DNA from: Methanobrevibacter sp. YE315
Lineage (GTDB): Archaea > Methanobacteriota > Methanobacteria > Methanobacteriales > Methanobacteriaceae
Length of the DNA: 64,000 bases
Direction: 5' to 3'
Assembly: GCF_001548675.1 (NCBI RefSeq)
Contig: NZ_CP010834.1
Span: forward strand, 1 to 64,000
Positions 1 to 64,000 of the stretch are shown here, piece by piece. The notes under the pieces are model-generated. The model was not told the DNA's origin, searched no databases, and worked only from the letters and a program-made list of their open reading frames with translations. The position numbers and the translations under genes were made by a program. Position 1 is the first letter of the stretch; each line of letters starts with the position of its first letter.

Positions 1-2701
1 AGCAACATTCAACTCAGTAGAATTAATCTCAGTACCATTCGCTAACAGATGAACAACCACATAAGCAGTTCTACAACCATCCTGATTATCAGAATCATTC
101 CAAACTTTCACAACAGTAACATTGGTCAATTCAGGAATATGAGTGTTAACAACAGTCCAATTACCATTACCATCACTACTAATAGTAGTATTATAATACG
201 CAACAGGATCCTCGATAATAGTATAAACAATCAAAGTACCATTGTTCTCATACTTATCTAAATCAAGGAAAGCGTAAGTCCAATTATTAGCAACATTCAA
301 CTCAGTAGAATTAATCTCAGTACCATTCGCTAACAGATGAACAACCACATAAGCAGTTCTACAACCATCCTGATTATCAGAATCATTCCAAACTTTCACA
401 ACAGTAACATTGGTCAATTCAGGAATATGAGTGTTAACAACAGTCCAATTACCATTACCATCACTACTAATAGTAGTATTATAATACGCAACAGGATCCT
501 CGATAATAGTATAAACAATCAAAGTACCATTGTTCTCATACTTATCTAAATCAAGGAAAGCGTAAGTCCAATTATTAGCAACATTCAACTCAGTAGAATT
601 AATCTCAGTACCATTTGCCAACAAACGAACAGTAACATAAGCAGTTCTACAACCATCCTGATTATCAGAATCATTCCAAACTTTCACAACAGTAACATTA
701 ACCAATTCAGGAACATGAGTGTTATTAATTATAAATTCATAGTTATTTCTGGTAATGTTAACAGTATAATTAGCAACCTCAACCTCGGTAACATTATAAG
801 CAATCAAAGTACCGTTATTCTCATACTTATCTAAATCAAGGAAAGCGTAAGTCCAATTATTAGCATCATTTAAAACAACAGTATCAATAACAGTTTGATT
901 TTTAATCAAATGAACAGTAATGTTATCAGGTCTGACACCATCTTGATTATCGTTATCAGTCCAAACTTTCTCAACAGTTATATTGATCAATTCAGGAATA
1001 TGAGTGTTAACAACAGTCCAATTACCATTACCATCACTACTAATAGTAGTATTATAATACGCAACAGGATCCTCGATAATAGTATAAACAATCAAAGTAC
1101 CATTGTTCTCATACTTATCTAAATCAAGGAAAGCGTAAGTCCAATTATTAGCAACATTCAACTCAGTAGAATTAATCTCAGTACCATTAGCCAACAAACG
1201 AACAGTAACATAAGCAGTTCTACAACCATCCTGATTATCAGAATCATTCCAAACTTTCACAACAGTAACATTGGTCAATTCAGGAATATGAGTGTTAACA
1301 ACAGTCCAATTACCCTTACCATCACTACTAATAGTAGTATTATAATACGCAACAGGATCCTCGATAATAGTATAAACAATCAAAGTACCATTGTTCTCAT
1401 ACTTATCTAAATCAAGGAAAGCGTAAGTCCAATTATTAGCAACATTCAACTCAGTAGAATTAATCTCAGTACCATTAGCCAACAAACGAACAGTAACATA
1501 AGCAGTTCTACAACCATCCTGATTATCAGAATCATTCCAAACTTTCACAACAGTAACATTGGTCAATTCAGGAATATGAGTGTTAACAACAGTCCAATTA
1601 CCCTTACCATCACTACTAATAGTAGTATTATAATACGCAACAGGATCCTCGATAATAGTATAAACAATCAAAGTACCGTTATTCTCATACTTATCTAAAT
1701 CAAGGAAAGCGTAAGTCCAATTATTAGCAACATTCAACTCAGTAGAATTAATCTCAGTACCATTTGCCAACAAACGAACAGTAACATAAGCAGTTCTACA
1801 ACCATCCTGATTATCAGAATCATTCCAAACTTTCACAACAGTAACATTGGTCAATTCAGGAATATGAGTGTTAACAACAGTCCAATTACCCTTACCATCA
1901 GTAGTAATAGTAGTATTATAATACGCAACAGGATCCTCGATAATAGTATAAACAATCAAAGTACCATTGTTCTTATACTTATCTAAATCAAGGAAAGCGT
2001 AAGTCCAATTATTAGCAACATTCAACTCAGTAGAATTAATCTCAGTACCATTTGCCAACAAACGAACAGTAACATAAGCAGTTCTACAACCATCCTGATT
2101 ATCAGAATCATTCCAAACTTTCACAACAGTAACGTTGATCAATTCAATGACGTGAGTGTTATTAATTATAAATTCATAGTTATTTCTGGTAATGTTAACA
2201 GTATAATTAGCAACATTATTCTCAGTAACATTATAGGCAATCAAAGTACCATCAGCATTAAACATATCTAAATTCTCGAACATGTGTGTCCAGTTATTAG
2301 ATTCATCTAATGTAACATTATCAACTTTCACACCATCATCATACAAAGTAACATTAATATTCTCAGGTCTTACTCCATCTTGGTTATCATTGTCAGTCCA
2401 AACTTTAGTAACAGTTATATTAACTAATTCAGTGTTAATAATAGTCCAGTTGTAAGCAGTGCTATTAGTAACAACAGTTCTATACTTTGTAACGTTGAAT
2501 TCACCAATAGTATACTTGATTGCACTACCATTTACATTAAACCTAATTAAATCATAGAAGGTATGCATCCAATTATTAGACTCATTCAATACAGCAGTGT
2601 CAAATGTTGCACCATCAGCATACAAGACAACAGTAATATTTGCAGGCCTATTAGGGTGAAGAATACCGTCAAGCCAAATTTTCTCAACAGTTAAATTAAC
2701 C
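1..2701 (-). repeat. More divergent Cna_B-like repeats, mostly 288-bp units
   Basis: Landmarks recur at 127, 415, 703, 988, 1276, 1564, 1852, 2140, 2425 and 2701: six steps of 288 bp, two of 285 and one of 276, with a partial unit at the window edge. Units between 1 and about 2140 are nearly identical over long blocks; those from 2140 to 2701 are more divergent. Each encodes about 96 residues with the KVWNDSDNQDG, NNWTYAFLDLDKY and NTHIPE signatures of Cna_B domains. Two further diverged units lie at about 6050-6610, so the protein has at least 23 complete Cna_B-like domains. Confidence 0.9.
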
Positions 2702-5700
2702 AATTCAGTGTTAGTAACAGTCACAAGATAAGCAATACTATCATCATACTCAACACTGAAACCAGGAACAGGAATCTCACCAATACTATAATTGATCACA
2801 CTACCATCAACATCATACCTAAGTAAATCAACGAAAGTGTAATTCCAATTATTAGACTCATTCAAAGTAATAGAACGAACCAAAACAGTACCATTCATTA
2901 ACCTAACAGTAACATTTACCGGCCTATTACCAGTAGCATTATTACCGTCAATCCATACTTTAACAACAGTGAAATTAACCAACTCAGTGTTAGTAACAGT
3001 CACAAGATAAGCAATACTATCATCATACTCAACACTGAAACCAGGAACAGGAATCTCACCAATACTATAATTGATCACACTACCATCAACATCATACCTA
3101 AGTAAATCAACGAAAGTGTAATTCCAATTATTAGACTCATTCAAAGTAATAGAACGAACCAAAACAGTACCATTCATTAACCTAACAGTAACATTTACCG
3201 GCCTATTACCAGTAGCATTATTACCATCAATCCATACTTTAACAACAGTGAAATTAACCAACTCAGTGTTAGTAACAGTCACAAGATAAGCAATACTATC
3301 ATCATACTCAACACTGAAACCAGGAACAGGAATCTCACCAATACTATAATTGATCACACTACCATCAACATCATACCTAAGTAAATCAACGAAAGTGTAA
3401 TTCCAATTATTAGACTCATTCAAAGTAATAGAACGAACCAAAACAGTACCATTCATTAACCTAACAGTAACATTTACCGGCCTATTACCAGTAGCATTAT
3501 TACCATCATTCCATACTTTAACAACAGTGAAATTAACCAACTCAGTGTTAGTAACAGTCACAAGATAAGCAATACTATCATCATACTCAACACTGAAACC
3601 AGGAACAGGAATCTCACCAATACTATAATTAATTACACTACCATCAACATCATACCTAAGTAAATCAACGAAAGTGTAATTCCAATTATTAGACTCATTC
3701 AAAGTAATAGAACGAACCAAAACAGTACCATTCATTAACCTAACAGTAACATTTACCGGCCTATTACCAGTAGCATTATTACCATCAATCCATACTTTAA
3801 CAACAGTGAAATTAACCAACTCAGTGTTAGTAACAGTCACAAGATAAGCAATACTATCATCATACTCAACACTGAAACCAGGAACAGGAATCTCACCAAT
3901 ACTATAATTGATCACACTACCATCAACATCATACCTAAGTAAATCAACGAAAGTGTAATTCCAATTATTAGACTCATTCAAAGTAATAGAACGAACCAAA
4001 ACAGTACCATTCATTAACCTAACAGTAACATTTACCGGCCTATTACCAGTAGCATTATTACCATCATTCCATACTTTAACAACAGTGAAATTAACCAACT
4101 CAGTGTTAGTAACAGTCACAAGATAAGCAATACTATCATCATACTCAACACTGAAACCAGGAACAGGAATCTCACCAATACTATAATTAATTACACTACC
4201 ATCAACATCATACCTAAGTAAATCAACGAAAGTGTAATTCCAATTATTAGACTCATTCAAAGTAATAGAACGAACCAAAACAGTACCATTCATTAACCTA
4301 ACAGTAACATTTACCGGCCTATTACCAGTAGCATTATTACCATCATTCCATACTTTAACAACAGTGAAATTAACCAACTCAGTGTTAGTAACAGTCACAA
4401 GATAAGCAATACTATCATCATACTCAACACTGAAACCAGGAACAGGAATCTCACCAATACTATAATTGATTACACTACCATCAACATCATACCTAAGTAA
4501 ATCAACGAAAGTGTAATTCCAATTATTAGACTCATTCAAAGTAATAGAACGAACCAAAACAGTACCATTCATTAACCTAACAGTAACATTTACCGGCCTA
4601 TTACCAGTAGCATTATTACCATCATTCCATACTTTAACAACAGTGAAATTAACCAACTCAGTGTTAGTAACAGTCACAAGATAAGCAATACTATCATCAT
4701 ACTCAACACTGAAACCAGGAACAGGAATCTCACCAATACTATAATTAATTACACTACCATCAACATCATACCTAAGTAAATCAACGAAAGTGTAATTCCA
4801 ATTATTAGACTCATTCAAAGTAATAGAACGAACCAAAACAGTACCATTCATTAACCTAACAGTAACATTTACCGGCCTATTACCAGTAGCATTATTACCA
4901 TCATTCCATACTTTAACAACAGTGAAATTAACCAACTCAGTGTTAGTAACAGTCACAAGATAAGCAATACTATCATCATACTCAACACTGAAACCAGGAA
5001 CAGGAATCTCACCAATACTATAATTGATTACACTACCATCAACATCATACCTAAGTAAATCAACGAAAGTGTAATTCCAATTATTAGACTCATTCAAAGT
5101 AATAGAACGAACCAAAACAGTACCATTCATTAACCTAACAGTAACATTTACCGGCCTATTACCAGTAGCATTATTACCATCATTCCATACTTTAACAACA
5201 GTGAAATTAACCAACTCAGTGTTAGTAACAGTCACAAGATAAGCAATACTATCATCATACTCAACACTGAAACCAGGAACAGGAATCTCACCAATACTAT
5301 AATTGATCACACTACCATCAACATCATACCTAAGTAAATCAACGAAAGTGTAATTCCAATTATTAGACTCATTCAAAGTAATAGAACGAACCAAAACAGT
5401 ACCATTCATTAACCTAACAGTAACATTTACCGGCCTATTACCAGTAGCATTATTACCATCATTCCATACTTTAACAACAGTGAAATTAACCAACTCAGTG
5501 TTAGTAACAGTCACAAGATAAGCAATACTATCATCATACTCAACACTGAAACCAGGAACAGGAATCTCACCAATACTATAATTGATCACACTACCATCAA
5601 CATCATACCTAAGTAAATCAACGAAAGTGTAATTCCAATTATTAGACTCATTCAAAGTAATAGAACGAACCAAAACAGTACCATTCATTAACCTAACAGT

Positions 5701-8700
5701 AACATTTACCGGCCTATTACCAGTAGCATTATTACCATCATTCCATACTTTAACAACAGTGAAATTAACCAACTCAGTGTTAGTAACAGTCACAAGATAA
5801 GCAATACTATCATCATACTCAACACTGAAACCAGGAACAGGAATCTCACCAATACTATAATTAATTACACTACCATCAACATCATACCTAAGTAAATCAA
5901 CGAAAGTGTAATTCCAATTATTAGACTCATTCAAAGTAATAGAACGAACCAAAACAGTACCATTCATTAACCTAACAGTAACATTTACCGGCCTATTACC
6001 AGTAGCATTATTACCATCATTCCATACTTTAACAACAGTGAAATTAACCAATTCAGTATTCACAATAGTCCAATTATAAGCAGTACTATTACTAATCGCA
6101 ACAGAGTAACCAGGAACAGTTAACTCTTCGAAAGAATACTTAATCGCGGTACCATTATCATGGAACACAGTTAAATTATAGAAAGTATGCATCCAATTAT
6201 TAGTGAAATTCAAAATAGCACTACCAACTGCTTGACCATCAGCTAACAAGGTAACATTAATGCTAGGCGGCCTTCTGCCAGTAGTATTATTTCCATCATT
6301 CCACTCTTTGATAACAGTAAGATTTGTAACTAATGTATTCTCAATGATTGTTAAACCAGGAGTTGAATTAGTAACGTTAACAATGTAATTGTTTAAAACA
6401 GTGGTCTCAATAACGGTGTAAATAATTCTTTGAGTACCGTTATAAACTTCTAAATCAGTGAATGTATGTGTCCAATTATTAGAAGCATCCAATCTAGTAC
6501 CATTAACTCTTACACCATCAGCAAGTAACTCAACATCAATAAACTCAGGTCTGGTATTATTAGTATTATTACCGTCATGCCAAATTTTAATAACTTCATA
6601 AGTTGTTGGAATAGCTTCGGTTACATTGCTTGCAGAGATATTTTTACCAATTGTTTCCCTAGTTGTTAGGTTAACAGTGTTGATTAAAGTACCAGTTGCT
6701 AAAGTTTTAAAGGTTATTGTGAAGTTTGCAGCTTCTTCAAAGCTTAAAGTGCCTAGATATCTTAAAACCATATTGGTAAAGTTAACAGTTTGACCATCAA
6801 CAGTCTGATTGAATGTTGTAACGCTGTCAATTACCCACATGTCGCTGTTTGTATGATTGATATATTCCAATTCAGAAGTTCTGAAAATCTCATTGATTGT
6901 GATATCATGTAAAATGGTATCGTTGGTATAATTACCGTCAGTATTGTTAAATGTATTTTTCACAACTACTACGAAATCAGAATATTCACCTAGGTACACG
7001 GTCTCATTCACGGTTAACTTATCAAGCAACTTATATGCATAAGTCTTATTGCTTGCAACTAAGATTCTTTCTTTAGTCTCTTTAGTTGTCAAGTTAACGG
7101 TGTTGATTAAAACACCTGTTGCCAAAGTCTTGAAGGTTATTGTAAAGTTAACTGATTCATTTACATGTATAATGCCGTCTTCATATTTTAAAACAATACA
7201 GGTATAATTGTCACCTTTGCTGTCAACAAACGTATCTGTACTCTCAATAATCCAGCTGCTATTGCTATGTCCTACATACTCCAATTCAGAAGTCTTGAAT
7301 ATTTCATAGATTGTAACATCGGTTAAGTTGGTAACGTTAGTGAAATCACCAGAAGTACTATTGAACGGATTAGTAACAACGACTATGAACTCGGCATTGT
7401 CGCCAACATAAACTGTCTCATTAACAGTCAACTTATCAAGCAATTCGTATACATCAGTAGTATTGTTTGCTGAATAAGGATCTCCAGTTTGATTAGAAGT
7501 TACATTAACAGTGTTGACTAAAGTACCGGTTGCTAAAGTCTTGAATTTTGCAGTAAAGTTAGCAGATTCTCCAGTTTCTAAGACACCATCATATATGAAT
7601 TCAATGCAAGTGTAATTAATGGTTTCTCCACCTACAGTTTCAGTAATATAATAGGTTCTGTTAATAATCCACTTATCCTTATTATCATAGTCAACAAATT
7701 CCAATTCAGCGGTTTTGAAGAAATCAGTTGCAGTAATATTGGTCATGTTGGTACTGTTACCATCGTCATCAACAAGAGTATTCCTTACAACAACAGTGAA
7801 CTCTACTTCATCACCAAGAAGTGATGATCCATTTAGAGACAATTTTTTGACTGTTGGAGGTTCAATTACTCTGAATTTAGTAACGTTTTGAATAGCTGTG
7901 TAATAGCTAGTTTCATTATAATATGCTTCTACATAATACACTCCTTTAGATAAACCAGTTAGTTTCAATGTTGTTTTTCCAAAGATGTCTGTCTTAACGA
8001 TTTCATCAGCTGAGAAATTTCCAACAACAGTACCATTTTCATCATAAACAACTATTCTAACAATTTGTTGGTTGTTTTCAAAAGGATATTGATAAATTTC
8101 ATCATAATCTGGTTCCAAGATTGGTGTAATATAGTCATCACGGGATACAGTTTTATCTATTTCTTGACCGTCTTCAGTGAAGAACGGATAAGTAATATTT
8201 TTCACCCAAACAGTAGAGCTGTTGTTATGAATACCGTTAGCTATGTTGTCCCCACCTTTGTGATAGACTATGATTGTTATGTTTTCATTTTCGTATATAG
8301 TAGGTATAATTCTGCATGTACAATTAGCTTCACATCCGCAGCCTTCATCTTCTGTTCCTCTTTTTCTGGTAGGACAATTGCATTGACCAGGGATGCAATT
8401 ACATGCACCATACTTTGTTGCAGAACTGTTATGGTCGTTAGCTATAGCTAACAATTGATAGGACCAAGCTTGGTTGTCATAGAATGTTGAATCATGTACA
8501 TGTAATGTAGAGGAAGTGACTGTTCCATCATATGCAACAAACTGATCTAAATAAATTGCAGATCCGTTTATTGCGGTATTCCAACTGAAATCACCTTGTA
8601 TGGTAGCATCTTGCACACCTGCTATGTAGAAAGCACCACCTAAACCTGAACTATTAGCGATGTCTCCTAATGCATGGTTATCTCTGAAGATTGAGTTAGT

Positions 8701-11700
8701 AACCTCTAAAGTAACATCCTCTTCAAGTTTCACAATAGATGCAAAACCACCTTTATTAGCAGTATTATTAAATGCATAGATTTGGTCTAAATACAAGTTA
8801 GCACCATGGTCGTATATACCACCACCTTGTACTTCAGCACGGTTTGATGAAATATTATTGTTGGTGAAATAAGCATCATCACCCCATACACTTTCTAAAA
8901 ATACTGCTCCACCACTTGAACGGGCTTTATTAAATGTGATATTGTTATTTGTAAAGTTAGAATCAGCTCCTCCATCAATACTGATTGCACCACCGAAATC
9001 CGCGATGTTATAGGAAATATTGTTATCTGAAAATTCAGCGTTGTCTCCAGCAATATGGATTGCACCACCTTGACCGGATGCTTCATTAGAAGATATATTG
9101 TTATTTTCAAATTTACAATTGTCCCCATCTATAGAAACTGCACCACCGGCACCTTTGGTAACGTTATTATTTGTAAGAATGGAATTTTTAACAGTGACAT
9201 CGTCTCCATAAATCTTTGATGAACCGCCAGCAGAGGTAGCATTGTTATATATGGAGGTAATATTATCAAATAGTATATTACTACCTCTAATATAGATAGC
9301 ACCACCTTCTTCAGAAGCGTTGTTATATGAAAGGCTTACATTTTCAAAACGACAATCATTACCTTCGATATATAATCCACCACCGTTATTTGCACGGTTA
9401 CTGTTCAAGTTACAATTGGTAACATTATTGCCATTACCATTAATATAAGTTGAACCACCGAGCATAGCAGTGTTATTTACAGAAATTACATTATCGAATG
9501 TGTTATTTGTTCCGTTAACATAAATTGCACCACCATAGTAAGTGGAATTACAGTTGGATAAATTCACATTGGTAAAGTTACAGTTACTACCTGTAACGTA
9601 TATTCCTCCACCGTCGGTTATAGCCCAGTTTTCGTTCAAGTTACAATTTTTAACAGTGATGTTATTACCTTTAACATAACTTGAACCACCATATTTAGCA
9701 TTGTTATGAATGGAAGTCACATTATCAAATACGGAATTTTCACCTGCAACGTAGACAGCACCACCTTCTTCAGTAGCGTTACAATTGGATAAAGCAACAT
9801 TTTCAAAAGTACAGTTGTCACCTGTTACGGCCAATCCTCCACCACGTATATCAGCACTATTGTTGTCCAAGTTACAGTTAATTACATCAACCCCAGTACC
9901 GTTAATGTATGAGGAACCTCCTTCCTTAGCGTGGTTGTGGGTAGAATTAACATTTTCAAATAAGGCGTTATCACCTGTTACGTAAACAGCTCCACCCTGA
10001 GTTCCTGCGCGGTTGTTGGATACGCTTACGTTAATGATTTGACAGCCTTCACCGCCACCGATATCTAAAGCTCCACCACGTAAGTCAGCAGTGTTGTTGT
10101 CCAAGTTACAATTTTGAACTGTTACGTTATTACCACGGATAAATGTTGATCCTCCAAGTCTAGCAGTGTTGTTGTTAGTGTGAAGACCATTAACAAGGAT
10201 ATTGTCACCGACAATATCGAATGCACCACCTAAACCTGTAAGATTAGCCTCTTTACCACTTGCATTATAGTTAGCTCTGTTGTTGTTCAACTCACCGCCA
10301 AGAACCTGAATGCCAGTACCGTTAATGAATGCAGCACCACCACGTTCAGCATTGTTGTTATCAGCAGTGACATTAATCAATTTAGTACCATTTGAGTTTA
10401 CATAAATAGCACCACCCATATGGCCTGCATGATTGTTTGACACGCTAACATTATCAATTGTACAATTGTCACCTGCAACATTAATACCACCACCACGTAC
10501 GGTAGCAGTGTTGTTGTCCAGGATACAGTCTTTTACTACAGTGTTGTTACCACGAACGAATGTGGAACCTCCACGATAAGCTGTATTGTTTACGGAAGTA
10601 ACATTGTAGAATGTACAGCCGTCACCGTAAACGTCGACAGCACCACCTAAACCGGAAGTTTCATTTCTGGTATCATTGAATATAGCTTCATTGTTGTTGA
10701 ACTCTGAATGTGAAACAGTAATTCTGTCCCCTTCAATGAATACGGCACCACCACGTTCAGCAGTGTTGTTATCGGAGATAATATGATGAATATCTAAACC
10801 ATCGGATTTGATGTAGATTGCTCCACCGTCACGGTCAGCGTGGTTATCGGACACGGTTAAATTGTAGATGTCACAGTCCGCACCAGCAATGTCCAATCCA
10901 CCACCTCTACCGGTACCTTCAGTACCGTTGAAGAAAGCTGTATTGCCGTCAAGGGTACAGTTGTGAACTTCAGCGCCGTCACCACGAATAAAGGTTGAAC
11001 CTCCTCTTGCAGCGGTGTTATTAACGGAATTTACATTTTCGAATGATGCACCTTCACCTAATACATATACAGCACCACCGTCTTCTTCTGCCCTGTTATC
11101 GGATACATCAACATTGTAAACGGAACAGTTGTCACCGTAAATGTTCAATCCACCACCACGGAGAGAAGCGTTGTTTCCGTCAAAGGTACAGTCGTGAACT
11201 TTTGTGTTGTTACCATAAATGAAGGTTGATCCACCACGTTCAGCAGTGTTGTTTTCGGAGTCAATATGATGAATATCTAAATCATTTGACCTTATGTACA
11301 TAGCTCCACCTTCACCGTCAGCATGGTTTCCGGACACATTCAAATTGTAGATTTTACAGTCTTCACCAGCAACGTCCAATCCACCACCTCTAATGGTAGC
11401 GTTGTTGTTATTTAATATACAGTCGTGAACATCTGCCCTGTCTCCTTCAATAAAGGTTGAACCTCCTCTTTGAGCGGTGTTGTTGATTGAAGTGACCTTT
11501 ATGATTGTTGCATCGTTGCCCAATATATATACAGCACCACCGTCTTCTTCTGCCTTGTTACCGGATACATCAACATTGGAAACGGTACAGTTGTTACCGT
11601 AAATGTTCAATCCACCACCACGAAGGCTAGCGGTGTTGTTATCAAAAATACTGTCGCGAACTGTAACGTTTTCTCCTTCAATGAATACTGCTCCACCACG

Positions 11701-14154
11701 TTCAGCAGTGTTGTTTACGGAGCGAATATCATAAATTTCCAAATTATGGGATTTGATGTAGATAGCTCCACCTTCACGGTCAGCGTGGTTATTGGACACA
11801 GTTAAATTGTAGATGTCACAGTTTGTACCGGCAACATCCAATCCACCACCTCTACCGGAACCTTCAGTTCCGTTATCGAAAGCGTTGTTTCCATTTAAGG
11901 TACAGTTGTGGACATCAACATGGTCACCACGAATGAAGGTTGAACCTCCCCTTTTAGCGGTGTTGTTTATTGAATCAACATCAGTGAATGTCGCATAGTT
12001 ACCGACTACGTAGACCGCACCACCGTCGGTACCGGCCCAGTTATCGGATACATCAAGGCCATTTGCTGTGAAATGGTCGCCGTAAACGTCCAATCCACCA
12101 CCTCTAAGGGTAGCGTTGTTTCCGTCAAATATTGAGTTATTAACTTTTGTATTATTACCACGGATAAATCCAGCACCACCACAAGAAGCAGTGTTGTTGA
12201 TACAAGTTACTGTTAAAAGAGTACAATTGTTACCAATAACATCTAAAGCACCACCTAAACCTGAAGTAGTATTTGCAGTGTTATTATAGAATCCTGAATT
12301 GGCAACATATGTATTTCGACCTACGATATAAATTCCTGCACCATTGTCCGCATCGTTGTTGGTAAAGTTTGTAGTCATAACTGTGGTATTGTGACCGTAG
12401 ATGTATACTGTACCATTGATAGCAGAGTTATTACGCAAGGTTGAATTTACAAAACGGGTACGATTACCCTCAATGTAAATAGCACCACCATCATTTGAAG
12501 CCTTATTGTTCTCAAAGACGGTATTGAAGACTTTGGTATCATTACCATACACATAAACAGCAGCTGCATTACCGCTTGCATTGAATGTCAAATCCTTATC
12601 ATGCTTCCAATAATATTGACCATTTGGATTTGGAGTGTATTGCCCTTGATTATAATCGTAACGAGGCATACCTTCTACCCATCCTCCATCAACCATGTTA
12701 TGATATCTGGCTATACACAATGAACTACTTTGACCATCAGTTTTTGCAACATTATTTATAAAGTTACAATTGTCAAGTGTAATATTATTTCCTTGAGTAT
12801 TAAGACCCCAGAATCCATCATGGTTGCGGTCAATTCCACCAACCATAATAGCGGAACCTTGTCCACCAGTGTTATTGATGAAATCACAGTTTCTTATAAT
12901 TACATTGTTATGACTTATTCCAAGTGCACCACCATATTCGCCTGTTCCTGTACAATTAATAAACTTACAGTTATCAAGCACTTGAGGTCCTGAAATATAT
13001 GAAGACCCTGTGTAATTTCCATGTATATAAACTGCAAACCATCGAGAAGTAATATTGATAAAATTACAATCAGTTAAACTACTTGCAACGCGTTGAGGAC
13101 CACCACTGTATTCGTCTGAAAGACAAAAAGCACCACCGTGATTAGCAGAGCTTGTATTAATAAAGTTACATCCAACCAGTTTGGCACCGAAGAGTACGCC
13201 TAACTGACCGCTACCGTCATCAACACCATTATCACCAGGATAAGTTTGATGACAGTTGGTGAAATTAACATTAGTCAGTGTTATTGGCTGAGGATCAATA
13301 ACAGTACCATTATAGAGACATCCATATAGGAAAAACATTTGCTGATTTGTCTCAATATTATTAAAAACACAATCTGTCAAAGATCCGCTACAGAACTCAA
13401 ACATTCTCCCTGAAGACCTTAAATTTTCAAAAGTAACGCCCACAAGATCATAACCATTAGCAGTAGTATAATTCCCGTTGTATTGAGCACCTCTGAAGTC
13501 AAATACATTTCCATCATCACCCACTTCAAATGAAGCAACTAAATCTGGTTCAGCTTGACTTCCTCCAATAATCCTAACATTTTCAATAGTATGCCGGCCT
13601 GTAACAGTATGATAACCCCCTTGACGATAGACTCCACCATTTAGATATATTATATCTCCAGGTTGACACCTTATAATTTGATCAAATATCTGATTTATTG
13701 TGTCACCAGTATTAAAATTATATACTGTACCTAGCACAGGCTCATCATTAGTAGCACCAAGAAGATCTAAATCATCATTATTTGTTAATTCATCATTACT
13801 AGCACCAAGAATTGCTTTGCCATTCACAGCGCTAGTTATTATTTTACCATCTATTTTCAAATTATTACTATTATTCGATAATTGAGTTTCATTGTTATTA
13901 GTCAAACAACCATCAATTTCATTTCTTTCATTTTCACTGGCATTACCCAATGAATTATTATTTGCTTCATCAACAGAATCCACATTTACATTATTTAAAG
14001 TTCCCTCGATTGGATCTATATCAGACATCGATAGAGTATTAAGTTCGCCAGTGTTTTGATCGTATGTTACATTTTCACTTGCACCCACAAGTGAAATTGA
14101 AAATATCGTTAAAAATAGTATTAAAGTTAAAAACATATATCGCTTAAAACGCAT
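1..14154 (-). CDS. Giant secreted adhesin-like protein (beta-helix, DUF11-like and Cna_B repeats), C-terminus beyond window
   Basis: One frame stays open from the ATG at 14154 to base 1 (14154 is a multiple of 3; frame checked at several points), giving at least 4,718 residues with no stop. An SD-like GGAG lies upstream of the ATG. Residues 1-26 form a signal peptide (basic MRFKRY, hydrophobic core, then GASE). About 30-190 is an Asn/Asp/Ser-rich linker. About 200-1900 consists of short repeats of the type NNxAxxGGAIYI, as in polymorphic membrane protein/parallel beta-helix adhesins. Residues 1918-1947 hold four CxC motifs. About 2030-2095 looks Ig-like; 2095-2515 is three DUF11-like repeats; from 2515 on are Cna_B-like repeats with the KVWNDGNN and NNWxYTF signatures. 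The family is known as adhesin-like proteins in Methanobrevibacter; surface attachment is inferred. Many NxT/NxS sequons suggest N-glycosylation. The anchor is not in view. No frameshift was seen. Confidence 0.93.
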   Translation of the reverse strand, partial: MRFKRYMFLTLILFLTIFSISLVGASENVTYDQNTGELNTLSMSDIDPIEGTLNNVNVDSVDEANNNSLGNASENERNEIDGCLTNNNETQLSNNSNNLKIDGKIITSAVNGKAILGASNDELTNNDDLDLLGATNDEPVLGTVYNFNTGDTINQIFDQIIRCQPGDIIYLNGGVYRQGGYHTVTGRHTIENVRIIGGSQAEPDLVASFEVGDDGNVFDFRGAQYNGNYTTANGYDLVGVTFENLRSSGRMFEFCSGSLTDCVFNNIETNQQMFFLYGCLYNGTVIDPQPITLTNVNFTNCHQTYPGDNGVDDGSGQLGVLFGAKLVGCNFINTSSANHGGAFCLSDEYSGGPQRVASSLTDCNFINITSRWFAVYIHGNYTGSSYISGPQVLDNCKFINCTGTGEYGGALGISHNNVIIRNCDFINNTGGQGSAIMVGGIDRNHDGFWGLNTQGNNITLDNCNFINNVAKTDGQSSSLCIARYHNMVDGGWVEGMPRYDYNQGQYTPNPNGQYYWKHDKDLTFNASGNAAAVYVYGNDTKVFNTVFENNKASNDGGAIYIEGNRTRFVNSTLRNNSAINGTVYIYGHNTTVMTTNFTNNDADNGAGIYIVGRNTYVANSGFYNNTANTTSGLGGALDVIGNNCTLLTVTCINNTASCGGAGFIRGNNTKVNNSIFDGNNATLRGGGLDVYGDHFTANGLDVSDNWAGTDGGAVYVVGNYATFTDVDSINNTAKRGGSTFIRGDHVDVHNCTLNGNNAFDNGTEGSGRGGGLDVAGTNCDIYNLTVSNNHADREGGAIYIKSHNLEIYDIRSVNNTAERGGAVFIEGENVTVRDSIFDNNTASLRGGGLNIYGNNCTVSNVDVSGNKAEEDGGAVYILGNDATIIKVTSINNTAQRGGSTFIEGDRADVHDCILNNNNATIRGGGLDVAGEDCKIYNLNVSGNHADGEGGAMYIRSNDLDIHHIDSENNTAERGGSTFIYGNNTKVHDCTFDGNNASLRGGGLNIYGDNCSVYNVDVSDNRAEEDGGAVYVLGEGASFENVNSVNNTAARGGSTFIRGDGAEVHNCTLDGNTAFFNGTEGTGRGGGLDIAGADCDIYNLTVSDNHADRDGGAIYIKSDGLDIHHIISDNNTAERGGAVFIEGDRITVSHSEFNNNEAIFNDTRNETSGLGGAVDVYGDGCTFYNVTSVNNTAYRGGSTFVRGNNTVVKDCILDNNTATVRGGGINVAGDNCTIDNVSVSNNHAGHMGGAIYVNSNGTKLINVTADNNNAERGGAAFINGTGIQVLGGELNNNRANYNASGKEANLTGLGGAFDIVGDNILVNGLHTNNNTARLGGSTFIRGNNVTVQNCNLDNNTADLRGGALDIGGGEGCQIINVSVSNNRAGTQGGAVYVTGDNALFENVNSTHNHAKEGGSSYINGTGVDVINCNLDNNSADIRGGGLAVTGDNCTFENVALSNCNATEEGGAVYVAGENSVFDNVTSIHNNAKYGGSSYVKGNNITVKNCNLNENWAITDGGGIYVTGSNCNFTNVNLSNCNSTYYGGAIYVNGTNNTFDNVISVNNTAMLGGSTYINGNGNNVTNCNLNSNRANNGGGLYIEGNDCRFENVSLSYNNASEEGGAIYIRGSNILFDNITSIYNNATSAGGSSKIYGDDVTVKNSILTNNNVTKGAGGAVSIDGDNCKFENNNISSNEASGQGGAIHIAGDNAEFSDNNISYNIADFGGAISIDGGADSNFTNNNITFNKARSSGGAVFLESVWGDDAYFTNNNISSNRAEVQGGGIYDHGANLYLDQIYAFNNTANKGGFASIVKLEEDVTLEVTNSIFRDNHALGDIANSSGLGGAFYIAGVQDATIQGDFSWNTAINGSAIYLDQFVAYDGTVTSSTLHVHDSTFYDNQAWSYQLLAIANDHNSSATKYGACNCIPGQCNCPTRKRGTEDEGCGCEANCTCRIIPTIYENENITIIVYHKGGDNIANGIHNNSSTVWVKNITYPFFTEDGQEIDKTVSRDDYITPILEPDYDEIYQYPFENNQQIVRIVVYDENGTVVGNFSADEIVKTDIFGKTTLKLTGLSKGVYYVEAYYNETSYYTAIQNVTKFRVIEPPTVKKLSLNGSSLLGDEVEFTVVVRNTLVDDDGNSTNMTNITATDFFKTAELEFVDYDNKDKWIINRTYYITETVGGETINYTCIEFIYDGVLETGESANFTAKFKTLATGTLVNTVNVTSNQTGDPYSANNTTDVYELLDKLTVNETVYVGDNAEFIVVVTNPFNSTSGDFTNVTNLTDVTIYEIFKTSELEYVGHSNSSWIIESTDTFVDSKGDNYTCIVLKYEDGIIHVNESVNFTITFKTLATGVLINTVNLTTKETKERILVASNKTYAYKLLDKLTVNETVYLGEYSDFVVVVKNTFNNTDGNYTNDTILHDITINEIFRTSELEYINHTNSDMWVIDSVTTFNQTVDGQTVNFTNMVLRYLGTLSFEEAANFTITFKTLATGTLINTVNLTTRETIGKNISASNVTEAIPTTYEVIKIWHDGNNTNNTRPEFIDVELLADGVRVNGTRLDASNNWTHTFTDLEVYNGTQRIIYTVIETTVLNNYIVNVTNSTPGLTIIENTLVTNLTVIKEWNDGNNTTGRRPPSINVTLLADGQAVGSAILNFTNNWMHTFYNLTVFHDNGTAIKYSFEELTVPGYSVAISNSTAYNWTIVNTELVNFTVVKVWNDGNNATGNRPVNVTVRLMNGTVLVRSITLNESNNWNYTFVDLLRYDVDGSVINYSIGEIPVPGFSVEYDDSIAYLVTVTNTELVNFTVVKVWNDGNNATGNRPVNVTVRLMNGTVLVRSITLNESNNWNYTFVDLLRYDVDGSVINYSIGEIPVPGFSVEYDDSIAYLVTVTNTELVNFTVVKVWNDGNNATGNRPVNVTVRLMNGTVLVRSITLNESNNWNYTFVDLLRYDVDGSVINYSIGEIPVPGFSVEYDDSIAYLVTVTNTELVNFTVVKVWNDGNNATGNRPVNVTVRLMNGTVLVRSITLNESNNWNYTFVDLLRYDVDGSVINYSIGEIPVPGFSVEYDDSIAYLVTVTNTELVNFTVVKVWNDGNNATGNRPVNVTVRLMNGTVLVRSITLNESNNWNYTFVDLLRYDVDGSVINYSIGEIPVPGFSVEYDDSIAYLVTVTNTELVNFTVVKVWNDGNNATGNRPVNVTVRLMNGTVLVRSITLNESNNWNYTFVDLLRYDVDGSVINYSIGEIPVPGFSVEYDDSIAYLVTVTNTELVNFTVVKVWNDGNNATGNRPVNVTVRLMNGTVLVRSITLNESNNWNYTFVDLLRYDVDGSVINYSIGEIPVPGFSVEYDDSIAYLVTVTNTELVNFTVVKVWNDGNNATGNRPVNVTVRLMNGTVLVRSITLNESNNWNYTFVDLLRYDVDGSVINYSIGEIPVPGFSVEYDDSIAYLVTVTNTELVNFTVVKVWIDGNNATGNRPVNVTVRLMNGTVLVRSITLNESNNWNYTFVDLLRYDVDGSVINYSIGEIPVPGFSVEYDDSIAYLVTVTNTELVNFTVVKVWNDGNNATGNRPVNVTVRLMNGTVLVRSITLNESNNWNYTFVDLLRYDVDGSVINYSIGEIPVPGFSVEYDDSIAYLVTVTNTELVNFTVVKVWIDGNNATGNRPVNVTVRLMNGTVLVRSITLNESNNWNYTFVDLLRYDVDGSVINYSIGEIPVPGFSVEYDDSIAYLVTVTNTELVNFTVVKVWIDGNNATGNRPVNVTVRLMNGTVLVRSITLNESNNWNYTFVDLLRYDVDGSVINYSIGEIPVPGFSVEYDDSIAYLVTVTNTELVNLTVEKIWLDGILHPNRPANITVVLYADGATFDTAVLNESNNWMHTFYDLIRFNVNGSAIKYTIGEFNVTKYRTVVTNSTAYNWTIINTELVNITVTKVWTDNDNQDGVRPENINVTLYDDGVKVDNVTLDESNNWTHMFENLDMFNADGTLIAYNVTENNVANYTVNITRNNYEFIINNTHVIELINVTVVKVWNDSDNQDGCRTAYVTVRLLANGTEINSTELNVANNWTYAFLDLDKYKNNGTLIVYTIIEDPVAYYNTTITTDGKGNWTVVNTHIPELTNVTVVKVWNDSDNQDGCRTAYVTVRLLANGTEINSTELNVANNWTYAFLDLDKYENNGTLIVYTIIEDPVAYYNTTISSDGKGNWTVVNTHIPELTNVTVVKVWNDSDNQDGCRTAYVTVRLLANGTEINSTELNVANNWTYAFLDLDKYENNGTLIVYTIIEDPVAYYNTTISSDGKGNWTVVNTHIPELTNVTVVKVWNDSDNQDGCRTAYVTVRLLANGTEINSTELNVANNWTYAFLDLDKYENNGTLIVYTIIEDPVAYYNTTISSDGNGNWTVVNTHIPELINITVEKVWTDNDNQDGVRPDNITVHLIKNQTVIDTVVLNDANNWTYAFLDLDKYENNGTLIAYNVTEVEVANYTVNITRNNYEFIINNTHVPELVNVTVVKVWNDSDNQDGCRTAYVTVRLLANGTEINSTELNVANNWTYAFLDLDKYENNGTLIVYTIIEDPVAYYNTTISSDGNGNWTVVNTHIPELTNVTVVKVWNDSDNQDGCRTAYVVVHLLANGTEINSTELNVANNWTYAFLDLDKYENNGTLIVYTIIEDPVAYYNTTISSDGNGNWTVVNTHIPELTNVTVVKVWNDSDNQDGCRTAYVVVHLLANGTEINSTELNVA
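2702..6049 (-). repeat. Twelve tandem 279-bp units (93-residue Cna_B-like domains)
   Basis: The same landmark recurs every 279 bases from 2702 to 6050, giving exactly twelve head-to-tail units inside the adhesin. Each encodes 93 residues starting near LVNFTVVKVW and ending near TVTNTE, a Cna_B-type beta-sandwich. Most differences are silent, for example gatcac, gattac or aattac within the VI codon pair; one replacement is Ile/Asn after KVW. Silent variants alternate between neighbours in places (aattac, gattac, aattac, gattac in the units starting 4097, 4376, 4655 and 4934), which points to recent amplification in blocks of two units by unequal recombination. Copy number may vary between strains or be wrong in a short-read assembly. 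Confidence 0.95.
6610..7866 (-). repeat. Three DUF11-like repeats within the adhesin
   Basis: Three segments of about 130-140 residues share the order KLTVNETVYxGD, FxVVVxNxFN, a central FKTSELEY, and FTITFKTLATGxLxNTVNxT. This pattern fits the DUF11/conserved-repeat beta-sandwich common in archaeal and bacterial surface proteins. They join the beta-helix part of the adhesin to its Cna_B stalk. They are clearly more diverged from one another than the Cna_B units are, so this duplication is older. Confidence 0.75.
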
Positions 14155-14202
14155 AATATTCTCCTTTTTTAAACAATTTAATACCGTTTAACTCTAATCT
14201 AA

Positions 14203-14395
14203 TGAAAACTTTTTGCTTCTTTAATAATACAAATATATAGAAAAAAATATCATTTAACTACAAACTTTTGAAAACTCTTTGTCTTATAATAGCTATAAAT
14301 ATAGTAGAAAAAATTTCGTTTAACTTTTAAACTTACAAATGAAAACAACTTGCATTTTTGCAATAATAATAAATATATATAGAAAAACTTGAAAT
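14203..14395 (-). repeat. Three imperfect repeats of about 66-71 bp upstream of the adhesin
   Basis: Units starting at 14203, 14269 and 14340 share GAAAAC, a T/G-rich stretch, an A/T core containing ATATAG or ATAGTAG, a run of A, and TTTAACT. On the minus strand each unit carries a TATA-like CTATATATTT or similar, so the 50-240 bases before the adhesin ATG may hold triplicated promoter or leader elements. The repeat is visible in the sequence; the promoter role is inference. Confidence 0.55.
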
Positions 14396-15025
14396 CGATA
14401 CATGAAATACTGAAATCAGTACCTAATGTATCAATTGATATGTTGATTGTCAACATATATAAATTTTTATATTATGTCCTGAAAATGAGATCTTAAAAAA
14501 CGAGTGAAACATCTTGAAAAGCAGAATAAAAAAAGTAAAATAATAAATAAAATAAAATAACTGATACCAACCATGTAAAAACCAATATAATATTGATTTA
14601 AAATGACTGACTTGACTGACGCCAATACTATACGAATATAGGCAGTTATTTAGATTATTTATTAACGGTTCGAAAACCTTTTGATTCTATTTGATTATTT
14701 GGACCTAACCAAATAGAATAGGATTAAATGATCTTTTTTTACTAGGTATATGTCCTACAACTGAACCATAATCGCTTATGGTTAAGACGTTTGTTAAAAG
14801 CCTTTAGATAAATCCCTAAAACATTAGAAATCTACCTGATTTCAATTTTTTCAAAATATTTAATACTATTTTTCAACAAGTTTTTCATTAACATACATGC
14901 CCTAATTATATCTGCTATAATCCAAACATATATGCATAGATATATAAAATTTTCATTTAATATAAAGTTTATTATTTTTTTGTTAAAATGATTTGACGCG
15001 ATTTTGTTTGATATTAAACAAACAA

Positions 15026-15033
15026 TTATATAA
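15026..15033 (+). promoter_or_regulatory. Putative TATA box of the radical SAM gene
   Basis: TTATATAA lies 26-33 bases before the ATG at 15059, and no SD sequence is present. Archaeal transcription usually starts about 22-27 bases after the TATA box, so the message would be leaderless or nearly so. Inference from spacing only. Confidence 0.4.
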
Positions 15034-15058
15034 TTGAATAAACAAACAATAAAACAGT

Positions 15059-16171
15059 ATGTCTACATTAGAAAAGATGAAAATTCTGACGGATTCAGCC
15101 CAATATGATCTTTGCGATTATGTAAGCCACAATAAAAGCTCACAGGTAAATCTTCCAGGGATATATGAGGCGACAGGACACAACGGCTGTAAGATTCCTC
15201 TTTTCAAAACGCTCCTGACAAACAAATGCAAAAATGACTGTAAATATTGCATAAATCAATCTAAAAGGGATTTTACAAGACTGGAACTGTCTCCTGAAGA
15301 GCTTGCAAAAGCGTTTCTCAGATACTACAACAGAGGCCTGGTAAACGGCTTGTTTTTAAGTTCGGGAATCACCGGCGATGAAGAATCTACAATGGAAAAA
15401 CAAATAGAAACCGTGCAACTTTTAAGAAAAAAATATGGCTATGACGATTATATACACCTTAAAGTCGTTCCGGGAGCAAGCAAAGACTCAATTGCAAGGG
15501 CAATGGCACTGGCAAACAGGGTAAGCATCAATATTGAAGCCGCAACACCCTCAGGACTTGCCGAATTGTCATCCACAAAAGACTACAATAAAGACATTCT
15601 GAAAAGGCTATCCTGGATAAACAGCCTCCAGCATAAAAGCACAACATATCCAAATTCTACTCATACCACACAACTGATTGTTGGTGCAAACGGGGAAAGT
15701 GACAAGGAAATTCTAAGTAGAATGGAAAAAATCTACAAAAAATCCGAATTGAAGAGAACATACTTTTCAGCATTCACCCCTATAGAAGGTACTGAATTTT
15801 CAAATAGGGAGGCCTGCTCGACAGACAGAACATCAAAACTATATAATGCAGATAGCCTACTCAATGATTACCATTATAAGGTTAGTGAACTTGTATTTGA
15901 TGAAAACGACAAGTTATCGCTTGACCAGGATCCGAAAATTCTAGCGGCAAAAAGAATGGACATATTCCCTGTAGAAATCAACAGCGCACCTTTCGTGGAA
16001 CTAATAAGGGTCCCTGGAATTGGGGTAAAATCTGCCCGACAAATAATATCTATTAGGAAAAAAATGCCTTTTTCAAATATAGAACAGCTTCGAAAATTAG
16101 GGGTTGTAGTTAATAGAGCGGAACCATATATAAAAATAAGTGGTGAATATCAGACCACTTTCGATTTTTAG
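15059..16171 (+). CDS. Radical SAM protein with helix-hairpin-helix, putative DNA modification/repair family
   Basis: This 370-residue protein has a radical SAM cluster motif CX3CX2C at Cys57, Cys61 and Cys64 (CKNDCKYC), followed by a TIM-barrel-like middle. A C-terminal helix-hairpin-helix segment at about 313-345 (VPGIGVKSARQII, then LRKLGVVV) suggests nucleic-acid binding. The combination matches the family annotated as putative DNA modification/repair radical SAM protein, often linked to a UDG-like partner; no such partner is adjacent here. The substrate is unknown. It is monocistronic and convergent with the ParA partner gene. Confidence 0.8.
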   Translation: MSTLEKMKILTDSAQYDLCDYVSHNKSSQVNLPGIYEATGHNGCKIPLFKTLLTNKCKNDCKYCINQSKRDFTRLELSPEELAKAFLRYYNRGLVNGLFLSSGITGDEESTMEKQIETVQLLRKKYGYDDYIHLKVVPGASKDSIARAMALANRVSINIEAATPSGLAELSSTKDYNKDILKRLSWINSLQHKSTTYPNSTHTTQLIVGANGESDKEILSRMEKIYKKSELKRTYFSAFTPIEGTEFSNREACSTDRTSKLYNADSLLNDYHYKVSELVFDENDKLSLDQDPKILAAKRMDIFPVEINSAPFVELIRVPGIGVKSARQIISIRKKMPFSNIEQLRKLGVVVNRAEPYIKISGEYQTTFDF

Positions 16172-16262
16172 ATTCATCACAAAATTATTTCATCAATTAA
16201 AGAATTTGATTTAATTTAAATTATAGTAAAATCAAGCATAATAATAGAAAATTTTTCATATA

Positions 16263-16288
16263 CAATATATTTATTAAAAAATATATTG
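16263..16288. terminator. Bidirectional AT-rich hairpin between convergent genes
   Basis: CAATATATTT pairs with AAATATATTG (10 bp) around a short A/T loop. The hairpin lies between the convergent radical SAM gene and the ParA-partner gene, with A/T tracts on both sides. It may terminate either transcript. Confidence 0.4.
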
Positions 16289-16295
16289 AATACTA

Positions 16296-16308
16296 TTTCA
16301 AGTGTAAA
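16296..16308 (+). promoter_or_regulatory. Isolated Orc1/Cdc6 box (mini-ORB)
   Basis: TTTCAAGTGTAAA is the exact reverse complement of the 13-bp Orc1/Cdc6 box TTTACACTTGAAA described for the Methanothermobacter origin. It lies 48 bp past the stop codon of the ParA-partner gene and about 25 kb from the origin cluster in this window. Binding is inferred from the match. Confidence 0.6.
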
Positions 16309-16356
16309 TATATAAAAAGAGTATACAATATAAGCTACAATTAAAAAATTGAAAAT

Positions 16357-16878
16357 CTAGTAATCATCGAACAATGCCCATATGTCAGGGTATTTTTTGG
16401 CAACTGCCTCTTCGATTAAAACAGATGCTTCCTTTGAAATACTAAATTCCGGTTCGGTTTTTCTTAAGTATCTGAAAACGGCCGAAGATCTTGAAGACCA
16501 TAAGGTTATTCTTGGATTTTTATCTACAATCTCTTTAACCTCAGCTATATGTTCTTCTTGGATTTTGATTTCTTGTGGTGTTTGTACACTTTCTTCGCTG
16601 CCCTTATCGCTAGATAAGTCTTCGGGTTCGCTAGCATCCACCTGTACCTCTTCCTGCGGGTTAGGCTCTTCAGGGATACTGCTTCCATTGACATTCGAAA
16701 TATCTTCTTGATCATTTTCTTCCGCTACCTGTTCAAATATATTCTTTTCTTCTTCACCAGATTTCTCCTCTTCATTCAATAAATCTTCAAGAGATTGAGT
16801 AGAATTACTGTCGAAATCTTCATTATAATAATCAGGAATTAATGAATCCAATCCTTTTCCAAGACCTTTTCTAGCCAT
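16357..16878 (-). CDS. ParA partner with ParB-like N-terminal motif and acidic linker
   Basis: The 173-residue product starts with a basic MARKGLGKGLDSLIP segment (residues 5-15 GLGKGLDSLIP). This is very like the extreme N-terminus of bacterial ParB/Spo0J, where that segment contacts ParA and stimulates its ATPase. Residues 16-105 are a Glu/Asp/Ser-rich disordered linker. Residues about 110-173 appear folded, with a short strand PRITLW followed by two helices (SAVFRYLRKTEPEF and SISKEASVLIEEAVAKKY), an order reminiscent of ribbon-helix-helix domains. The ParB N-terminal nuclease-like fold and central HTH are absent. Its ATG shares one base with the parA stop (TAATG) and has GGAGG within the end of parA, so the two are translationally coupled. 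Its role as segregation adaptor is inferred. Confidence 0.7.
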   Translation of the reverse strand: MARKGLGKGLDSLIPDYYNEDFDSNSTQSLEDLLNEEEKSGEEEKNIFEQVAEENDQEDISNVNGSSIPEEPNPQEEVQVDASEPEDLSSDKGSEESVQTPQEIKIQEEHIAEVKEIVDKNPRITLWSSRSSAVFRYLRKTEPEFSISKEASVLIEEAVAKKYPDIWALFDDY

Positions 16879-17747
16879 TATTTACCTCCCATACTCCTTT
16901 CCAGATTTCTTTTAACCATCTTGAATTGGCTTTTTCCTTTTACATCTATGCTTTTTCTTGCTTCATTCAATTGAACGTTTTCGTCCCTTTGAATAATTTC
17001 CTTAGCTAATCTTAAATAAGCTTTGGTACCTGTACTTTCAGGATCATAAATCAAGCAAGGTTTTCCGAAACTAGGAGCTTCAGCTAATCTGATGTTTCTT
17101 GGAATGATTGTTTTAAATAATAAGTTTGATTCGCCAAAGTAACTTTTAAGTTCTTTGTGTACGTCTTTACTAAGCCTGGTTCTCTTATCAAATAGAGTAA
17201 GGAGAATTCCTTTGATTGGAGTGGGACTTCTAAGCCTTCTTTCAACTAATTTTATTGTATTAATCAAATCAGCTACACCTTCCAAAGCGTAATACTCAGC
17301 TTGGATAGGTATTAAAACACTATCTGAAGCTACTAATGCATTGACAGTAAGTACGCCTAATGAAGGAGGCAAATCAATGAATATGTAATCAAATAATGGT
17401 ACAACATCTTTAAGAGTTTCCTGTAACACAATATGATAATTTTCACGTCTAGAAAGCTCCATTCCAGCACCACTGAGGGATATATTACTTGGGATAATAA
17501 ATAAATTTTTAATAAACGTAGGAATTGTTGCTTTTTTTACATTAATATCCCCAATGAGAGCATCATATATTGTATTTTCTATTTTGGTTTTATCAATCCC
17601 AAAGCTGGTTGTTGCGTTAGCTTGAGGATCCATATCTACAACCAAAACAGATTTGCCCATTACGGCTAGGGATGTTGCAGTATTTACAACGGTTGTTGTT
17701 TTTCCACAGCCCCCTTTTTGATTCATCACTGCGATTACTTCACTCAT
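16878..17747 (-). CDS. parA: ParA/Soj family chromosome-partitioning ATPase
   Basis: The 289-residue ATPase has the deviant Walker A box QKGGCGKTT at residues 10-18 (signature Lys11 and P-loop Lys16), a Walker A' region (VVDMDPQANAT) and a Walker B segment (YIFIDLPPSLG), all typical of ParA/Soj rather than MinD: no amphipathic C-terminal helix is seen. A basic tail of about 30 residues (ending MVKRNLERSMGGK) could bind non-specific DNA. In ParA systems ATP-bound dimers coat the nucleoid and are released by a partner protein. The next gene encodes a candidate partner, and the region upstream is the 7-bp-phased array. A good SD (AAGGAGAATT) lies just before the ATG. Confidence 0.9.
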   Translation of the reverse strand: MSEVIAVMNQKGGCGKTTTVVNTATSLAVMGKSVLVVDMDPQANATTSFGIDKTKIENTIYDALIGDINVKKATIPTFIKNLFIIPSNISLSGAGMELSRRENYHIVLQETLKDVVPLFDYIFIDLPPSLGVLTVNALVASDSVLIPIQAEYYALEGVADLINTIKLVERRLRSPTPIKGILLTLFDKRTRLSKDVHKELKSYFGESNLLFKTIIPRNIRLAEAPSFGKPCLIYDPESTGTKAYLRLAKEIIQRDENVQLNEARKSIDVKGKSQFKMVKRNLERSMGGK

Positions 17748-17770
17748 TTAAAGAATTCTCCTTTATCTGA

Positions 17771-18134
17771 TAAGATTTAAGTTATCAGTTATGAATTATA
17801 ACTTAAAATGCTTAGGGTTTAAAGAATAACTTTTAAGTTATTCAGTATAAGTTAAAAGAATTAAGTTAAATCTTTTAATTTAAAACTTAAAGGAAATAAC
17901 TTATCAGTTTTAACTTCTAAGGGATAGGAATTAAGTTTTAAGTTAAAACGTCTAAGTTATAAAAAATAAGTTTTAAGAAATAACTTATCATAACTAACTT
18001 TTAACAAATAAGTTATATTTTATAACTTCTCTCTTATAAAGTATTTGTTTTCACAAATAAGTTATTAGTTATTTGTTAATAGTTATAAGTTATAACAAAT
18101 AATAAAACACTAATAAGTTATAAGTTATAAGTAA
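17771..18134. repeat. 7-bp-phased heptad array upstream of parA (candidate centromere/operator)
   Basis: Cutting the sequence every 7 bases from 17771 gives 52 consecutive heptamers with no insertion or deletion. Eleven are exactly TAAGTTA and three exactly TAACTTA (its reverse complement); most others are 1-3 changes away (TAAGTTT, TAACTTT, TCAGTTA, TAACAAA). TAAGTT occurs 13 times and AACTTA four times, always in the same register, so spacings are multiples of 7 within one orientation. The consensus TAASTTA is a palindrome with central G/C. The array fills the gap between trpB2 and parA, ending just before the parA SD. Phased heptads are known as binding sites of ribbon-helix-helix omega protein next to its ParA (delta) in pSM19035. 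A centromere and/or operator role here is inference. Confidence 0.85.
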
Positions 18135-18150
18135 AAAAATTCAAAAAAAA
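18133..18150 (-). terminator. Oligo-T terminator after trpB2
   Basis: On the minus strand two T runs (8 at 18150-18143 and 7 at 18139-18133) follow the trpB2 stop codon within 30 bases. Archaeal RNA polymerase terminates at such oligo-T tracts, which would limit read-through from trpB2 into the heptad array and parA. Confidence 0.5.
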
Positions 18151-18162
18151 TAAAGGGAAGGA

Positions 18163-19464
18163 TTATTTAGCGTTTTGCATTGTTCCTTCAAAATAGCTAG
18201 CATATCCTTTTAAATCCAACATTCCATGACCTGAGAAGTTCATAACAATTGTTTTCTCTTCTCCGGTTTCCTTACATTTCAAAGCTTCATCGATGGTAGC
18301 CTTAATTGCATGTGTGGTTTCTGGAGCCGGAAGGACTCCTTCGTTACGGGCAAAAGCAATTCCGGATTCGAAACAGTCTCTTTGATGAACTGCTTTAGGG
18401 GTTATATATCCTTCTTTAGTTAAAAGGGAAACGATAGGTGACATTCCATGGTATCTTAATCCACCGGCATGAACGGAAGGGGCAACGAAGTCATGTCCTA
18501 AGGTAAACATCTTGAGCATTGGTGTAAATCCGTTGGAATCTCCAAAGTCATAGTCATAAGATCCTTGAGTAAGGGTAGGGCATGCAGTAGGTTCAACAGC
18601 AATGAATTCAGTGTCGGAGTTTCCATCAATCTTGTCCTTAATGAATGGGAACAGGGATCCTGCAAAGTTACTTCCCCCTCCTGCACAGGCAATCATTACG
18701 TCTGGAGTTTCTTCAGCAATCTCCAGTTGGGTTTTTAGCTCTTGACCGATGATTGTTTGATGGAGCATTACATGGTTTAGAACGCTTCCTAATGAATATT
18801 TGACATTGTCGTTTTCCAAAGCCTCTTCCATCGCTTCGGAAATAGCTACACCTAAAGAACCTGGATGGTCCGGGTCATTTGCAATAACTTCACGGCCGAC
18901 TTTGGTATTTTCACTAGGTGATGCGTAAACGTTTCCGTCATAAATGTTCATTATGTTTTTCCTGTCAGGCTTTTGGTTGAATGATACCTTAACCATATAA
19001 ACTGTACATTCCAAATCAAGGAGGTTACATGCAAGGGATAAGGCGGTACCCCATTGACCAGCACCTGTTTCAGTAGTTAATCTTTCTACACCTTCTTTTT
19101 TAGCAAAATATGCTTGAGGAATAGCGGAATTTAACTTGTGTGAACCTGTTGGAGAGGTATCTTCCCTCTTGAAGTAAATTTTTGCGGGAGTATTCAAGTA
19201 CTCTTCAAGCCTGTTGGCTCTCACTAATGGAGTGGGTCTTCCCATTTCCATATACAGGTTTCTGACTTCATCAGGAATCTTGATATAGCGGTCGGTGGCA
19301 AATTCCTGTTCTAAAGCTGCTTTTGTAAAAGCAATCTGTAATGATGAAATCTGATCTTTTCCTTCACTGTTAATAGGAGCCGGAAGCTCACAAGGTAAAT
19401 CGGCAAGCATATTGTACCATTGTTTTGGCACGTCATCTGATGATAATTCTATTTTGTAAGTCAT
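18163..19464 (-). CDS. trpB2: TrpB2-type tryptophan synthase beta chain
   Basis: The 433-residue PLP enzyme converts indole and serine to tryptophan. The PLP lysine is Lys110 in GSHKLNSA, preceded by the substrate-carboxylate region; ETGAGQWGTAL and the phosphate-binding CAGGGSNF loop follow. The longer N-terminus (about 60 residues before IPDEV) and overall length identify the TrpB2 subfamily, which does not need TrpA in the way TrpB1 does. No trpA or other trp gene is adjacent, as expected for TrpB2 outside the trp operon. The ATG lies about 26 bases from a TATA box embedded in TGTACA-type TRP boxes, so tryptophan-dependent repression by a TrpY-like protein is likely. Confidence 0.92.
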   Translation of the reverse strand: MTYKIELSSDDVPKQWYNMLADLPCELPAPINSEGKDQISSLQIAFTKAALEQEFATDRYIKIPDEVRNLYMEMGRPTPLVRANRLEEYLNTPAKIYFKREDTSPTGSHKLNSAIPQAYFAKKEGVERLTTETGAGQWGTALSLACNLLDLECTVYMVKVSFNQKPDRKNIMNIYDGNVYASPSENTKVGREVIANDPDHPGSLGVAISEAMEEALENDNVKYSLGSVLNHVMLHQTIIGQELKTQLEIAEETPDVMIACAGGGSNFAGSLFPFIKDKIDGNSDTEFIAVEPTACPTLTQGSYDYDFGDSNGFTPMLKMFTLGHDFVAPSVHAGGLRYHGMSPIVSLLTKEGYITPKAVHQRDCFESGIAFARNEGVLPAPETTHAIKATIDEALKCKETGEEKTIVMNFSGHGMLDLKGYASYFEGTMQNAK

Positions 19465-19481
19465 AATAATACTTACTACAA

Positions 19482-19517
19482 TGTACTATATAAAGCTTTG
19501 TTGTACAAAAATGTACA
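19482..19517 (-). promoter_or_regulatory. trpB2 promoter with TRP boxes (TrpY-like operator)
   Basis: TGTACA occurs at 19502-19507 and 19512-19517, with TGTACT at 19482-19487. On the minus strand a TATA box (TTTATATA, 19494-19487) sits between and overlaps them, about 25 bases before the trpB2 ATG. TGTACA is the TRP box bound by TrpY of Methanothermobacter, which regulates trpB2 as well as the trp operon. The sites also lie upstream of the divergent gene at 19555, which could be co-regulated. Confidence 0.75.
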
Positions 19518-19554
19518 GTTTAATTATTAATAGGATAAAAAACAATCTAAAAGC

Positions 19555-20583
19555 ATGAGAATTTTAGCAATTGATGTGGGAACCGGAACCCAAGACATAA
19601 TGATTTACGATACTGAAAAGGAACTGGAAAACTCAATTAAACTAGTTCTGCCCTCTCCACACCTATACATATCCCAGCAGATAAGAGAAATAGAAAACGA
19701 CATTTACTTCAACGGAGAAATAATGGGTGGAGGAAAAATAAAAAGAAGCATTTTAGAACACATGGAAAAAGGATATAAAGTTGTAATGGAACCAAAATGT
19801 GCAAAAACAATTCGTGACAATTTAGAACAGGTCAAAGCAATAGGAATAGAAATAGCCGATGATTCAAAGGAATATAAGGATTATTCAAAAATCACATTGG
19901 GCGATATCAACATTACAAAACTATCCGAATTCCTATTGGGCTATGACCTGGAATTTGACATCGATAAGATTGCAATCGCCGTACAGGACCATGGATATAA
20001 CGAAAATATGGGCGACAGAGACTTCAGATTTGAAAAGATAAGGGAAAAAGTATCAAAACCTATTTCCCCATTGGAATTTGGATTCAAGGAGGATATACCT
20101 GACTACTTTACAAGAATGCAGGCAGTCAGAAGGCAAGTTGAAAGTGAAGGGATTGAAGAGCGTCCATTGGTGATGGACACTAAATTCGCTTCAATAGCAG
20201 GAATGTGCTTTGACGAAGTAGCCTTAAAATTAAACAGCTTTATCGTTATTGATATTGGAAACGGCCATACCACAGCAGCATCAATTGAAAACGGGAAAAT
20301 TCAGGGAGTCTTTGAACATCACACTTCAAGCCTGACAGGTGAATCACTTGAAAGATACATCAAAAGGCTGGCATCCGGTGAAATTACCCATGAGGAAGTC
20401 CATGAAGACTTCGGCCATGGCGCACATGTTCTAAACCCAATATCAGAAATAGAAAAAGTGATAGTCAGCGGACCAAAAAGAGAGCTGATTGAAAAGACAA
20501 ATCTCGATTGGCACCATGCAGCTCCGGGAGGGGATGTCATGATGACCGGAACAATCGGTTTAATAAAAACAATACTGGGATAG
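19555..20583 (+). CDS. DUF1786 family protein, ASKHA-type nucleotide-binding fold
   Basis: The 342-residue protein has two phosphate-binding segments typical of the actin/hexokinase/Hsp70 fold: IDVGTGTQD at residues 6-14 and IDIGNGHTT near residue 230. It resembles the DUF1786 family found in methanogens and sometimes mislabelled as pyruvate formate-lyase activating enzyme; no radical SAM Cys motif is present. Biochemical role unknown. It is divergent from trpB2 across the TRP-box region and is followed two bases later by the PHP-domain gene, so the two are probably co-transcribed. Confidence 0.7.
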   Translation: MRILAIDVGTGTQDIMIYDTEKELENSIKLVLPSPHLYISQQIREIENDIYFNGEIMGGGKIKRSILEHMEKGYKVVMEPKCAKTIRDNLEQVKAIGIEIADDSKEYKDYSKITLGDINITKLSEFLLGYDLEFDIDKIAIAVQDHGYNENMGDRDFRFEKIREKVSKPISPLEFGFKEDIPDYFTRMQAVRRQVESEGIEERPLVMDTKFASIAGMCFDEVALKLNSFIVIDIGNGHTTAASIENGKIQGVFEHHTSSLTGESLERYIKRLASGEITHEEVHEDFGHGAHVLNPISEIEKVIVSGPKRELIEKTNLDWHHAAPGGDVMMTGTIGLIKTILG

Positions 20584-20585
20584 TT

Positions 20586-21248
20586 ATGATGCTGAAAATG
20601 GACTCTCATATTCACAGCGAATATTCACCAGACTCCAATTCAAAAATCGATGATATTTTGAAGGTTGCGAAAAATGAAAATTTAGATGTTATTGCAATAA
20701 GCGATCACAATACTGTTGATGGAACAGCCGAAGTTTTACAAAAAACTAGGAATACAGATATACTTGCAATACCATCTATTGAAATTTCTTCATGTAATGG
20801 CCATATTCTTGGTTTTGGCTGTGAGGAAAATGTACCTAGAGACTTATCACCGCAAGATACAATTGATAGAATTCATGATTTAGGGGGTCTTGCAATAATA
20901 CCTCACCCCTACTGCTTTTACAGGCACGGACTTTTATGCAAAAGTGACTATAAGGATTTGAAAATTGATGCAATTGAAATAAAAAATGCAAGATTCATTG
21001 TAGGATATTGCAATAATAAGGCAAAAAAATTATCAAACAAGGAAAATATTCCTGGATTGGGTGCAAGTGATTCACATTATTGGAAATTTGTAGGCGACTG
21101 CTATAGCAAAATCGAATGTGAAAAGGATATTGACAGCGTTCTAAAGGCAATAAAAAAAGGTAAAGTAGAAGCCCATGGAAAGGGAACTTCAAACATAAAA
21201 CTCTCAAAATATCTTTTTGAGAAAAATTTCCTAAAGAAATTTGATTAA
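20586..21248 (+). CDS. PHP-domain metal-dependent phosphoesterase
   Basis: The 220-residue protein shows the PHP motifs in order: MDSHIHSEYSPDS (HxH), ISDHNTVDG, IPSIEIS, IPHPY and GASDSHY. These supply His and Asp ligands for a two- or three-metal centre that hydrolyses phosphoesters. The frame extends upstream to 20508, but homology begins at the paired ATGs at 20586/20589, just after the preceding stop, so 20586 is chosen. The substrate is unknown; small stand-alone PHP proteins act on nucleotides or histidinol phosphate in other organisms. Confidence 0.8.
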   Translation: MMLKMDSHIHSEYSPDSNSKIDDILKVAKNENLDVIAISDHNTVDGTAEVLQKTRNTDILAIPSIEISSCNGHILGFGCEENVPRDLSPQDTIDRIHDLGGLAIIPHPYCFYRHGLLCKSDYKDLKIDAIEIKNARFIVGYCNNKAKKLSNKENIPGLGASDSHYWKFVGDCYSKIECEKDIDSVLKAIKKGKVEAHGKGTSNIKLSKYLFEKNFLKKFD

Positions 21249-21257
21249 AAAGAGAGA

Positions 21258-21533
21258 TTATTCACTCTTTTCAATTAAAATTTCTATAATAGACACATTT
21301 GTTTTTTCGTTGTTATAGTTTTCAATTTCTTCAGTTGAAATTTGAATATCTGTAACATCGGAATCAGGTACAAACCTATTTCTGACAATTTCAGCGGCGT
21401 CAACTGCACGACTAATAGCTTTTCCCCTTGCACGAAGAACAACACTATTAGATCCTTCATTGAATTGAGTGACAACTGCTAAAACATAATTCATAACAGG
21501 TTTACTACCAACAAAAATTGTATTATTCTCCAT
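21258..21533 (-). CDS. albA: Alba DNA/RNA-binding chromatin protein
   Basis: The 91-residue protein matches Alba along its length: [15 protein letters not shown] at the start with the conserved GxKPVMNY, then [20 protein letters not shown] and a C-terminal strand (SIIEILIEK). Alba coats DNA or RNA as a dimer. The lysine of the KP motif is the residue acetylated in some archaea. On the minus strand a TATA box (TTTTATATAC, 21576-21567) and a GGTGA SD precede the ATG. It is monocistronic and convergent with the PHP gene, ten bases apart. Confidence 0.92.
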
Positions 21534-21748
21534 ATTTAATTCACCATATTAATATTAGTGATTACTGTATATAAAATTTTACATATTATTTTGATAAAAA
21601 CTAAACAATACATAAAAAATTTATAAATATTATACAATTTAAATACTAACTAAAAAAATTTTTTTAAACAAATACAATTTATAACAAGAATTTATAAAAA
21701 AAGTATAAAAAAAGTATAGAAAAATTAAAAAAAAAATTAAAAAATTAA

Positions 21749-23284
21749 TTAAATGGACCTTTTAATTAATAACAATTTATTGATAGAATCCAAAATTGCC
21801 AATATACTAGCCATCACAATATCCTGATTGGTGGAACGGCCGGTTGATTGGTTGCCGTCAGGGTCGGATGTAATCACAAACACTTCGGCTAACGCATCAG
21901 TACCACCGTTGATAGCTGCCAAATTGTATTCTTCAAGTTCAATTTCCATTGTATCCTGAATCAATTCACGAATAGCAGTTAGGGAAGCGTCAATAGGACC
22001 TACACCAGTACTTGCAGTTTCCTTTTCCACACCATCTATTTCAAGCTTGACGGTAGCTGTAGGTGAAACATTAGCACCCATGGAAATGCTTAAACCCTTA
22101 ATGACGATTGGAGTTTCACGGGCGGAAGAAAGTTCGGTGATTGCAATAGCTATCAAATCATCATCGGTTACGCATCTTCCACTGTCACCCAAAGATTTGA
22201 TTTCATCAAAAACCTTACAGAACTGCTCTTCATCCAACTCAATATGATATTCTTTAAGCTTGGACTTCAAAGCGTTGGCTCCCGTATGTTTTCCTAAAAC
22301 GATGCGTCTTGAATGACCGACCATTTCAGGAGACATCGGCTCATAGGTGAATGAATTATTCAAAATTCCATGTACATGAATGCCGGATTCGTGGGCAAAT
22401 GCATTATCACCGACAATCGGCTTATTGACAGGCATTTTTACCCCAGTCAAACGACCGACCAACTGAGATAAACTATATAATCTTGTGGTATCTATGCCCA
22501 AATCCACCCCATATACAGATTTGAGAGTCATCACTATTTCTTCAAGTGAACAATTGCCTGTCCTTTCACCTAAACCATTAACAGTAACATGAGCCTGATC
22601 GGCACCGCATTCAATGGCTGTTAAAGTATTTGCAGTTGCCAAACCAAAATCGTTGTGGAAATGAACACTGATTGGGGTTTTGAAATTATTCTTGATATCA
22701 GTGATTAATTCATGTGTGAAAATAGGTGTTAAAACACCAACAGTATCCGGAACATCTAAAAAATCAGCCCCTGCATCAACAACCTCGCTGAATACTTCAA
22801 ACAGATAATCCTTTTCTGTTCTTGTTGCATCTTCAGCTGAAAACTCAACAGTCAATCCATGATCTTTTGCATATTCAACAGATTCTACAGCTGATTGTAT
22901 AATCTCTTCTTTGGATTTCTTAAGCTTATAATCACGATGCAATGGGGAAGTACCTATAAATGTATGAATATATCCTAAATCAGCATCAAGGACTGCATCA
23001 ATATCACTACTTAATGAGCGAGACAAACCAACTAGTGTTGAATCTAAATCTTCTGCTCTGATTTTCTTTGCAGATTCCAATTCTCCTTTAGAAGAAGCCG
23101 GAAAACCAACTTCAATCTTATCAACTCCCAAATTATTAAGCTTTCTGGCTATCTGAATTTTTTCATCAACCGTTAAAGCTACACCAGGAGTCTGTTCACC
23201 ATCCCTTAATGTTGTATCAAAAATATAAATCTTATCAGCTATATTCATATTTTCATTTTTTAGAATTTCAATATCTTTTGCCAT
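21749..23284 (-). CDS. leuA: 2-isopropylmalate synthase (or the closely related citramalate synthase)
   Basis: The 511-residue acyltransferase has the metal-binding FDTTLRDGEQTPG at 22-34, EFSAEDATR, SVHFHNDFGLATAN and VNGLGERTGN, followed by HESGIHVHG and a C-terminal allosteric LeuA-dimer domain (about 385-500). It condenses acetyl-CoA with 2-oxoisovalerate in leucine synthesis. Citramalate synthase CimA uses pyruvate and has the same architecture. HTFIGTS and the AHESGIHVHGIL segment look more like methanogen LeuA than CimA, so LeuA is preferred. AksA is unlikely because the regulatory domain is present. The last residues (LLLIKRSI) extend slightly past the usual end. Confidence 0.85.
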   Translation of the reverse strand: MAKDIEILKNENMNIADKIYIFDTTLRDGEQTPGVALTVDEKIQIARKLNNLGVDKIEVGFPASSKGELESAKKIRAEDLDSTLVGLSRSLSSDIDAVLDADLGYIHTFIGTSPLHRDYKLKKSKEEIIQSAVESVEYAKDHGLTVEFSAEDATRTEKDYLFEVFSEVVDAGADFLDVPDTVGVLTPIFTHELITDIKNNFKTPISVHFHNDFGLATANTLTAIECGADQAHVTVNGLGERTGNCSLEEIVMTLKSVYGVDLGIDTTRLYSLSQLVGRLTGVKMPVNKPIVGDNAFAHESGIHVHGILNNSFTYEPMSPEMVGHSRRIVLGKHTGANALKSKLKEYHIELDEEQFCKVFDEIKSLGDSGRCVTDDDLIAIAITELSSARETPIVIKGLSISMGANVSPTATVKLEIDGVEKETASTGVGPIDASLTAIRELIQDTMEIELEEYNLAAINGGTDALAEVFVITSDPDGNQSTGRSTNQDIVMASILAILDSINKLLLIKRSI

Positions 23285-23341
23285 TGTATTACTTCCCGAT
23301 TATATTAAATTTTATAATTATTGAAACTAATATATATTTTT

Positions 23342-24058
23342 ATGAAATTAGGTTTTACAACACTGGCTTTATTCATGCAACCTAACAATGACATCATAAA
23401 TTTAGCTAAAAAACATGGCTTTGAAATCATTGAAATCCTTGGGGAAGGGCCTTTTTTCGAGAAGAAAAACATGGAATATAAAGACTGCGGCCTTGACATG
23501 AGAATTCATGCTGCAACTGTAGACATCAATATAGCAAGCTTGAACAAGGGTATACGTGAAGAAAGCGTTCGCCAGATGATACACTGCGGCCAATATGCCG
23601 AAACAATAAATGCAAATACTATAACAGTGCACCCCGGAATCATCGGAAGAAACGAACCCCGCCTTAGAAAATGGGCATTAGAATATACAATTGAGAGCGT
23701 TGGGAAAATAATCGACAACACCAATGTTGAAATTTCAGTTGAAAACATGCCGGTGCGCGGGAAATTTTTAGGAAATACCGTTGAAGAAATAGAAATGATA
23801 CAGGAAGCGACAGGATGCAGCCTAACAATTGATACCGGTCATGGAAACACATGCGGCAATCTGGAAGAAATGCTTTCATTAAAAAACATCAGCTATTGCC
23901 ATTTAAACGATAACGATGGTGTCAAAGACCAGCATATCACACTGGGCGAGGGTACATTGGATTTGAATCTCCTCAAAAAGATCGATACCGCAATAATAGA
24001 GCTGAACAATTTTGACAATATATTGAAAAGCAAAGAAGTAATTGAAAGTTTAGACTAG
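23342..24058 (+). CDS. Xylose isomerase-like TIM-barrel protein (AP endonuclease 2 family)
   Basis: The 238-residue protein resembles sugar-phosphate isomerase/epimerase barrels: ITVHPG, SVENMP, TIDTGHGN, CHLNDNDGVKDQH and the terminal LGEGTLDL supply the usual His, Glu and Asp metal ligands. Substrate unknown; endonuclease IV and sugar epimerases share this fold. The frame has an upstream TTG at 23321, but the ATG at 23342 starts the conserved KLGFTTL and lies 24-31 bases after a TATA-like TTTATAAT, suggesting a leaderless message. It converges with the HAD gene, overlapping it by four bases. Confidence 0.75.
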   Translation: MKLGFTTLALFMQPNNDIINLAKKHGFEIIEILGEGPFFEKKNMEYKDCGLDMRIHAATVDINIASLNKGIREESVRQMIHCGQYAETINANTITVHPGIIGRNEPRLRKWALEYTIESVGKIIDNTNVEISVENMPVRGKFLGNTVEEIEMIQEATGCSLTIDTGHGNTCGNLEEMLSLKNISYCHLNDNDGVKDQHITLGEGTLDLNLLKKIDTAIIELNNFDNILKSKEVIESLD

Positions 24059-24849
24059 AAATCGATTTGAGTTACTTCAAAAATGTCTTCTATAATGTAG
24101 TCTGTCTTATCCATCATCTTAGGAGATACTTCCTCCTGCTGTTCGATGGTTAAAACACTGACATCCGCTTTCTTAAACGCCAAAATATCATTGAGTCCAT
24201 CTCCAACCATCATTACCTTATATCCGCCGTCCTTTAGGATGGATACCACTTCGCATTTTCCTCTAGTTGAAACTGTTCCGTAAGCATTGTCTTCCGGTAC
24301 ATCAAGCATGTTAGCCAATCTATTAATAGCTCCTTTTCTATCTCCTGATGCAATGAATATTTCAATTCCACGTGATTTAAGAGTTTCAACCGTTTCAAAA
24401 ACCTTAGGGAAGAACTTGCCTGCTGATGTGATGGTGTAGGCAACAACACCCAAATCCATATCGATTATCAATGCAGATCCGTTGCATAATTCCATGTGCG
24501 GGATTTTTTCCCTTAAAATATCGAAGCCATCAGTAATGTCTGAAACCTTTGTGTGCTTTTCTTCAGTGATGATATCCTTAACATCGGCTTTGGAAACCGG
24601 GCGGGTTGAAAAGCTGATGTCAAAATCAATGTTATACTCTTTGATTACATCAGAAATCAAGGTATCGGAATCCAATTCCAAAAGTTTATTTGTATTAAAC
24701 TGAAGAACAACTAACGCTAAAGAGTCGGCCGCATCAATTAAATCAAGAGAGTTTATATCCGTGAATATATTGCCGTTCAAAACATCCTTAACAACCCTGA
24801 ATCTTTCTATTAATGTCCCTGAATTGTCAAATACAACTGCCTTTTTCAT
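24055..24849 (-). CDS. HAD-superfamily protein resembling soluble P-type ATPase domains
   Basis: The 264-residue protein has HAD motif I as FDNSGT (Asp8), motif II in IASGDRKG near residue 168, and motif IV GDGLNDILAF near 217. The second acidic residue of phosphatase-type HADs (DxD) is replaced by Ser, as P-type ATPases have Thr (DKTGT); motif IV is also P-type-like. There are no membrane segments. Similar stand-alone proteins in methanogens are of unknown function. It lies 16 bases downstream of the first RsbU-like gene on the same strand and may be the last gene of that operon. Confidence 0.75.
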   Translation of the reverse strand: MKKAVVFDNSGTLIERFRVVKDVLNGNIFTDINSLDLIDAADSLALVVLQFNTNKLLELDSDTLISDVIKEYNIDFDISFSTRPVSKADVKDIITEEKHTKVSDITDGFDILREKIPHMELCNGSALIIDMDLGVVAYTITSAGKFFPKVFETVETLKSRGIEIFIASGDRKGAINRLANMLDVPEDNAYGTVSTRGKCEVVSILKDGGYKVMMVGDGLNDILAFKKADVSVLTIEQQEEVSPKMMDKTDYIIEDIFEVTQIDF

Positions 24850-24865
24850 ATTATATTCCCCCGTT

Positions 24866-26758
24866 TCATTTTATCCTGACTATAATCATTGTAGTATCGT
24901 CAAATATTTCTCCATGATTGCAGAATTCAGATATGTCTTTTTCTATAGAACCTATAACAACGCTCAAATCATCATCTTTATGCTTATTCAAGACATTTTG
25001 TAACCTTTCTTCACCATAAAAACCATTATAATCATCATTGGCTTCAGTTACACCATCAGTATATAAAAATACTGCATCTGCCTTATTTAACTGAATTGTA
25101 TGGGTTTCATAAGGCATATCTTCCATGATTCCCAATACCAATTCCGGAGAAGTCTCCAAATATTCGAAATCATTGTTATTCATTCTAATAAGAGGCTTAT
25201 TGTGTCCGGCATTAACAAATGATAACTGGCCGGTTTTCAGATTAATTTTTCCAAGCCAGCAAGTTACAAAAATATTTTCAACATTGCCCTCGGAAAGCTG
25301 GTTATTCACCTCATAAAATACATCGGACAGGTCATCGTGCTGTATTATATAATTTTGAATCAGTGTCATTGCTTCAACCATTACAAGCGCGGCTGTAACT
25401 CCTTTTCCGCTGACATCCCCAATTACAAATCCAACATTATCTTCGTCGATTTTGAAATAATCGTAAAAATCTCCTCCGATCTCCCGGGCAGGTTTCATAA
25501 GACCCCAAACTTCAAAATCATGGTTATTTTCACGATCTGAACTATCATTAAAGTCCTTGCAAAATTCCTCAAAGTCAGTTGGAATCATTGAATTTTGTAT
25601 ATCATGAGCTAATTTAAGCTCTGTTTCAAATCTCTCCTTTTCAGAAGTGACCTGAACCAGATTTTCACCGTATACCAAAAGATTTTTCTCCATGTCAAGC
25701 AAGGTATCGACCAAGGTTTTAATTTCGTTTTTTAATTTGATTGACTCTAAAGCATTTTTATGTTCAATGTAATCGTCATAATTATGAATTCCTTTAGATA
25801 ATGTTTCAGACAACTTATTAATAGGATTAGTTACTTTTTTCTCTATAAAATACATATAAATTAAAACTGGAACTGACAATAGCAAGAACATGAGCAGTGA
25901 ATTATCAAGAAGTCCTATAAGCACATATTCCAAATTAGAATAGAAAAATATGTTAAAAGGCAAAGTTGTAAAAATCAATATCAGTGCCATGACAAAAAAT
26001 ATTGATATGGTAACTTTACCAAATAAGCTGACATCTATACAATCCTTTATTTTAAAAACATCTTCTTTATAAGGCTTTAATAAATAAACGACTGTTAATA
26101 ATATGATTAATATTAAAACCTGATTGAATGATGTTAAATAATAAACTAATCCTACAACAACAATCAATATCAATATAACATGAAATCCTTTCTCAGGTAA
26201 AATCTGTTTAAATTGCCTTTTAGGAGTGTAAATTGGTATTTTAAAGTTATTTACAACGTCTATTACAAATAACCCTAAACAATATTTGAATACTGTTGCA
26301 AAGAATAATGTCCAATCAAAATGAGGTTTAAATCCTATACTAGTAAGTGAATAAAATAAGACATTGAATATTAGCGGATACATGAAAAATAAAATAAATA
26401 ACTTAATCAGATTGTATAAGCTATTTAAGCTCGGAATTTCGTATCCATACCTATTCATCACAGAATACCATAATTTCCATATTGCAAAATTACTTATAAA
26501 CAATATTATAACGACGCTTATAGCAATTGCAATGTTTTTAGGATGGAGTATTATCAGATATATAAATTCCACTAAAACAAACCCTAAAATTGCAAAAGGC
26601 CCCCATAATAAACCTAAAATAGGAAAAATAAGGAATCCTATTTGATTATCCGGTAAATAAGTAAATGTATTAGAAATAACTATGGAAACCAAACCCAAAA
26701 GCATTGAGAATAAGAAAATGAATTTCCTTGATTTAAAAAGCTCTCTAATATTAACCAT
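24866..26758 (-). CDS. Membrane-anchored SpoIIE/RsbU-type PP2C phosphatase, copy 2
   Basis: The 630-residue protein has about ten hydrophobic segments in residues 1-310, including a GLLWGPFAILG-type signature seen in sensor or ECF-S-like membrane domains. A linker and coiled coil follow at about 320-390. The C-terminus is a SpoIIE/PP2C phosphatase with PAREIGGDFYD, IGDVSGKGV, FVNAGHN, YTDGVTEA and FDDTTM, which provide the metal-binding Asp residues. Family members dephosphorylate STAS-domain anti-anti-sigma factors in bacteria; archaea lack sigma factors, so the target here is unknown. The start is placed at ATG 26758 (SD GGTGAG), overlapping the end of the upstream paralogue by eight bases. 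The frame could also begin at 26773. Confidence 0.85.
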   Translation of the reverse strand: MVNIRELFKSRKFIFLFSMLLGLVSIVISNTFTYLPDNQIGFLIFPILGLLWGPFAILGFVLVEFIYLIILHPKNIAIAISVVIILFISNFAIWKLWYSVMNRYGYEIPSLNSLYNLIKLFILFFMYPLIFNVLFYSLTSIGFKPHFDWTLFFATVFKYCLGLFVIDVVNNFKIPIYTPKRQFKQILPEKGFHVILILIVVVGLVYYLTSFNQVLILIILLTVVYLLKPYKEDVFKIKDCIDVSLFGKVTISIFFVMALILIFTTLPFNIFFYSNLEYVLIGLLDNSLLMFLLLSVPVLIYMYFIEKKVTNPINKLSETLSKGIHNYDDYIEHKNALESIKLKNEIKTLVDTLLDMEKNLLVYGENLVQVTSEKERFETELKLAHDIQNSMIPTDFEEFCKDFNDSSDRENNHDFEVWGLMKPAREIGGDFYDYFKIDEDNVGFVIGDVSGKGVTAALVMVEAMTLIQNYIIQHDDLSDVFYEVNNQLSEGNVENIFVTCWLGKINLKTGQLSFVNAGHNKPLIRMNNNDFEYLETSPELVLGIMEDMPYETHTIQLNKADAVFLYTDGVTEANDDYNGFYGEERLQNVLNKHKDDDLSVVIGSIEKDISEFCNHGEIFDDTTMIIVRIK

Positions 26759-28688
26759 TATTCTCACCGCCATATTTTATTATCAGCATGGTCATGTCAT
26801 CAAACTGCTCTTCGCTATTGCAAAAATCATATATGTCTGATTTAATTTTTTCAACAATGGTTTCCAAACTCTCATCCTTATATTTGTTTATGGTTTCTTT
26901 TAATCTGTCTTCACCATAAAATCCCTGATAATCATTGTTAGCTTCTGTAATTCCATCAGTATATAAAAATACAATATCTCCAGGATTCAACTCTAATTCC
27001 TGTTCCTCATAAGGCATTTCTTCCATTATACCTAAAACAAAATTCGGTTCAACATCGAAATAATCAAAATCATCCCCAGAACTGTTTCTTCTAACTAAAG
27101 GCTGATTATGCCCTGCATTAACAAAAGTTAATTTTCCATCTCTTAAGTTCAATTTTCCAAACAATGAAGTAACAAACAGATCTCCCTTATTCCTTTGAGA
27201 AATTGAATTATTAACATTCTCATAAAGTTCATTAGGCTTGAAACTAAATTTGGAATGATTTCTGATTAAATACATTGTTTTAACCATGAACAATGTTGCA
27301 GGAACTCCTTTCCCACTTACATCGCCGATGAGGAATGCAATATTATCATCGTCTATTCTGAAAAAGTCATAAAAATCTCCGCCAACTTCCCTTGCAGGAT
27401 TCATAAATCCATAAATCTCAAACTGTTGGCCTTCAGAAAATTCATCAAAATTGGTTTTAAGCATGTTTGACTGAATATTGCTGGCAATTTTAAATTCAGT
27501 TTCTATCTTTTCCTTTTCAGCTGTGGTTTTTTCAATTTGATATAAATTAGATTCGATATTCTGATTTAGAGAAACAAATGATTTGACAAGCATTGACATG
27601 TCATCAGTACCATTTAACTGCTTATTAAACTTAGATTTAAATTTTACTTCAATGTCTTCCTGATCTTCCTTACCATATCTTCTTATGGCATCAATTAATC
27701 CATAAAGGGGATTGGTAATATTATCTTCAACAAAATAAAGATGAATGGCTGATACAACTATGAACAGGATAATACCATAAAAAAGTGTAATCATTATCAA
27801 ATAGCCGGTATTAAAATCTTTTAAAAAAGCGTATGTAAAAATACTTAAGTCATCAAAGAGTGCAAAGAAAGTAATTGCCAATATAAACAAGAAAATTAAA
27901 ATGATTTCCTCAACAATTGAATAATTAACTATTTTATCCTTAATAATGCTGGAATCCAATTTATTTAGGCAGAACAATAGTGCCGCGACAATAGTTATTA
28001 TAAAAAAAATCATGTCAAACATGTCATTATCCAATGAGTTTGCTGTGAGAAGTGCATATATGAGCATGATAACGAAAATCGGTGTAAAATAGCTATAATC
28101 AATATCAATAAAACTAAACCATTTTTTAGGGGTTTTCAAAGGTATTTCCAAAATATTAAAAACGCTGATAAGCAATAAACCATATATCAGTGAGAAGTTA
28201 AACATGTCTAAAATATATGAAAGTACAGACAAAGGAGTTGTTAAAGGATAAATAACATAAAATGGACTGTATACTTCAAGGAAAATATTAATAAAGGCCC
28301 AATAAACAACTGATGAAACAAGAATTATGATTACGAATTTTAAAAGATTATACAATGAATCAAATCTAGGGGAAGTTATCTCATCCCTTTTAAATGTAGA
28401 ATACCATAGCTTATATGTGAATATTGAAATAAAAAACATGATGAAAAAATCAGATCCGGCGCAAAATATGTTGTAGCCTTCATAAAGCTGCCATGTAAAG
28501 CTGGCACAGGCCTGACCCAATGCACCTGCCGGGCCAAACATCAAACCAAATATGGGAGCAAGGCCAATATCCGGAATTATATAGCTTCCTCCAATCTCTA
28601 TAAATTCAAAAATATAATAAAAAATAAATTCAACAATGAATGTGAATATAAAAATGAATTTTTTATTATCAAACAATTCTTTCAGCAT
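26751..28688 (-). CDS. Membrane-anchored SpoIIE/RsbU-type PP2C phosphatase, copy 1
   Basis: This 645-residue protein is a paralogue of the next gene with the same plan: about ten membrane segments over residues 1-320 (with GLMFGPAGALGQ), a helical linker, and a C-terminal SpoIIE phosphatase (PAREVGGDFYD, IGDVSGKGVPA, FVNAGHNQP, YTDGITEA, FDDMTM). The ATG follows a good SD (GAGGGTAAC), and the minus strand has a long TATATATATA promoter element at about 28713-28724. The two paralogues and the HAD gene form one likely transcription unit. A membrane-sensed signal controlling protein dephosphorylation is inferred; no RsbW or STAS gene is in the window. Confidence 0.85.
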   Translation of the reverse strand: MLKELFDNKKFIFIFTFIVEFIFYYIFEFIEIGGSYIIPDIGLAPIFGLMFGPAGALGQACASFTWQLYEGYNIFCAGSDFFIMFFISIFTYKLWYSTFKRDEITSPRFDSLYNLLKFVIIILVSSVVYWAFINIFLEVYSPFYVIYPLTTPLSVLSYILDMFNFSLIYGLLLISVFNILEIPLKTPKKWFSFIDIDYSYFTPIFVIMLIYALLTANSLDNDMFDMIFFIITIVAALLFCLNKLDSSIIKDKIVNYSIVEEIILIFLFILAITFFALFDDLSIFTYAFLKDFNTGYLIMITLFYGIILFIVVSAIHLYFVEDNITNPLYGLIDAIRRYGKEDQEDIEVKFKSKFNKQLNGTDDMSMLVKSFVSLNQNIESNLYQIEKTTAEKEKIETEFKIASNIQSNMLKTNFDEFSEGQQFEIYGFMNPAREVGGDFYDFFRIDDDNIAFLIGDVSGKGVPATLFMVKTMYLIRNHSKFSFKPNELYENVNNSISQRNKGDLFVTSLFGKLNLRDGKLTFVNAGHNQPLVRRNSSGDDFDYFDVEPNFVLGIMEEMPYEEQELELNPGDIVFLYTDGITEANNDYQGFYGEDRLKETINKYKDESLETIVEKIKSDIYDFCNSEEQFDDMTMLIIKYGGENNG

Positions 28689-28863
28689 GTTACCCTCAAA
28701 ACAATTTAAACTATATATATATATTTTGAACTTTATTTATTAATACTTGTTTAAAAATTCATCTTGAAAAGGAAAGTTAAAGAATTCAAGAAAAAAAACA
28801 ACTATATAAGCATGGAAAAATAAAATAATAATATTATAATTTACGATTATTTTAGGTGTTTTA

Positions 28864-30234
28864 ATGAACGTTATTGAAAAGTTAAACTCCATTAAAAGTG
28901 GAGAAATGACAGCTAAAGAAAACGTGGAAAGCTTCATTAAAGTTATTGATGAAAATAACGAAAGCATTAATGCATTTATTGAATTGAACTATGAAAATGC
29001 ATTAAAACAAGCAGAAGCTATTGACGAAAAAATAGCTAATGGTGAAGATGTTGGCGCTTTGGCTGGATTGGTATTTGGTATTAAAGCAAACATTAATGTT
29101 GAAGACTTAATAATTTCTGCAGCTTCAAAAACATTAGAAGATTATATAGGAAGCTACAATGCAACCGTTGTTAATGAAATATTGGCTGAAGATGGAATAA
29201 TCATCGGTATTTTGAATATGGATGAGTTTGCAGCAGGAAGTTCAACTGAAACTTCATACTACGGACCTACCCAAAACCCTGCAGCTATGGGAAGAATTCC
29301 TGGAGGATCCAGTGGAGGATGTGCAGCAGCAATCGCAGCTGAAATGTGTGACATTGCAATCGGATCAGATACCGGAGGATCCATCAGAAACCCTGCTTCA
29401 CATTGTGGCGTAGTAGGTTTCAAACCAACATACGGTGCCGTTTCAAGACAAGGACTTCTTGACTTATCAATGAGTCTAGACCAAATCGGACCGCTTGCAA
29501 ATGATGTGAGTGGAATTGCACTTGCATTAAACACAATTGCAAATTATGATGAAACCGAATGCACTACCTTAGACTGGGATAAGCCTGACTTTACTGAAGT
29601 ATTAGATGAAACATCCTTAGAAGGTATGAAAATAGCTGTATGTAAAGAGTTCATCGATGTTACTGATGAAGAAATCAACAAGACAGTCAACAAAGCTATC
29701 AGCAAGCTGGTGGATGCCGGAGCTGAACTTGTTGAAGTAAGCTTCGATTATATCGACTTATGTTTACCTACATACTACCTGATTAACTATGTAGAATTCT
29801 TCTCTGCAACCAGAAAATATGATGGAAGAGACTACGGATACAGAATTGAAGAAGTGTGTGGAGAGGAAGTGCTTAGAAGAATCAAAATAGGTTCCCACAT
29901 TGCAGAAGCTGAATTTAGTGGTAAATACTACAAACAAGCATTGAAAGCAAGATCAGTTATCAGAGCTGAAATCACTTCCATGCTTGAAAATGTGGATTTG
30001 ATTGTAGGACCAACCGTGCCTAAACTTCCTCACGAAATTGGTGCTGAATTAGAACCAATGGAAATGTATGCTTACGATATATTGACCGTAATAGCTAACC
30101 TTGCCGGAATTCCAGCAGCAAGCATTCCAGCAGGTGAAGTTGATGGCATTCCTGTAGGACTACAATTACAGGCTAAACCATTGGATGACTTAAAAATTGT
30201 TAAAGCTATGAGTGTTTTCGAAAACACTCAATAA
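28864..30234 (+). CDS. gatA: Asp-tRNA(Asn)/Glu-tRNA(Gln) amidotransferase subunit A
   Basis: The 456-residue amidase has the Ser-cisSer-Lys triad: Lys74 in FGIKANI, the Ser of GGSSGG near 148, and the nucleophile in GSDTGGSIR near 172, followed by CGVVGFKPTYGAVSR. Subunit A releases ammonia from glutamine or asparagine to amidate mischarged tRNA on GatB. In archaea GatABC serves mainly Asn-tRNA, with GatDE making Gln-tRNA. Neither gatB nor gatC is next to it. It is slightly short for a GatA. An SD-like GGTG precedes the ATG by 7 bases. Confidence 0.9.
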   Translation: MNVIEKLNSIKSGEMTAKENVESFIKVIDENNESINAFIELNYENALKQAEAIDEKIANGEDVGALAGLVFGIKANINVEDLIISAASKTLEDYIGSYNATVVNEILAEDGIIIGILNMDEFAAGSSTETSYYGPTQNPAAMGRIPGGSSGGCAAAIAAEMCDIAIGSDTGGSIRNPASHCGVVGFKPTYGAVSRQGLLDLSMSLDQIGPLANDVSGIALALNTIANYDETECTTLDWDKPDFTEVLDETSLEGMKIAVCKEFIDVTDEEINKTVNKAISKLVDAGAELVEVSFDYIDLCLPTYYLINYVEFFSATRKYDGRDYGYRIEEVCGEEVLRRIKIGSHIAEAEFSGKYYKQALKARSVIRAEITSMLENVDLIVGPTVPKLPHEIGAELEPMEMYAYDILTVIANLAGIPAASIPAGEVDGIPVGLQLQAKPLDDLKIVKAMSVFENTQ

Positions 30235-30238
30235 ACTC

Positions 30239-30258
30239 TTTTTTTTACAAACTTTTTT
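30239..30258 (+). terminator. Oligo-T terminator after gatA
   Basis: Runs of eight and six T follow the gatA stop codon within 25 bases, a typical archaeal termination signal. The second run overlaps an Orc1 box. Confidence 0.5.
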
Positions 30259-30268
30259 ACACTTGAAA
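30256..30268 (-). promoter_or_regulatory. Isolated Orc1/Cdc6 box (mini-ORB)
   Basis: TTTACACTTGAAA matches the 13-bp Methanothermobacter Orc1/Cdc6 box exactly. It lies between gatA and the next gene, about 11 kb from the origin cluster. Its orientation is opposite to the copy at 16296. Confidence 0.6.
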
Positions 30269-30326
30269 TACACCTCTAAAATTTAATAATAATTAAAATA
30301 CAATAGAATATCAAGAGGTTATTTTT

Positions 30327-31823
30327 ATGACAAGAATTGGACTTGCATATGTCAGCGGTGCTGTTCCGGGATTTGAGGATTTCGGAAATTTGCCGACAGA
30401 CATCGTTAAAGAAAATGGACTTGTTGATGGATTGAAAGCTAGTGACCAATTAGATGCCTTGATTATTCCTGGCGGAACCTTGATTGAGTCAAATGACATT
30501 AACATGGATTTAAACAAAGAAATCAAAAAAATGGCTGGGGATGGAAAGCCTATTATTGGAATATGTGCCGGCTTTCAGCTATTGTCAAACCAGATAGACA
30601 TCGGAAGAAAATCACCTGTGCCAATTGTAAAGGACGGTCTTGGGATAATTGACGTTAATTTCTCACCATTGATTACAAGCGATAGAGTAAAAGCAAAAGT
30701 CTTTGACAATTCCTTTTTAGTCAAAAACCAGACAGAAGATGTCGACGGTTTCCATACCCACACATATGGTAAGGTGGAAGGAGATGCAAAACCACTATTC
30801 TATTCACAAGTCCAAAGAATGAATTACGGTGATGTCAACAAAGAAGCCGAATATAACATCTTTTCCGGTGCATGCAATGATGACGGCAATGTCATCGGTA
30901 CGATGATTCATGGAATCCTTGACGAAAACCCGATTCTTGTAAATAATCTATTAGAACAAATAGACGCTGAAAATATTGATGAAATCTACAATAAAAATAT
31001 CGAAGTCAAAAAATATCTGCAGAGCGAAGTCGGAATCAACAATAACATAAAGGTACCTCAATTAGAAAATAAACCAAAAAAACCAAAATATCTGATGATT
31101 GGAAGCAACGGATCAGATTCCGGTAAAACATTCATCATGACAGGACTTGCAGGGGCAATAAGAAAAAGAGGATATAAGGTGGCCCTTTTAAAAGTGGGTC
31201 CTGATGTCCGTGATATTATACCGGGATTATACTTGACAAAAGGAAAAATGGAAGATTTCGCATCAATAAAGATTGGACATCTGGGATGGGCTGACATCGA
31301 ATCTACAATAAAGACACTCAACTCTTCAGACTATGATATCGTTCTGATTGAAGGGGTCATGAGCGTATTTACCGGCCTTTTAAATGAGAAGGTTCCGTTT
31401 TCAGCAGCAGAAATAGCTATGTCATCAAATATTCCGATGATATTGGCGTCAGGCGTTAACAAAGGCGGAATAGAATCCGCAGCAATTGACCTCGTTTCCC
31501 ATGCGAATATGCTTGAAAAATTCGGAGTGTCTGTAGAAGCCATCCTGCTGAATAAGGTATACAATGAAAATATATTCGATAATGTAGTTCCATACATCAA
31601 AAACAACACAAACGTTAAGAAAGTGTTAAAGCTTCCTAAGCTAAAATCAGCCGATATGAGAGGATTCATTCCTGAAGTCGAAATAAGATACGAACTGTTT
31701 ACAAGCCATGCAATGGATCTGATTGAAAACAACCTAAACATTGATGAAATAATAGATATGGCTCGTGAAGTTGAATTCGAAAAAATCTACTCATTTGAAG
31801 AAATCAAAAGCAAGGTGATATAA
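30327..31823 (+). CDS. CobB/CobQ-like amidotransferase-ATPase with permuted domain order
   Basis: The 498-residue protein carries a class I glutamine amidotransferase domain first (residues 1-230, with catalytic Cys80 in GICAGF and a His in IHGILDE near 196) and a CobQ/BioD-type ATPase second (P-loop GSDSGKT near 260, and LKVGPDVRD). Cobyrinic and cobyric acid synthases (CbiA/CfbB, CbiP) have the ATPase first. The domain pair implies ATP-dependent amidation of a carboxylate with glutamine nitrogen, but the substrate is not evident; cobamide, F430 or another cofactor are options. Its stop shares one base with the ATG of the next gene. Confidence 0.75.
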   Translation: MTRIGLAYVSGAVPGFEDFGNLPTDIVKENGLVDGLKASDQLDALIIPGGTLIESNDINMDLNKEIKKMAGDGKPIIGICAGFQLLSNQIDIGRKSPVPIVKDGLGIIDVNFSPLITSDRVKAKVFDNSFLVKNQTEDVDGFHTHTYGKVEGDAKPLFYSQVQRMNYGDVNKEAEYNIFSGACNDDGNVIGTMIHGILDENPILVNNLLEQIDAENIDEIYNKNIEVKKYLQSEVGINNNIKVPQLENKPKKPKYLMIGSNGSDSGKTFIMTGLAGAIRKRGYKVALLKVGPDVRDIIPGLYLTKGKMEDFASIKIGHLGWADIESTIKTLNSSDYDIVLIEGVMSVFTGLLNEKVPFSAAEIAMSSNIPMILASGVNKGGIESAAIDLVSHANMLEKFGVSVEAILLNKVYNENIFDNVVPYIKNNTNVKKVLKLPKLKSADMRGFIPEVEIRYELFTSHAMDLIENNLNIDEIIDMAREVEFEKIYSFEEIKSKVI

Positions 31824-32248
31824 TGGCACTTAATTTAAGCCCTGAACCGGGTGTTAAACTTACAAAAAAGGATAGGGCACATGTACTAAAAAAAATGAAA
31901 CAGGGATGGAAAGCAAATTGTCTAATTCCCGATTATGTTTTCGATGAAAATGGAGATATTCAAATTGCATCTGACAAAAATCGTAGAGTGGTAAAAATCG
32001 TTAAAATTAAAGATGATGGAATTTACATCGAAAACGCATTAAAAAGTAAACATTTAAGAATTGTATGGGATAAAATAGCTCTAATAAACAAATCAAATGA
32101 AGTGAAAGATGGTTTAGAGATAAAAATGCATGACGGAAAATATGTTTCATTCAGCATTTATAACTCATACAAAATACGACAAATAACACAATTCATTGTA
32201 GATTACATAAATGATAAAAAGTTTAATAATGCTAATATGTATAATTAG
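31823..32248 (+). CDS. Hypothetical protein coupled to the CobB/CobQ-like gene
   Basis: I do not recognise this 141-residue protein. It has a basic N-terminal half (KLTKKDRAHVLKKMKQGWK), then a run of alternating hydrophobic strands (VVKIVKIKDDGIYIENAL, LRIVWDKIALI, GKYVSFSIY) suggesting a small beta fold, and a C-terminal helix (IRQITQFIVDYIND). This is a possible PH-like arrangement, but that is only a guess. No membrane segment or Cys cluster is present. Its ATG overlaps the preceding stop by one base (TAATG), so it is very likely co-translated. Confidence 0.6.
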   Translation: MALNLSPEPGVKLTKKDRAHVLKKMKQGWKANCLIPDYVFDENGDIQIASDKNRRVVKIVKIKDDGIYIENALKSKHLRIVWDKIALINKSNEVKDGLEIKMHDGKYVSFSIYNSYKIRQITQFIVDYINDKKFNNANMYN

Positions 32249-32253
32249 CCTTA

Positions 32254-32937
32254 TTATTCTTCTAAATATCTATTAATTATGTCTTCGCCTTTAAGCAAGA
32301 CCAATCCGTTTTCTTCTGCATATTTACGTGCATCAGCAACGCTTGTAGCCTGTCCGGTTTCACCATCCATCATTTCACAAACTACACAAACAGGAGTGAC
32401 ACCAGCCATTTCACATAATGCAAGACCGATTTCTGTGTGTCCTCTTCTATTTTTAACCAAGCCGTCTGCACCTCTTAAAAGGCATACATGACCTGGTGAT
32501 CTGAAAGTAGCACCAAATTCATCAAATCTTTCTTCTTTCATCATGATGGCCATTTCACTAATGGTCATTGCTCTGTCATGGTCTGTAACGCCGGTGAATG
32601 ATTTTCTGTGATTAGTCCAAATTGAAAATGATGACCTTTCATCGTATGGAATGTCAGTTGGTGCCAATTTAGCTAATTCAGGGTATTTTTCAGTAGCTGC
32701 TTTCATAATATCCACCATGAATGGCAAATGAATAGCTTCACAAAAATCAGCATGTAAACAATTACAAATTAAACCACCAGCATCGTTTCTCATAGTTGCG
32801 ATTGATTTAGGAGTTACAAATTCAGAAGCGATAATCATATCAACTTCACCCTCCCTATCATCATCATCAAAAACAAGTACGAACTCACCGTTTCTAATAG
32901 CTTCTAGAGCCATATCTACATTTGTTTCTTGATTCAT
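32254..32937 (-). CDS. ribB: 3,4-dihydroxy-2-butanone 4-phosphate synthase
   Basis: The 227-residue archaeal-type RibB converts ribulose 5-phosphate to the four-carbon precursor of riboflavin. The acidic metal-binding loop DDDDREGEVD is at residues 24-33, followed by GGLICNCL, the TGVTDHDRAMT loop, FRSPGHVCLLRG and the HTEIGLALCEMAG segment. Length and spacing match methanogen RibB, not the bacterial RibBA fusion. An SD (AAGGAG) precedes the ATG. The leader contains an FMN riboswitch, so expression is likely shut off when FMN is abundant. ribK lies 1 kb upstream on the same strand, separated by a decayed gene. Confidence 0.92.
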   Translation of the reverse strand: MNQETNVDMALEAIRNGEFVLVFDDDDREGEVDMIIASEFVTPKSIATMRNDAGGLICNCLHADFCEAIHLPFMVDIMKAATEKYPELAKLAPTDIPYDERSSFSIWTNHRKSFTGVTDHDRAMTISEMAIMMKEERFDEFGATFRSPGHVCLLRGADGLVKNRRGHTEIGLALCEMAGVTPVCVVCEMMDGETGQATSVADARKYAEENGLVLLKGEDIINRYLEE

Positions 32938-32984
32938 AGTAACATCTCCTTATAGTACTAGAACCAGGGCTAAAAATAACTTCT

Positions 32985-33107
32985 TATTCTCTTCCATCCG
33001 GACTATCACCGTCGGTTTTGGAATCTCACCAAATCAACACTTCCCATGCTCGTGGACTTATATTAAAAATCACCACCGGTGGAGAATTTCACTCCGCCCT
33101 GAGAACG
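32985..33107 (-). ncRNA. FMN riboswitch (RFN element) in the ribB leader
   Basis: On the minus strand the RFN core blocks occur in order: CAGGGCGGAGTGAAATTC, then CCACCGGTGGTGA, a variable arm, CCACGAGCATGGG, a GGTGAGATTCC block, and GACGGTGATAGTCCGGATGG, closed by P1 (TTCTC at 33105-33101 with GAGAA at 32991-32987). These are the conserved sequences around the FMN-binding junction. The element ends about 48 bases before the ribB ATG. A T-rich stretch (TTATTTTT) follows P1, and the SD lies further on, so either termination or translation could be the output. FMN riboswitches are known mainly from bacteria. Confidence 0.93.
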
Positions 33108-33130
33108 TATTTAATCATTTTATCAATCAT

Positions 33131-33140
33131 GTATAAAATA
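33131..33140 (-). promoter_or_regulatory. TATA box of the FMN riboswitch-ribB transcript
   Basis: On the minus strand TATTTTATAC lies about 24 bases before the 5' end of the riboswitch P1 stem. This is the spacing at which archaeal transcription would begin, so the aptamer would start right at the 5' end of the RNA. Confidence 0.55.
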
Positions 33141-33312
33141 CTTTATGGTATTTTTATTGATTGAAAAATTGAACTGATAATACCTAATATCGTTTAAAAA
33201 AATTGTTACTATCTTAAAAAATTGATTTAACGTTATAAAATTGTTATTTAAAAAAACTAAGTAATTTAAATAGGATAATGAATAAAATAAGAATATTTAT
33301 TATAAATATGAT

Positions 33313-33896
33313 ATGATGAGTGAAAAACAAGAAGATATTATCTTTAAAGATGTATCTGAAGAAGAAGTTGATGTATTTTTAAAGCGATTAAATATTAAAT
33401 CAAAAAAGAAAAAATTAAATCCAACTGAAATACTTTATATCGATGTTGCAATATTAATTGCAGATATAATAATTGAATTAGATGAAGAACTAATAGATCT
33501 CTCATTAGTTCCTGTAATGAGTAGTAAAAATACACAGGAAGAACAGATAGAAAAATCTGTGAACTTAATATTATCAATTAATTTAGATAATTATAAGGTA
33601 AATAATCTAGTTAAAAGTATAGCTTACCTATAACTGATAAATTTTTAGAAGACAGTGAACACAAAACAATATTATGTGATGCATTAGGTGGAAAAATGAG
33701 TGCAGTATATGATTATGGACAAAGAAGAAAAGAAGAAGGAATAAAAGAAGGAATTAAAGAAGGAATTAAAGAAACATCTGAAAAAATGGCATTATACATG
33801 ATGAAAAAAGGAGAAGATGACAAAGAAATAATAAAAGAAACAGGATTAGCACCTGATGATATTAAAAAATTAAGAGAAAAACAAAAAAACACTTAA
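33313..33896 (+). pseudogene. Decayed accessory gene, PD-(D/E)XK/Rpn-like transposase family remnant
   Basis: Two frames read as one broken protein. The first (33313-33633, 106 residues) starts MMSEKQEDIIFKD and stops after KSIAYL. The second continues in another frame from about 33624 (LPITDKFLEDSEHK, then GGKMSAVYDYGQRRKEEG) to the stop at 33896. The GIKEGIKEGIKE charged helix and the ending are typical of the Rpn/PD-(D/E)XK putative transposase group found in many copies in Methanobrevibacter. Compared with my memory of such proteins, the central part between IIIELDEELIDL and SLVPVMSSKN is also deleted. A frameshift plus internal deletion suggest loss of function. It lies between ribK and ribB, genes that are neighbours in Methanocaldococcus. 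Confidence 0.6.
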
Positions 33897-34267
33897 AACT
33901 CAAGAGAAACAATATCTCCATCCTTTAAATCCAATTCATCTCTCAATTTGCACTCGGCAATAAATTCCAAATAATTTTCGTCATGAGTTGTTTTGGCAGG
34001 AAAAACAATTGCACCAACAATAACATCGTTCAATTTAGCCTCAATATATCTAACAGCCCCAAATCCTTCGTCTGGCTTAATCAAATTCTCACAATTACAC
34101 TTAATCTCATTTATTTCATCCAAATATTCATCGCTAACGATGACATTTAAAGTTCCAGGATAAGGAATAAAACCTAAATTTTTCTCAAATTCTTTAGTGT
34201 AGAACTCCTGTGACAAAAAATATGCTGCTTTTCCCAAACCGGTTGTTACTTCACCATCAACTTTCAT
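33893..34267 (-). CDS. ribK: CTP-dependent riboflavin kinase
   Basis: The 124-residue protein matches archaeal RibK (DUF120), which phosphorylates riboflavin to FMN using CTP. Visible motifs are VTTGLGKAAYFL (residues 6-17, nucleotide-binding loop), IPYPGTLNV, the GFGAVRYIEA strand and LRDELDLKDGD near the C-terminus. The usual N-terminal HTH of some homologues is absent, giving the short form as in Methanocaldococcus. It makes the ligand of the riboswitch that controls ribB downstream. Its stop overlaps the end of the convergent pseudogene by four bases. Confidence 0.9.
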   Translation of the reverse strand: MKVDGEVTTGLGKAAYFLSQEFYTKEFEKNLGFIPYPGTLNVIVSDEYLDEINEIKCNCENLIKPDEGFGAVRYIEAKLNDVIVGAIVFPAKTTHDENYLEFIAECKLRDELDLKDGDIVSLEF

Positions 34268-34457
34268 GAAATACCTCTATAACAATCAAAATGTTAAAAT
34301 TAACCATGAATGAATTAAAATATTAAATTTATCTTTTAATATTATTCATAACTATTAATTAATATTTTTTAATTAATAAACATTTCAGATTTAAAGAAAT
34401 TTATTTAACAATAAAAGAATAAAAGTATTACTGATAAACATTTACAGGGTAATTGAA

Positions 34458-36101
34458 ATGGAAATAAAAACTATCTCGACAGATGTATTAATAATTGGAT
34501 CTGGAGGTGCAGGTTCAAGAGCGGCAATAGAAGTTGACGATGCTGGTTTAAAAGCAATAATTGTATCCAAAGGTCTTTCATTTAGGTCCGGCTGTACTGG
34601 AATGGCGGAAGGAGGATACAATGCCGTGTTTAAAACCGTGGATAAGGATGACTCAATTGAAGCTCATTTCAACGATACATTGAAAGGGGGAAGCTATCTC
34701 AACGACAAAAGGCTTGTGGAAATACTTGTCAATGAATCACCGAAAAGACTAATTGACTTGGAAAACTTCGGAGCTTTATTTGACCGTCAGGAATCAGGAC
34801 AAATAGACCAAAGGCCTTTTGGTGGACAAACCTATAGAAGAACCTGTTATCAGGGAGATAGGACCGGTGCAGAATTGTTGAATGCCCTTAAGGAAGAAAT
34901 AATCAAAAGGGATATTGAATGCATCGAAGAAGTTATGATTACATCTTTAGTGACAGATGATGACCAGGTTATCGGTGCAACCGGCCTGAACCTAAAGGAT
35001 TCAAGCCTAATCTACTTCAAGGCAAAATCAGTTATTTTAGCCAGTGGAGGAGCTGGACAATTATACCCTGTAACATCCAACACCTTCCAGAAAAATGGAG
35101 ACGGCTTTGCAATAGCATACAGAGCCGGAGCAAATCTTGTCGATATGGAACAAATCCAATTCCACCCAACAGGAATGGTGGCGCCCGAATCCAAAAAAGG
35201 AGTTTTGGTAACTGAAGCAGTAAGAGCAGAAGGAGGAAAACTCATAAACAAAGACGGTGAAAGATTCATGAGCAAATATGCTCCTGAAAAAATGGAATTG
35301 GCTACACGTGATGTTGTTGCCCGTTCAATTTACCAAGAAATAATTGAAGGAAAAGGAACCGAACAGGGCGGAGTGTATCTTGACATTTCACATTTGGATG
35401 ATGATTATATTGACGAAAAGCTTGAAACCATGGTCTTGCAATTCGAAAACGTAGGTGTAGACATAAAACATGGCCCAATAGAAGTAGCGCCTACAGCACA
35501 CCACTTTATGGGTGGTCTGAAAATCAATACCGATGCATCAACTTCACTTAAAAACCTCTTTGGTGCGGGGGAAGTCTGCGGAGGAGTCCATGGAGCCAAT
35601 CGTTTGGGAGGAAATGCCCTTGCAGATACTCAGGTATTTGGAAAAATCGCTGGTGAAAGTGCTGTAAAAGCCGCCAAAGAAAGTGAACTTAAAACAAATG
35701 ACGATCAAGTCAATGAAGAAGCTTCAAGAATTGAAAACCTAATCAAAAAAGGCTCAATAAAACCACAGAAATTTAAAAACAACATCAAAAAATTAATGTG
35801 GGAAAAAGTAGCTATCGTAAGGGAAGAAAAAACATTGAACGAAGCCCTAAAAGAACTTCTTAAAATGAAGGATGAACTGGAAAATCTTGATGTCAATGAC
35901 ACAAAACAATATAACGCTGATTTGGTAACAGCTCTGGAAGTAACAAATATGGTTGAAATCTGCATACTAACAGTAAAATCAGCAATATTGCGTAGGGAAA
36001 GCAGAGGAGCCCATTTCAGATCTGATTTTCCTGAAACATTGGATGAATGGAAAAAGAGTATTGTTATCAATAAAAATAAAATAGAATTTGAAGCTAGATA
36101 G
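34458..36101 (+). CDS. tfrA: Thiol:fumarate reductase flavoprotein subunit (TfrA-like)
   Basis: The 547-residue flavoprotein belongs to the fumarate reductase/succinate dehydrogenase/aspartate oxidase family. An FAD-binding GSGGAGSRAAIE lies at residues 14-25. MAEGGYNA, the QFHPTG loop near 235, RAEGGKLINKDGERFM, a catalytic HHFMGG, and GEVCGGVHGANRLGGNAL follow, with a C-terminal helical domain containing RRESRGAHFRSDFP. In Methanobacteriales TfrA with TfrB reduces fumarate while oxidising CoM-SH and CoB-SH to the heterodisulfide, for anabolic succinate; tfrA and tfrB are often unlinked, as here. L-aspartate oxidase is the main alternative. Its 3' end overlaps the convergent deaminase gene by eight bases. 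Confidence 0.8.
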   Translation: MEIKTISTDVLIIGSGGAGSRAAIEVDDAGLKAIIVSKGLSFRSGCTGMAEGGYNAVFKTVDKDDSIEAHFNDTLKGGSYLNDKRLVEILVNESPKRLIDLENFGALFDRQESGQIDQRPFGGQTYRRTCYQGDRTGAELLNALKEEIIKRDIECIEEVMITSLVTDDDQVIGATGLNLKDSSLIYFKAKSVILASGGAGQLYPVTSNTFQKNGDGFAIAYRAGANLVDMEQIQFHPTGMVAPESKKGVLVTEAVRAEGGKLINKDGERFMSKYAPEKMELATRDVVARSIYQEIIEGKGTEQGGVYLDISHLDDDYIDEKLETMVLQFENVGVDIKHGPIEVAPTAHHFMGGLKINTDASTSLKNLFGAGEVCGGVHGANRLGGNALADTQVFGKIAGESAVKAAKESELKTNDDQVNEEASRIENLIKKGSIKPQKFKNNIKKLMWEKVAIVREEKTLNEALKELLKMKDELENLDVNDTKQYNADLVTALEVTNMVEICILTVKSAILRRESRGAHFRSDFPETLDEWKKSIVINKNKIEFEAR

Positions 36102-37398
36102 CTTCTTTCAATTCTTTGATTGCTTGTCTAGCTTTATTATAAATTTCTTCCTCATCCAAGACAGTTAATTTCTTATTTTCCATTAATATCTTACCATTGC
36201 AGATGGTAGTATCTACATTAGAGCCATTTGCAGAGTAAATGATATTGGAACTTAAAGAAGAGCTGTCGGGAACCATGTTCGCTGAATTGGTATCGATTAA
36301 GATAATATCTGCTTTTTTGCCAACTTCAATGGAACCTATTTCATTTTCAAGACCCAAAGCTTCTGCACCATTAATGGTACCCATAGCTATTGATTCGTCT
36401 GAATTTAAAACTTTAGGATCAAGAGTGGAGACCTTTTGAAGCAAGCTTGCTGTCTTTAACTCTTCAATCAAATCCAAATTGTTGTTTGAAGATGCTCCAT
36501 CAGTTCCGATTGAAACACAAATGTCATTCTCAATCAATTTTGAAATTGGAGCGATTCCTGAAGCCAATTTCATATTACTACATGGATTATGGGAAACTTT
36601 AACATTGTTCCTTTTTATGATTTCAATTTCATTGTCGCTTAGCCATACGCAATGTGCAGCAACCACATCAGGACCTAAAAGACCGATTTTATCCAAATAT
36701 TCAAATGGCCTTAAGCCCATTTCCTCCAACTTATCGTTGATTTCCTTTTGGGTTTCAGAAACATGAATATGAATGCCCATATTGTACTCATCGGCCAATT
36801 CACGTACTTTGACTAATAATTCTTCTGAAGCTGTGTAAGGAGAATGCGGTCCGAAAAACACCTTGATTCTTCCATCGGCCATTCCATTGCAGTTTTTAAA
36901 TAATGTTAGGTTTTCCCTGATTTCATTTTCTCTTTTTACTTCATCGCCAAAATCAATCATTCCATATGATAAGACTGCCCTGATTCCAGCCTCATCAACT
37001 GCACGGGCAACATCTTCCATGTAAAAATACATGTCGCTGAAAGTTGTTGTACCTGATTTAATAAGTTCAACAGCACCTAAAAGGGCACCAATATAACAAT
37101 AATCGCCATTGAGATTAGCTTCCATTGGCCATATATGATCATTCAACCAACTATCCAAACTTAAATCGTCCGCTAATCCTCTAAATAAAGTCATTGATAA
37201 ATGAGTATGAGTATTTACAAATCCTGGAAGCAGTATTTTTCCATCAGCATCAATAATTTTATCTGCATTTCCTTCATCGATTTCATCTGAAATTTCAGAG
37301 ATTATATCATCTTTGATTAAAAGTGATTTTTTTCCTTCAAAATTTTCGTTTGGACTTAAAATTAATGCGTTTTTAATTAAAATTGTATTATCACTCAT
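36094..37398 (-). CDS. mtaD: 5'-deoxyadenosine/methylthioadenosine/S-adenosylhomocysteine deaminase
   Basis: The 434-residue amidohydrolase has the metal ligands HTHLSM (about 63-68), HIHVSET near 210, AAHCVWL near 245 and SIGTDGASSNNNLD near 295. The family (MtaD/DadD) deaminates adenosine-containing by-products of SAM chemistry to inosine derivatives. In methanogens the enzyme handles 5'-deoxyadenosine, methylthioadenosine and S-adenosylhomocysteine. It would recycle the products of the many radical SAM and methyltransferase reactions, including those encoded nearby. A chlorohydrolase label would be a generic database name. Confidence 0.88.
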   Translation of the reverse strand: MSDNTILIKNALILSPNENFEGKKSLLIKDDIISEISDEIDEGNADKIIDADGKILLPGFVNTHTHLSMTLFRGLADDLSLDSWLNDHIWPMEANLNGDYCYIGALLGAVELIKSGTTTFSDMYFYMEDVARAVDEAGIRAVLSYGMIDFGDEVKRENEIRENLTLFKNCNGMADGRIKVFFGPHSPYTASEELLVKVRELADEYNMGIHIHVSETQKEINDKLEEMGLRPFEYLDKIGLLGPDVVAAHCVWLSDNEIEIIKRNNVKVSHNPCSNMKLASGIAPISKLIENDICVSIGTDGASSNNNLDLIEELKTASLLQKVSTLDPKVLNSDESIAMGTINGAEALGLENEIGSIEVGKKADIILIDTNSANMVPDSSSLSSNIIYSANGSNVDTTICNGKILMENKKLTVLDEEEIYNKARQAIKELKEAI

Positions 37399-37444
37399 AA
37401 TAACACCTGAAAAAAAATAAAAAAAAAGAAAGCTAAAAAACTAT

Positions 37445-37648
37445 TTATAAGTTTTTGATAGCTAATTTAATATCGTCTGCTTTAACAGTTTTACGTTTTG
37501 CAATTTTAGCAACATTGTTTGCTTCTTTAGCTACATCACGAGCAACTTCTTCTAAGTATGCTGCTAATTCAGCTTTTGCATCTTCGCTAACTCTTTCAGC
37601 ACCGGATTCTTTAATGATTCTTGCAATAGGAGCTTTAGGAATTGCCAT
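37445..37648 (-). CDS. Archaeal histone
   Basis: The 67-residue protein is a single histone fold of the HMf type: AIPKAPIARIIKESGAERVS (first helix and loop), LAAYLEEVARDVAKEANN (central helix), and AKRKTVKADDIKLAIKN (last helix with the KRKTVKADDI loop). Dimers polymerise and wrap DNA. The frame extends to 37675, but the ATG at 37648 begins the conserved MAIPKAPI and has a good SD (GAGGTG), so it is chosen. A T-rich stretch downstream on the minus strand (37440-37400) should terminate the message. Confidence 0.95.
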   Translation of the reverse strand: MAIPKAPIARIIKESGAERVSEDAKAELAAYLEEVARDVAKEANNVAKIAKRKTVKADDIKLAIKNL

Positions 37649-37885
37649 ATTTTTCACCTCACTATATTCAATCAAAAACTTATAATTATAAAAGTAAATT
37701 ATAAGTTAATAGAATTTAAGATAACCTAATATTTAAATATTTTGAAAAAATTACTTATTTTCAAAATTAAGTTTAAATAAATTAATATAATAAATAAACT
37801 AAAGTAATAAAAATTATTAACTGATTTAAAAAGTATTTAATAACATGATTAACAATATAATATAAGAAAAGAAATTTGAGAAGAT

Positions 37886-38749
37886 ATGATGAAAATAAAA
37901 ATTGCCGTTCCATCAAAAGGTAGAATAAGTGAACCTTCAATTAACATATTAGAAAAAGCAGGATTAGGTTTAATTGACAAAAACAACAGAAAACTAATTT
38001 CAAAGACATTTAACGATGATATAGAAGTCATGTTTGCAAGAGCATCAGACATTCCTGAATTTGTCAATGATGGAGTTGCAGACATGGGAATTACAGGCGT
38101 TGACCTAATTAATGAAAGCGAATCTGACGTTTGCGAACTTCTTGACTTGAGGTTTGGACAGACAAAATTGGTACTTGCAGCACCTGAAGAGTCCAACATC
38201 AATTCAATCGATGACATTACAGAAGACATGAAAGTAGCTACTGAATTTCCTGTCTTAACTAAAAAATACTTTGACGAAAAAGGGTTGAACCTGAAGATTG
38301 TCAAGTTAAGCGGATCAACAGAAGCCGCTCCTTTCATAGGCCTGGCAAACTTGATTACTGACTTGACAAGCACAGGAACAACATTGAAAATGAATCATCT
38401 TGAAATCATCGACACCATTCTTGAAAGTACAATAAAGCTCATTGCAAACAAAGAAAGTTTGGTTAACAAAAAAGAATTGATTGAAGCTGTCAGCACAAGC
38501 ATCAAAGGGGTTCTTGATGCCGACAGGAAAAAACTGATAATGATGAATGTGAAAAACGTCGATTTGGAGAAAGTCAAAAAAGTGATGCCGTCAATGGGTG
38601 GTTTAACAATATCAGAAGTACTGTCTGATGAAAAGACCGTTGCCGTGCAGGCGGTAGTTGATGAAAAGCAGGTATTTGAACTTGTAAACGACTTAAGAAA
38701 TGCGGGTGCAAAAGACATACTGGTTGTACCGATTGAAAGAATCATATGA
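37886..38749 (+). CDS. hisG: ATP phosphoribosyltransferase, long form
   Basis: The 287-residue enzyme starts histidine synthesis by joining ATP and [18 protein letters not shown] opens the catalytic periplasmic-binding-like fold; [11 protein letters not shown] and the PRPP loop region [11 protein letters not shown] follow. Residues about 210-287 form the ACT-like regulatory domain ([32 protein letters not shown]) that binds histidine, so HisZ is not needed. Two ATGs (37886 and 37889) are possible. A TATA-like AATATAATATA lies about 25-33 bases upstream. The next gene pyrB begins about 29 bases after the stop. Confidence 0.93.
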
Positions 38750-38777
38750 AATTTATCTATTTCACAAAAAAAGAGGG

Positions 38778-39713
38778 TTGATTAGCATTTTTAGATTAAA
38801 AAACATAATTTCAATAAAAGACTTTGAAAGGGAAGATATTGAATATATCTTAAACGAAGCATCAAAATTAGAAAACATCGCAAAATCAAAAGAAACCTGT
38901 GAAGAATTAAAAGGAAAAATTCTAGGATTAATGTTTTTTGAACCTTCAACAAGGACAAAACTGTCTTTTGAAACAGCCATTAAACGTTTGGGCGGAGACG
39001 GTATCGGATTTGAAAACAGCGGATCAAGCTCTGTTTCTAAAGGAGAAAGCATTGCCGATACTGCAAAAATGTTTGAAGGCTACTGTGATGCCCTGGTAAT
39101 AAGACACGAACTCGAAGGCGTGTCAAAATTCATATCCGGCATTGTAGATGTTCCTGTAATTAATGCCGGTGACGGTGCAGGCCAACACCCAACACAGACA
39201 CTGCTCGACTTATACACAATAAAAAATGAAATAGGATCAATTGATAATCTAAAAATCGCTTTAATCGGAGACCTTAAATTCGGCCGTACAGTTCATTCCC
39301 TATCAAATGCTTTAAGCTTATTCAATAATGTGAAAATCTATTTAGTATCTCCAAAAGAACTAAAAATGCCTCAGGAAATCTTAATCGATTTGAATAAAAC
39401 AAACATTGAATATGAAGAAGTAGACAATATCGAAAGCATTATTGATGACGTCGATGTATTATATGTCACAAGAATACAGAAGGAACGTTTCCCGGATATC
39501 GACGATTATATGAAAATAAAAGGCGCGTATGTAATCAACAAAAAAATGCTTGAAGGAAAAGACCTGATTGTGATGCATCCATTACCTAGAATCGATGAAA
39601 TAGCCGGTGACGTTGATGACACAAAATACAATAAGTATTTCACTCAGGCAGCAAATGCCGTTCCTGTCAGGATGGCTATTCTAAAAACATTAATTAAAAA
39701 CAACCCTAAATAG
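38778..39713 (+). CDS. pyrB: Aspartate carbamoyltransferase catalytic subunit
   Basis: The enzyme makes carbamoyl-aspartate for pyrimidines. [13 protein letters not shown] holds the carbamoyl phosphate loop (STRTKLSF); [28 protein letters not shown] and [10 protein letters not shown] complete the active site. No ATG lies at the conserved start. The frame runs back to an ATG at 38700 inside hisG, which would add 26 non-homologous residues. The better starts are TTG at 38778 (311 residues) or ATT at 38787 (308 residues, nine bases after GAGGG); TTG is annotated. The regulatory subunit PyrI is not adjacent. Confidence 0.9.
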
Positions 39714-39728
39714 GGGAAAGGGTTGTTT
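39698..39728. terminator. Hairpin overlapping the convergent pyrB and cdc6 ends
   Basis: AAACAACCCT (39698-39707) pairs perfectly with AGGGTTGTTT (39719-39728) around an 11-base loop. On the minus strand a T-rich TTTTTAATTAAT follows, so it looks like a terminator for cdc6 placed within the overlapping 3' ends of both genes. Confidence 0.6.
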
Positions 39729-40869
39729 CAAGTAATTCTTCATCACACTGAAGCTTAATAATATTGGTTCTTCCTTTTCCACGTCCACGTGAAATTGTAT
39801 TGGTGGAAATGATACCCAACATTTCCAATTCATTGATAAAATCAAATATTCTTCTGTAAGTTACAGCATCCTTTTTAGAAACTTCTTTATACGCATCATA
39901 TAATTTACCGGAAGTTATCTCCTCATCCTGTTTTGTTAATGTTAAAATGGCTTCTAAAACCCTTTGTTGCTGAAGCGGCAATGTAGATATGATTTCAATG
40001 ACCTTATTATGCTCGATTTTATCTTTTGCTCTCCTAACATGATCTCCAGTTACGACATTGGAATCTTCATCGAAAGCCAATTCGCCTGCGTTTTTAAGTA
40101 AATCAAGAGCATAACGAGCATCGCCCTCTTCTTTTGCAGCCATGGCTGAACACAAAGGAATCACATCACTTTCCAAAACATCATCATTAAAGGACAACTG
40201 AGCCCTTTCCAATAAAATATCTGATAGCTGGTCTGCTCCATAAGGTGGAAATACAATTTCTTTATCGTTTAAACTGCTTGTAACTCTTGACTTGATCAAA
40301 TTCTTAAAGTCCAAATAATTACTGATACATAAAACTGATACGTTTTCTGTTCTGGTAAGTGTATATAATATTCCATCACCGTCTTTATCAAGCAAAATAT
40401 CAATTTCGTCCAAAATAACAATCAAATGCAGTTTTCTGCCGAATGCATTGGTTTTGAAAATATCCCTGAAGGTGTTTACAACTTCACCTTTGGTCCAACC
40501 GCGGTTTGGAACGTCACGGCCTAACTTATTACACAATTCAGCGAGTACCTGATATTCTGTTGTGTAATCTGTGCATCTGATGTATTCAACTTTTACAAAA
40601 ACATTTTTTCTGCGTGCTATGTCAATAAGCTGTTCGCGAGCAAATTTTGATGCTGCAGTTTTTCCAGTTCCTGTCTTACCGTAAAGAGTCACGTTTGATG
40701 GAGTCACATTACTTAAGACATCCACCCAATTTTTAGCTATCAACTTTATCTGTTCTTCCCTGTGGACTAATTTATCAGGTAAATATCTATGATCTAATGG
40801 AGCTTTATCTTTGAAAATAATGGGGTTAGTAGTATCAGTTTTTTCTAATTCATCGAAAATGTTTTCCAT
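39706..40869 (-). CDS. cdc6: Orc1/Cdc6 replication initiator
   Basis: The 387-residue AAA+ protein has Walker A GKTGTGKT at residues 64-71, Walker [10 protein letters not shown] near 148, sensor 1 in VLCISN, and an arginine-containing sensor 2 ([10 protein letters not shown]). The C-terminal winged helix (about 300-385) includes a basic wing ([10 protein letters not shown]). Orc1/Cdc6 binds origin boxes and helps load MCM. The upstream intergenic region carries a cluster of its expected boxes. The start is the ATG at 40869 with an AAGGTG SD six bases away; a GTG at 40878 is less likely. It converges with pyrB with an eight-base overlap. Confidence 0.95.
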
Positions 40870-41507
40870 GTATTTCACCTTATAAATTTTATGAAAAAAT
40901 TAGTAGTATAATTTCCAGTGTTAATAATATAAAATGTATCATAAATAAAGGTTTTTATTACAATTTCATGAAAAAGTATGAAAAATGACAAAAAAGTAAA
41001 AAATTAAATTGATTATAATAGTTTAAATGAAGTAAATATTTATCAGAATTTGTTTAAAAGAAAAATAAAATATTATGAATCATAAAATCAATTTTGCAAT
41101 CATTTAATTAACTTAAATTTTAAATATGAAACAGTACTATTTCAAATATAACAGAACAATTTCAAGTGTAACTTTAAGGAAAAAATGATTATGATTCGTC
41201 CTCAAAATCAAGATTTAAGACAATTTTGTTGAAAAAAAAATATTACATAACATAGAGACAGAGACATGCATTTCAAGTGTAAACACTTTCATGCGAAAAA
41301 CAAAATTGAAGAGATGTATTTCAAGTGTAATGAAAATGAAATGTTGATAAAAACAAATTAAATTAATAATAAATTAATAATAATCCTTCAATTCAAAAAA
41401 AAGTGAAAAATAAAAGAGATAAATTTCAAATGTTTACAGTTGAAATATACCCCTTCAGTCTTAATATATCTGCAAAATTGTTATACTTGAAATGGACCTC
41501 TCCCTCT
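40870..41507. other. oriC: Predicted chromosomal replication origin (oriC) with Orc1 box cluster
   Basis: This gene-free 638-bp stretch lies directly upstream of orc1/cdc6. It contains boxes related to TTTACACTTGAAA: on one strand at 41140 (10/13 match), 41160 (12/13), 41271 (13/13), 41319 (12/13) and 41424 (10/13), and in the opposite orientation at 41433 (12/13) and 41480 (11/13). Inverted box groups flanking AT-rich DNA are typical of archaeal origins. The extremely AT-rich segment 40880-41130 is the best candidate for duplex unwinding. The 13-bp box is the one mapped for Orc1/Cdc6 binding in Methanothermobacter. No ORF is supported here. Confidence 0.88.
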
Positions 41508-41990
41508 CTAAACGAACATGCTGTTTTCGTTTGAAGGCTGTTGAGGTTTTGAAAATCCACCAAATTTTTTGTCGATTAACCAGATACAATGTAATTTTGA
41601 CTTGAAAACTCTTTTCAATGTTCTAATAAAGTTATCTTTGGTCAATCCATCTTCAAAAATTTGATCAGTGATGATAAACTGCTGTAATAAATCCTGATTT
41701 ATTTGAAGTTCATAGTCAACCAAGAACTTGTTTAATCCGAAGTTCAAATCAAGAATAAAATCTTTTTTGACTTTTGGGCTTGCTTCTGTCATCAATTCCA
41801 AATGTTCAGGGGAAACCTGTGTAGCGCAAGCAACAATGATACAATCTTTTCCTTTTGGTTTTACAACATCCATTATATTGTCTTTTGGGAACTCAACGAT
41901 AAAATGAAAATCAGCGTTTTCATCATATTTCTTTTCCCTTAAGTAACTTTCATCAAGTAACCATTCTTTAACTTTATCTTCAATGTTCAT
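41508..41990 (-). CDS. Conserved hypothetical protein, resembles DUF2299
   Basis: The 160-residue protein appears to be a compact alpha/beta fold: a strand-rich first half (FHFIVEFP, CIIVACATQVSPEHLELM) and a helical second half ending in strands (LHCIWLIDKKFGG). It resembles DUF2299 proteins of archaea, but I am not certain of the family. No catalytic motif, Cys cluster or membrane segment is seen. Function unknown. It borders the origin on the side opposite to cdc6, with its 3' end next to the last Orc1 box, so replication timing or supercoiling could affect it. Confidence 0.55.
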   Translation of the reverse strand: MNIEDKVKEWLLDESYLREKKYDENADFHFIVEFPKDNIMDVVKPKGKDCIIVACATQVSPEHLELMTEASPKVKKDFILDLNFGLNKFLVDYELQINQDLLQQFIITDQIFEDGLTKDNFIRTLKRVFKSKLHCIWLIDKKFGGFSKPQQPSNENSMFV

Positions 41991-42056
41991 AATATCATCA
42001 TCATTAAAAAATTTTATAATAAATTATTTATTTTTTTATTATATATAATATAAACT

Positions 42057-43094
42057 ATGATTGAATATAATGAATTACTCAATGGAATAATATTTGGAAA
42101 TGCAAATGATATTGTTTCATTCAGATTATTTTTATTTGTTATATTTTGTCTTGTTTTCTCTCTTGCAATCGATTGGTTTTATGGAGAGCTTCCAGGAAGG
42201 ATTCATCCTGTCGTAATAATCGGATCAATCATTTCTTTTTTTAAGGATATTTTCATCAGAATTAAAAACAAACTTTCAGGATTGTTTTTGGTGCTGTGCA
42301 CATGTCTTGTTTCAGGTTTGATATTGTTCATAATCTATTGGATATGTTCATTCAATACGCTTGTTTTAATAATTGCATTTTCAATTTTACTTTCATCGAC
42401 ATATTCCGTCAACATGCTTCTGCAGACAGCCATTGATGTTAAGAATGACTTGAATGAAAGCATTGATAAGGCAAGAAAATCTGTTTCCTATTTGGTGAGT
42501 AGGAACACAGAAGAGTTGACTGAAAGCTTTATCGTATCTGCAGTCATTGAAAGTTTGACAGAAAACATCACGGATTCCTATGTTGCACCAATATTTTACT
42601 ATTTTGTTTTTGCTTTGATTATTCTGTTTTATCCGATAAATAATCAAATTTATTATTTATTGCTAGTACCGGTGATTTATAGGATTTTCAACACTCTCGA
42701 TGCTATGGTCGGATATAAGACTGATGAATTGATTTATATTGGATTTCTTCCCGCAAAGATTGATGATATTTTAAATTATATTCCATCAAGAATTGCAGGA
42801 CTGTTTGTTGTTGTTTCTGCATATCTGCTTGGATTGGATGGTAAAAACAGTTATAAGATAATGAGAAGGGATGCACGCAAATGTCCATCTCCAAATTCCG
42901 GATACACAATGGCTTCAACAGCCGGGGCATTGAATATTCAACTAATCAAAAAGGATACTTATATTTTAGGTGATAATAATAAAGATATAATTGCAGATGA
43001 CATTACAAATGCGGTTAACCTGTCAAAACTAGCAATAGTGTTGTTTACAATTACAATTGTTGTCTTATTTACATTGATTTATGTGATATTATGA
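42057..43094 (+). CDS. cbiB: Adenosylcobinamide-phosphate synthase
   Basis: The 345-residue membrane protein attaches the aminopropanol-type arm to cobyric acid in cobamide synthesis. Conserved parts are DWFYGELPGRIHPVVIIG, SYLVSRNTEEL, SAVIESLTENITDSYVAPIFYY, NTLDAMVGYKT, IPSRIAG and the final loop RRDARKCPSPNSGYTMAST. About six to eight hydrophobic segments are visible. The gene starts an operon with cbiG, overlapping it by four bases (ATGA). A TATATA-rich element lies just upstream, and the leader is short with no clear SD. Confidence 0.9.
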   Translation: MIEYNELLNGIIFGNANDIVSFRLFLFVIFCLVFSLAIDWFYGELPGRIHPVVIIGSIISFFKDIFIRIKNKLSGLFLVLCTCLVSGLILFIIYWICSFNTLVLIIAFSILLSSTYSVNMLLQTAIDVKNDLNESIDKARKSVSYLVSRNTEELTESFIVSAVIESLTENITDSYVAPIFYYFVFALIILFYPINNQIYYLLLVPVIYRIFNTLDAMVGYKTDELIYIGFLPAKIDDILNYIPSRIAGLFVVVSAYLLGLDGKNSYKIMRRDARKCPSPNSGYTMASTAGALNIQLIKKDTYILGDNNKDIIADDITNAVNLSKLAIVLFTITIVVLFTLIYVIL

Positions 43095-44107
43095 AAATTG
43101 CTATCATTTCTGTTTCAAAAAAAGGTCAGGATTTGGCTTTAAAACTAAAGGAAAAATTGGATCATGATTCAACAGTCATAAGGACAGACCTGTATCATAA
43201 AAATGTTAAAAAGTATTTTCCGATTTTATTTCAGGAATATGATTCTATAATTGCAATAATGGCATCAGGAATTCTAATCAGGTCAATCGCACCATTGATT
43301 GAATCAAAGGCTACAGATCCAGCAATATTGAATATTGATGATAATGGAAATTTCGTTATTTCAACCTTGTCAGGTCATTTGGGAGGTGCAAACAAGCTGA
43401 CAGAAAAGATTGCAAAGCTGATTGATGCAACACCCGTCATAACCACATCCACTGATGTAAATAAAAAATTAGGCATCGACGTAATTGCAAAGGATTTGTA
43501 TTTGTCGATAGACAACACCAGTGAAATCCTGTTTTTCAACAAGGCCATTCTTGAAGGAAAGGAAATTTCATTTGAGGTAAATCCTAACAAAAATTTTGAT
43601 TATTTATATGAATACCTGAACAGTGTTACACTTGAAATAGATGTTTCTATTGAATTTTCATCTAAAGTAAATACAAATGAAATTCATGTCAAACACGACA
43701 GCCATAAAATTATTTTGAAGGAAAGGGAAATAGTTGTTGGAATCGGCTGCAGGCGAGGAAAGGAATGTGAAAAGATTTATTCTGCTTTTAAAAAATCAAT
43801 TGATGACTTGAATATTCATGAATCCAGAGTCAACATGCTGACATCCGCTGAAATAAAAAAAGACGAAAAAGGCATATTGGAACTTTCAAAACATTTAGAT
43901 AAACCGGTTTATTTTGTTGAATTGGATAAGATTAAATTGTTTGAATCCAAAGATATTCAAAAATCAGAATTCGTAAAATCAAAATTTGGAATTTATGGCG
44001 TTTGTGAGCCTTCAGCGTTAATTACAGCAGGTTTCGATTCAGAATTGATATATAAGAAAACATCTTATGATGGTGTTACAATAGCTGTTGCTATCTCAAA
44101 AGATTAA
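43091..44107 (+). CDS. cbiG: Cobalt-precorrin-5A hydrolase
   Basis: The 338-residue protein removes the C20-derived two-carbon fragment as acetaldehyde during anaerobic cobamide ring contraction. The N-terminal half has IIAIMASGILIRSIAPLI and LSGHLGGANKLTEKIA. The C-terminal CbiG domain begins at about 220 with VVGIGCRRGKECE and ends with VCEPSALITAG and TIAVA. Translation is probably coupled to cbiB. cbiH, the methyltransferase acting next to it in the pathway, is encoded 3.5 kb downstream. Confidence 0.9.
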   Translation: MKIAIISVSKKGQDLALKLKEKLDHDSTVIRTDLYHKNVKKYFPILFQEYDSIIAIMASGILIRSIAPLIESKATDPAILNIDDNGNFVISTLSGHLGGANKLTEKIAKLIDATPVITTSTDVNKKLGIDVIAKDLYLSIDNTSEILFFNKAILEGKEISFEVNPNKNFDYLYEYLNSVTLEIDVSIEFSSKVNTNEIHVKHDSHKIILKEREIVVGIGCRRGKECEKIYSAFKKSIDDLNIHESRVNMLTSAEIKKDEKGILELSKHLDKPVYFVELDKIKLFESKDIQKSEFVKSKFGIYGVCEPSALITAGFDSELIYKKTSYDGVTIAVAISKD

Positions 44108-44127
44108 ATAAAAAAAGAGAAATGAAA

Positions 44128-44376
44128 TTAGATTGATTCTAATTTAGATAAAACTTCCCATATTAAAGTTCTTGCATGAACTGGAATGTTTGGGTCGTTA
44201 CTAATTTCATCAAGTTTGCCAAGAACAGTACTTATTCTGACAGATTGATCTTGTTCTTCATCCTTAAGCAAATCGTTTGATTCACTAGCTGCTTCTCTGA
44301 TGTTACGAGGAACAGTATTGTTATCCATAATATATTCAAGAATTTCACAGACTTCATTAATAATTTGATTACTCAT
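44128..44376 (-). CDS. UPF0147 family protein
   Basis: This 82-residue helical protein matches the archaeal UPF0147 family: VPRNIREAA, LLKDEEQDQSVRISTVLGKLDEISNDPNIPVHARTLIW in pieces, and a terminal LSKLESI. Function is not known. A very strong SD (GGAGGGG) precedes the ATG, suggesting high expression. It is monocistronic and convergent with cbiG. Confidence 0.85.
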   Translation of the reverse strand: MSNQIINEVCEILEYIMDNNTVPRNIREAASESNDLLKDEEQDQSVRISTVLGKLDEISNDPNIPVHARTLIWEVLSKLESI

Positions 44377-44521
44377 AAATACCCCTCCAAAAGTTATTAA
44401 AAATTAGTCAGTAAAGAATATTAAATTATATATTTGTTCGTAAACACTTTAAATAGTTTTTGGTAAAATTAGTTTTTTTTATTAGAAAAATTTATATTTA
44501 GTTAAAAAGCAATTATATATT

Positions 44522-44683
44522 ATGTCAGATATAAGCAAAACAACTATAAATTTACCAGTGGATTTAAAAAAAGAATTAAAGAAAATGGCAATCGATGAAG
44601 ATACTTCATTATCCGGATTAATCATAAAAATGATTGAAGAAGGAATGAACAAAAGAAATAAAGTTGTTTCAGATGAAGATTAG
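44522..44683 (+). CDS. Small ribbon-helix-helix (CopG/Arc-like) DNA-binding protein
   Basis: An ATG at 44522 opens a 53-residue frame ending at TAG 44681-44683. The protein has a strand TTINLPVDL, helix KKELKKMAIDEDT, then SLSGLIIKMIEEGMNK: a textbook ribbon-helix-helix. Such proteins are dimeric repressors or antitoxins; no toxin gene is adjacent. TATA-like A/T sequence precedes it, and the short leader has no clear SD. Its last four bases overlap the stop of the convergent aldolase gene. It could bind a palindrome or phased repeats; a link to the parA heptad array 26 kb away is purely speculative. Confidence 0.8.
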   Translation: MSDISKTTINLPVDLKKELKKMAIDEDTSLSGLIIKMIEEGMNKRNKVVSDED

Positions 44684-45267
44684 ATTTTATCTTCAGCTGA
44701 ATTTAACATATAAGTAATAAATTGTGTTTTTGCAATTTCCTCGACAAAAACAGCAAGTAATTTTGCTTCTTTTAATGTGGCAGCGACACATATAACACCA
44801 TGATTTTTTAATATTAGTACATCTTCTTTTCCAATATTTTCACTGGCACTTTTAGCTAGCTCGTCGGATCCTGGTTTTTCATATTCAATGGATGCTATAT
44901 ATTCAGAATTAATTTTACCGAATCCTTCTAGTCTTTTAAGCCTTTTTGATGAGAATGAAAAGCCTGTTGCATATGGTGAATGAGTATGAACGATAGCATT
45001 AACGTCAGGTCTTTTTTTATAAATTTCCAAGTGCATGTTAACTTCTGATGATGGCTTTCCTTTTGTCAAAGCGTTACCTTGCATGTCCACCAATACAATA
45101 TCTTCTTCATTTAAATCGGAAAGAGATTTCAATGTTGGGGTAATCGCAATGTATTCGCCATTTTCTCCACCAAATTTTGCACTTATGTTCCCTGATTTTC
45201 CAGAAACCAATCCCTTATCGTAAATTTCATTTGAAACACTAATTATTTCAGCAATGTTTTTTTTCAT
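44680..45267 (-). CDS. Class II aldolase/adducin family, fuculose-1-phosphate aldolase-like
   Basis: The 195-residue zinc aldolase has SGNISAKF near the N-terminus, the HTHSPYATGFS metal site (about 94-104), a catalytic Glu in PSSEVNMH and ILKNHGVICVA. Methanogen homologues (fuculose-phosphate aldolase type) cleave sugar or deoxyribose phosphates to a lactaldehyde- or dihydroxyacetone phosphate-type product; lactaldehyde feeds F420 synthesis in Methanocaldococcus. Exact substrate uncertain. It lies 11 bases after the PolD small-subunit gene on the same strand and is probably co-transcribed with it. Confidence 0.82.
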   Translation of the reverse strand: MKKNIAEIISVSNEIYDKGLVSGKSGNISAKFGGENGEYIAITPTLKSLSDLNEEDIVLVDMQGNALTKGKPSSEVNMHLEIYKKRPDVNAIVHTHSPYATGFSFSSKRLKRLEGFGKINSEYIASIEYEKPGSDELAKSASENIGKEDVLILKNHGVICVAATLKEAKLLAVFVEEIAKTQFITYMLNSAEDKI

Positions 45268-45278
45268 TATAATACCTC

Positions 45279-46949
45279 TTAGATAAATTTGAAATGTTTA
45301 TATTTTCCCTTATGTAGAACCGGCACTTCAGCAGGTGTTGGTTCAATGTTATATATTTTTTGGAACTCGGTCTGGGTCTGGAAAGTACCTGAGTTGATTA
45401 GATGAATTCCCTTGAACTTTCTGTAGGTGTTAATGTGAACATGTCCTGTATGGAACACGTCGGGAATTTCATCGATGACCAAATAGTCTTCAAGTTCTGA
45501 AGCCAAAGGAGTTCTTTCACCGTAAATTGGCGCCAAATGTCTTTTTTTAAGCAATTCTTCCATTAACAAATCATTTCTTTCGTGTGTAAAATCTTTAACG
45601 GCCATCACAAGATCATCGAAACTACGTCCGTGATAAATCAAAACGTTGATTCCATCAAGGGATACTACACCCGGATTTGAAATGAATTCAACGTTGTCCA
45701 ATTCATATAGTGCCTTCGCATACTCTTCAGGCACTGCAGGCTGAGGTTCAGCAACTCTTGATGCGTCGTGGTTTCCAGGGGCGATGATTATTTTGATATC
45801 GCTTCTTATGTTTCCTAAAAATTTGGCCGCTTCATTGTACTGCTGTGTAATGTCTTTGATAACCAGTTCCTTTTCCTGGTTCGGATACACACCAATACCG
45901 TCTACAATATCTCCACCAATAATAAGATATTTAACGTCTTCAGCCACTCTTCTTTGTTCTTCAGTACCGTATTCACAGTTAATCCAATCAATAAACCTTA
46001 AAAATGCATCTTCAAGGAATGTTAAACTTCCGATGTGAACATCTGATAGGAATACTATTCCAAAATCCATTTCCTTTTCGGGGATACGTAGAACTCCCGG
46101 GTTTATTATTTGCTGACCGAATAGGAATCCTGAATCATTGCTTTTATTTGCAATAACACCTATAACCTCATCTTTAACTAGTTTTTCAGCTTCACCAAAC
46201 ACTTCATCGTTCTTTTGGGAGAAAAGGACAGATACTGTCCCAGTATCGTCTTCGAATTCCACAATCTTATGGCCGTTTTTACTTGTTCGGATTTCACGAA
46301 CCATTAGGATTAAACTTATATTATCCTGTGAATCATCGATATCAGCTATTTTTGTATAGTTTCTAAGTTCCGGTCTTTTTGACAGGATATTGGCTAATTT
46401 TTCATATCTACTTTTAAAATAAGCGATTAGATTTTCAAGCTCTCCGCTTGTGTAGGATTTTTTACTGGTATCCTGTATGATTTTAAAGTCATATTTCACA
46501 TTGGTTTTCTGTTCGTTTCTTTTGAATTTGATTTTTTCATCTTTAACGGTTTCAGAAGCTTCCAATATTTCCTTATTAATATGCTTTTCAGGATTGTCAC
46601 TTTCTTTTTTAAGATTGTCAATTGAAAGATTTTTTTCTTTTTCAATTGGTGGTGTTTGAACATCCTGAGATGATTTTTCAACTATGGGATTTTCTATTTT
46701 TTCATTATCATCATTGGTTAATGTTTTTTGATTTTCACCTTCGGTTTTTTTGCCACCCGCAATTTCGTCAAGAATATCGACACCGACGGATACCAAATCC
46801 TTTGATGAATATTTATCGCTTTTTAATTTAACTATTAATGATGATGCAAAATCAATAGGATTTTCTGCATTGATGACTTTATCATAAGCTTCAGGTGATA
46901 GGTTGATTCCTTTTTTTGCAAATTTTAATAGAATTTTATTAGTTGACAT
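45279..46949 (-). CDS. polB: DNA polymerase D small subunit (DP1), 3'-5' exonuclease
   Basis: The 556-residue protein is the exonuclease/regulatory subunit of archaeal PolD. Residues 1-60 form a helical domain ([17 protein letters not shown]); about 65-165 is a charged disordered linker; an OB-fold follows ([15 protein letters not shown]). The C-terminal calcineurin-like phosphoesterase has [34 protein letters not shown] and HTGHVHINT, keeping the metal ligands of an active nuclease. The large subunit DP2 is not in the window. Its position 4 kb from oriC places another replication gene near the origin. Confidence 0.93.
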
Positions 46950-47125
46950 ATCAATTAAAATTTTAATTTTCTATATTAATAAACTTTGAGAATTTAAATT
47001 TAAAAAATTTATTTTTTCTTATAAATTTGAAATTTCACAGATTAGTTATATTTATTTAATATTAAGAATAGAGATTATCATATTATAATGTTTTATATAT
47101 AAACTAAAATAATGATTGTGATAAA

Positions 47126-47623
47126 ATGGCAAATAAGGTTGTAAGAATTATTTTAATAATTGTTTTATTTGTTGTATTTTTTGAAGTAGGTCTTTTTAGT
47201 TCATATACGATTGTTACAGCCGAGGCTCCTAACATTCCAGGATTAATTGACATGCAAATTCAAAAGATTTCAAATTTTTTCAATCCAGAAAAAGTTAATG
47301 ATGTCTTAGTTAAAGATCCGACTCCAATTAATATTTCCAATAAAAAAGAAGTCGCGCTGAAAATGGAGAATATATCGAATGTAGATGGAGTCAATGTTGA
47401 TTCAATGAACGTAACAACTCGTGATGATACACGTAATAAAAACATAACCGTAAACATCGAAGCTTTAGGTTATGCTTCACCTAATTCAACTTCAGGACAA
47501 ATTATTATTAGCCAGAATCCGTCCTATAAGATTATAGCAAGCGCTGATGCTACATTCAAGGGAACCGGGTTGATGGTTAAAACTGATACAATTGTTATTA
47601 ATTCTGTTTTAAAATTATACTAG
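47126..47623 (+). CDS. Hypothetical single-pass or secreted protein
   Basis: This 165-residue protein starts with a basic stretch and one hydrophobic helix (about residues 6-30, IILIIVLFVVFFEVGLF), a signal anchor or signal peptide. The rest is hydrophilic and strand-rich with several NxT/NxS sequons (NISNVDG, NVTTRDD), which suggests an exported and glycosylated domain. I do not recognise the family. It is eight bases upstream of cbiH and probably in the same transcript, though no role in cobamide synthesis is visible. Confidence 0.65.
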   Translation: MANKVVRIILIIVLFVVFFEVGLFSSYTIVTAEAPNIPGLIDMQIQKISNFFNPEKVNDVLVKDPTPINISNKKEVALKMENISNVDGVNVDSMNVTTRDDTRNKNITVNIEALGYASPNSTSGQIIISQNPSYKIIASADATFKGTGLMVKTDTIVINSVLKLY

Positions 47624-47631
47624 GGATAAAA

Positions 47632-48705
47632 ATGATTAATGTAATAGGTATTGGTCAAAATAGAGAAAACATGACTTTAGGAGCTTTAAAAGCTATTGAA
47701 GAATCTGATGTAATTATAGGTTATAAGAAATACATTAACCAAATTGAAGATTTGATAGCGGATAAGGAAATTGTCAAAAAAGGTATGGGAGATGAAATAG
47801 CCAGAGCCGAATTTGCTATTCAAAAGAGTTTGGAAGGCCAGACCGTTTCATTAATTAGTTCCGGAGACCCTGGTGTTTTTGGAATGGCAAATGTATTGTA
47901 TCAGATAGTTATCAAATACGACGATGTTGAAATCAAAGTTTATCCTGGTGTATCTGCACTCAATTATGCTTCAAGCAAACTTGGAGCACCGTTGAATGAT
48001 TTTGCAGCAATTAGCCTAAGCAATATTTTAACTCCATTATCTGAAATTGAAAAGAAATTGAAATATGCTCTTGAAGCTAATTTAATAGTTGCTATTTACA
48101 ATCCTATTAGTAAAACTCGTAAAGAACCTTTCAGAAGATTTAAAAAATGTGTTTTAGATATTAAAGGTGAAGACGCCTTAATAGGAATCGTTGACAGTAC
48201 CTACGAACCTGCAAAAGAAACAGTCGTTAAAGTTAAGGACTTGACCGAAGACATAGTTAACATGTCCTGCACACTGATTGTCGGCAATGACTTGACATAT
48301 GTTCAGGACAACAAGCTAGTGACACCAAGAGGATATGTAATCAGATCCAAAATTCATCCTTTATCACAAAATCATTATGAAAAATTCTTAAATGGCGAAG
48401 TCGCCCATGGCCCTAATAGGGAATGCGATTTTTATCCTTGCCACTATGACGGCCAGTATTGTGATTTCTGCTATTGTCCATTCTATCCATGCGGTGACTC
48501 TTCAACTGGTGGGGAATGGATTAAGGGCAAAAATGTTTGGAACTGTAAGGAATGTACTTGGCTGCATGACAAAGACAGTGTAGAATGTTTGAGAGAGCCT
48601 TTAGAAAATATTATAGAGGAAGTTGAAGATTTAAAAGCTAAGAAAAAAACATTATTAAAGCTTAGAAGAGCATGCTTATTAAAAAATAATCCAAACGATC
48701 TTTAG
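47632..48705 (+). CDS. cbiH: Cobalt-precorrin-3 C17-methyltransferase with C-terminal Cys-rich domain
   Basis: Residues 1-240 of this 357-residue protein are a SAM-dependent tetrapyrrole methyltransferase: VIGIGQNRENMT, SSGDPGVFGMA (SAM loop), YPGVSALNYA, VAIYNPISKTR and TLIVGND. This step methylates C17 and contracts the ring in anaerobic cobamide synthesis. Residues about 262-325 form an extra Cys-rich domain with PC and CxxC-like pairs (CDFYPCHYDGQYCDFCYC, then CPFYPC and NCKECTW), resembling the small Cys-rich domain PF04071. It is followed by a Lys-rich helix. The extension could bind zinc or an Fe-S cluster. Confidence 0.88.
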   Translation: MINVIGIGQNRENMTLGALKAIEESDVIIGYKKYINQIEDLIADKEIVKKGMGDEIARAEFAIQKSLEGQTVSLISSGDPGVFGMANVLYQIVIKYDDVEIKVYPGVSALNYASSKLGAPLNDFAAISLSNILTPLSEIEKKLKYALEANLIVAIYNPISKTRKEPFRRFKKCVLDIKGEDALIGIVDSTYEPAKETVVKVKDLTEDIVNMSCTLIVGNDLTYVQDNKLVTPRGYVIRSKIHPLSQNHYEKFLNGEVAHGPNRECDFYPCHYDGQYCDFCYCPFYPCGDSSTGGEWIKGKNVWNCKECTWLHDKDSVECLREPLENIIEEVEDLKAKKKTLLKLRRACLLKNNPNDL

Positions 48706-48716
48706 GGGTATTTTAA

Positions 48717-49316
48717 TTGTCAATTAAAAATCTTTTAATAGAAATGAAAAATATGTCGGAATTGATGGTCGATTTAGCATATTCTGCTGTTTTATTTAAT
48801 AGTAAAACAGCTGCAGAAGAGGTAATTACATTAGAAAATGAAGTTAATGCGATGAATTATCAAATTAAAATGGAATCACTAGTGGCCGCACGGTCATATG
48901 AAGATGCTGAAAAATTAACAGCATTGCTTGAAATTGCAGAAGCCACAGAAAGTATGGCGAATGCAGCTAAAGATTTGGCTGATTTAGTTATAACTGGTTT
49001 TAAACCACATCCAGTATTTAAAATGGTTATGGAAGAATCAGATAAAAGTATTGCTAGAGTTGTTGTTGACGAATCATCAGAACTCGCAAACAATACATTA
49101 GGAGATTTGCTTTTAGTAAATCGTACAGGTATGAGAGTAATTTCCATCAGAAGAGGTTCATCATGGATTTACGGACCGGATAAGAATACTACAATTTTAC
49201 CTGGCGACACATTGATTTTAAAAGGAACAGATGAAGGTGCAGATTTGCTTGAAAAATTAGCATCAGGAGCCTGTTCACTTGAAGATATTCCAGAAGAATT
49301 AGAAGACGAAGATTAG
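48717..49316 (+). CDS. PhoU-like and TrkA-C domain protein
   Basis: The 199-residue protein has an N-terminal helical PhoU-like half ([35 protein letters not shown]) and a C-terminal RCK_C/TrkA-C domain at about 120-188 ([29 protein letters not shown]). This combination is found beside cation channels or transporters, where TrkA-C binds small ligands; here it is followed by an MgtE-like transporter, so it probably regulates it. The start codon is TTG at 48717, preceded by GGGG at the right distance. Confidence 0.8.
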
Positions 49317-49349
49317 GTTGTGAAAAAATGATTATAGGTAGTGATATTT

Positions 49350-50612
49350 GTGAAAGATCAACAGAAGAAGATTCGCAGTTCACTATCTACTCGAATTTTA
49401 TCTGATTTTTATTCAGAGCATGATTACATAATCAAAGAAGGGTTGATTGCTCTTTTAATTTGTGCTACAGGAGATTTAATAGCTGGTATTATACTCGGTA
49501 AAATGACATTTTTCCTTGAAACATTTCCGGGTTTATTGGTTGTCATTCCTGGAGCTATTGGTATGAGAGGAAATATTTTTGGATCATTTGCTTCAAGATT
49601 ATCCACCAGTTTACATATTGGTTTAATATCCCCAGAATTTGAATTTTCAGATGATTTAAACTACAATATCTTTTCCTCATTTGTATTGACACTGGTTTTA
49701 TCAATATTTTTAGCAATTGTAGCGAAAGCATTCTGTATTTTATTAAATTACCAATCAATAAGCCTAATGGATTTCATATTGATTTGTACATTCGCGGGCA
49801 TAATTTCCAATTTAATAATGCTTCCGATAACCATGTTCGTTTCATTTAAAAGTTTTGAGCATGGCTGGGATCCGGATAATATTACAAGCCCAATAATTGC
49901 AGCCTTTGGTGATTTGTTTACTTTGCCGGCAATTATAGCATCAATTTTTATTTTAAAAGCAATGAATGTAAATATCCTCGTCAAATACAGCATTCTTGTT
50001 GTAATTATAATAGCTGTTTTTGCAGGTTTTGTTTATTGCTACAGGTTATCCGATGAAACCAAAACAATTTTAAAGCAATCCACTCCTACCTTGCTTTTAT
50101 GCTCCTTTTTAGGAGGTTCAGCAGGCGGAATATTAAACAGTTCAGTCGAAACATTGCTTACCAATCCTAGCTTGCTTACCTTATTGCCATTGTTTTCAGG
50201 CGAATGCGGAAGCCTAATCAGTATTTTAGGTGCAAGATTGTCTTCAGCCCTTCATTCAGGTTTGGTTGAACCGTTATCAAGACCTAAAGGAGAGGCGCTT
50301 CATAATTTTGCTATTTGTTTCATATTAGCTATTGTTGTTTTCCCATTCATTGGAATAATAGCCGAATCATCATCCATTGCTTTTGGAGTGCTTGGCGTGG
50401 GCTTTGATAAGATTATTGAAATCAGCACATTATCAGGACTTATATTAGTTACAATAATGGTTTTCCTTGTCTATTATATCTCAATAACTTCATATAATCA
50501 TAATTTAGACCCTGACAATATTGTGATTCCAGTTTCAACAAGCGTTACAGATTCAATTTCCAGCCTAACTTTGATAAGCGTGTCATTGCTTATTTTAGGT
50601 GTTTTGATTTAA
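49350..50612 (+). CDS. mgtE: MgtE/SLC41-type divalent cation transporter with duplicated membrane domain
   Basis: The 420-residue protein has two copies of the MgtE membrane domain. The first has PGLLVVIPGAIGMRGNIFGSFASRLST, seen in parts, and HGWDPDNITSPIIAAFGD. The second has LFSGECGSLISILGARLSSALHSG and LDPDNIVIPVSTSVTDSIS. The DPDNI motifs line the Mg2+ pore in this family. The cytoplasmic N and CBS domains of bacterial MgtE are missing; the upstream PhoU/TrkA-C protein may take the regulatory role. GTG at 49350 follows an AGGTAGTGA SD-like segment and is preferred over GTG at 49341. Its end overlaps the convergent pilin-like gene by four bases. Confidence 0.85.
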   Translation: MKDQQKKIRSSLSTRILSDFYSEHDYIIKEGLIALLICATGDLIAGIILGKMTFFLETFPGLLVVIPGAIGMRGNIFGSFASRLSTSLHIGLISPEFEFSDDLNYNIFSSFVLTLVLSIFLAIVAKAFCILLNYQSISLMDFILICTFAGIISNLIMLPITMFVSFKSFEHGWDPDNITSPIIAAFGDLFTLPAIIASIFILKAMNVNILVKYSILVVIIIAVFAGFVYCYRLSDETKTILKQSTPTLLLCSFLGGSAGGILNSSVETLLTNPSLLTLLPLFSGECGSLISILGARLSSALHSGLVEPLSRPKGEALHNFAICFILAIVVFPFIGIIAESSSIAFGVLGVGFDKIIEISTLSGLILVTIMVFLVYYISITSYNHNLDPDNIVIPVSTSVTDSISSLTLISVSLLILGVLI

Positions 50613-51475
50613 TAACAACATTTAAAGATGAATTCACATTCGTTTGTTCTAAAATAATCGTAATTTAAGCAATCCCTATTGAAATTTTTCGGAACGGAAA
50701 TCATCACGGCTTTAGGTTTTTCCTTATCAAGATGAACAAAGACTATCGCGCTTGTATCATTGTAAAAGCGAATCTTGTCATTCAGCGGAATAACATTTGA
50801 AATTGCTGTCTGCCAGTCCTTCAGGTCGTATTCGCTTGTCGTATCCACAATGTATTTCAAATCGTATTTTTCGCTATCGTCAATTATCAGATAGTAGTTT
50901 GAATTTTTAAGATTTCCCTTAAATACCTTAAAATAATTGCAGCTGTGGGAGTCTTGTTGATGGTTTCGATTGCATTTTCCATCATTTTCGAAATCCTTCA
51001 AGACATATTTTTTGTAAAAGTCACATTTCACCAATCTGTTTACAACGAATACATTGTTTGAGTCCATGTTCGAACCAATTTTTACACTTGAAATGGTACT
51101 CTTTTTTGGAGACAATTCCATTGATGATTTGATTTTTGAGTTGAATATTTTTTCAGTTATTAACTTATTGTAGTTTCTTTTCAACGCATTGAATTTTTCA
51201 TAGGATACGGAGTTTGGAACGGTTTCTCCCTCTTCATTTATGATTGCAAGGCCTGGCGTTCCCTTTTCATATTCATTCCATTTTTCCGGATTTCCGGGAT
51301 TGTTGATTAGATTGTCAACCGCTTCGTTTATTAACATTTCAACGTTTTCATTTTCCTGCGTTTTGATTAGATTTTCGGTTGTATTTTCAACTGATGCCAA
51401 AAGCACACCCAAAATTAATAATATCACTGCAAGAACAATTGTGATTTCGATTGTACTGCTTCCCCTGCTGTCCAT
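50609..51475 (-). CDS. Pilin-like secreted protein, second of a pair
   Basis: The 288-residue protein begins MDSRGSSTIEITIVLAVILLILG in sense: a short polar leader, Gly, then Ser-Ser-Thr-Ile-Glu before a single hydrophobic helix, resembling archaeal type IV pilins and pseudopilins with Glu at position 5 of the mature chain. The rest is extracellular with several Cys (CDFYKK, CNRNHQQDSHSCNYF, CLNYDYF, CEFIFKCCY) that may form disulfides. Its ATG directly follows the stop of the upstream gene. No pilus ATPase or peptidase gene is nearby, so the pilus role is inferred. Confidence 0.6.
   Translation of the reverse strand: MDSRGSSTIEITIVLAVILLILGVLLASVENTTENLIKTQENENVEMLINEAVDNLINNPGNPEKWNEYEKGTPGLAIINEEGETVPNSVSYEKFNALKRNYNKLITEKIFNSKIKSSMELSPKKSTISSVKIGSNMDSNNVFVVNRLVKCDFYKKYVLKDFENDGKCNRNHQQDSHSCNYFKVFKGNLKNSNYYLIIDDSEKYDLKYIVDTTSEYDLKDWQTAISNVIPLNDKIRFYNDTSAIVFVHLDKEKPKAVMISVPKNFNRDCLNYDYFRTNECEFIFKCCY
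51081..51093 (-). promoter_or_regulatory. Isolated Orc1/Cdc6 box inside a coding region
   Basis: TTTACACTTGAAA matches the Orc1/Cdc6 box exactly and lies within the pilin-like gene, about 9.6 kb from the origin cluster. Because it is inside a coding sequence it may be fortuitous, but an exact 13-base match is unlikely by chance. Confidence 0.5.
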
Positions 51476-52414
51476 TCATATCAACCCGTATTTTTTTCTA
51501 TGGGAATCGTCCAAAATCAGGCTGTCCCAATCCTCTTCATCTATTTTTTTGCCATTGTAATGGTCACTAAAGACTACATGATCCGAACAGGATAGAGTTT
51601 CATTGTTCAAGGGTGTATGTGTTTGTATGAACACTTCAAAACCGTAATGGGGGCATTTCCCTTTTCCTTCTAACCTGCAGAGATAGCAGCTTCCATCTGC
51701 ACTTTCATGGAAATACCCTTGTTTCAAACAGTCTTTTAGAACTCCCGGGTCTCCATGGTGGATATAAGGGTCATAAGGGCATTTCCTAATTATCAATGGT
51801 GCTGTCGCTTCGATGTATGATTCGGGAGAATCCAAGTCATGCAGAACCATATATGCCGATAGGGCCGTTTTGTAGTGGTATTTATTGTCGTATGTTAGTA
51901 TTCCTGAAAGTACTGTTAGTTTGGCTATTGGCAAGGGGTCTCTCAAGTTTTCTATGGACACGTTTTTTTCAATGATTTTGGAGAATTTTTCGTTTTCCTT
52001 TTCGCCGTTCAGTTTAACCTTTATCAATATTTTCCAGGGGCTGTTTGAGTTTTCAACCGAAAGGGCCTTTGAATTGATTTTAACATCATATTTTTCTTCG
52101 TATTCCTTGTTTTTTTCATCCAATTTTTTATCAAGGTTCTTTTTAATTTCATTTTCGCTGTTTAAAATCGGCAGGCCATTGAATGCCTTTTGTGTCGCTT
52201 CGTCTATCGAGTCTCTTCCAATCACTTCCAAGTTTTCAGAATAATCGTTGATAATATATTTGAAGTTGTCATTTGATTTTGAATCAATATTTTCATTTGC
52301 AATATAATTCATGCTTGTCATGACAAAAATGCAAATCAATAGCAATGATACAATCAATATGGCGGTCGTTCCTATGATAAGGTTTCCTTTTGAGTCTATT
52401 CCTATCTTTTTCAT
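51476..52414 (-). CDS. Pilin-like secreted protein, first of a pair
   Basis: The 312-residue protein starts MKKIGIDSKGNLIIGTTAIL: basic leader, KGN and a single long hydrophobic helix, like archaeal type IV pilin-type anchors. The exported part contains a coiled, Lys/Glu-rich segment (about 90-125) and a C-terminal half with Cys pairs (CPYDPY, CLKQGYF, CYLCRLEGKGKCPHYGF, CSDHVVF) that could bind metal or form disulfides. It directly abuts the next gene (TGA then ATG), so the two products probably act together at the cell surface. Function unknown. Confidence 0.6.
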   Translation of the reverse strand: MKKIGIDSKGNLIIGTTAILIVSLLLICIFVMTSMNYIANENIDSKSNDNFKYIINDYSENLEVIGRDSIDEATQKAFNGLPILNSENEIKKNLDKKLDEKNKEYEEKYDVKINSKALSVENSNSPWKILIKVKLNGEKENEKFSKIIEKNVSIENLRDPLPIAKLTVLSGILTYDNKYHYKTALSAYMVLHDLDSPESYIEATAPLIIRKCPYDPYIHHGDPGVLKDCLKQGYFHESADGSCYLCRLEGKGKCPHYGFEVFIQTHTPLNNETLSCSDHVVFSDHYNGKKIDEEDWDSLILDDSHRKKYGLI

Positions 52415-52583
52415 TTATAAAAATTTGAAATAGGTTTTTAAATTTATTTCTTAAGTGTGACATTATGATTTTGCACATTTGTTAATACATTTTGTTAAAA
52501 TCCGTAAAAATAGTAATAAAAAAAATAGCTATTTATATTATTTATTATAAATTATACTTATTGAAAATATATGGAGGATTTAC

Positions 52584-52982
52584 ATGTCAGATACTGTAAG
52601 AACATGGCGTCATATACAGCAAAGATATAATCTTATAGGTTCCAAATGTACTACCTGCGGTGAGTTGTTTTTCCCATCTCGTGTAGTATGTCCTAATTGT
52701 AGGAGAAAAGGGAACTTAGAACCTTTCCGATTTTCAGGAAAAGGAAAAATTCACACTTTTTCAATAATTAGATCAGCACCTGATGATTTTAAAAAGGCAG
52801 CTCCTTATGCAGTGGCCGTAATTGAACTTGAAGAAGGTGCAAAATTAACCTCACAACTTGTAGATTGTGACGTTGAAGATATTGAAATCGGTGACAATGT
52901 AGAAATGGTATTTAGAAGAGTTAGAGAAGACGGAGAAGACGGAGTAATCTCATATGGATACAAGTTCAAAGTTATCAAATGA
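52584..52982 (+). CDS. DUF35 zinc-ribbon/OB-fold protein (acyl-CoA enzyme partner)
   Basis: The 132-residue protein has a rubredoxin-like zinc ribbon (CTTCGELFFPSRVVCPNC, Cys at about 22, 25, 36 and 39) followed by an OB fold (KGKIHTFSIIRSAP, YAVAVIELEEG, LTSQLVD). DUF35 proteins in archaea bridge acetoacetyl-CoA thiolase and HMG-CoA synthase in the mevalonate pathway; those two genes are not in the window, but another mevalonate-route enzyme candidate (UbiD) is 4 kb away. An excellent SD (GGAGG) precedes the ATG. The last 29 bases overlap the start of the chelatase gene. Confidence 0.85.
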   Translation: MSDTVRTWRHIQQRYNLIGSKCTTCGELFFPSRVVCPNCRRKGNLEPFRFSGKGKIHTFSIIRSAPDDFKKAAPYAVAVIELEEGAKLTSQLVDCDVEDIEIGDNVEMVFRRVREDGEDGVISYGYKFKVIK

Positions 52983-53865
52983 TACTGCTGTAATTTTAGT
53001 GAGTCATGGAAGTACTTTACCTTATGCTGAAGAGGTTTTTACTGAAATTAAGGAGAAATTCATCGATAAATCCGGTTTTGCAGCCGAAATTGGATACATG
53101 AAAGTATCCGAACCTACTATTGCAGGAGCTGTAGAAGTCCTGAAGGAAGAAGTTGATGATTTGAAAAAAATCATAGCGCTTCCGGTATTTTTAGCTCCGG
53201 GTATTCACACAAGAATCGATATACCTCAGCTGTTGGGTTTGGAACCATTGGAAGTTGACCCGAGATGTCCTGACGGAAACTATCCTGATGAACATTACCT
53301 GTCAATTGCCGATGATGTTGATTTTGATGGTGAAATCATATTGATGGATTCTATTGGCCCTCGTGACGAGCTTTTGGATATAATTGATAAAAGAGTTTCA
53401 CAGGCTTTGTCAGAATCTGAATTGGCTGATGATGCGAAAACCGGAATTTTGCTTGTTACACATGGTTCTAGATTAAATTATAATAAGGAATTTGCAACAG
53501 AATTATATAATAAGTTTGAAAAAACCTGTGATTTACCTTCCAGTTTTGGATTTATGGAGTTATGCGGCCCTAGCATACCGGAATCCATTAACAAATTAGC
53601 GGAAGAAAATGAATTGGATAGATTAGTTGTTGTTCCTGTATTTATTGCTCCTGGAATGCATACCACTCATGATATTCCACATATCCTAGGGTTTTTAGAT
53701 GATCATGAGCACACCCATTCACACAGCCATGGACACGGCGACCATGACCATGTACATGACTTGACCCCTGTCGATTTTGATGGTGAAATATTATATCCAG
53801 AGCCTATTAAAGCAGATGATATATTAATAGATATTTTAATTGATATGGTAAATGAAAAATCATAA
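52954..53865 (+). CDS. cbiX: Two-domain CbiX-type sirohydrochlorin chelatase
   Basis: The 303-residue protein consists of two CbiX-like halves. The first has ILVSHGSTLPYAEEV and PVFLAPGIHTRIDIP; the second has LLVTHGSRLNYNKE and PVFIAPGMHTTHDIP. The His residues in SHG/THG and the GxHT loops are the metal-chelation sites. A His-rich segment (HEHTHSHSHGHGDHDHVHD) follows the second site at about 248-270. Family members insert Co2+ (or Ni2+) into sirohydrochlorin for cobamides or F430. The ATG at 52954 lies inside the DUF35 gene with GGAG nine bases upstream. Confidence 0.85.
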   Translation: MDTSSKLSNDTAVILVSHGSTLPYAEEVFTEIKEKFIDKSGFAAEIGYMKVSEPTIAGAVEVLKEEVDDLKKIIALPVFLAPGIHTRIDIPQLLGLEPLEVDPRCPDGNYPDEHYLSIADDVDFDGEIILMDSIGPRDELLDIIDKRVSQALSESELADDAKTGILLVTHGSRLNYNKEFATELYNKFEKTCDLPSSFGFMELCGPSIPESINKLAEENELDRLVVVPVFIAPGMHTTHDIPHILGFLDDHEHTHSHSHGHGDHDHVHDLTPVDFDGEILYPEPIKADDILIDILIDMVNEKS

Positions 53866-53902
53866 TTTTTCATATATTTTTTTGAAAAAATTTTTTTTCA
53901 AG
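53866..53902 (+). terminator. Hairpin and T-rich tract after the two-domain chelatase
   Basis: TTGAAAAAA pairs with TTTTTTCAA around 53882-53901 and is preceded by a run of seven T. It lies just after the stop codon and may end the upstream transcript. Confidence 0.4.
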
Positions 53903-53959
53903 ATAACTTAACAGAATTTAACTTTAGATTAATAATTGATTATTAACGGATGATAAAAT

Positions 53960-54457
53960 ATGTCTGATAAGAAAACCGGAATTTTACTTTTAAGCCACGG
54001 TTCCAGATTGGATGATGGTGAGGAAGTAATTAAAGCTTATAAAGAAATGTATTTAGAAGAATTCCCAGATGCTATTGTAGAATATGGTTTTATGGAAATT
54101 AGAAAGCCAGGTATCCAGGAAACCATTAAAACTTTAACAGAACAAGGGGATTTGGAAAAGATAATCGTTGTACCTGTATTTGTCGCACATGGATTACATA
54201 CCAAAAGGGACATTCCAGGATTGCTTGGAATTGAAAGTGATTTTGATGAGGAAGAAGTATCAGGTCATCATCACCACCATCATGACCACGATGACCATGA
54301 CGATCATGAACACCATCACGGGCATCATCATCACCACCATCATGACCACGATGAAGAGCCGGTTGAATTTGACGGTGAAATCATTTTGACCGACCCTCTT
54401 GGAATTGACAGGCGTATGTATGAAATCATTAAAGACAGAGTTTCAGAATATTTATAG
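53960..54457 (+). CDS. cfbA: Single-domain CbiX/CfbA sirohydrochlorin chelatase with His-rich loop
   Basis: The 165-residue protein is one CbiX-type domain (ILLLSHGSRLDDGEE, YGFMEIRKPGI, PVFVAHGLHTKRDIPGLLG) with an insertion of about 30 residues at 104-133 that is almost entirely His and Asp/Glu. Small CbiX proteins of methanogens, now called CfbA, insert Ni2+ for coenzyme F430 and can also insert Co2+. The His-rich loop probably buffers or delivers metal. It is a paralogue of the C-terminal half of the upstream two-domain protein. Which one serves F430 and which cobamides cannot be told from the sequence. Confidence 0.85.
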   Translation: MSDKKTGILLLSHGSRLDDGEEVIKAYKEMYLEEFPDAIVEYGFMEIRKPGIQETIKTLTEQGDLEKIIVVPVFVAHGLHTKRDIPGLLGIESDFDEEEVSGHHHHHHDHDDHDDHEHHHGHHHHHHHDHDEEPVEFDGEIILTDPLGIDRRMYEIIKDRVSEYL

Positions 54458-54475
54458 TTCTGAAACATTTTTTTT
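54441..54475 (+). terminator. Intrinsic-type terminator hairpin with T run after the CfbA-like gene
   Basis: TTTCAGAA (54441-54448) pairs perfectly with TTCTGAAA (54458-54465), with the stop codon in the loop, followed by CATTTTTTTTAC. The form resembles a bacterial intrinsic terminator, and the T run alone would suffice in archaea. Confidence 0.7.
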
Positions 54476-54536
54476 ACTTTTTTTGCCAACAGGCATTTCT
54501 TAAAATTTATTTATTTCAAAATTTATACTATTATTC

Positions 54537-55463
54537 ATGACCCTCAAAGTCTCAGATATTGGTGAAAAGGAATTAGTTAGATATATTATTTCTAATTCAA
54601 GTGAAATTACTCCGGATGATACTGCAGTTACTCCTTTTTTTGACTCTAATTTGATTTCAACATGCGACATGCTGATTCAATCCAGGCATTTTCCCCAAAA
54701 CATGTCCTTTTTTGACATGGGATTCAAATCGGTCACAGTTAATGTAAGCGATCTTTCTGCAATGGGAGCCACTCCTTTTGGTTTTTTATTGTCAATAGCT
54801 ATTCCAAAAGATTTGGAACTGGATAGCTTTAAAGAGATTATAGAAGGGGTATTGAGTGCCTGTGATTACTATTCCATTCCGCTAATCGGGGGAGATACCA
54901 ACGAAGCGTCTGAAATCATAATTTCCGGAACAGCTTTGGGCTTATGCGATGAGCCATTGATGAAAGATACCTATTCACTGGGCGATTTGGTAGCCGTTAC
55001 AGGGGATTTGGGTCTTGCCGCATTAGGATTTAATTTGGATGTTATGGATAATATTTATGTTAAAAAGGCATTAAAGCCGATAGCTAAACTTAAGGAAGGG
55101 ATTTTAATTAAGGAGGCTGGAGCCACATCTGCCACAGATATTAGCGATGGCCTTGCCAGCGAACTTTATGAAATAAAAAAAGACGGTTTCGGCTTCATGA
55201 TTTATGAAGAGCTTTTGGAAATTTCCGACGAGTATAAAAAATTGGCTAAGGAATTGAATCTTGATTATCTTGATTTGGTGATGCATGTTGGAGAGGATTT
55301 TGAGCTGGTTTTCACGATTTCAAAGGAAAATCTGAAAAAATTATCAATTGATTATAAAGTAATTGGTGAAGTGACAGATTCTGATGTTATTGAGCTGACA
55401 TTGGATAACGGATATGTTGAAAGGATAAGGAATAAGGGTTATGAGCACTATGTTAGTGAATAG
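54537..55463 (+). CDS. thiL: Thiamine-monophosphate kinase
   Basis: The 308-residue kinase converts thiamine phosphate to thiamine diphosphate. It belongs to the PurM/ThiL fold: ITPDDTAV (acidic metal site), VNVSDLSAMGATP, LIGGDTNEA, VAVTGDLGLAALGF, ATDISDGLASEL and MHVGEDFELVF. The start at 54537 directly precedes the conserved SDIGEKELV. The end overlaps the amrS frame by 23 bases, pointing to translational coupling. Confidence 0.88.
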   Translation: MTLKVSDIGEKELVRYIISNSSEITPDDTAVTPFFDSNLISTCDMLIQSRHFPQNMSFFDMGFKSVTVNVSDLSAMGATPFGFLLSIAIPKDLELDSFKEIIEGVLSACDYYSIPLIGGDTNEASEIIISGTALGLCDEPLMKDTYSLGDLVAVTGDLGLAALGFNLDVMDNIYVKKALKPIAKLKEGILIKEAGATSATDISDGLASELYEIKKDGFGFMIYEELLEISDEYKKLAKELNLDYLDLVMHVGEDFELVFTISKENLKKLSIDYKVIGEVTDSDVIELTLDNGYVERIRNKGYEHYVSE

Positions 55464-56322
55464 CAATCTTTACAAGAAAAGCTCCAAGTCTCGAAAAGTC
55501 CGCTGTGAGATTTGTGCAAACTATTGTAAAATAGCTGATGGTCATTTTGGAGTTTGCAGACAGCATAAGAATGTTAATGGGGAATTGTTTGATGAAAGTT
55601 ATGGTATCGTTTCATCGTTAAGTCCCGATCCAATTGAAAAAAAGCCTCTTCATCATTTTTTACCATCCACGTTCACTTACTCAATCGGCGGTTTTGGCTG
55701 TAACATGACATGTTTGCATTGTCAGAACTATATGATTTCACATGAATATGATAAATATTCCAGGGGCATTAAAATAACTCCAGAGGCGATTGTGGAAAAT
55801 GCTTTGAATTACAATTGTGCATCAATTGCTTGGACCTATAATGAACCTACGATACACTTACCATTCAACAAGAAAACTTCCTTGCTTGCCAGGAAAAAAA
55901 ATTTGAAAGTCATATATGTTACCAACGGATATTTTTCCCAAAAGTCAGTTGAGGAAATACTGACATTCGTCGACGCATTCAACATTGACCTGAAATCCAT
56001 GTCACCGGATTTTTATAAGAAGGTGTGCGGCGCAGATTTGGACGTTGTTTTGGACAACATCAGAAGGGTTTATATGGAAGGCAAACATTTGGAGCTCACA
56101 AACCTTATTATCAATGACTATAATGATTCAATATCTGAAATTACACAATTATGCGATTTTGTGGTTAATGAACTGGACAATGATGTACCTTTGCACTTTT
56201 CAAGGGCTTTTCCATATTACAAAATGAATGATATTGAGCCGACAAGGCCAGATATTTTATATAAGGCCCGTGAAATAGCCATTGAAAAAGGAATTAGGAA
56301 TGTTCATTTGGGAAATATTTAA
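55441..56322 (+). CDS. amrS: AmmeMemoRadiSam system radical SAM enzyme
   Basis: The 293-residue protein is a pyruvate formate-lyase-activating-type radical SAM enzyme. It has an N-terminal extra Cys set (CEICANYCKI and CRQH) and the cluster motif CNMTCLHC (CX3CX2C, about 84-91), followed by WTYNEPTIH, VTNGYFSQ and NIDLKSM. This matches AmrS, usually found with the AMMECR1 and Memo-like genes, neither of which is in the window. The modification performed is unknown. ATGs at 55441 and 55450 are both possible and both overlap the end of thiL. Confidence 0.85.
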   Translation: MSTMLVNSNLYKKSSKSRKVRCEICANYCKIADGHFGVCRQHKNVNGELFDESYGIVSSLSPDPIEKKPLHHFLPSTFTYSIGGFGCNMTCLHCQNYMISHEYDKYSRGIKITPEAIVENALNYNCASIAWTYNEPTIHLPFNKKTSLLARKKNLKVIYVTNGYFSQKSVEEILTFVDAFNIDLKSMSPDFYKKVCGADLDVVLDNIRRVYMEGKHLELTNLIINDYNDSISEITQLCDFVVNELDNDVPLHFSRAFPYYKMNDIEPTRPDILYKAREIAIEKGIRNVHLGNI

Positions 56323-56354
56323 AAAAGTTTAACTGGTCATTGGAGATGGATTTT

Positions 56355-56882
56355 ATGGAAATTATTGTATATGGTTCCCAATATGGAACAACAGAAGAAT
56401 ATGCCCATGAATTATCTGAAAAAACAGGAATAAAAGCAGAAAAATACTCAGATATTAAAGATATAAACAAGTATGATACAATTATTTATCTTGGAGCATT
56501 ATATGCAGGAAGCGTTTTGGGCATGAAGAAGACATTGAGTAAGATTTCAGATGCCACCAATAAGAAAATAATTGTTGCAACAGTGGGACTTGCAGACCCC
56601 AACGATAAAGAGAATAGGGACACAATAAGGCAAAGAATTGAAAAGCAATTGCCGGATGACATTTACAATCAGACAAGCATCCATTGTTTGAGGGGTGGAA
56701 TAGATTATTCTAAACTTAACTTTAAGCATAAAACAATGATGGGTTTTGTTTATAGAAGAGCAAAGAAATTAAAAGAAGATAAAAAAAATGCTGAAGTAAA
56801 GGCTATAATTGAAACATACGATAAAAAAGTCAGTTTCATCGATTTTGATTCTTTGAATCCGATAATCGATGAAATTAAATGA
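56355..56882 (+). CDS. Flavodoxin-domain protein, HemG-like
   Basis: The 175-residue protein starts EIIVYGSQYGTTEEYAHELS, a flavodoxin FMN-phosphate loop (SQYGTTEE), followed by the DTIIYLGALYAGSVLGM and ATVGLADPND segments. The fold is like flavodoxins and menaquinone-dependent protoporphyrinogen oxidase HemG. Methanogens make no protoporphyrin haem by that route, so a general electron carrier or flavin reductase is likelier. The frame runs back to TTG at 56340, but the ATG at 56355 precedes the conserved strand and has GGAG nine bases upstream. Confidence 0.75.
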   Translation: MEIIVYGSQYGTTEEYAHELSEKTGIKAEKYSDIKDINKYDTIIYLGALYAGSVLGMKKTLSKISDATNKKIIVATVGLADPNDKENRDTIRQRIEKQLPDDIYNQTSIHCLRGGIDYSKLNFKHKTMMGFVYRRAKKLKEDKKNAEVKAIIETYDKKVSFIDFDSLNPIIDEIK

Positions 56883-56883
56883 A

Positions 56884-56909
56884 AGTTAGCTTATTCACCG
56901 AAGCTAACT
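56884..56909. terminator. Hairpin between convergent flavodoxin and ubiD genes
   Basis: AGTTAGCTT (56884-56892) pairs perfectly with AAGCTAACT (56901-56909) around an 8-base loop that includes the end of ubiD. It lies between two convergent genes and may terminate both. Confidence 0.5.
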
Positions 56910-58147
56910 CTTTCGAATTTTTCCAATGTTTTTAAAGATTTGGTAGCATCTACACCTATTTTAGTTGTTGTTCCATCACTTTCAGCTACCGGATCAAGTG
57001 AAGAACCTCTGACATTTGGGACAATCATAATGTCTCTGTCACCTTTAACACGTGTAGAAATTGCATACTCAACGTCTTCAGCGTCAAAAACATTCACGTC
57101 AGTATCTACAACAACGCAATGCTTAAGTGAAGGGTGCGCTGACAATGCAGCCATTATTGCGTTTTTACCGTCACCTTCAGTCTGCTTGTTGATGGAAATA
57201 ACTGAATGCAACCAGCAACAGCCTCCTTCAGTCAAGACGACATTTTCAACTGTAGGAACTGCATTTTTCACGGATTTGAATATTCTTGGTTCCTGAGGTA
57301 GTCCTTGCAATAACTTATGTTCAAATCCGGCTGGAATGATTGCATGATAAGCAGGATTGTCCTTTTTAATATGCATTTTTGTTAAATTGATGATTGGCTG
57401 GTCTCTGATAATGTCGTAGGTATCAGTCAAATCTACGAATGGCCCTTCAGCGATTGTTTCTGTAACTGAAATTTTTCCTTCCAATATGATATCCGCTTGT
57501 GGAACTTCAAGTTCCCCACATTTAATTAGTTCCAAATCACCGTCTTTGAATGCATTTGCAACATCCATTTCGTTATAGTCAATTGGTATTGAAGTGGTAC
57601 TTGCAAGCAAAATCGCCGGATCCATACCTATAGCTATTGCAATTTCAAGGTCTTCACCTTTTTCCTGCGCGTTTTGGAAGTAAGTATAGAGGTTTCTTGG
57701 AACGATTCTTATGACAAGCCTTTTGTTGTCCAGCACCATCATCCTATGAATTGAAGCGTTTTGGATTCCGGTTATAGGGTCGCGGGCAAAAACAACTCCC
57801 GCTGTGATATAAGCTCCGCCATCTCTTTTATAGTGAGTCAATATAGGTATTTTACCCAAATCAATGTTTAATGTGTCATATTCACTGAAATCTGTGAATT
57901 TATCCACTTTCATAGGGTTTTCCATAGCATCAATAATTTTTTGTGTAATTTCGGATACTTCACAATTGATTGATTTGGCTATTTTTTCCCTTGTGTTGCA
58001 GATTCCGGACACGACCGGCATATCAAATCCTTTAACGTTTTTAATAATGACCGTGTCTTTAGGATATTCTCTTAAAACTTTTGATACTTCAAATTCACAA
58101 GAAAGCTCGTCTTCAATTTCAATTACTTTTTTATCGTTAAGGTTCAT
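56891..58147 (-). CDS. ubiD: UbiD family decarboxylase, probably anhydromevalonate phosphate decarboxylase
   Basis: The 418-residue protein is a prFMN-dependent UbiD-type decarboxylase: [55 protein letters not shown] (with the catalytic Glu region), and [15 protein letters not shown]. In archaea with the modified mevalonate pathway a UbiD homologue removes CO2 from trans-anhydromevalonate phosphate to give isopentenyl phosphate. That assignment is likely for a methanogen UbiD of this length but not proven here. UbiX, which makes prFMN, is not in the window. It lies seven bases after purE. Confidence 0.78.
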
Positions 58148-58154
58148 ACTATCA

Positions 58155-59177
58155 CTATAGGTTAATTTTTTTGTCTTTTAATTTTCCAAGAAGTTCTGTG
58201 ATTGTTGGGTCATTTATAGAAAGAATTTCACCAGCAAGAACTGCAGCATTTTTACCGTTATTTATTCCAACAGTTGCAACAGGGACACCTGGCGGCATGT
58301 TAACGGTTGTAAGAATATAATCGTCACCATTTTCATTGGTACATGGAACTCCAATCACCGGCCTGTCTGTCAAGCCCACTATTCCTCCAGTGACTTGGGA
58401 TGAGTTTGAACTGACTCCAATGAATATTTTGGCGTTTGACATGGATTTAACGTAATTTGTGAATTTTTTTGTGGATCTGATTGGGCAAACAACTTTTGTG
58501 TCATGGGAAATTTTAAGCCTGTCCAATATTACTTCAATCTTTTTGGCTGTAATCACATCAGTTTGCCTTCCAACAATGATTGCAACATCCGCATCCTTGT
58601 TTTTGCAATCTGATTGTGTTTCATCATATTCTATTTCTTTTATTTCAAGATTTTTTATTCTTAAAAAGTCGTTTTGAAGATATTTTTTCTCAATATTTTG
58701 GACGATTTCTTCATTGCTGTCTTTAACCTTTTCTGCATATCCCTTTCTTAGATTAATTATTTTTTCACGCACTTCTTCATCATGGATAGCAATAAATTGG
58801 GCGGCCAATATTGCGGCATTGTCTCCCCTGTCGATTCCAACTGTAGCGATTGGTGAAGGATATGGCATTTGGGCAATTGATTGCAATGCATCAACACCGC
58901 CAGTCTTAACATCAACTGGAACGCCAATGACAGGTCTTGGTGTATATGCGGCAATGGAACCTGGCAAATGAGCGGCCAATCCCGCAATTCCAATAAAAAC
59001 TTTAATTCCGGCATCAGTACCTTGTTGAACAATTTCACGAACCAAATCAGGGGTTCTATGTGCAGATGCAATTTTTAAGCTATATGGAATTTCAAGTTTT
59101 TCCAATATATTCATACTTTTTTCTGCAATAGCAATATCTGATCCACTTCCAAGAATAATCATTATCTTTGGTGTCAT
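58155..59177 (-). CDS. purE: Tandem-domain PurE, AIR carboxylase/N5-CAIR mutase
   Basis: The 340-residue protein contains two PurE-like domains. The first (1-155) keeps the full catalytic set: [33 protein letters not shown], and [17 protein letters not shown]. The second (about 190-340) has [14 protein letters not shown], where GSxSD has become GRQTD; the AHR motif is replaced (VCPIRST), so it is probably non-catalytic. A PurE with internal duplication is known from Methanobrevibacter smithii. It acts in purine synthesis. The start at ATG 59177 has AGGGAT upstream and matches the family; the frame reaches 59198. Confidence 0.9.
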
Positions 59178-59437
59178 TAAAAAATCCCTTCTAAACAAAT
59201 TATTTACTCACATAATAATATTGACATTTAGATATATTAAAGTATCATTGTTAAATTAATTTCATATTTTCAATGAGAATATTCAATATTTAATCATCTT
59301 AAATCAACTGGACAGATTATTTATTTTTGATTTAAAACTAATTAAATCCCATTATTTTTGGAAATTAGTTATAACTATTTATATTAGTTAATTAATAAAA
59401 CTAATTATATTTGAATTAATAAAAATGGAGATTTAGC

Positions 59438-61141
59438 GTGTATTGGTTTCTAGTAATTCTTACTTTTTTACTTGCGGGCATAAAAACTCAAAAGCCAAAA
59501 AAATATCAAAAGGTTTCAGTAATCATTCCCGCATACAACGAAGAGGATACAGTAGCTGCAGTTGTGGATGTAGTTAAAAACGTTTCCTTCGTTGATGAAA
59601 TCATTGTAGTCAATGATGGCTCATCTGACAGAACCGAGCAGGAAGCTTTAAATGCCGGAGCTATTGTAATCAATCATGAAGTAAATAAGGGAAAGGGTGA
59701 AGCTTTAAAAACAGGATATAAAGAAGCTGAATGTGATATCATCGCTTTTATTGATGCTGACATTTATAATTTAACTTCAAAAAAGGTTGAAGCGATGATT
59801 AAGCCTATTTTGGAAGGAAAAACCGATATTACAAAAACTAAATTTTCCCGTGCAAGTGGTCGTGTAACTGAACTTACTGCAAAGCCCCTGTTGAATTTCT
59901 TTTTCCCAGAAATTTCATTTGAACAGCCATTGAGCGGTCAGTTTGCGGCTAAAAAAGAAGTTTTAAAAAGAATTAATTTTGAAAGCGATTATGGTGTGGA
60001 TGTAGGTATTGTTATTGATGCTGATGTTTTGGGAATCACAATAATGGAGGTCGACATCGGTGCAATTGAACACGACATGTCCCCACTTTCAGATTTGAAT
60101 TTAATGGCAAATGAGGTTGTAAGAACTATTATAAACCGTGCTAATAAATATGGTAGGGTTGTAATGATCGATGACATCGGTTATTTTATTAGAATGTCTA
60201 TTGTTGGTTTATCATTAATCATTTTGGGATTGTTTACAATATTTTTCGTAAAATTTGTTCCGTTGGCCATTGGAGTTATCATTACCATAGTAGGTATTGT
60301 ATTGGCGATTTACTACATTATCAAAGTAGTTGTCAAATCACTTGTCATGTTTAAAAAGACTCCGCGCGGAAATCTGCTTAAGTCATTTATTAAAATTCAT
60401 TTTCCATTGATTATTTCAATTATCGTATTGCTGTTAATGATTTCAACATTCATTGGAGCGGCTCATTTTGAAAACGGTGTTTTGTCAATTGAACCTAACT
60501 CAAGAAATTTAATCATATACGCTGACAATACACCAAGAGACGATACAATTTCTGTAAGAGGACCATATACTGTTGATATAGCTATTGAAAACGAATCAGA
60601 TCAAATACGTATGCCTTCGGATGCAATGATGTCACTGGGTGTAAGAGCCAATGACACTATACAAATCGATGATGCTGTATATACAATCAATGAAACAAGA
60701 CCTGGCGAGACTGATATTTTAAGAGTACCTCTTGAGGTTAAGGATTCATTAAATATCGAAGCGGGGGATGTTATTCAAAACAGTCGTTTAAAAGAGAAAT
60801 TCGCCGGATCGTTAATCACACACTCAAATCATCTTGTTAACAATACCACAATTACAGAGATGTTTTTCATCGTATCCAAAGATACACCAGCATATAATTA
60901 TGAAATAATTGTTGATAATGCATCTATGCTCAATTCTTCAGGTATTTTCAAGTTAAACGATACATATAATGTTTTAATTGATGGACAGCAAGTTTCCACC
61001 ATTTATTTCAAAGAAAAATTATCTTCAACATTCAATCATGACAATCATGAGGTTAAGATAATATTTAAGAATACAAATTCAACTTCGATAAAGTCATTCG
61101 CCACAGAAAACCGAGGCAATTTCCTGAATATAGTGATTTAA
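59438..61141 (+). CDS. Membrane glycosyltransferase family 2 with extracellular C-terminal domain
   Basis: The 567-residue protein starts with a short hydrophobic segment, then a GT2 domain (about 25-250): VSVIIPAYNEEDTVAAV, IIVVNDGSSDRTEQ, FIDADIYN (DxD) and EQPLSGQFAAKKE, resembling glucosyl-3-phosphoglycerate or dolichol-phosphate sugar synthases. Three hydrophobic segments at about 250-345 follow, then an exported strand-rich domain of about 220 residues with many NxT sequons. It probably transfers sugar to a lipid or surface polymer. The start is GTG at 59438 with GGAG seven bases upstream. Confidence 0.8.
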   Translation: MYWFLVILTFLLAGIKTQKPKKYQKVSVIIPAYNEEDTVAAVVDVVKNVSFVDEIIVVNDGSSDRTEQEALNAGAIVINHEVNKGKGEALKTGYKEAECDIIAFIDADIYNLTSKKVEAMIKPILEGKTDITKTKFSRASGRVTELTAKPLLNFFFPEISFEQPLSGQFAAKKEVLKRINFESDYGVDVGIVIDADVLGITIMEVDIGAIEHDMSPLSDLNLMANEVVRTIINRANKYGRVVMIDDIGYFIRMSIVGLSLIILGLFTIFFVKFVPLAIGVIITIVGIVLAIYYIIKVVVKSLVMFKKTPRGNLLKSFIKIHFPLIISIIVLLLMISTFIGAAHFENGVLSIEPNSRNLIIYADNTPRDDTISVRGPYTVDIAIENESDQIRMPSDAMMSLGVRANDTIQIDDAVYTINETRPGETDILRVPLEVKDSLNIEAGDVIQNSRLKEKFAGSLITHSNHLVNNTTITEMFFIVSKDTPAYNYEIIVDNASMLNSSGIFKLNDTYNVLIDGQQVSTIYFKEKLSSTFNHDNHEVKIIFKNTNSTSIKSFATENRGNFLNIVI

Positions 61142-61318
61142 CGGGTATCATGACAAATAAATAACTTTTAAGGAATGATAATAAAAGTAATTCAAAATTC
61201 GTTTTAATCAATAGAAAAGATAAAATTAACTTTTCAAATGAAGATAGGTAAAATAATTAAAATTAGATGAAATAAATAGCGTATGTTTTTTATAAAACCA
61301 TTATTTTAATTGAAAAAC

Positions 61319-63283
61319 TTAAATTAATTTTTTATAAAGGTCATATGCTTGATTAAATTCACCTTTTACTATTAGTTCATATAAATCTAAACATTTTTTT
61401 GGCTTATCAACTTTTTTATTATGAACATAGTGGATTGCTAGTTCTCTAACTTCAATTGTGAGATTTAAAAAATCATTAAAAGATAAATTAGATTTTAATA
61501 GTTTTTCAGTTATCCAATTATTCAACGAAGACAATGCGTAATGTGTGTAATCTGGCGCATATTTTCTAAATAATTTAAAACTTTCATAATATGCATCAAT
61601 AAATGCACTTAACGTATTTTTTTCGTAGTCTAATGAACGTGAAGCGAAATCTTTATTAGTATTATGCCTATAAGAAAATACAATAGATGGTGTATTAATT
61701 AATAAAATGCCAGATGCATGGAATAATGTTTCCTGATTAAATACTAAATCTTCCCCTGCTTTGATATGTTTATATTGTAACTTGTTTTTAAGCAGAAATT
61801 TTTTTCTAAAGGTTGTTGTTCCAGTTGAAGGAGCTATTCTAAATATATCTATTAGTTCATCGTATTTGTTAATTAATTTCTTATTTCCTTTAATTTTTAA
61901 ATAATCCCATCCTGTTCCATTTAAATCTTCTGAATCTATATAATTTGTTATTAGCATATCAATATTTTCGTTTTCCATGTTGTTGTAGGCTATTTCGCAT
62001 ATATCATTCACGTAATAGTCATCATGGTCTAGAAATGTTATGTATTCTGTTGTTGCAGCTTTTATTCCAGCATTTCTTGCAGCTCCTGCTCCTAAATGGA
62101 AATCGAGAAATATTGTTTTGATGTTATTATATTTTTCAGCATAATTTTTTATTAAATCTATCGATGGTTGGTGTGTTGACGCATCATCTACTAGTATAAC
62201 TTCAATGTTTTCGAATCCGATAGTTTGTTTTTTCAAAGAAGTTATGCAGCGATCAATATAAAAGAATTCACAGTTATATACTGGAATAATAACAGAAATT
62301 AGATAATTAGATACATCAGGATAAACAACATCATCTCTAAACTTTATTGAATTTCTGTAAAGATCTTCATTTTGATTAATAAGAACATCAAGATTATTTA
62401 ATTTTGTTAAATTATGAAAATCAAATTTTGATGAATTATAAATATCAATTAATAATCTAGTATTTGTCCTTCTAGGGCGTTCTTTATCGTGGTATAAGTG
62501 ATATAAAGGATTATTTAGTCTAATAATATTATAATCGGAAAAAGTAATGCGTAAACAAAAGTCATTATCTTCACCACCCCATCCTGTATAGGCAGTGTTA
62601 TAACCTCCAATATTAAAAAATGATGATTTTCTGCAAAAAAAGAATCCTCCATCAGCATTTATTCTAGTTTCTACTTCTGAATCTACACTATCAAAATCAA
62701 CATTAGTATAATCTACATAACCATAAATTTGTTTAACCATTCTATTAAAAGGATAAAGAAAATCAAAAAAGGAGGCAATGAGAGATAGAGATTCATTAAA
62801 AATGTCTTTTGGAATTAATACGTCACTATCTGAAATAGCAATATATTCTGTATTACAATTTTTTACTCCTTCATTAATTGCAATTGATTTACAGAATAAT
62901 TCACTTGATTCTGTAAATACCAGTTTAATATCTTCAAAAGTATTTGGATCTTCTTTAATAAATTTTTCTACTTTAGAATAGTCATCCTCTTCTGAAATGA
63001 TAATGTGTTTAACCCCTATAAATTTTAAATAATTCACTACTGTTTTTAAATTTTTATTTCTTTTTTCATCATCAGCTGCACGAAATGGTATTACTACTGT
63101 TAATTCATCATAGTTTGGTGGTTTAATTATAGGATTTTCTGAAATAAATCTCTTTTTGGATTCGTTTTCTTTAGATATATTATCTAAAAATATATATCTT
63201 GCAAATAAAGGATTTTTATTAATGTTTTCTTTATAATAACTTGGTTTATTGAATGATTTATTTGTCACGTAATTTTTATTCAT
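61319..63283 (-). CDS. Two-domain glycosyltransferase (GT2-GT2), surface polysaccharide type
   Basis: The 654-residue protein has two GT2 modules. The first (about 60-290) has TVVIPFRAADDEKRNK, AISDSDVLIPKDIF and GGYNTAYTGWGGEDNDFCLRI, the latter as in chondroitin-synthase-like C-terminal GT domains. The second (about 330-470) has ISVIIPVYNCEFF, ILVDDASTHQPS, GAGAARNAGI and FLDHDDYYV. The remainder is helical. The double-GT plan recalls polymerases that add two alternating sugars. ATG at 63283 (AAAGTGAT upstream) is preferred to the GTG at 63292 that overlaps the previous stop. Codon use is even more AT-rich than the neighbourhood. Confidence 0.82.
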   Translation of the reverse strand: MNKNYVTNKSFNKPSYYKENINKNPLFARYIFLDNISKENESKKRFISENPIIKPPNYDELTVVIPFRAADDEKRNKNLKTVVNYLKFIGVKHIIISEEDDYSKVEKFIKEDPNTFEDIKLVFTESSELFCKSIAINEGVKNCNTEYIAISDSDVLIPKDIFNESLSLIASFFDFLYPFNRMVKQIYGYVDYTNVDFDSVDSEVETRINADGGFFFCRKSSFFNIGGYNTAYTGWGGEDNDFCLRITFSDYNIIRLNNPLYHLYHDKERPRRTNTRLLIDIYNSSKFDFHNLTKLNNLDVLINQNEDLYRNSIKFRDDVVYPDVSNYLISVIIPVYNCEFFYIDRCITSLKKQTIGFENIEVILVDDASTHQPSIDLIKNYAEKYNNIKTIFLDFHLGAGAARNAGIKAATTEYITFLDHDDYYVNDICEIAYNNMENENIDMLITNYIDSEDLNGTGWDYLKIKGNKKLINKYDELIDIFRIAPSTGTTTFRKKFLLKNKLQYKHIKAGEDLVFNQETLFHASGILLINTPSIVFSYRHNTNKDFASRSLDYEKNTLSAFIDAYYESFKLFRKYAPDYTHYALSSLNNWITEKLLKSNLSFNDFLNLTIEVRELAIHYVHNKKVDKPKKCLDLYELIVKGEFNQAYDLYKKLI

Positions 63284-63288
63284 TAATA

Positions 63289-64000
63289 TCACTTTAATAA
63301 ATCGTTATAAATTGAAAAGGCTTCCTCATAATTTTTTGTTATGAATGAATTAAAAATAGGAGTATTTTTTTTAGAAATTAAATATGGTTTGTCCTTAATA
63401 ATTTTAAATAAGTCATAACTTTCATCAATAATTATTTTCATATCTTGCCGACTTAAACTAACATTTACTAATTCGTTTATAAAATAATTTAATTTAGTTG
63501 CTATTGTGCTTGTCCTTCTGTCTCTACTGAAATTGATTAAGTATAATTTATAGCATTCATCCATCACGTGAATATAATCAATTAAGTCTTGTTTTGTATA
63601 TTTTAATGTTGCTGATTTGAAATTTTTATCAATACTATTTTTTAATTCAGTAATAACTGAGATTTCATCAATTATTTTTATATTTTTTGCTTTAAATAAG
63701 GTTTTTTCATTAAAAAGTTCTTGATGGCCCATTTTAAAATTATCGTATTTTAGATTATTTTTTAGTAAAAATTTTTTTCTGTAAAATTTATTTCCTGTGA
63801 TTGGAGAGATTTTAAAAACATCCAGGTCTTTGAAACAATTTATCAGGGTTTTTTCTTTATTATTTAAATTTAAAAATTTCCAATTTTGACTTTTTGCGTT
63901 GTTGTTATGCAAATTTATGAAATTTGTTATTAGCATATCGCCATATTCGTTTTCCATGTTGTTGTAGGCTATTTCGCATATGTTATTTATGAAATAGTCC
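63289..64000 (-). CDS. C-terminal part of a second GT2 glycosyltransferase, truncated by the window edge
   Basis: The frame is open from the right edge to the stop at 63289 (at least 236 residues; an internal ATG at 63957 is not the true start). Its beginning, DYFINNICEIAYNNMENEYGDMLITNFI in sense, matches the neighbour's segment after FLDHDD, and KFYRKKFLLKNNLKYDNF matches the neighbour's TTFRKKFLLKNKLQYKH. It is therefore a tandem paralogue of the next gene. The end overlaps a possible GTG start of that gene, so the two form an operon for surface glycan synthesis. Confidence 0.8.
   Translation of the reverse strand, partial: DYFINNICEIAYNNMENEYGDMLITNFINLHNNNAKSQNWKFLNLNNKEKTLINCFKDLDVFKISPITGNKFYRKKFLLKNNLKYDNFKMGHQELFNEKTLFKAKNIKIIDEISVITELKNSIDKNFKSATLKYTKQDLIDYIHVMDECYKLYLINFSRDRRTSTIATKLNYFINELVNVSLSRQDMKIIIDESYDLFKIIKDKPYLISKKNTPIFNSFITKNYEEAFSIYNDLLK

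Follow-up and report, generated by a model that had tools for sequence, protein, structure and literature searches.

SegB is an established ribbon-helix-helix (RHH) centromere-binding protein of archaea, and the heptad of omega, the RHH-type ParB of plasmid pSM19035, is asymmetric. The core site of Sulfolobus SegB is AGA-s-TCT, a 7-bp palindrome with a central S (PMC12284271), and omega needs at least four contiguous heptads (PMC9499535). A euryarchaeal SegB/SegAB branch was previously known (PMC5120986, PMC12284271); the 2025 SegB paper, the latest study of this protein, calls SegB evolutionarily unrelated to ParB, gives no site close to the segAB genes of Thermococcus sibiricus and guessed that the Thermococcus sites must differ considerably (PMC12284271). 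In the bacterial ParABS system of M. xanthus, Y81, E82, D110, E117, L150, G151 and L152 of ParA contact or neighbour the N-terminal tip of ParB, and loss of the central K/R residue of this tip abolishes stimulation (PMC12462528). Here we analysed a segAB locus in a 64,000-nt window of Methanobrevibacter sp. YE315 (NZ_CP010834.1, positions 1 to 64,000 of the forward strand, to which the positions in Table 1 refer), where a SegB-type adaptor appears to carry a ParB-type tip and lies beside a tandem heptad array.

Results

The gene pair and the identity of the adaptor

A preliminary description of this DNA had proposed a ParA gene with a partner gene, and both open reading frames are present. Directly downstream of segA, segB begins in a TAATG overlap with the segA stop, with an SD-like GGAGGT within the 3′ end of segA, and the segA-segB order is the same in relatives. 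The heptad array lies in the gap between segA and an upstream trpB-like gene. GC skew is strongly negative, −0.28 to −0.41, over window positions 1-6000.

Table 1. Features of the segAB locus and its surroundings in the window
Feature	Position	Strand	Description and basis
segA	16878-17747	−	289 aa; bacterial-type (Soj-like) ParA ATPase with deviant Walker A KGGCGKTT; Pfam AAA_31 (3e-62) and PDB matches
segB	16357-16878	−	173 aa; SegB orthologue, putative centromere-binding adaptor; C-domain profile against 7dv2/7duv
N-terminal tip MARKGLGKGLDSLIPD	16831-16878	−	ParB-type ParA-activating motif, by sequence; conserved in 73/73 and 7/7
Acidic, fast-evolving linker of the segB product	16567-16830	−	opens with clade motif YNEDFDSNSTQSLEDLL; 33% D+E
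Conserved motif YNEDFDSNSxQSLEDML	16777-16830	−	SegB residues 17-34, directly after the tip; Methanobrevibacter clade
SegB C-terminal domain	16357-16566	−	RHH-class DNA-binding/dimerisation domain, assigned by homology
Heptad array	17764-18137	.	~50 heptads TAA-S-TTA in tandem, each with S at its centre; candidate centromere and operator for SegB
trpB-like gene	18163-19464		upstream of segA
orc1/cdc6	39751-40818	−	replication initiator gene

The partner matched no Pfam or NCBIfam family, the ParB domain included, and a ParB CTPase (ParB/Srx)/HTH core was accordingly rejected, in agreement with the preliminary description. A profile of the 68 C-terminal residues from Methanobacteriota, nearly the whole of the 69-residue C-terminal domain, matched PDB chains of Sulfolobus solfataricus SegB (7dv2/7duv) with an E of 1e-10, which improved to 5e-12 once Thermococcales were added, the following PDB matches being insignificant (hmmsearch). 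Judged by these profiles, the partner is an orthologue of archaeal SegB and the pair a euryarchaeal SegAB. The match rejects a new protein family. Of the hybrid adaptor proposed earlier, the combination of ParB-type activation with DNA binding of the SegB/omega type is supported; the adaptor itself is a SegB orthologue rather than distinct from SegB. Of the families named for a C-terminal HMM search, SegB was thus recovered; a histone fold was rejected, as only eukaryotic H2B appeared, insignificantly, at E 0.15-0.8 versus ≤1e-10 for SegB. No omega chain was among the PDB profile matches up to E 10.

Structural models were weakly informative as a check for an unrelated fold. The AF2 monomer of the C-domain (pLDDT 78) contained helices only and had SegB 7duv as its top Foldseek match at a weak E of 0.81, and the low-confidence full-length model yielded nothing significant in the PDB. 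The C-domain models are only moderately confident, and the RHH class, considered possible in the preliminary description, is assigned by homology, through the sequence profile to Sulfolobus SegB.

Among Methanobacteriota, segB was found in 136 of 152 genomes, nearly always as a single copy, and 9 of 71 sampled Thermococcales genomes carry it; it was absent from the 23 genomes searched in the phylum of G038 and from the plasmids searched. Thermoproteota also hold tip-less homologues of the C-domain (PRLTFYSPLSAAV...PRYSISDE; L109-L116, L120 and L121), a stand-alone branch of the domain in which a parA gene is missing within 1.5 kb, with L121 as a possible exception.

Tip and C-domain are conserved across the orthologues, and the linker between them is variable. 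The linker is acidic, as described earlier (33% D+E versus 3% K+R over residues 17-104), and the first ~100 residues of SegB are mostly without regular structure in the AF2 model (confidence 43-70). The loose pattern [STV]LE[DE] occurs in 61 of the 73 complete orthologues and is missing in Thermococci and in most lineages without a large array. Both the SLED-type motif and a long acidic linker mostly accompany the large-array clade, an association that probably reflects one evolutionary event and proves little.

The N-terminal tip and its ParA partner

The partner starts with MARKGLGKGLDSLIP, and the tip consensus across SegB of Methanobacteriota and Thermococcales, LGxG(L/I)xxL, is that of bacterial ParB, as in the T. 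thermophilus Spo0J tip used for comparison (MSRKPSGLGRGLEALLP, including LGRGLEALLP). In a contig scan of Methanobacteriota and Thermococcales, LGxG[LI] stood near the N-terminus in all 73 complete SegB orthologues, those cut or masked at the N-terminus being excluded, versus one among the 628 other ORFs at these loci, and seven of seven additional Thermococcales SegB carry an LGRGLEA tip. The ParB-like motif noted earlier is therefore not there by chance, and it is kept across orthologues, where its loss would have spoken against the preliminary description. By contrast, Sulfolobales SegB start with MSELDFLLNRKK and lack an LGKGL tip, and the parA-less C-domain homologues of other Thermoproteota also lack it. 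The central K/R is replaced in some lineages, giving LGMGL in Methanothermobacter-like genomes and LGLGL in L034 and L051.

The ParA partner is of the bacterial kind, with PDB matches to ParA 8ray (245 bits), H. pylori Soj (215) and T. thermophilus Soj (195) and only 66 bits to Sulfolobus SegA. Counting without indels from the DxDPQxN motif (D58, D60, N64), we found Y, D, S, E, L, G and V in SegA at the seven tip-associated positions of M. xanthus ParA (in the order given above), so that by alignment SegA retains most ParB-tip-contact positions. Sulfolobales SegA lacks the segment around Y81, which belongs to the surface on which ParA accepts the tip. Tip and Soj-like pocket are both present here, and Sulfolobales lack the tip and part of the pocket, suggesting that they come and go together. 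From these sequences we infer that the euryarchaeal SegB tip is a ParB-type ParA-activating motif.

The motif is short, and certain lineages have M or L instead of its central positive residue, as could be expected if its likeness to ParB were accidental or if it served another partner while SegA was activated in another way. We consider this highly unlikely, since conservation in 73/73 and 7/7 stands against a background of 1/628, and since the tip accompanies a Soj-like ParA and is missing in Sulfolobales and in the parA-less homologues. A search of the PDB and plasmids with the short tip peptide gave no match, the query being too short to inform. In the searched literature we found no publication tying LGKGL to ParB and archaea, and an earlier mention in the 2012 or 2021 SegB papers is possible; the abstract of Yen et al. 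2021, on SegA and SegB structures, is said to credit the SegB N-terminus with ATPase stimulation.

The heptad array and its counterparts in relatives

The preliminary description had coupled the gene pair to a heptad array, and the repeat is pronounced. Within ~370 bp upstream of segA, 13 AAGTT and 8 AACTT all fall in a single 7-bp phase, in heptads of both orientations (S in the unit being G or C), with a periodicity contrast of 0.214 versus a maximum of 0.039 over 2000 simulated sequences. Searched with patterns and in selected stretches, the genome (2.27 Mb, one contig) contains no second such array. Weaker heptad-like sites lie at G000:C1:271722-271961, 357283 and 1019899; a second orc1/cdc6 gene (275178) is ~3 kb away from the first of them.

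Where a Methanobrevibacter-clade locus extends far enough, an array almost always lies directly upstream of segA, much changed in sequence yet keeping the 7-bp register, with TAASTTA as the pooled unit. A matrix trained on these clade arrays was then run out-of-sample on loci without an array. In 11 of 12 array-less Methanobacteriales loci, the top-scoring run of three heptads lay 39-114 bp upstream of segA; the Methanothermus-like G037 was the sole exception, where heptads at segA were not found. In eight of eight Thermococcales, the L106 genome among them, one of the two best sites was 56-70 bp upstream of segA and the other 0-14 bp past segB. The same matrix gave no strong match upstream of segA in three Sulfolobales loci.

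The orc1/cdc6 gene in the window lies ~22 kb from segAB, making the segregation locus origin-proximal, and the corresponding distance is 9-42 kb in 8 of 11 other closed genomes, the remaining three being G037 (~200 kb), G026 (~300 kb) and G059. This nearness, the very AT-rich composition of the array and its variation in sequence among species would suit a repeat with no connection to SegB, either an AT-rich satellite or an element of the replication origin to which Orc1/Cdc6 or some other protein binds. Such an explanation of the array seems barely credible to us, because motif and register are retained precisely at segAB in two phyla, G026 keeps its segAB heptads despite the distant cdc6, and a neutral repeat is not expected to hold a single 7-bp phase in both orientations.

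In Methanothermobacter-like genomes, heptad sites form a parS-like cluster around segAB, close to the origin. Sites flanking segAB numbered 5 of 6 in 75 kb in G034 (P 3e-4), 5 of 5 in 75 kb in G035 (P<5e-5) and 4 of 5 in 68.5 kb in G031 (P 1e-3), P values that are not independent since these genomes are related; several of the clustered sites outside the operon are near or within gene ends. Clustering was not significant in G026. Six perfect TAAGTTATAACTTATAAGTTA sites lie within 63 kb in G037 (L122-L127), five of which may be dispersed repeat copies because they share longer flanks.

The heptads might instead be a mere autoregulation operator of segAB, with segregation proceeding through other sites or SegB serving chiefly in chromatin or in the control of transcription. 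Heptad sites do adjoin the segA start, just upstream of it, and RHH proteins are often repressors; however, ~50 heptads in 370 bp far exceed what an operator needs, the extra-operon sites of Methanothermobacter-like genomes gather within ~75 kb of segAB, and Thermococcales carry an additional site 3′ of segB, all of which make a purely regulatory role improbable.

Discussion

We favour, with a probability of roughly 0.8, a chromosomal SegAB system that operates in the manner of ParABS, with SegB coating the heptads and a ParB-type tip triggering SegA; DNA binding by SegB, stimulation of the SegA ATPase, segregation and autoregulation are functions that we infer for it. By analogy with omega, SegB dimers would cooperatively occupy the tandem TAA-S-TTA units upstream of segA at about one dimer per 7 bp, and the coated heptads would form a nucleoprotein centromere and probably also repress segAB. 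The disordered tip, (K)GLGKGLDSLIP, held on an acidic tether, would reach SegA-ATP dimers bound to nucleoid DNA, dock at their interface and set off ATP hydrolysis and SegA release, a cycle that would move the origin region. Against this reading we counted M or L at the central tip position, a residue needed in M. xanthus ParB, the segA of G037 without heptads, the far cdc6 of G037 and G026, the lack of significant clustering in G026, the weak fold match (E 0.81) and the few weaker heptad sites elsewhere in the genome.

It also seems likely that euryarchaeal SegAB connects bacterial ParABS with the SegAB of crenarchaea, joining a Soj-type ParA to a ParB-type tip on an RHH adaptor. Its centromere of tandem TAA-S-TTA heptads would then be shared by Thermococcales and lineages as far as Methanobrevibacter; in some lineages it would be scattered around the origin, and in the Methanobrevibacter clade it would be concentrated in a single array of ~50 heptads. 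The Sulfolobus AGA-s-TCT site beside TAA-S-TTA fits a common binding mode with an altered half-site. SegAB is a known family; its ParB-type tip and the proposed centromere of heptads are new as far as the searched literature shows. They provide a concrete candidate motif and locations for euryarchaeal SegB sites, including a putative single-array centromere in gut methanogens, and suggest that ParB-type ParA activation is not bound to the ParB fold.

Among described systems, AspA-ParBA of the Sulfolobus plasmid pNOB8 shares archaeal ParA-based partition but employs three proteins, including AspA and a ParB adaptor (PMC5120986), with no similarity to the partner found. The delta/omega system of pSM19035 likewise combines a ParA with an adaptor of the RHH class, and its 7-bp repeats are contiguous and occur in both orientations, but it is plasmid-borne rather than chromosomal, and sequence homology to omega was not found. 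Sulfolobales SegAB (S. solfataricus; 7dut, 7duv, 7dv2) shares the overlapping segA-segB pair, the homologous C-domain, the unstructured N-terminus and DNA sites at segAB with an S-centred 7-bp palindromic core, but differs in its SegB tip (MSELDFLLNRKK rather than LGKGL), in a diverged SegA without the Y81-region segment and in dispersed AGAsTCT palindromes rather than the tandem TAAsTTA heptads seen here (PMC12284271). Whereas bacterial chromosomal ParABS (Soj/Spo0J) uses parS palindromes and an adaptor with the ParB CTPase/HTH core, the adaptor here lacks that core, has a SegB-type DNA-binding domain and is paired with tandem heptads; the two systems share a Soj-like ParA, an LG(K/R)GLxxL tip and, in relatives of this locus, several clustered sites near the origin.

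Follow-up and report, generated by a model that had tools for sequence, protein, structure and literature searches.

We consider it likely that ribB of gut methanogens is controlled by an FMN riboswitch of the kind found before bacterial ribB, as in Escherichia coli, with the translational mechanism and the graft origin inferred below; there are no binding or expression data for it. The window analyzed here is the stretch of 64,000 nucleotides at positions 1-64,000 of contig NZ_CP010834.1 (GCF_001548675.1) from Methanobrevibacter sp. YE315. When scanned with cmscan, it gave a single match at gathering thresholds, the FMN riboswitch aptamer RF00050 at 33110..32982 on the minus strand, with 112.4 bits against a cut-off of 66.2 (E 2.3e-25). 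The match is untruncated (model positions 1-138 of 138), two non-standard pairs are marked in P1 of the cmscan alignment, and there is no other copy in the whole 2,273,296-base, single-contig genome. The initial annotation had described a complete FMN riboswitch without giving its strand, and the covariance-model search that it proposed as a check thus bears out the description, with a score well above cut-off.

The switch is followed at 44 nt, on the same strand, by ribB (32937..32254), which scores 256.6 bits with TIGR00506 (cut-off 177.45) and 185.9 bits with the archaeal NCBIfam model NF004437, below the required 262. About 25 nt 5' of the aptamer's 5' end is the TATA-like TATTTTATA (33140..33132, minus strand), directly preceded by the purine-rich ATAAAG. 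Aligning the 60 nt that lead up to TTCTC/TCTC in 61 genomes of g1, the genus to which the window belongs, yielded a conserved AAa.taTTTtata and aTACG, and the promoter pattern AAAGTATTTTA is common to g1 and a second genus, g9. A TATA box at a suitable distance, as claimed earlier, is thereby supported, and a transcription start near 33110 is predicted by inference from the sequence. The previous description was right about aptamer and promoter; it missed the expression platform, the transfer of codons and the neighboring ribK, which are included among the features of the locus:

33893..34267, minus strand: ribK, CTP-dependent riboflavin kinase (makes FMN), without winged-helix domain (PF01982, 117.5 bits)
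33313..33633 (33313-33887 at its widest), plus strand: degraded ORF between ribK and riboswitch, not part of the switch (two blocks 72-82% identical to a 283-aa ORF that is intact at this place in another genome)
33132..33146, minus strand: BRE/TATA-like promoter element (ATAAAG TATTTTATA), from its sequence and the pattern conserved in 61 g1 genomes
32982..33110, minus strand: complete FMN riboswitch aptamer (RF00050)
33096..33102, minus strand: UCAGGGC in the 5' strand of the aptamer, proposed partner of the anti-sequestor strand
32972..32976, minus strand: U-run directly 5' of GCCCTG, possible archaeal termination tract
32964..32970, minus strand: GCCCTGG, proposed anti-sequestor strand
32956..32966, minus strand: 5' arm of the sequestor hairpin, UGGUUCUAGUA
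32946..32950, minus strand: Shine-Dalgarno-like AGGAG in the loop region of the sequestor hairpin, from its sequence
32930..32941, minus strand: 3' arm of the sequestor hairpin, UACUAUGAAUCA (start codon and codons 2-3)
32254..32937, minus strand: ribB (TIGR00506 and RibB tree)

A search for RF00050 covered 151 phylum genomes and, as controls, four genomes of other archaea; it found the aptamer in 94 of the 151 (94 of 150 in the order), once per genome and above cut-off in 93. The matches fall in six genera: g1 (61/67), which we take to be the smithii-type Methanobrevibacter, g2 (1/1), g6 (4/4), g9 (15/19), g12 (12/20), presumably Methanosphaera, and g16 (1/1). The four controls, M. jannaschii, H. 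volcanii, S. acidocaldarius and M. acetivorans, had none. A RibB-type ORF begins 40-210 nt downstream of the switch in 94 of 94 cases, so that the comparison of ribB leaders across Methanobacteriales suggested beforehand places every match before ribB. The six g1 genomes without a match include G072, with a partial aptamer at a contig end; G076 and G065 have ribB close to a contig end, and G100 carries a ruined aptamer-like leader that gave no cmscan match even at E 0.1. Neither ribB nor ribK was matched in the remaining two, G068 and G073, or in G009 (g5); these three are possibly riboflavin auxotrophs or have assembly gaps. Among the 94 matches, that of G081 (L124:1158-1210, minus strand) scores just 33.6 bits owing to an internal deletion that joins ACCG to GGATGG, which could be real or an assembly error. 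The ribK-ribB gap of locus L146 holds a decayed FMN aptamer that has lost its core motifs and GCCCTG but still has an MNQD start and some of the start hairpin; it is a natural loss control.

Downstream of the aptamer, GCCCTG or a near variant precedes the start codon in all 93 archaeal leaders examined (G081 was left out). In the window, all seven positions of GCCCTGG (32970-32964) can pair with UCAGGGC (33102-33096) in the aptamer, and over the 93 leaders this proposed anti-sequestor has seven pairs in 78, six in 14 and five in one. The variant GCCCGGG of G099 cannot be read as compensatory, since it breaks two of the pairs. Directly 3' of GCCCTGG, UGGUUCUAGUA is able to pair with UACUAUGAAUCA, that is, with the start codon and codons 2-3, in a hairpin of -9.1 kcal/mol when folded alone. 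The same module stands before bacterial ribB in E. coli, Vibrio, Desulfovibrio and Sporomusa. Of 76 bacterial ribB loci, 70 have GCCCTG no more than 600 nt from the start, and all 28 bacterial loci scanned with cmscan carry RF00050.

Of 11 possible sequestor pairs, a mean of 10.0 is formed in the 93 archaea and 9.3 in 67 bacteria (77 rows minus six without the motif and four with it more than 60 nt away). Slid arms gave 2.8-5.2 pairs, and re-dealt arms reached the observed pairing in 0 of 1000 deals for archaea, bacteria and their union alike. Re-dealing ignores kinship, and these counts are not probabilities. Within single genera the observed pairing was reached in 383 (g9), 152 (g6) and 7 (g12) of 1000 re-deals, and there is no sequestor covariation beyond chance within g1, where all 1000 reached it. 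The clearest exchange concerns the base just 5' of the start codon, whose pair is G-C in most bacteria (59 of 67) and A-U in most archaea outside g12 (77 of 81). Since the UGGUUCUAGUA/UACUAUGAAUCA pairs are kept across archaea and bacteria, the start-codon hairpin that characterizes a translational switch of the E. coli type is present; a search for a hairpin-plus-T terminator returned 0 terminator-like sites at 32900-33400, so the locus does not qualify as an FMN switch with an intrinsic terminator.

From these elements a translational off-switch can be proposed. At low FMN, UCAGGGC of the aptamer would pair with GCCCUGG, the start-codon hairpin would be weakened and RibB would be made. FMN derived from RibK, encoded upstream and outside the switch, would bind and close the aptamer, releasing GCCCUGG, whereupon the full UGGUUCUAGUA/UACUAUGAAUCA hairpin could form, hide the start codon and lower RibB synthesis. 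Repression of ribB through hiding of its start codon is the most likely effect of FMN binding, although this is inferred without evidence from binding or expression. Folding calculations, with energies that include neither ligand nor tertiary structure, support the model in part. With the aptamer locked, the start region became costlier to open in 51 of 60 g1 leaders (mean 3.9 to 5.7 kcal/mol), 13 of 16 bacteria and three of four g6 leaders, but in only 7 of 15 from g9 and 6 of 12 from g12. For the window, the calculated anti-sequestor probability is 0.95 with the aptamer free, and locking it shifts the sequestor probability from 0.10 to 0.59 and the opening cost only from 2.37 to 2.85 kcal/mol. 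Strict mutual exclusion of the two helices, which we had considered, was not borne out by folding; as they overlap by only about three bases, the switch may work by a shift in stability instead. The MNQ start is missing from three g1 genomes (G046, G041 and G105), and these must differ; in at least two of them folding yields no sequestor.

The next gene upstream of the switch on the same strand is ribK (34267..33893), and its product covers just the C-terminal part (92-215 of 224) of the HTH-kinase model NF010762, lacking the winged-helix part. We found ribK in 136 of the 150 genomes of the order, in open frames of 72-185 aa except for one of 356 aa, a ribK-ribB fusion; apart from that fusion, these frames are too short for an HTH-kinase regulator, and no such regulator turned up in the order, whether or not a genome has the switch. 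A direct replacement of an HTH-RibK regulator by the switch was rejected because RibK without HTH is found in switch-less genomes too. The fusion forms a single reading frame of 350 aa at L127:210-1262 (minus strand) in a switch-less sister genus, g3. In switch-less genomes such as G143, G002, G136 and G006, ribK and ribB are close neighbors on the same strand, and in g1 the switch is located between them. For 57 of the 61 g1 switches ribK is on the same contig and strand (in the other four it was not found or is on another contig), at a spacing of 43-89 nt in 37 and, because of inserts, 354-3312 nt in 20; the window has 788 nt. Such spacings in 20 of 57 genomes mark the gap as a recurrent insertion place. 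Promoter, aptamer and start region are kept together across the inserts, which fits a separate transcription unit for ribB. The intact homologue of the window's degraded ORF (L028, 1826-2677) has no Pfam match, and the same gap in another genome holds an ORF with RRXRR and HNH domains by Pfam (L006:1730-2968, minus strand), which we presume to be IscB-like.

To trace the origin of switch and gene, we compared an aptamer tree (69 rows, 131 columns; 16 of the 61 g1 switches, all other archaeal switches and 20 bacteria) with a RibB tree of 87 rows (12 of 61 from g1, 6 of 15 from g9, all switch-bearing sequences of g2, g6, g12 and g16, 26 of the 76 bacterial loci plus E. coli, and 24 of 36 ribB genes from loci without a full switch match). 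The aptamers of g1, g2, g6, g9 and g12 (48 rows) form one clade (100/100), with the caveat that in 131 columns the AT-rich archaeal rows could inflate archaeal grouping. The RibB proteins behind these aptamers are split. Those of g1 and g2 fall within the native archaeal clade beside g3 (97 and 99, starred), and those of g6, g9 and g12 lie within the bacterial clade, their nearest bacterium being a Desulfuromonas sequence (98, starred); branches of 2.16 and 2.09 connect the two halves. When the 35 RibB rows with a switch from the five genera were constrained to group, the cost was 263.9 log-likelihood units (p-AU 0.00056). The archaeal-type RibB that the initial annotation placed downstream is therefore borne out by the tree, despite the shortfall against NF004437. 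It had also left a choice between a transferred element joined to a native gene and an under-reported archaeal riboswitch, and both are favored together: a bacterial-type aptamer and platform of one origin in five genera stands before a native archaeal RibB in g1, and the element occurs in over half of the phylum genomes searched. In the aEF-2 tree, g1, g6 and g9 are joined (88/92), followed by the switch-less g3 (100/100), with g12 apart, and transfer between methanogen genera probably occurred as well.

The first codons tell of the same junction. A start of the form ATGAATCA[AT]GA[AG] is present in 53 of 61 g1 genes and 28 of 31 from g6, g9 and g12, and in none of 76 bacteria; its codon-4 Glu, common to both archaeal sets, is likewise absent from the 76 bacteria. 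Native ribB without a switch mostly starts with ML or MI followed by KKALKALKNGEF-like residues. These patterns suggest that the first codons were probably carried along with the hairpin that they form, and one aptamer clade over two deeply separate RibB clades points to a graft in which native archaeal ribB received a translational FMN switch from bacteria together with its first codons. By this reconstruction, a bacterial riboswitch-ribB unit would have entered gut methanogens; in g1 the switch and about the first four codons would have been joined to native ribB within the old ribK-ribB arrangement, and the sister genera g6, g9 and g12 would have kept the bacterial ribB behind the switch. 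In three g12 genomes (G111-G113), a native ribB lacking the switch is found alongside a bacterial ribB that has it, plausibly an intermediate state.

A separate bacterial acquisition in each genus, with the g1 copy before native ribB independent of the rest, appears improbable to us. It does seem to describe g16, since both the aptamer and the RibB of G140 group with bacteria, yet the single aptamer clade of the other five genera speaks against it, as do the codon-4 Glu that g1 shares with g6, g9 and g12 and the AAAGTATTTTA pattern shared by g1 and g9. The unit in G140 (L002) has the highest aptamer score of all (134.4 bits) and no ribK match, and looks separately acquired. We give almost no credence to the aptamer being a non-functional relic of transfer retained by chance. 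Function has not been shown, and decay is seen in G100 and G081, but 93 of 94 archaeal matches score above cut-off, and promoter, aptamer, GCCCTG and start hairpin have stayed together even where inserts separate them from ribK.

Whether control might instead be mainly transcriptional turns on a U-run in the leader. A T5 run occurs within the 14 nt before GCCCTG in 57 of 60 g1 leaders, 15 of 15 from g9, four of four from g6 and 8 of 12 from g12, versus 2 of 70 bacteria; letter shuffles of the same segment predict 18.6, 1.0, 0.7 and 2.0, respectively, and no other 14-mer of the g1 leaders has such a run (0 of 760). In a transcriptional scheme, the U-run would be a terminator for aCPSF1, also named FttA, when the leader is untranslated or ligand-bound, as a counterpart of Rho at E. 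coli ribB. The excess of T5 over shuffles and over bacteria favors it, as does the dependence of termination on polyU and aCPSF1 described for a methanogen in PMC10450193; the parallel with Rho-dependent control of E. coli ribB is drawn from PMC5780412. Against it, the genomes are AT-rich and bacteria too have a pyrimidine-rich tract at this position (0.68 versus 0.56 upstream), the U-run lies 5' of GCCCTG, so that pairing of GCCCTG cannot act until polymerase has passed it, and control by transcription alone leaves the conserved start-codon pairing unexplained. We thus regard mainly transcriptional control as possible but doubtful, and prefer hiding of the start codon, to which the U-run suggests, without proving, an added layer of transcription termination. 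More speculative than the graft itself, and offered only tentatively, is that it was retooled across domains: switch and first codons would have moved from xenologous to native ribB, a TATA element been gained, the pyrimidine tract turned into a U-tract, and start-codon hiding by FMN become coupled to aCPSF1/FttA termination, in a manner resembling the coupling of E. coli ribB to Rho.

The aptamer class is long known, and any Rfam scan could reveal a match in this archaeal family; an FMN riboswitch match in M. ruminantium reportedly serves as a worked example in the Infernal guide. An Infernal annotation of the M. ruminantium genome is mentioned in PMC5780412, and with that example the occurrence of the aptamer is in itself nothing new. 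A 2013 survey stated that none of the widespread bacterial riboswitches other than TPP had been found in archaea (PMC3766115), and no paper on FMN switches in methanogens was found in the open-access literature searched. Within that literature, four things are new: the spread of the switch through the lineage, its platform of bacterial type, its inferred graft onto a native gene and the U-run of the archaeal leaders. Gut methanogens offer a lineage-wide candidate with a clear on/off model and, as controls, copies that have broken down naturally. They also provide a case in which a riboswitch has changed genes, since one aptamer clade stands before RibB proteins of two deeply separated clades. 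It can be tested directly whether the ribosomes and terminators of archaea respond to an RNA switch from bacteria, and whether methanogens are affected by roseoflavin and other flavin analogues.

Among known systems, RbkR, the HTH-riboflavin-kinase repressor of other archaea, provides FMN-linked control of riboflavin genes; it is a protein regulator, whereas RibK of the window lacks the HTH part. The fluoride riboswitch of Thermococcus kodakarensis is natural to an archaeon and, according to PMC8241225, thought to be translational there, but differs in aptamer and ligand. The E. coli ribB switch acts at translation start (Pedrolli et al. 2015, as described in PMC12453403). It shares with the window the aptamer class, GCCCTG, the start-codon hairpin, the MNQ codons and the position directly before ribB; the window differs in its archaeal TATA promoter, in the U-run 5' of GCCCTG, in having A-U instead of G-C in the hairpin, and in the native archaeal RibB behind the switch. 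Aptamer clade and platform are the same in the switches of g9 (Methanobrevibacter) and g12 (Methanosphaera-like), which keep the transferred bacterial RibB, whereas g1 has the native one.

Follow-up and report, generated by a model that had tools for sequence, protein, structure and literature searches.

Methanobrevibacter includes the main methane producers of gut and rumen, and to our knowledge the way in which double firing is prevented in single-origin archaea is poorly known. In bacteria, clusters of DnaA boxes such as E. coli datA are strong, early-replicating initiator sites located outside oriC. For M. ruminantium M1, the genome description (PMC2812497) assigns oriC to the region upstream of cdc6-1 by GC skew and homology, and also reports a second gene, cdc6-2. 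In Haloarcula hispanica the ORB cluster oriC2D represses oriC2, likely via initiator titration (PMC3936714, where datA is cited as well), and in Sulfolobus SegB sites cluster close to segAB and oriC1 (PMC12284271).

The window analysed here is the first 64 kb (64,000 nucleotides) of the single-contig genome of Methanobrevibacter sp. YE315 (2,273,296 bp, 99.96% complete). The 629-bp gap between orc1 and a DUF2299 gene is, by its sequence, its conservation and the GC skew, almost certainly the single main oriC of the chromosome. Taken alone, this oriC is an ordinary one of the Methanothermobacter type, already published for M. ruminantium. The following features were assigned:

39706-40878, minus strand: orc1/cdc6 (Orc1-1) initiator gene (TIGR02928, 401.7 bits; Cdc6 lid and C-terminal winged-helix domains)
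40879-41507, no strand: oriC intergenic region (box cluster compared with shuffles, skew inflection, conserved in 19 genus genomes)
40903-40924, minus strand: weak orc1-proximal box TTAACACTGGAAA, kept in most relatives (matrix score 16.5)
41151-41172, minus strand: Orc1 box (23.0)
41262-41283, minus strand: Orc1 box of 22 bp, with the exact 13-mer as its core (29.9)
41310-41331, minus strand: Orc1 box (29.2)
41332-41414, no strand: stretch of about 90% AT flanked by inverted boxes, a candidate DNA-unwinding element (AT windows; analogy with ORB-DUE-ORB origins)
41415-41436, minus strand: weak Orc1 box that shares bases with the inverted box following it (21.4)
41433-41454, plus strand: Orc1 box (27.5)
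41480-41501, plus strand: Orc1 box (26.9)
41508-41990, minus strand: DUF2299 gene bordering oriC (PF10061)

The core 13-mer, TTTACACTTGAAA, recurs in the gap 1, 4, 6 and 10 times at up to 0, 1, 2 and 3 mismatches, while 1000 dinucleotide shuffles of the gap gave means of 0, 0.013, 0.17 and 1.4 and maxima of 0, 1, 2 and 6, respectively. The exact copy is found at 41271 (minus strand), copies with one mismatch at 41160 (minus), 41319 (minus) and 41433 (plus), those with two at 40912 (minus) and 41480 (plus), and those with three at 41119, 41140, 41287 and 41424. The first-pass annotation had described at least seven copies in opposite orientations, one exact and three with one mismatch, beside a very AT-rich stretch upstream of orc1/cdc6, and this description proved accurate throughout: both strands are used around a 90% AT stretch (approximately 41329-41398) in a gap of 79% AT, and the neighbouring gene encodes a full Orc1/Cdc6. 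The closest solved chains to this protein are 2qby and 2v1u (2qby_A, E 2e-69), and its true start may be the ATG at 40869 rather than the annotated GTG. The box positions are nearly constant in 19 genus genomes, at about +290, +400, +450, +555 and +605 from the orc1 start. From this arrangement we infer that Orc1 binds the inverted boxes around the AT-rich element.

GC skew was followed through 40 stretches of 20 kb and the window. In this sample positive values predominate between 41 kb and about 1.15 Mb, with negative exceptions (e.g. at 220, 400 and 500 kb) in stretches with mainly minus-strand genes; between 1.18 Mb and, past the contig start, 20 kb the skew is negative nearly throughout. 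When plus- and minus-strand genes were taken apart, their third-position (GC3) skew reversed like the total skew; the switch is therefore not merely a matter of gene orientation. The second sign change, at about 1.15–1.18 Mb, coincides with the antipode of 41.2 kb (1.178 Mb), which fits one main bidirectional origin, and no second skew origin was seen in the sampled stretches and the window. A skew extremum elsewhere, with no inflection at 41 kb, had been named beforehand as evidence against the origin; the sampled skew flips near 41 kb and at the antipode. Within the window the cumulative skew reaches its lowest points at 27-28 kb and at 41-42 kb, so skew alone locates the origin to about 20 kb, and the exact place is fixed by the boxes. 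The window also contains a very strong GC skew of -0.41 across the 3 kb from 3001 to 6000, probably one long biased gene.

Alignment of 127 oriC boxes of the genus extended the conservation to position 21, as TTTACACTTGAAAT-NN-A-Y-CTCT. The functional word, as read from this alignment, is 22 bp and longer than the 13-mer. The exact 13-mer has nine copies in the genome against none for the reversed control, which makes it too common near the origin. The oriC call of the first-pass annotation is supported by the boxes, the skew and the adjacent orc1, but it was incomplete: the marked interval is oriC, while the 22-bp word was missed and it recurs outside, at 16287, 30256 and 51081 and beyond the window. 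These outlying sites, here named satellites S1 to S4, the array A2 and their neighbours are as follows:

16287-16308, minus strand: S1, a weaker box with exact core and poor extension, 48 bp past the segB stop (score 19.5)
16357-16878, minus strand: segB-like gene with a ParB-type N-terminus (RKGLGKGL) and a SegB-like C-terminus (SegB 7duv, E 2.8e-6)
16878-17747, minus strand: segA/parA-like ATPase gene (PF13614, E 3e-62)
28864-30234, plus strand: gatA, left neighbour of S2 (TIGR00132)
30256-30277, plus strand: S2, isolated Orc1 box TTTACACTTGAAATACACCTCT
30327-31823, plus strand: cobyrinic acid a,c-diamide synthase-like gene, starting about 71 bp past S2 (NF004921, 603 bits)
50609-51475, minus strand: pilin-like gene (288 aa, no family match) carrying S3 in the codons ATT TCA AGT GTA AAA
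51081-51102, plus strand: S3, isolated Orc1 box inside the pilin-like coding sequence, antisense to it and 10.2 kb away on the other side
77816: S4, Orc1 box at +36 kb; in 23 of 28 loci it follows the stop codon of an rfbB-like gene by 0-5 bp
271540-272060 (about 271.7 kb): A2, tandem array of Orc1 boxes, all on one strand, about 3.4 kb from orc1-2

A position weight matrix trained solely on the 127 oriC boxes scored S2 at 30.5, S4 at 30.4, A2 at 29.1 and S3 at 27.1 (p from 3e-12 to 7e-4), compared with an oriC mean of 24.0. No site in the window scores higher than S2, which attains the maximum of the matrix. A scan of 800 kb, a biased sample since some of its 20-kb stretches had been picked for box matches, returned seven sites above 21 and none with reversed controls. 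Nineteen genus genomes were also oriented on orc1, and in the 712 kb of their flanks only nine other boxes with at most one mismatch were present. Strong, conserved boxes outside the origin, as initiator titration would need, do therefore exist, strength meaning matrix score only. S1 to S4 are single boxes; only A2 is clustered, in a subset of the genus. Some other matches were recorded as well. Full-length extended boxes lie far out on the right arm at 263210, 586896 and 624444, and a one-mismatch box in cbiG (43625-43637, score 26.3) has a counterpart in just one of the relatives read, G007. Lone cores without extension at 171291, 566090 and 1283620 were taken as chance. Matches to TTACACTCGAAA at 162, 229-231 and 1694 kb were rejected as Orc1 boxes, since they are repeats that precede the genes of a paralogous secreted-protein family. 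An TATATAAAGTTTTTCGAGTGTAAGTGCC element precedes paralogous small secreted-protein genes there (162127, 162881, 229328-231006 and 1694468), and its likeness to the box is by chance.

S2 is situated between gatA and the cobyrinate-synthase-like gene, 10.6 kb from the orc1 start. A plus-strand box is present at this place in all 19 oriented genomes, at -9.9 to -14.6 kb from orc1. Among genus loci it is kept in 28 of 29, a count biased toward close relatives by best-first listing of the loci, and drawn, like all genus counts here, from mostly draft assemblies of phylogenetically linked genomes which are not independent trials. The footprint in these loci is a clean 22 bp, with variation almost confined to two spacer bases, and it lies 63-73 bp before the start codon. 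In G015 another gene follows S2 and the box is retained. In the sister genus G057 a gatA-side box stands just 3.7 kb from oriC, so the distance of S2 is partly a matter of synteny, and an exact rule of plus or minus 10 kb was discarded in view of this box and of the 9.9-14.6 kb range. In other genera of the family, boxes occur elsewhere near their origins.

S3 was found in 16 of 17 testable oriented genus genomes, at +10.1 to +11.5 kb, the one without it being G015, and at no more than one mismatch in all 30 orthologues of the pilin-like gene; five loci of named Methanobrevibacter carry both oriC and the S3 box. Serine can be encoded by six codons. In the 30 orthologues the codons ATT TCA AGT GTA AAA are 97-100% identical, where the expected codon homozygosity is 0.21-0.60. 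By contrast, the conserved residues on either side, P142, I152 and G153, vary synonymously, with homozygosities of 0.34, 0.38 and 0.45. Of 816 13-nt windows in this set, S3 is the most conserved; its CTCT extension is conserved at 0.83-1.00 and the spacer bases are free, as in oriC. Fixed codons beside varying neighbours point to selection on the DNA, and the conservation of S3 is explained by a putative DNA-binding site, not by protein constraint. In several deeper-clade genomes (loci L174 and L175), and also in G009 and G014, the pilin-like gene has a second box, in opposite orientation, near its 5' end.

S1 is located in the convergent gap 3' of segB, and it is present with at most one mismatch in 20 of 29 genus loci. 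The adjoining segAB-like operon is separated from oriC by about 24 kb. The segB-like product has a variable acidic linker between its two termini and no Pfam match. A2 lies upstream of a gerW-like operon and contains, depending on the genome, two to six tandem boxes with a period of about 53 bp in 79% AT sequence, a spacing equal to that of the Methanothermobacter-like oriC boxes in G025. The nearby orc1-2 (275178-276239) encodes a protein 27% identical to Orc1. The boxes of A2 are interleaved with the palindrome ACTTATAAGT, and four 43-bp repeats bearing ACTTATAAGT follow; our guess is that Orc1-2 reads this palindrome. Boxes at a spacing of 52-54 bp occur in 24 genomes, of which at least one (G032) was rejected as a case of A2: its contig also holds its S1/S2 genes, so the array is probably oriC. 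S1 and A2 are both absent from the deep clade, for A2 in the two genomes read.

The satellites are very probably real, selected sites that Orc1 reads, as far as comparison of sequences can tell. In the explanation proposed here, Orc1 would bind a few conserved, isolated, near-consensus 22-bp sites in addition to the oriC boxes. Those at -25, -10, +10 and +36 kb would be among the first tens of kb to be replicated, and further ones form the array by orc1-2. The forks would duplicate the strong satellites soon after firing. The duplicated satellites could then pull Orc1 off the oriC boxes, which are weaker, or keep the origin within a domain of bridged Orc1 and DNA, and either the withdrawal or the bridging would limit re-initiation, in the manner of E. 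coli datA or Haloarcula oriC2D. The small capacity of single boxes compared with about seven boxes in oriC speaks against titration, and the spacing of roughly 10 kb may merely mirror synteny. That the job of the satellites is control of initiation is put forward tentatively, at a little under an even chance, and we place the same slightly doubtful value on a constellation of such sites around the origin, single and of high affinity for Orc1, with one of them embedded in codons; its duplication would act as an initiation timer or scaffold. For the explanation as a whole, oriC and satellite control together, the balance appears even. The constellation would be a distributed origin-control system new to archaea, and possibly also a segregation landmark near oriC.

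The presence of segAB about 24 kb from oriC, with S1 next to it, makes segregation a serious rival, in which Orc1 at oriC and the satellites would be bridged, or the sites would be recognised by SegAB, as a parS-like, centromere-like set. The layout does resemble bacterial parS, with few single near-origin sites, some in genes and one beside segB; the gene product resembles SegB, and the Sulfolobus SegB sites near segAB and oriC1 (PMC12284271) offer a precedent. The boxes do gather around the origin, and at segAB there is only the weak S1. Against this reading, the published SegB palindrome TCTAGASTCTAGA is a different word that is absent at the satellites and not enriched here, and S1 is the weakest of the sites and the least conserved. 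G004 keeps S2-S4 and yielded no segB match. The satellite motif is moreover that of oriC, which Methanothermobacter Orc1 is said to bind according to Capaldi and Berger in 2004. These points leave the segregation reading unlikely. If Orc1 were instead a transcription regulator with the satellites as operators of neighbouring genes, the constant place of S2 before a start codon and that of A2 upstream of an operon would be expected, but S3 sits antisense in the middle of a gene, S4 just past a stop and S1 in a convergent gap, and S2 in G015 has outlasted a change of downstream gene. Such differing contexts (promoter side, mid-gene, just past a stop) make a single transcriptional role unlikely, and the operator reading is given quite a low probability.

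The tandem boxes of A2 near orc1-2, with their Methanothermobacter-like period and AT-rich sequence, could also mark a second, weak or dormant origin, the satellites then being remnants of mobile origins. The sampled stretches have no skew inflection at about 271 kb, the boxes of A2 point one way without an inverted layout, and the array is missing in the deep-clade genomes mentioned above, so that this origin is considered improbable. It is very improbable indeed that only oriC matters and that the satellites are chance matches or hitchhiking relics of synteny: gene order near oriC is conserved, and the lone 13-mers at 566090, 1283620 and 43625 do look like chance or local events, yet the codon constraint at S3, the 22-bp footprint of S2 with its free spacer and the zero counts of the reversed controls all oppose such a reading.

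The oriC of YE315 resembles that of Methanothermobacter thermautotrophicus, with its 13-bp mini-ORBs beside cdc6-1, in the core TTTACACTTGAAA, the gene neighbour and the inverted clusters around AT-rich DNA. This layout is also seen in the relatives G020 and G025, two Methanothermobacter-like outgroups at the level of the order, but their oriC boxes are 50-53 bp apart and no satellites were found within 20 kb of them, in contrast to the spacing of 110/48/105/47 and the satellites of YE315. M. ruminantium M1 has the same origin assignment, and the part of its description available mentions no box arrangement outside the origin (PMC2812497). The open literature searched contained no report of satellite boxes, which is weak evidence as key Methanothermobacter and Pyrococcus papers lie outside it. 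The satellites share with bacterial parS and archaeal SegB sites their small number, their position near the origin, their tolerance in genes and the vicinity of par/seg genes, and differ from them in the word and in the reader (PMC12284271). Among tested systems the closest precedent is oriC2D of Haloarcula hispanica, where initiator boxes also stand outside the origin; its 11 ORBs, however, lie directly downstream of the initiator gene, while YE315 has single boxes 10-36 kb off and a remote array (PMC3936714).

The satellites point to an undescribed control layer around an archaeal origin, and they narrow the targets for mutation to a few precisely known bases; one of the sites is guarded in a gene by codon choice. 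E. coli datA differs from them in its initiator, its clustered sites and its IHF-dependent hydrolysis of DnaA-ATP, and we know of no hydrolysis step of this kind for Orc1. Like datA, the satellites would be strong initiator sites outside oriC with early replication, and they show that in an archaeon such sites can face strong selection, in parallel to the DnaA sites outside bacterial oriC.
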